Shown here piece by piece: positions 1 through 5,163 of a stretch of DNA of 5,163 nucleotides. Each line of letters begins with the position of its first letter. Position 1 is the stretch's first letter. This DNA comes from a bacterium (GTDB lineage Bacteria > SM23-31 > JAUVVT01). The stretch is taken from assembly GCA_030616165.1 (NCBI GenBank), contig JAUWXV010000262.1, positions 1-5,163 on the forward strand, read 5' to 3'. The translations under genes were made by a program, and so were the position numbers. Under the pieces are notes generated by a model. That model saw nothing but the letters and a program-made list of their open reading frames with translations. It did not search any database and was not told the DNA's origin.

Positions 1-113
1 CCAATCTAAACAAAATTACCGAATATTTTTAAGTTTGATTTTCGGAACAAAAGAACTTTATTAATGGAGTGAAAAATAGAAATTTATAACATTTAAAAAA
101 GAAAGGGTTAAAT

Positions 114-1253
114 ATGGGTGCCAGATTAAAAAACTTTGAGATAGGTGTGGGTAATGCAGCCTTTATTTATTATATATTTGGTGTGATATTATTTTTTATA
201 ATAATTTATTTAATTTATATTCTTATCAAAAATACAATTGTCAAGCAGAGCAAAATAAAAAAAGAGTGGAAGAAATTTCACAATGTATGTGAACGAAAAA
301 GACTCACTTCTACAGAAATCACCTTTCTTGAAGAACTTGTAAAAAAATACAAAATAACCAGACCGATTTATATAGTTCGCCATCTGGAAACATTTAACAG
401 ATATATATTTAGAGAAGTTTACAATTACCGCAGAAAAGAAACCAGAAAGAGGGAAAATTTTAATACATTTATTGCAAATCTCAGAAAAAAACTTGGATTT
501 GCGGATTTCAGGTTCCTTGAGGAACTTACATCAACAAGAGAAATTCCCGAAGGGATTATTGTGAAAACCACTGTTACTATTTCAAACGCCAATAAGAACT
601 TCGAATCAAAAGTTGTTAAAGTGGATGAAGAAGGAGTTGTGCTTACTGTTCCCGACCCTGTTATGTCCAAAGAGCCGCTTAGTGAGACTCAACAAGTAGA
701 ATTAAACTTCATACTTGAAGAGGATGCTGAATACATATTTAACTCCGCAATATACAAAGTTACACCAGGACCGCCTGTATATATCCATATTGACCACTCA
801 AGAGACTTTAGCAGAATACAAAAAAGGAAGTACGAGCGAATCGATGTAGAAATTCCTTTTAAATATTTTTTTCTGAATCCGACACAGACCGAAGAATTTC
901 TCGAAAGAAGAAAATTTGTTCTCACCAAGGAAATTAACTATGACGCAGGAGTGATAAAAAATCTTAGTGGTGGTGGAATGTATTACAATGATGACAAAGA
1001 CCCCGACGTTGGAACACTAATCGCTATCTCTTTTAAAACTCATGACCAAGCACAAGAAATGAAAAACATTATAGGAAGAGTAGAACGGATTCTTGATAAT
1101 GATGATAACACTTTTCGCATCATAATTAGATTTGTTAAAACAAGAGAACCTCACAGAAATCAAATCGTTCATTATGTTTTTGAGAAAAAAAACGCTCTCA
1201 AAAAAGAAAAAATGCAAAAACTGAAAAAGAAAAAAAGATTGACTCCCGTATAA
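114..1253 (+). CDS. Membrane-anchored PilZ domain protein, probable cyclic-di-GMP receptor
   Basis: A 379-residue protein. Residues 17-39 form one strongly hydrophobic segment, so it is probably a single-pass inner-membrane protein with its bulk in the cytoplasm. Residues 45-135 are charged and probably helical. Residues 145-225 are beta-rich, like the YcgR-type N-terminal domain that often precedes PilZ. Residues 236-355 are a PilZ domain with both cyclic-di-GMP signatures intact: RxxxR at R238-R242 (RKYER) and NxSxxG at N283, S285, G288. PilZ proteins of this layout bind cyclic-di-GMP and adjust motility, secretion or polysaccharide output; the partner here is unknown. The tail, 358-375, is very lysine-rich. 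GAAAGGG at 101-107 lies 6 nt before the ATG and supports the start. Only a weak promoter-like pair (TTGATT at 35-40, TATTAA at 59-64) is visible upstream. No flagellar or pilus gene adjoins it, so the pathway is open; the domain call is firm. Confidence 0.88.
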   Translation: MGARLKNFEIGVGNAAFIYYIFGVILFFIIIYLIYILIKNTIVKQSKIKKEWKKFHNVCERKRLTSTEITFLEELVKKYKITRPIYIVRHLETFNRYIFREVYNYRRKETRKRENFNTFIANLRKKLGFADFRFLEELTSTREIPEGIIVKTTVTISNANKNFESKVVKVDEEGVVLTVPDPVMSKEPLSETQQVELNFILEEDAEYIFNSAIYKVTPGPPVYIHIDHSRDFSRIQKRKYERIDVEIPFKYFFLNPTQTEEFLERRKFVLTKEINYDAGVIKNLSGGGMYYNDDKDPDVGTLIAISFKTHDQAQEMKNIIGRVERILDNDDNTFRIIIRFVKTREPHRNQIVHYVFEKKNALKKEKMQKLKKKKRLTPV

Positions 1254-1276
1254 GAGGAATTAATTTTAAAAATAAA

Positions 1277-1305
1277 AAACCCTTATCTTTTTGGGATAAG
1301 GGTTT
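1277..1305 (-). terminator. Rho-independent terminator of the minus-strand H1-like gene
   Basis: A perfect 11-bp stem pairs 1277-1287 with 1295-1305 around a 7-nt loop. Read on the minus strand, the stem is followed at once by a U-rich run (complement of 1261-1276), the classic intrinsic terminator. On the plus strand it is followed by AAGAAG rather than a T run, so it would serve the PilZ gene, which ends 23 nt earlier, only weakly. It probably ends both the short H1-like gene and any readthrough from the DUF6599 gene. Confidence 0.85.
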
Positions 1306-1340
1306 AAGAAGTTAAAGGTACAATCAAATCAGTATCCAAA

Positions 1341-1454
1341 TCACTTCTTTTTCTTTTTAGCTGGAGACTTTTTTGATGCACGTTTTTTTGTGCTCTTTTT
1401 AGCGGCAGTCTTTTTGACAACTCTCTTCTTAGGTGCTGCTTTTTTCTTTGGCAT
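1341..1454 (-). CDS. Histone H1-like lysine-rich small basic protein (37 aa)
   Basis: A very short gene encoding 37 residues: 18 Lys, 2 Arg, 6 Ala, 3 Pro, no acidic and no aromatic residues, net charge about +20. Lys-Lys pairs recur every four to five residues (9-10, 14-15, 19-20, 23-24, 28-29, 33-34), separated by Ala, Ser, Thr, Pro or Val, and the end reads SPAKKKKK. This is the pattern of eukaryotic H1 tails and of bacterial H1-like proteins such as chlamydial Hc1/Hc2 tails and AlgP. These bind DNA through charge without a fixed fold. Evidence that it is real: AGGAG sits 6 nt before the ATG, an in-frame TAG lies four codons upstream (1464-1466) so it is not the end of a longer frame, and a strong terminator follows the TGA by about 35 nt. 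A nucleoid-binding role is inferred from composition. An RNA- or ribosome-binding role is the main alternative. It lies 195 nt downstream of the DUF6599 gene on the same strand. Confidence 0.78.
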   Translation of the reverse strand: MPKKKAAPKKRVVKKTAAKKSTKKRASKKSPAKKKKK

Positions 1455-1460
1455 ACTTTT

Positions 1461-1465
1461 CTCCT
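1461..1465 (-). promoter_or_regulatory. Shine-Dalgarno site of the H1-like gene
   Basis: On the minus strand AGGAG lies 6 nt before the ATG at 1454. It is the best argument that this 37-codon frame is translated. A possible -10 box, TATATT, lies further upstream (complement of 1493-1498), but no good -35 accompanies it, so the promoter is not called. Confidence 0.75.
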
Positions 1466-1649
1466 ACAATTTTATTAAACAACATTTTCCTTAATATAAA
1501 AAATTTTTTTGAATATAAAAAGAAAAATTTATTTATTAAAAATTTTTTTCATTTTCTAAAATTAAACTTTATTTTAAAAATATTAAATTTAATCCCCTTA
1601 AAGACCCATTGATAATTGAAATTTATATGAACACTACCATTATTAAATA

Positions 1650-2555
1650 TTATTCAACAGCATTAGCAATGTATATACCGTCTTTCTTTTCCTGAACATC
1701 AAAGGCAATTATAATAAAATTCTCAACTTTTTTTAAAAGGAAATATCTTCCATTTTCTTTTTGCCATATATTTACTTCTTGTTCCTCTGAATAATTAATA
1801 TAGTCGTCACTTTCTTTGAAATAGTTTATCAAATCATAAAACACATTTTTTTGATTCTTATCATATTTTACAATTATCAATTTCACATTTCTCCCGAAAA
1901 CAGAATATTCTCTATAAGCACCAATCCCACTATTACCAATATCAAAAATATTCTCATCCGATATAAAAAATATATTATTAAGCGATATAATACCATTGAT
2001 ATATTTTTCAGAGTTAGCAATGCCGTATTCTTCTGGTAAAGTCTTGAATATGTCAGGTATTTCTCCCTTTTCTTTTATTTTATTTTCAATATTCTCTGCA
2101 AATTTTCTTCGTGCATCTTTAACTTCATTATTCTGTAAAAATGACTCAACAACTACATAAAACGCTCCTTTACAAAATGAAATATTAAATTCAGTCTCAC
2201 ATCCACTAGCCCCAATTCTTATACTATTAAACTCTGGATGTCTGCTGAAACTAAACATACCATATGCGGATTCAGGACTTTTCATCTCATATATGCTTAC
2301 TACAATCGAAAGGGTATCATATTTGATATATTCCTGATTAATTACATTTTCAAAACCGTATTCAAGAAAAACTTCTGCCGCACCATCTATTAAATCGAAG
2401 AGATTACTTGAATCAAACAAAAGGGGGTCACCTGCCCTTTCCCAAAATTCAATTTCTCCATTTTCGGGCACATACCTTAATAATCCATCGCTCGAACAAG
2501 AAAAAGATAGAAAAATAATAATTGGGACTGTTAATGAGAATAAATAATTTTTCAT
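1650..2555 (-). CDS. DUF6599 family lipoprotein
   Basis: A 301-residue protein that I recognise as DUF6599. The hallmarks are the segment at residues 52-70 (LFDLIDGAAEVFLEYGFEN), in which an aromatic or acidic residue leads into a (D/N)GAAExxLEYGF core, and the following strand and motif around 84-107 (SIYEMKSPESAYGMFSFSR). Residues 1-20 are a lipoprotein-type signal: basic start, hydrophobic 5-16, then Cys20 in the context LSFSC. This is a loose lipobox, since Ser rather than Leu is at -3. It is therefore probably anchored to a membrane facing the periplasm. The biochemical role of the family is not known to me. A second repeat-like half around 210-290 (alpha/beta, ending in FIIIAFDV) completes the usual length. 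The ATG at 2555 has no clear Shine-Dalgarno site, but it is the only start that gives the signal peptide. The gene is divergent from the DUF362 gene, and no terminator is seen before the H1-like gene, so readthrough into it is possible. Confidence 0.82.
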   Translation of the reverse strand: MKNYLFSLTVPIIIFLSFSCSSDGLLRYVPENGEIEFWERAGDPLLFDSSNLFDLIDGAAEVFLEYGFENVINQEYIKYDTLSIVVSIYEMKSPESAYGMFSFSRHPEFNSIRIGASGCETEFNISFCKGAFYVVVESFLQNNEVKDARRKFAENIENKIKEKGEIPDIFKTLPEEYGIANSEKYINGIISLNNIFFISDENIFDIGNSGIGAYREYSVFGRNVKLIIVKYDKNQKNVFYDLINYFKESDDYINYSEEQEVNIWQKENGRYFLLKKVENFIIIAFDVQEKKDGIYIANAVE

Positions 2556-2691
2556 AGTATTAAATTAATTTCTTGTTATTTCTAATTCATCACGAATGTT
2601 TGGAATGAATATAAAAGTTTCAATTAATTTTAAAAATACAAAAATAATTTTCTTTATCCAAGAAAAAGTTTTTTCATTCTATATTAAATTA

Positions 2692-2720
2692 TTGACAATA
2701 AAAAACAATTTTAATATATT
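2692..2720 (+). promoter_or_regulatory. Sigma-70 promoter for the DUF362 gene
   Basis: A perfect -35 box, TTGACA (2692-2697), is followed after exactly 17 nt by TATATT (2715-2720, five of six matches to TATAAT). Transcription would start near 2727 and give a leader of about 190 nt. If the putative insertion at 2741-2891 and one target copy are removed, the leader shrinks to about 30 nt with the Shine-Dalgarno site intact, which is a normal arrangement. Confidence 0.7.
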
Positions 2721-2740
2721 TAAAAAATTCTAAAAAATAA

Positions 2741-2891
2741 GGTAATGTCAAAAGTTCTATGAAAAACGAGGATAAAGTATGAAACCACAGAGAGGAGAGA
2801 ATAGCATTTCTCTTAACTCATTGATGTTTCCGCCACAGTCGGACTCTGCCTGCCCTGTGGGTGTTCCCCGTGGTTAAATTTTGACAATACC
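2741..2891. mobile_element. MITE-like non-autonomous insertion, 151 bp
   Basis: The ends are inverted repeats: GGTAATGTCAAAA at 2741-2753 and TTTTGACAATACC at 2879-2891, whose complement GGTATTGTCAAAA matches at 12 of 13 positions. The flanks form an imperfect 8-bp direct repeat, AAAAATAA (2733-2740) and ACAAATAA (2892-2899), 7 of 8. The interior has about 51% G+C over 2781-2876, far above its surroundings, and encodes no transposase. It sits between the DUF362 promoter and its ribosome site. Together these suggest a miniature inverted-repeat element mobilised in trans. Insertion-sequence families that end in GG and make 8-9 bp duplications (IS1 and IS1595 types) are candidates, but I cannot assign one. 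The AT-rich flanks make the target duplication weak evidence alone. A structured leader RNA is the main alternative. A 32-codon frame inside (2779-2877) is probably incidental. Confidence 0.55.
2783..2875 (+). repeat. Nested inverted repeats forming a possible branched RNA fold
   Basis: AACCAC at 2783-2788 is complementary to GTGGTT at 2870-2875 and would close a domain. Inside it are a 6-bp hairpin (2796-2801 with 2808-2813, loop TAGCAT) and a second hairpin (CCACAG 2833-2838 with CTGTGG 2855-2860). GGG at 2859-2861 could instead pair with CCC at 2866-2868. This is the GC-rich core of the putative insertion and would be part of the DUF362 leader transcript. I do not recognise a named riboswitch. 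Confidence 0.45.
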
Positions 2892-2914
2892 ACAAATAAA
2901 GAAAGGAATGATTT

Positions 2915-3943
2915 ATGAAAGAAAAAATGAATCAACTAAACCGTAGAGAATTCCTTAAAATATCGGGCTTATCTATAGCAGCGAATAACGTTTGGGGAAT
3001 GAATTTTACTCCATTTCTGCAAGATAAAACGAGTTCTCAAATAAGAAATAGAGTAAAAAATCCATATACAAGAAATGGAAAACCGATAATGGTGGTTGTT
3101 GAAGGAAATGACGTAGACCAAATGTTGAAAAAGGGATTTGAAATACTCGGCGGTATTAAAAAGTTATGTGGAACAAACAAAGAGATAATTCTCAAACCAA
3201 ACTATGTCTCTGCAGAAAGATATCCAGAAGTTACTGCAACGGATACAATCTGCTCAATGATAGACATTATTAGAAAATCGGACAGTTACAACATCACAGT
3301 TGCCGATGCAAACTCAAGTAGAGAGTCTACAATTGAAACCTTCAAAAGAACAGGATTGAAAGATGAGTTGGACAGACGTAAAGTTGCTACTGCTGACCTC
3401 CATGAATGTCCCAGTGTAAAAATTAAATCTCCTGAATGGAAATATATGGACGAGGTAGAAGTTTTTGATAAAATAATGGAAGCTCCGGTCGTAATAAATA
3501 TGCCGACATTAAAACAGCATTCACAAACAGGATTCACCTGTTCTCTTAAAAATCTTATGGGATGTATTCCCAGGACCAATAGAAGAGTAGCTCATAGAAA
3601 TAAAGATAGAGGAAAATACTCGAGTGCAGAAATGCTCGTAAGGATGAGATACTCGATAGCAGAACTCGGACATGCAGTTAATCCTGAATTGACCATCATC
3701 GATACAAGGAAGATAATGTTGAATAGTCATCATTTTAGCGGCGGCGGGACATTAAAAGATGATAATAAAATTATCATTTCAGGTGATGCTGTTGCTGTGG
3801 ATGTTTATGCGGGAAGATTGATGAAAGAACATAATCCAAACTTTTCAGAGACCTGGGTAACGCAAACTACTGAACTGGCACAAAATCTTAAATTAGGTAT
3901 CGCCGATTTAAATAATGTCGAAATCATTAAAGTTCAAGCATAA
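2915..3943 (+). CDS. DUF362 domain protein with twin-arginine signal motif
   Basis: A 342-residue protein of the DUF362 family (PF04015). Residues 9-15 (NRREFLK) match the twin-arginine consensus, and 16-23 form a short hydrophobic stretch, so export by the Tat pathway in folded form is likely. The h-region is short and no clear AxA cleavage site is seen, so it may stay membrane-tethered or be poorly cleaved. DUF362 marks include ILKPNYVS at 92-99, the block VVINMPTLKQH at 192-202 with CSLKNLMGCIP at 209-219, DAVAVDVYAG at 291-300, and the closing LGIADLNNVEI at 327-337. The five cysteines (85, 113, 165, 209, 217) are scattered. The ferredoxin-like CxxCxxC clusters fused to some family members are absent. 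The family's reaction is not established. AAGGA at 2903-2907 lies 7 nt before the ATG; Met5 is a possible but less well-placed start. It is divergent from DUF6599, and the two may share a process. No terminator is seen downstream. Confidence 0.85.
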   Translation: MKEKMNQLNRREFLKISGLSIAANNVWGMNFTPFLQDKTSSQIRNRVKNPYTRNGKPIMVVVEGNDVDQMLKKGFEILGGIKKLCGTNKEIILKPNYVSAERYPEVTATDTICSMIDIIRKSDSYNITVADANSSRESTIETFKRTGLKDELDRRKVATADLHECPSVKIKSPEWKYMDEVEVFDKIMEAPVVINMPTLKQHSQTGFTCSLKNLMGCIPRTNRRVAHRNKDRGKYSSAEMLVRMRYSIAELGHAVNPELTIIDTRKIMLNSHHFSGGGTLKDDNKIIISGDAVAVDVYAGRLMKEHNPNFSETWVTQTTELAQNLKLGIADLNNVEIIKVQA

Positions 3944-4222
3944 AATTTGATTTATCCTATTCTCAAACTATAAAATAATTTTCAATTTCTGTTTTTTCTG
4001 CAATAATTTAACATGATATTGATAAGAATATTAAAAATAATTTTTAAATTTCCTACTAATAATTTTTATCGGAGATTGATATGAAGTTACAATCTGCAAA
4101 TTAATCGCAATTTTTAAATATAATAATATGGGGATTCATATAAATATTTTTTATAAAGATTATAGTAACTTTTTCAATATTTTTGTTTTATTATGATTTT
4201 TTCAAATTATTATCTATCAATT

Positions 4223-4248
4223 TAGGGGCAATCCATGAATTACCCCTA
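4223..4248. repeat. Short palindromic repeat (TAGGGG/CCCCTA hairpin)
   Basis: TAGGGG (4223-4228) pairs with CCCCTA (4243-4248). After a C/A mismatch the stem continues with AAT and ATT, leaving CCATGA as loop. It is an isolated G+C cluster in very AT-rich DNA. It resembles the GGGGCAATTCATGAATTGCCCC-type palindromes I recall being dispersed between genes in varied bacteria, but its copy number here is unknown. There is no T run after it on the plus strand, so it is a poor terminator for DUF362. Confidence 0.5.
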
Positions 4249-4326
4249 CAAAATAAAAATATGGATATTTATATTCAGCTAAGAAAATCATATTTCATTT
4301 ATATTATTCTTCAATTATAGGAATAC

Positions 4327-4356
4327 CAGACATTCCTGTCTGACCATAATAATGGT
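4327..4356. repeat. Two adjacent small hairpins
   Basis: CAGACA (4327-4332) and TGTCTG (4337-4342) form a perfect 6-bp stem around TTCC. They are followed directly by ACCAT (4343-4347) and ATGGT (4352-4356) around AATA. Neither has a U tract. They may be a dispersed palindromic repeat or a binding site about 75-105 bp upstream of the -35 box of the next gene. Confidence 0.4.
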
Positions 4357-4430
4357 GTAACAAATAGTAACCTCTCTCCTGCCGAAAATTCCAAAGTTCC
4401 ATTAAATATCTAAAATTTCCCAAAAAATCC

Positions 4431-4459
4431 TTGACAAATAGGAAAAAATATTGTATAAT
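4431..4459 (+). promoter_or_regulatory. Consensus sigma-70 promoter of the ribbon-helix-helix gene
   Basis: TTGACA (4431-4436) and TATAAT (4454-4459) are both perfect and are separated by the ideal 17 nt. Transcription should start near 4466, about 30 nt before the ATG. With the strong AAGGAG ribosome site this predicts high expression unless repressed. Confidence 0.9.
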
Positions 4460-4481
4460 GTAATAAAATTACAAAATTACA
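4459..4481 (+). promoter_or_regulatory. Operator-like array at the transcription start
   Basis: TGTAAT (4459-4464) and ATTACA (4468-4473) form a 6-bp inverted repeat with a 3-nt spacer, and ATTACA recurs at 4476-4481, making an 8-bp tandem repeat. The array starts at the last base of the -10 box and covers the likely start point, where a bound protein would block the polymerase. Ribbon-helix-helix proteins commonly bind short repeated half-sites of this kind and repress their own genes, so autoregulation is a reasonable inference. AT-richness makes chance repeats possible. Confidence 0.5.
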
Positions 4482-4496
4482 AGAAAGGAGTAATTT

Positions 4497-4907
4497 ATGT
4501 CAGCAGAATCAAAAGCAAAAGAAGCGGGGGAAGAATATAAAGATATGTTTGGAAAGATAATTGATAAAGGTGCAAAGGTTTTTCAACAAGGCGGAGAAAC
4601 CATCGAAACTGCCATTAAATCTGCTCTCTCCTTCAGGGATAATGTTGTTATGGTCAGGATTAATCAGGAAAGTCTTAAGAAGATGGACGAACTTGTTGAT
4701 GCAGGACTATTTAAAAGCAGGTCAGAAAGCGCTGCTTTCCTTATAAGAGAAGGTATCAAGGCAAGAGAGGATATATTCAACAAAATCAATAAAAAAATCA
4801 ATGAGATTCAAAAACTGAAAGAAGAATTAAAGGACATCGTTAGCTCCGAATTCACTGCAAATAAAGTGGAAGAAGAAAAAAAAATAAAAAAGCCCGCTAA
4901 AAAATAA
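4497..4907 (+). CDS. Ribbon-helix-helix DNA-binding protein with coiled-coil and lysine-rich tail
   Basis: A 136-residue protein. Residues 1-47 are polar and probably helical, of unknown role. Residues 49-56 (NVVMVRIN) are the DNA-contacting beta strand of a ribbon-helix-helix (CopG/MetJ-type) fold; helix A spans about 58-69 and helix B about 75-88, with the SRSESAAFLIREGI pattern typical of the second helix. Such domains work as dimers whose paired strands enter the major groove. Residues 90-113 look like a coiled coil that could add oligomerisation. Residues 124-136 are lysine-rich and end in KKPAKK, like the end of the H1-like peptide at 1341-1454. The domain sits mid-protein with long extensions on both sides, unlike the 45-60 residue antitoxin-type members, and no toxin gene follows. 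This favours a transcription factor or nucleoid protein over an antitoxin. AAGGAG at 4485-4490, 6 nt before the ATG, fixes the start. Confidence 0.83.
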   Translation: MSAESKAKEAGEEYKDMFGKIIDKGAKVFQQGGETIETAIKSALSFRDNVVMVRINQESLKKMDELVDAGLFKSRSESAAFLIREGIKAREDIFNKINKKINEIQKLKEELKDIVSSEFTANKVEEEKKIKKPAKK

Positions 4908-4977
4908 TAACATCATTCAATCTTACGCGAACCATAATATTAAACTCTGCTCTCTTGAATATTTAACGTTATTCATC

Positions 4978-5048
4978 TTATAAAAAAAAACAAAAGCCGA
5001 CCAACTCCCTATTGCTGAACGGCTTTATCAGGTAATTATTTTTTATAA
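4978..5048 (-). terminator. Probable intrinsic terminator, mainly minus-strand
   Basis: An inner 7-bp stem pairs AAAGCCG (4993-4999) with CGGCTTT (5020-5026) across a 20-nt loop. On the minus strand it runs straight into TTGTTTTTTTTT, a good U tract. Outer arms TTATAAAAAA (4978-4987) and TTTTTTATAA (5039-5048) are also perfectly complementary. On the plus strand the T run comes only 12 nt after the stem, so it could end the ribbon-helix-helix transcript, whose stop is at 4907, less efficiently. The long loop lowers certainty. The gene it would serve on the minus strand lies beyond the right edge. Confidence 0.6.
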
Positions 5049-5110
5049 ATACTATTTTTAAAGAATATAAAACCTGTGCCCTTTTTATATAAATAAATCA
5101 ATATGTCATC

Positions 5111-5137
5111 CCCATTAATATTCAATCTATTAATGGG
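5111..5137. repeat. Perfect 10-bp inverted repeat
   Basis: CCCATTAATA (5111-5120) pairs perfectly with TATTAATGGG (5128-5137) around the 7-nt loop TTCAATC. No T run follows on either strand, so it is not a standard terminator. It could be an operator, a dispersed palindrome, or structure in the 3' end of a minus-strand transcript entering from the right. Confidence 0.55.
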
Positions 5138-5163
5138 TGGAAAGTTATATTTACATTTTCATC

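Follow-up and report, generated by a model that had tools for sequence, protein, structure and literature searches.

A 151-bp segment in the leader of a DUF362 gene

In the window (the whole stretch of 5,163 nucleotides analysed in this work), a gene with a PF04015 match (DUF362; 2915-3943, + strand, ATG at 2915, start region 2915-2943) is preceded by a segment that is far richer in G+C than the intergenic sequence to its left and that ends in inverted repeats. What is this segment, and how did it come to lie in front of this gene? The segment comprises 151 bp (2741-2891, + strand) with a G+C content of 43.0%, versus 14.1% in the intergenic sequence to its left. It is delimited by 13-bp terminal inverted repeats (12/13 matching positions), the left one being GGTAATGTCAAAA (2741-2753, + strand) and the right, gene-facing one TTTTGACAATACC (2879-2891, + strand). 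The 8-bp sequences outside these ends, AAAAATAA on the left (2733-2740) and ACAAATAA on the right (2892-2899), match in 7/8 positions. A comparable inverted repeat with matching flanks was found in none of 60 dinucleotide-preserving shuffles of 2556-2960, and the longest open frame inside the segment has only 38 codons.

Upstream of the segment a promoter-like site of the DUF362 gene, TTGACA-17-TATATT (2692-2720, + strand), scored 11/12 in a consensus scan; shuffles of this AT-rich region also yield about two passing sites, and the function of the site is unproven. Downstream, the Shine-Dalgarno region AAGGA (2903-2907, + strand) has its GG at 2905-2906, that is, 14-15 nt past the segment. The segment sits between the promoter and the ribosome site of the DUF362 gene and thus spares both. 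A preliminary description, made from the sequence alone, had placed a promoter, a step in G+C and both pairs of repeats, terminal and flanking, at these positions, and all of this held; it had also predicted that excision would leave a normal leader of about 30 nt. With the segment and one of the flank copies taken out, the leader measures about 29 nt. The claim that an insertion lengthened the leader is supported, while the description's suggestion of altered DUF362 expression remains a conjecture. A terminator-like hairpin lies within the segment at 2855-2873 (0.0 expected in shuffles), with a weak T tail; it might conceivably lower the expression of DUF362.

The segment belongs to a multi-copy family with 8-bp target duplications

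Copies were sought in the genome of origin (G000; 3.74 Mb, 343 contigs, 90% complete) and in a genome of the sister genus (G001; 70% complete). The former yielded about 70 matches, among which several copies had both ends, and the latter 24; at least a dozen element copies are present in G000 and a similar number in G001, while matches were absent from all four same-class genomes searched. The copies that were read with their flanks share a single left end, GGTARTGTCAAAAGTTCTATGAAAAACGAGGATAAAATATGAAACCACAGAG, and a single right end, CTCTGTGGTTAAATTTTGACAATACC, around variable middles.

The length of the target duplication was determined in 18 two-ended copies (15 CACAGAG-bodied copies from G000 and G001, one REP-bodied copy and two from other lineages) by comparing the bases that immediately precede the left end with those that immediately follow the right end. 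Flank identity reached 0.78 for a compared length of 8 and stayed within 0.34-0.46 for the other lengths (5-7 and 9-12), and permuted flank pairs gave 0.39 at length 8. Flanks matched in at least 7/8 positions in 11 of the 18 copies, a level that mismatched pairs reach at a rate of 0.003. A flank match peculiar to length 8 implies that the element transposed, duplicating 8 bp of its target; the ends shared by other genomic copies, together with this register test, exclude a chance origin of the repeats in the window. Two copies (C174 and C218) would show a better duplication if an end were moved one base outward. Most copies come from two incomplete, fragmented assemblies, and they were found by similarity to the window copy.

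The best G001 ortholog of the DUF362 gene (63% identity) has no element in the leader before its Shine-Dalgarno sequence; at this locus another copy has an end farther upstream, on the other strand, at the contig edge. The preliminary description had taken the segment for a transposon-derived insertion, a reading now supported by the multi-copy family, the shared ends, the 8-bp target duplications and the element-free leader of the sister-genus ortholog. Its proposed search for other genomic copies with the same ends and for an empty site in relatives succeeded on both counts, and neither observation that would have refuted it (lack of a second copy, or conservation of the segment in place) was made: copies exist, and the segment is not conserved there. 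The third search that it proposed, for a transposase gene bounded by the same ends, found none; the largest bodies carry a GxxExxY or a RAYT gene. It had missed both the GxxExxY gene of the full-length parent and a target motif at a fixed distance 3' of the element.

One further locus of G000 (C145, 1480-1560 of its stretch) lacks a right end, and its left end runs straight into the start codon of what we take, by the look of the sequence, to be a coding gene for a sialate O-acetylesterase. A deletion may possibly have turned the leader of the element into that of the gene.

The window copy arose from a GxxExxY-bearing element by internal deletion

Full-length copies (C144, 585 bp, and C259) carry a gene of the GxxExxY family. 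The left end of the element contains a seven-codon ORF, MKNEDKI*, whose stop overlaps the start codon of GxxExxY, an ATG served by a ribosome-like site, GAGG; the GxxExxY frame is open from this ATG in C259 and in a G001 copy (C8), and in C144 it is disturbed by a small CTGCCTGCCCTGTGGG insert. Reading of the window sequence shows the same arrangement, with a short ORF, MKNEDKV* (2759-2782, + strand), whose stop overlaps the ATG at 2779. Alignment of the window copy with C144 and C259 shows that the first ~50 bp and the non-coding tail (2793-2878, + strand, with small inserts TTCCGCCACAGTCGGA at 2828 and CTGCCTGCCCTGTGGG at 2846) were kept, while the GxxExxY gene is gone. The deletion junction is CACAGAG (2786-2792, + strand), a sequence present on both sides in the parent; the same junction occurs in C125 and in C68 of G001, and a similar one in C56. 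The window copy thus descends from a GxxExxY cassette of about 0.55 kb by deletion between two CACAGAG repeats.

The CTGCCTGCCCTGTGGG inserts (2846-2861 in the window; C147, C112, C149 and C259 in G000) recur inside CTCTGTG sites of the element and are also clustered elsewhere; they represent a small repeat of a separate kind. The usual left end is missing from the GxxExxY copy C259 (1370-1960 of its stretch in G000), which lies instead between direct repeats of 24-26 bp. These consist of the leader and start codon of the gene downstream, which we take to be hisG by the look of its sequence, so that GxxExxY is started from the duplicate.

The right end faces a gene start at a fixed distance from the Shine-Dalgarno sequence

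A start codon follows the right end at a short distance in 26 of 27 cases, the remaining one being cut by the contig end, and in the printed flanks the ATG lies 21-25 nt beyond the right end in 24/26. The Shine-Dalgarno sequence is a tighter anchor for this offset than the ATG. Among 23 right ends of G000 and G001, chosen by repeat sequence alone without regard to GG, 20 have a GG exactly at +14/15, usually as part of GGAG, so that GGAG follows the 8-bp duplication after a spacer of 5 bp. In C21, which is among the 20, the offset is satisfied by the second GG of GGAGG; the three others of the 23 (C174, C237 and C259) miss it by a base or more. Two copies (C56 and C82) keep the GG at +14 though the motif is GGATGG, and the flank of C82 looks like a piece of a coding frame, which suggests that the motif, and not the ATG, is read. 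Since copies without a gene obey the rule too, it cannot stem from a requirement for GxxExxY expression.

The rule was followed into three genomes of other named lineages (bacterium Hainich-H32, Deltaproteobacteria GLR311 and Nitrospirae NC_groundwater), found by a scan of public genomes with a GxxExxY alignment; their GxxExxY relatives show 71-74% identity, and the genomes contain many further matches. GG lies at +14/15 in 7/9 of their right ends. Two of the nine (L210 and L211, identical to L131 and L130, respectively) were already known when the rule was formed, and the other seven were new. In one of the nine (L217) the 8-bp duplication is perfect, ATAAAGGA. The two ends that depart from the rule are L215, in which GGAG is two nucleotides nearer, and L222, which has no Shine-Dalgarno sequence. 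The latter copy (G042 C161) ends directly before a tmRNA-like 5' end, which we take, by the look of the sequence, to be that of a tmRNA gene. The orientation and distance rule is thus that the right end faces a gene start with GG at +14/15.

Several genes downstream of right ends (C117; G001 C107, C113, C139, C335) begin with twin-arginine-like signals (RREFLK, RRDFIK, RRSFLK), which may merely reflect a gene type common in these genomes.

Other cargo between the same ends and the missing mobilising enzyme

Between the same ends, a 694-bp copy of G000 (C283; L246, 1300-2100) carries a RAYT gene, with a duplication of 7/8 and GG at +14, and the ends and the rule also recur around REP-like GTCATTCC palindromes (C178 and one end of C18). 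The same ends around GxxExxY, RAYT and REP-like bodies imply that the mobile unit is the pair of ends and that the interior is cargo. A RAYT gene at C302 (L029) shares the left end, whose ATGAAAAA serves as its start codon. No REP-linked Y1 transposase gene is present in the window copy that would place it in the REP/RAYT group. RAYT as an obligate mobiliser was rejected, as G001 has elements and no detected RAYT gene (with that genome 70% complete).

All sites with perfect ends in G000 (90% complete) belong to the element family, none with a transposase between the ends, and no transposase-bearing copy was found among the fetched sites with one end mismatched. A perfect-end match in G001 (L093) was discarded, as it looks like a coincidence inside a coding region. 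Profiles of IS256 (PF00872), IS1595 (PF12762), IS1 (PF03400) and ISL3 (PF01610) had no match in G000, other families being outside the search and G001 being excluded from the PF00872 search; derivatives of these four families were rejected as mobilisers for want of a cognate transposase in the element's own genome. We infer a trans-acting transposition machinery, as yet unidentified, that would recognise the ends whatever their interior.

The GxxExxY protein and its loci

The protein of the full-length copies belongs to the GxxExxY family (TIGR04256; Pfam PF13366, PDDEXK_3). Its predicted structure (mean pLDDT 89.5) resembles PD-(D/E)XK nucleases; the best structural match on a second look was SSO0001 (PDB code: 4ic1), which we take to be a Cas4 protein (Z 9.7, 4.3 Å over 100 residues). 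Foldseek E-values were only about 0.002, and a GxxExxY profile search of PDB sequences gave nothing significant. Across 31 relatives, D81, K93 and Q105 never vary, and E91 and Y109 hardly do. A D-ExK-QxxxY pattern is characteristic of RecB/Cas4-type nucleases, and these residues fit it.

Inverted repeats above the 99th percentile of control windows surround the gene in 70% of 79 loci from many phyla, and the flanking arms frequently consist of arrayed ACCACAGAG-N-CACAGAG units or their near variants. These loci are those of the closest relatives and not a random sample, and for them the Shine-Dalgarno rule is undecided. Both neighbours share one direction in 50/66 loci, compared with 84/151 for other genes there. 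Inspection of individual loci (L130-L209), including archaeal ones, often found the gene between inverted arrays (also of CACGGAG, CGCAGAG and CACAAAG) and often tightly between operon genes. Another GxxExxY gene of G000 (C295, 1459-1910 of its stretch) has different inverted repeats, ATCCACAGATTGCACAGAT, and lies between what we take, by the look of the sequence, to be leuC and leuD, directly upstream of the Shine-Dalgarno sequence of the second of these genes. No paper treating GxxExxY as part of a mobile element was found in the titles and abstracts of the open-licence literature.

Proposed mechanism and alternative explanations

The 151-bp segment of the window is very likely a non-autonomous transposable element that makes an 8-bp target duplication and inserts in a directed and oriented manner before a GGAG-type motif. 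We propose, as the most likely mechanism, that a trans-acting recombinase binds both ends of the element, the right end being tied to GGAG recognition and placed 13 bp before the motif (8-bp duplication, 5 bp, GG) in one orientation; this tie would make insertion oriented and fixed in distance. The motif is almost always a gene's Shine-Dalgarno sequence. The GxxExxY-bearing parent of about 0.55 kb lost its gene by deletion between its two CACAGAG repeats. Directed insertion would leave promoter and ribosome site of the host gene intact, and full-length copies would become the first gene of the host transcript. The ends, the duplication, the orientation and the distance rest on observation; the trans action, the reading of GGAG as DNA and not as RNA bound by ribosomes, any advantage to the element from an upstream host promoter and a spared ribosome site, and any effect on expression are inferred. 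The system probably targets the Shine-Dalgarno region by recognising GGAG, with insertion 13 bp before this motif in a fixed orientation, perhaps by means of a GGAG-binding protein or of initiating ribosomes contacted on nascent mRNA.

The alternative that survives best, unlikely as it is, is that GxxExxY is itself the mobility enzyme and moves the window copy in trans. The gene codes for a predicted nuclease and is the only one in full-length elements; element and gene co-occur in the genomes of other named lineages; and the genes of many phyla sit between inverted arrays. Against this, the same ends carry RAYT or REP-like sequence without GxxExxY, which shows that it is not needed in cis, and no PD-(D/E)XK nuclease is known to us to join strands by itself.

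Survivorship, that is, loose insertion of which only copies sparing coding sequence and ribosome site persist, is very improbable. Insertions in genes are usually harmful, and the coding-like flank of C82 indicates that insertion outside leaders can happen. Survivorship would permit any site upstream of the Shine-Dalgarno sequence, yet a single exact offset was found in 20/23 right ends, in one orientation, and C56 and C82 keep it with a GGATGG motif. Targeting rather than selection remains an inference: survivorship alone does not account for the single-base offset, and part of the preference for leaders must come from selection against insertions that do damage.

Equally improbable is a target at the level of RNA, in which the machinery would contact initiating ribosomes or the Shine-Dalgarno/anti-Shine-Dalgarno helix on the mRNA and the element would enter just 5' of the ribosome. 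The closer tie of the offset to the Shine-Dalgarno sequence than to the ATG and the co-directionality of the copies with transcription speak for it; the clean 8-bp duplications and terminal inverted repeats, typical of DNA transposition, speak against it, as do the GGATGG motifs of C56 and C82 and the coding-like flank of the latter. It is all but excluded that the segment is native to the DUF362 gene, as a regulatory leader or a structured RNA, since, although the segment folds as RNA better than shuffles (z -2.5) and contains the hairpin described above, it has no Rfam match (on which ground, with its absence from the sister-genus ortholog's leader, a regulatory RNA was rejected), the same sequence precedes many unrelated genes with 8-bp duplications of their own, and the inverted ends account for the folding.

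Relation to known mobile elements

The directed element proposed here resembles MITEs in being short and without a transposase gene, in its terminal inverted repeats, target duplication and many copies, and in its internal deletion derivatives; the window copy itself meets the MITE criteria of terminal inverted repeats, target duplication, multiple copies and lack of an internal transposase gene. It differs in that no autonomous partner has been identified and in its fixed orientation and fixed distance to the Shine-Dalgarno sequence. With mobile insertion cassettes it shares a passenger gene without a transposase between the same ends, a feature met by the full-length copies C144 (GxxExxY) and C283 (RAYT) and not by the gene-less window copy; the lending IS is unidentified. 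Full-length relatives of the element encode a member of the GxxExxY family, which has been annotated as a protein only and not as part of a mobile element.

Landing at a fixed short distance and in a fixed orientation is also seen in the IS1202 family (ISAjo2), at dif sites, with a 5-bp duplication and its own transposase (PMC10132070). Tn7 likewise inserts at attTn7 at a fixed short distance and orientation, with a 5-bp duplication and its own transposase. In contrast to the IS1202 family, whose criterion of a 5-bp duplication at dif is not met, the element described here has an 8-bp duplication, a GGAG target and no transposase, and unlike both IS1202 and Tn7 it targets a short motif present before most genes. 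To our knowledge, no described element lands 13 bp before GGAG in a fixed orientation, and none with a Shine-Dalgarno target specificity was found in the open-licence literature searched, which is weak evidence of absence. Short gene-less mobile elements are already known as MITEs; the new part of the finding, as far as this literature goes, is the landing rule.

Biological meaning

Were insertion truly directed to ribosome-binding sites, elements would enter transcription units without breaking translation; this could explain how operons in many phyla came to hold cassettes that lack a promoter, such as GxxExxY genes. These genes, which many genomes carry and which have no known role, would gain the context of a mobile element. 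The landing rule is numerical and directly testable, and it offers a handle for finding the missing transposase. If the Shine-Dalgarno sequence is indeed what is recognised, every gene with such a site would give the element a place to land that is safe and transcribed, and the gene's own translation start would be retained.
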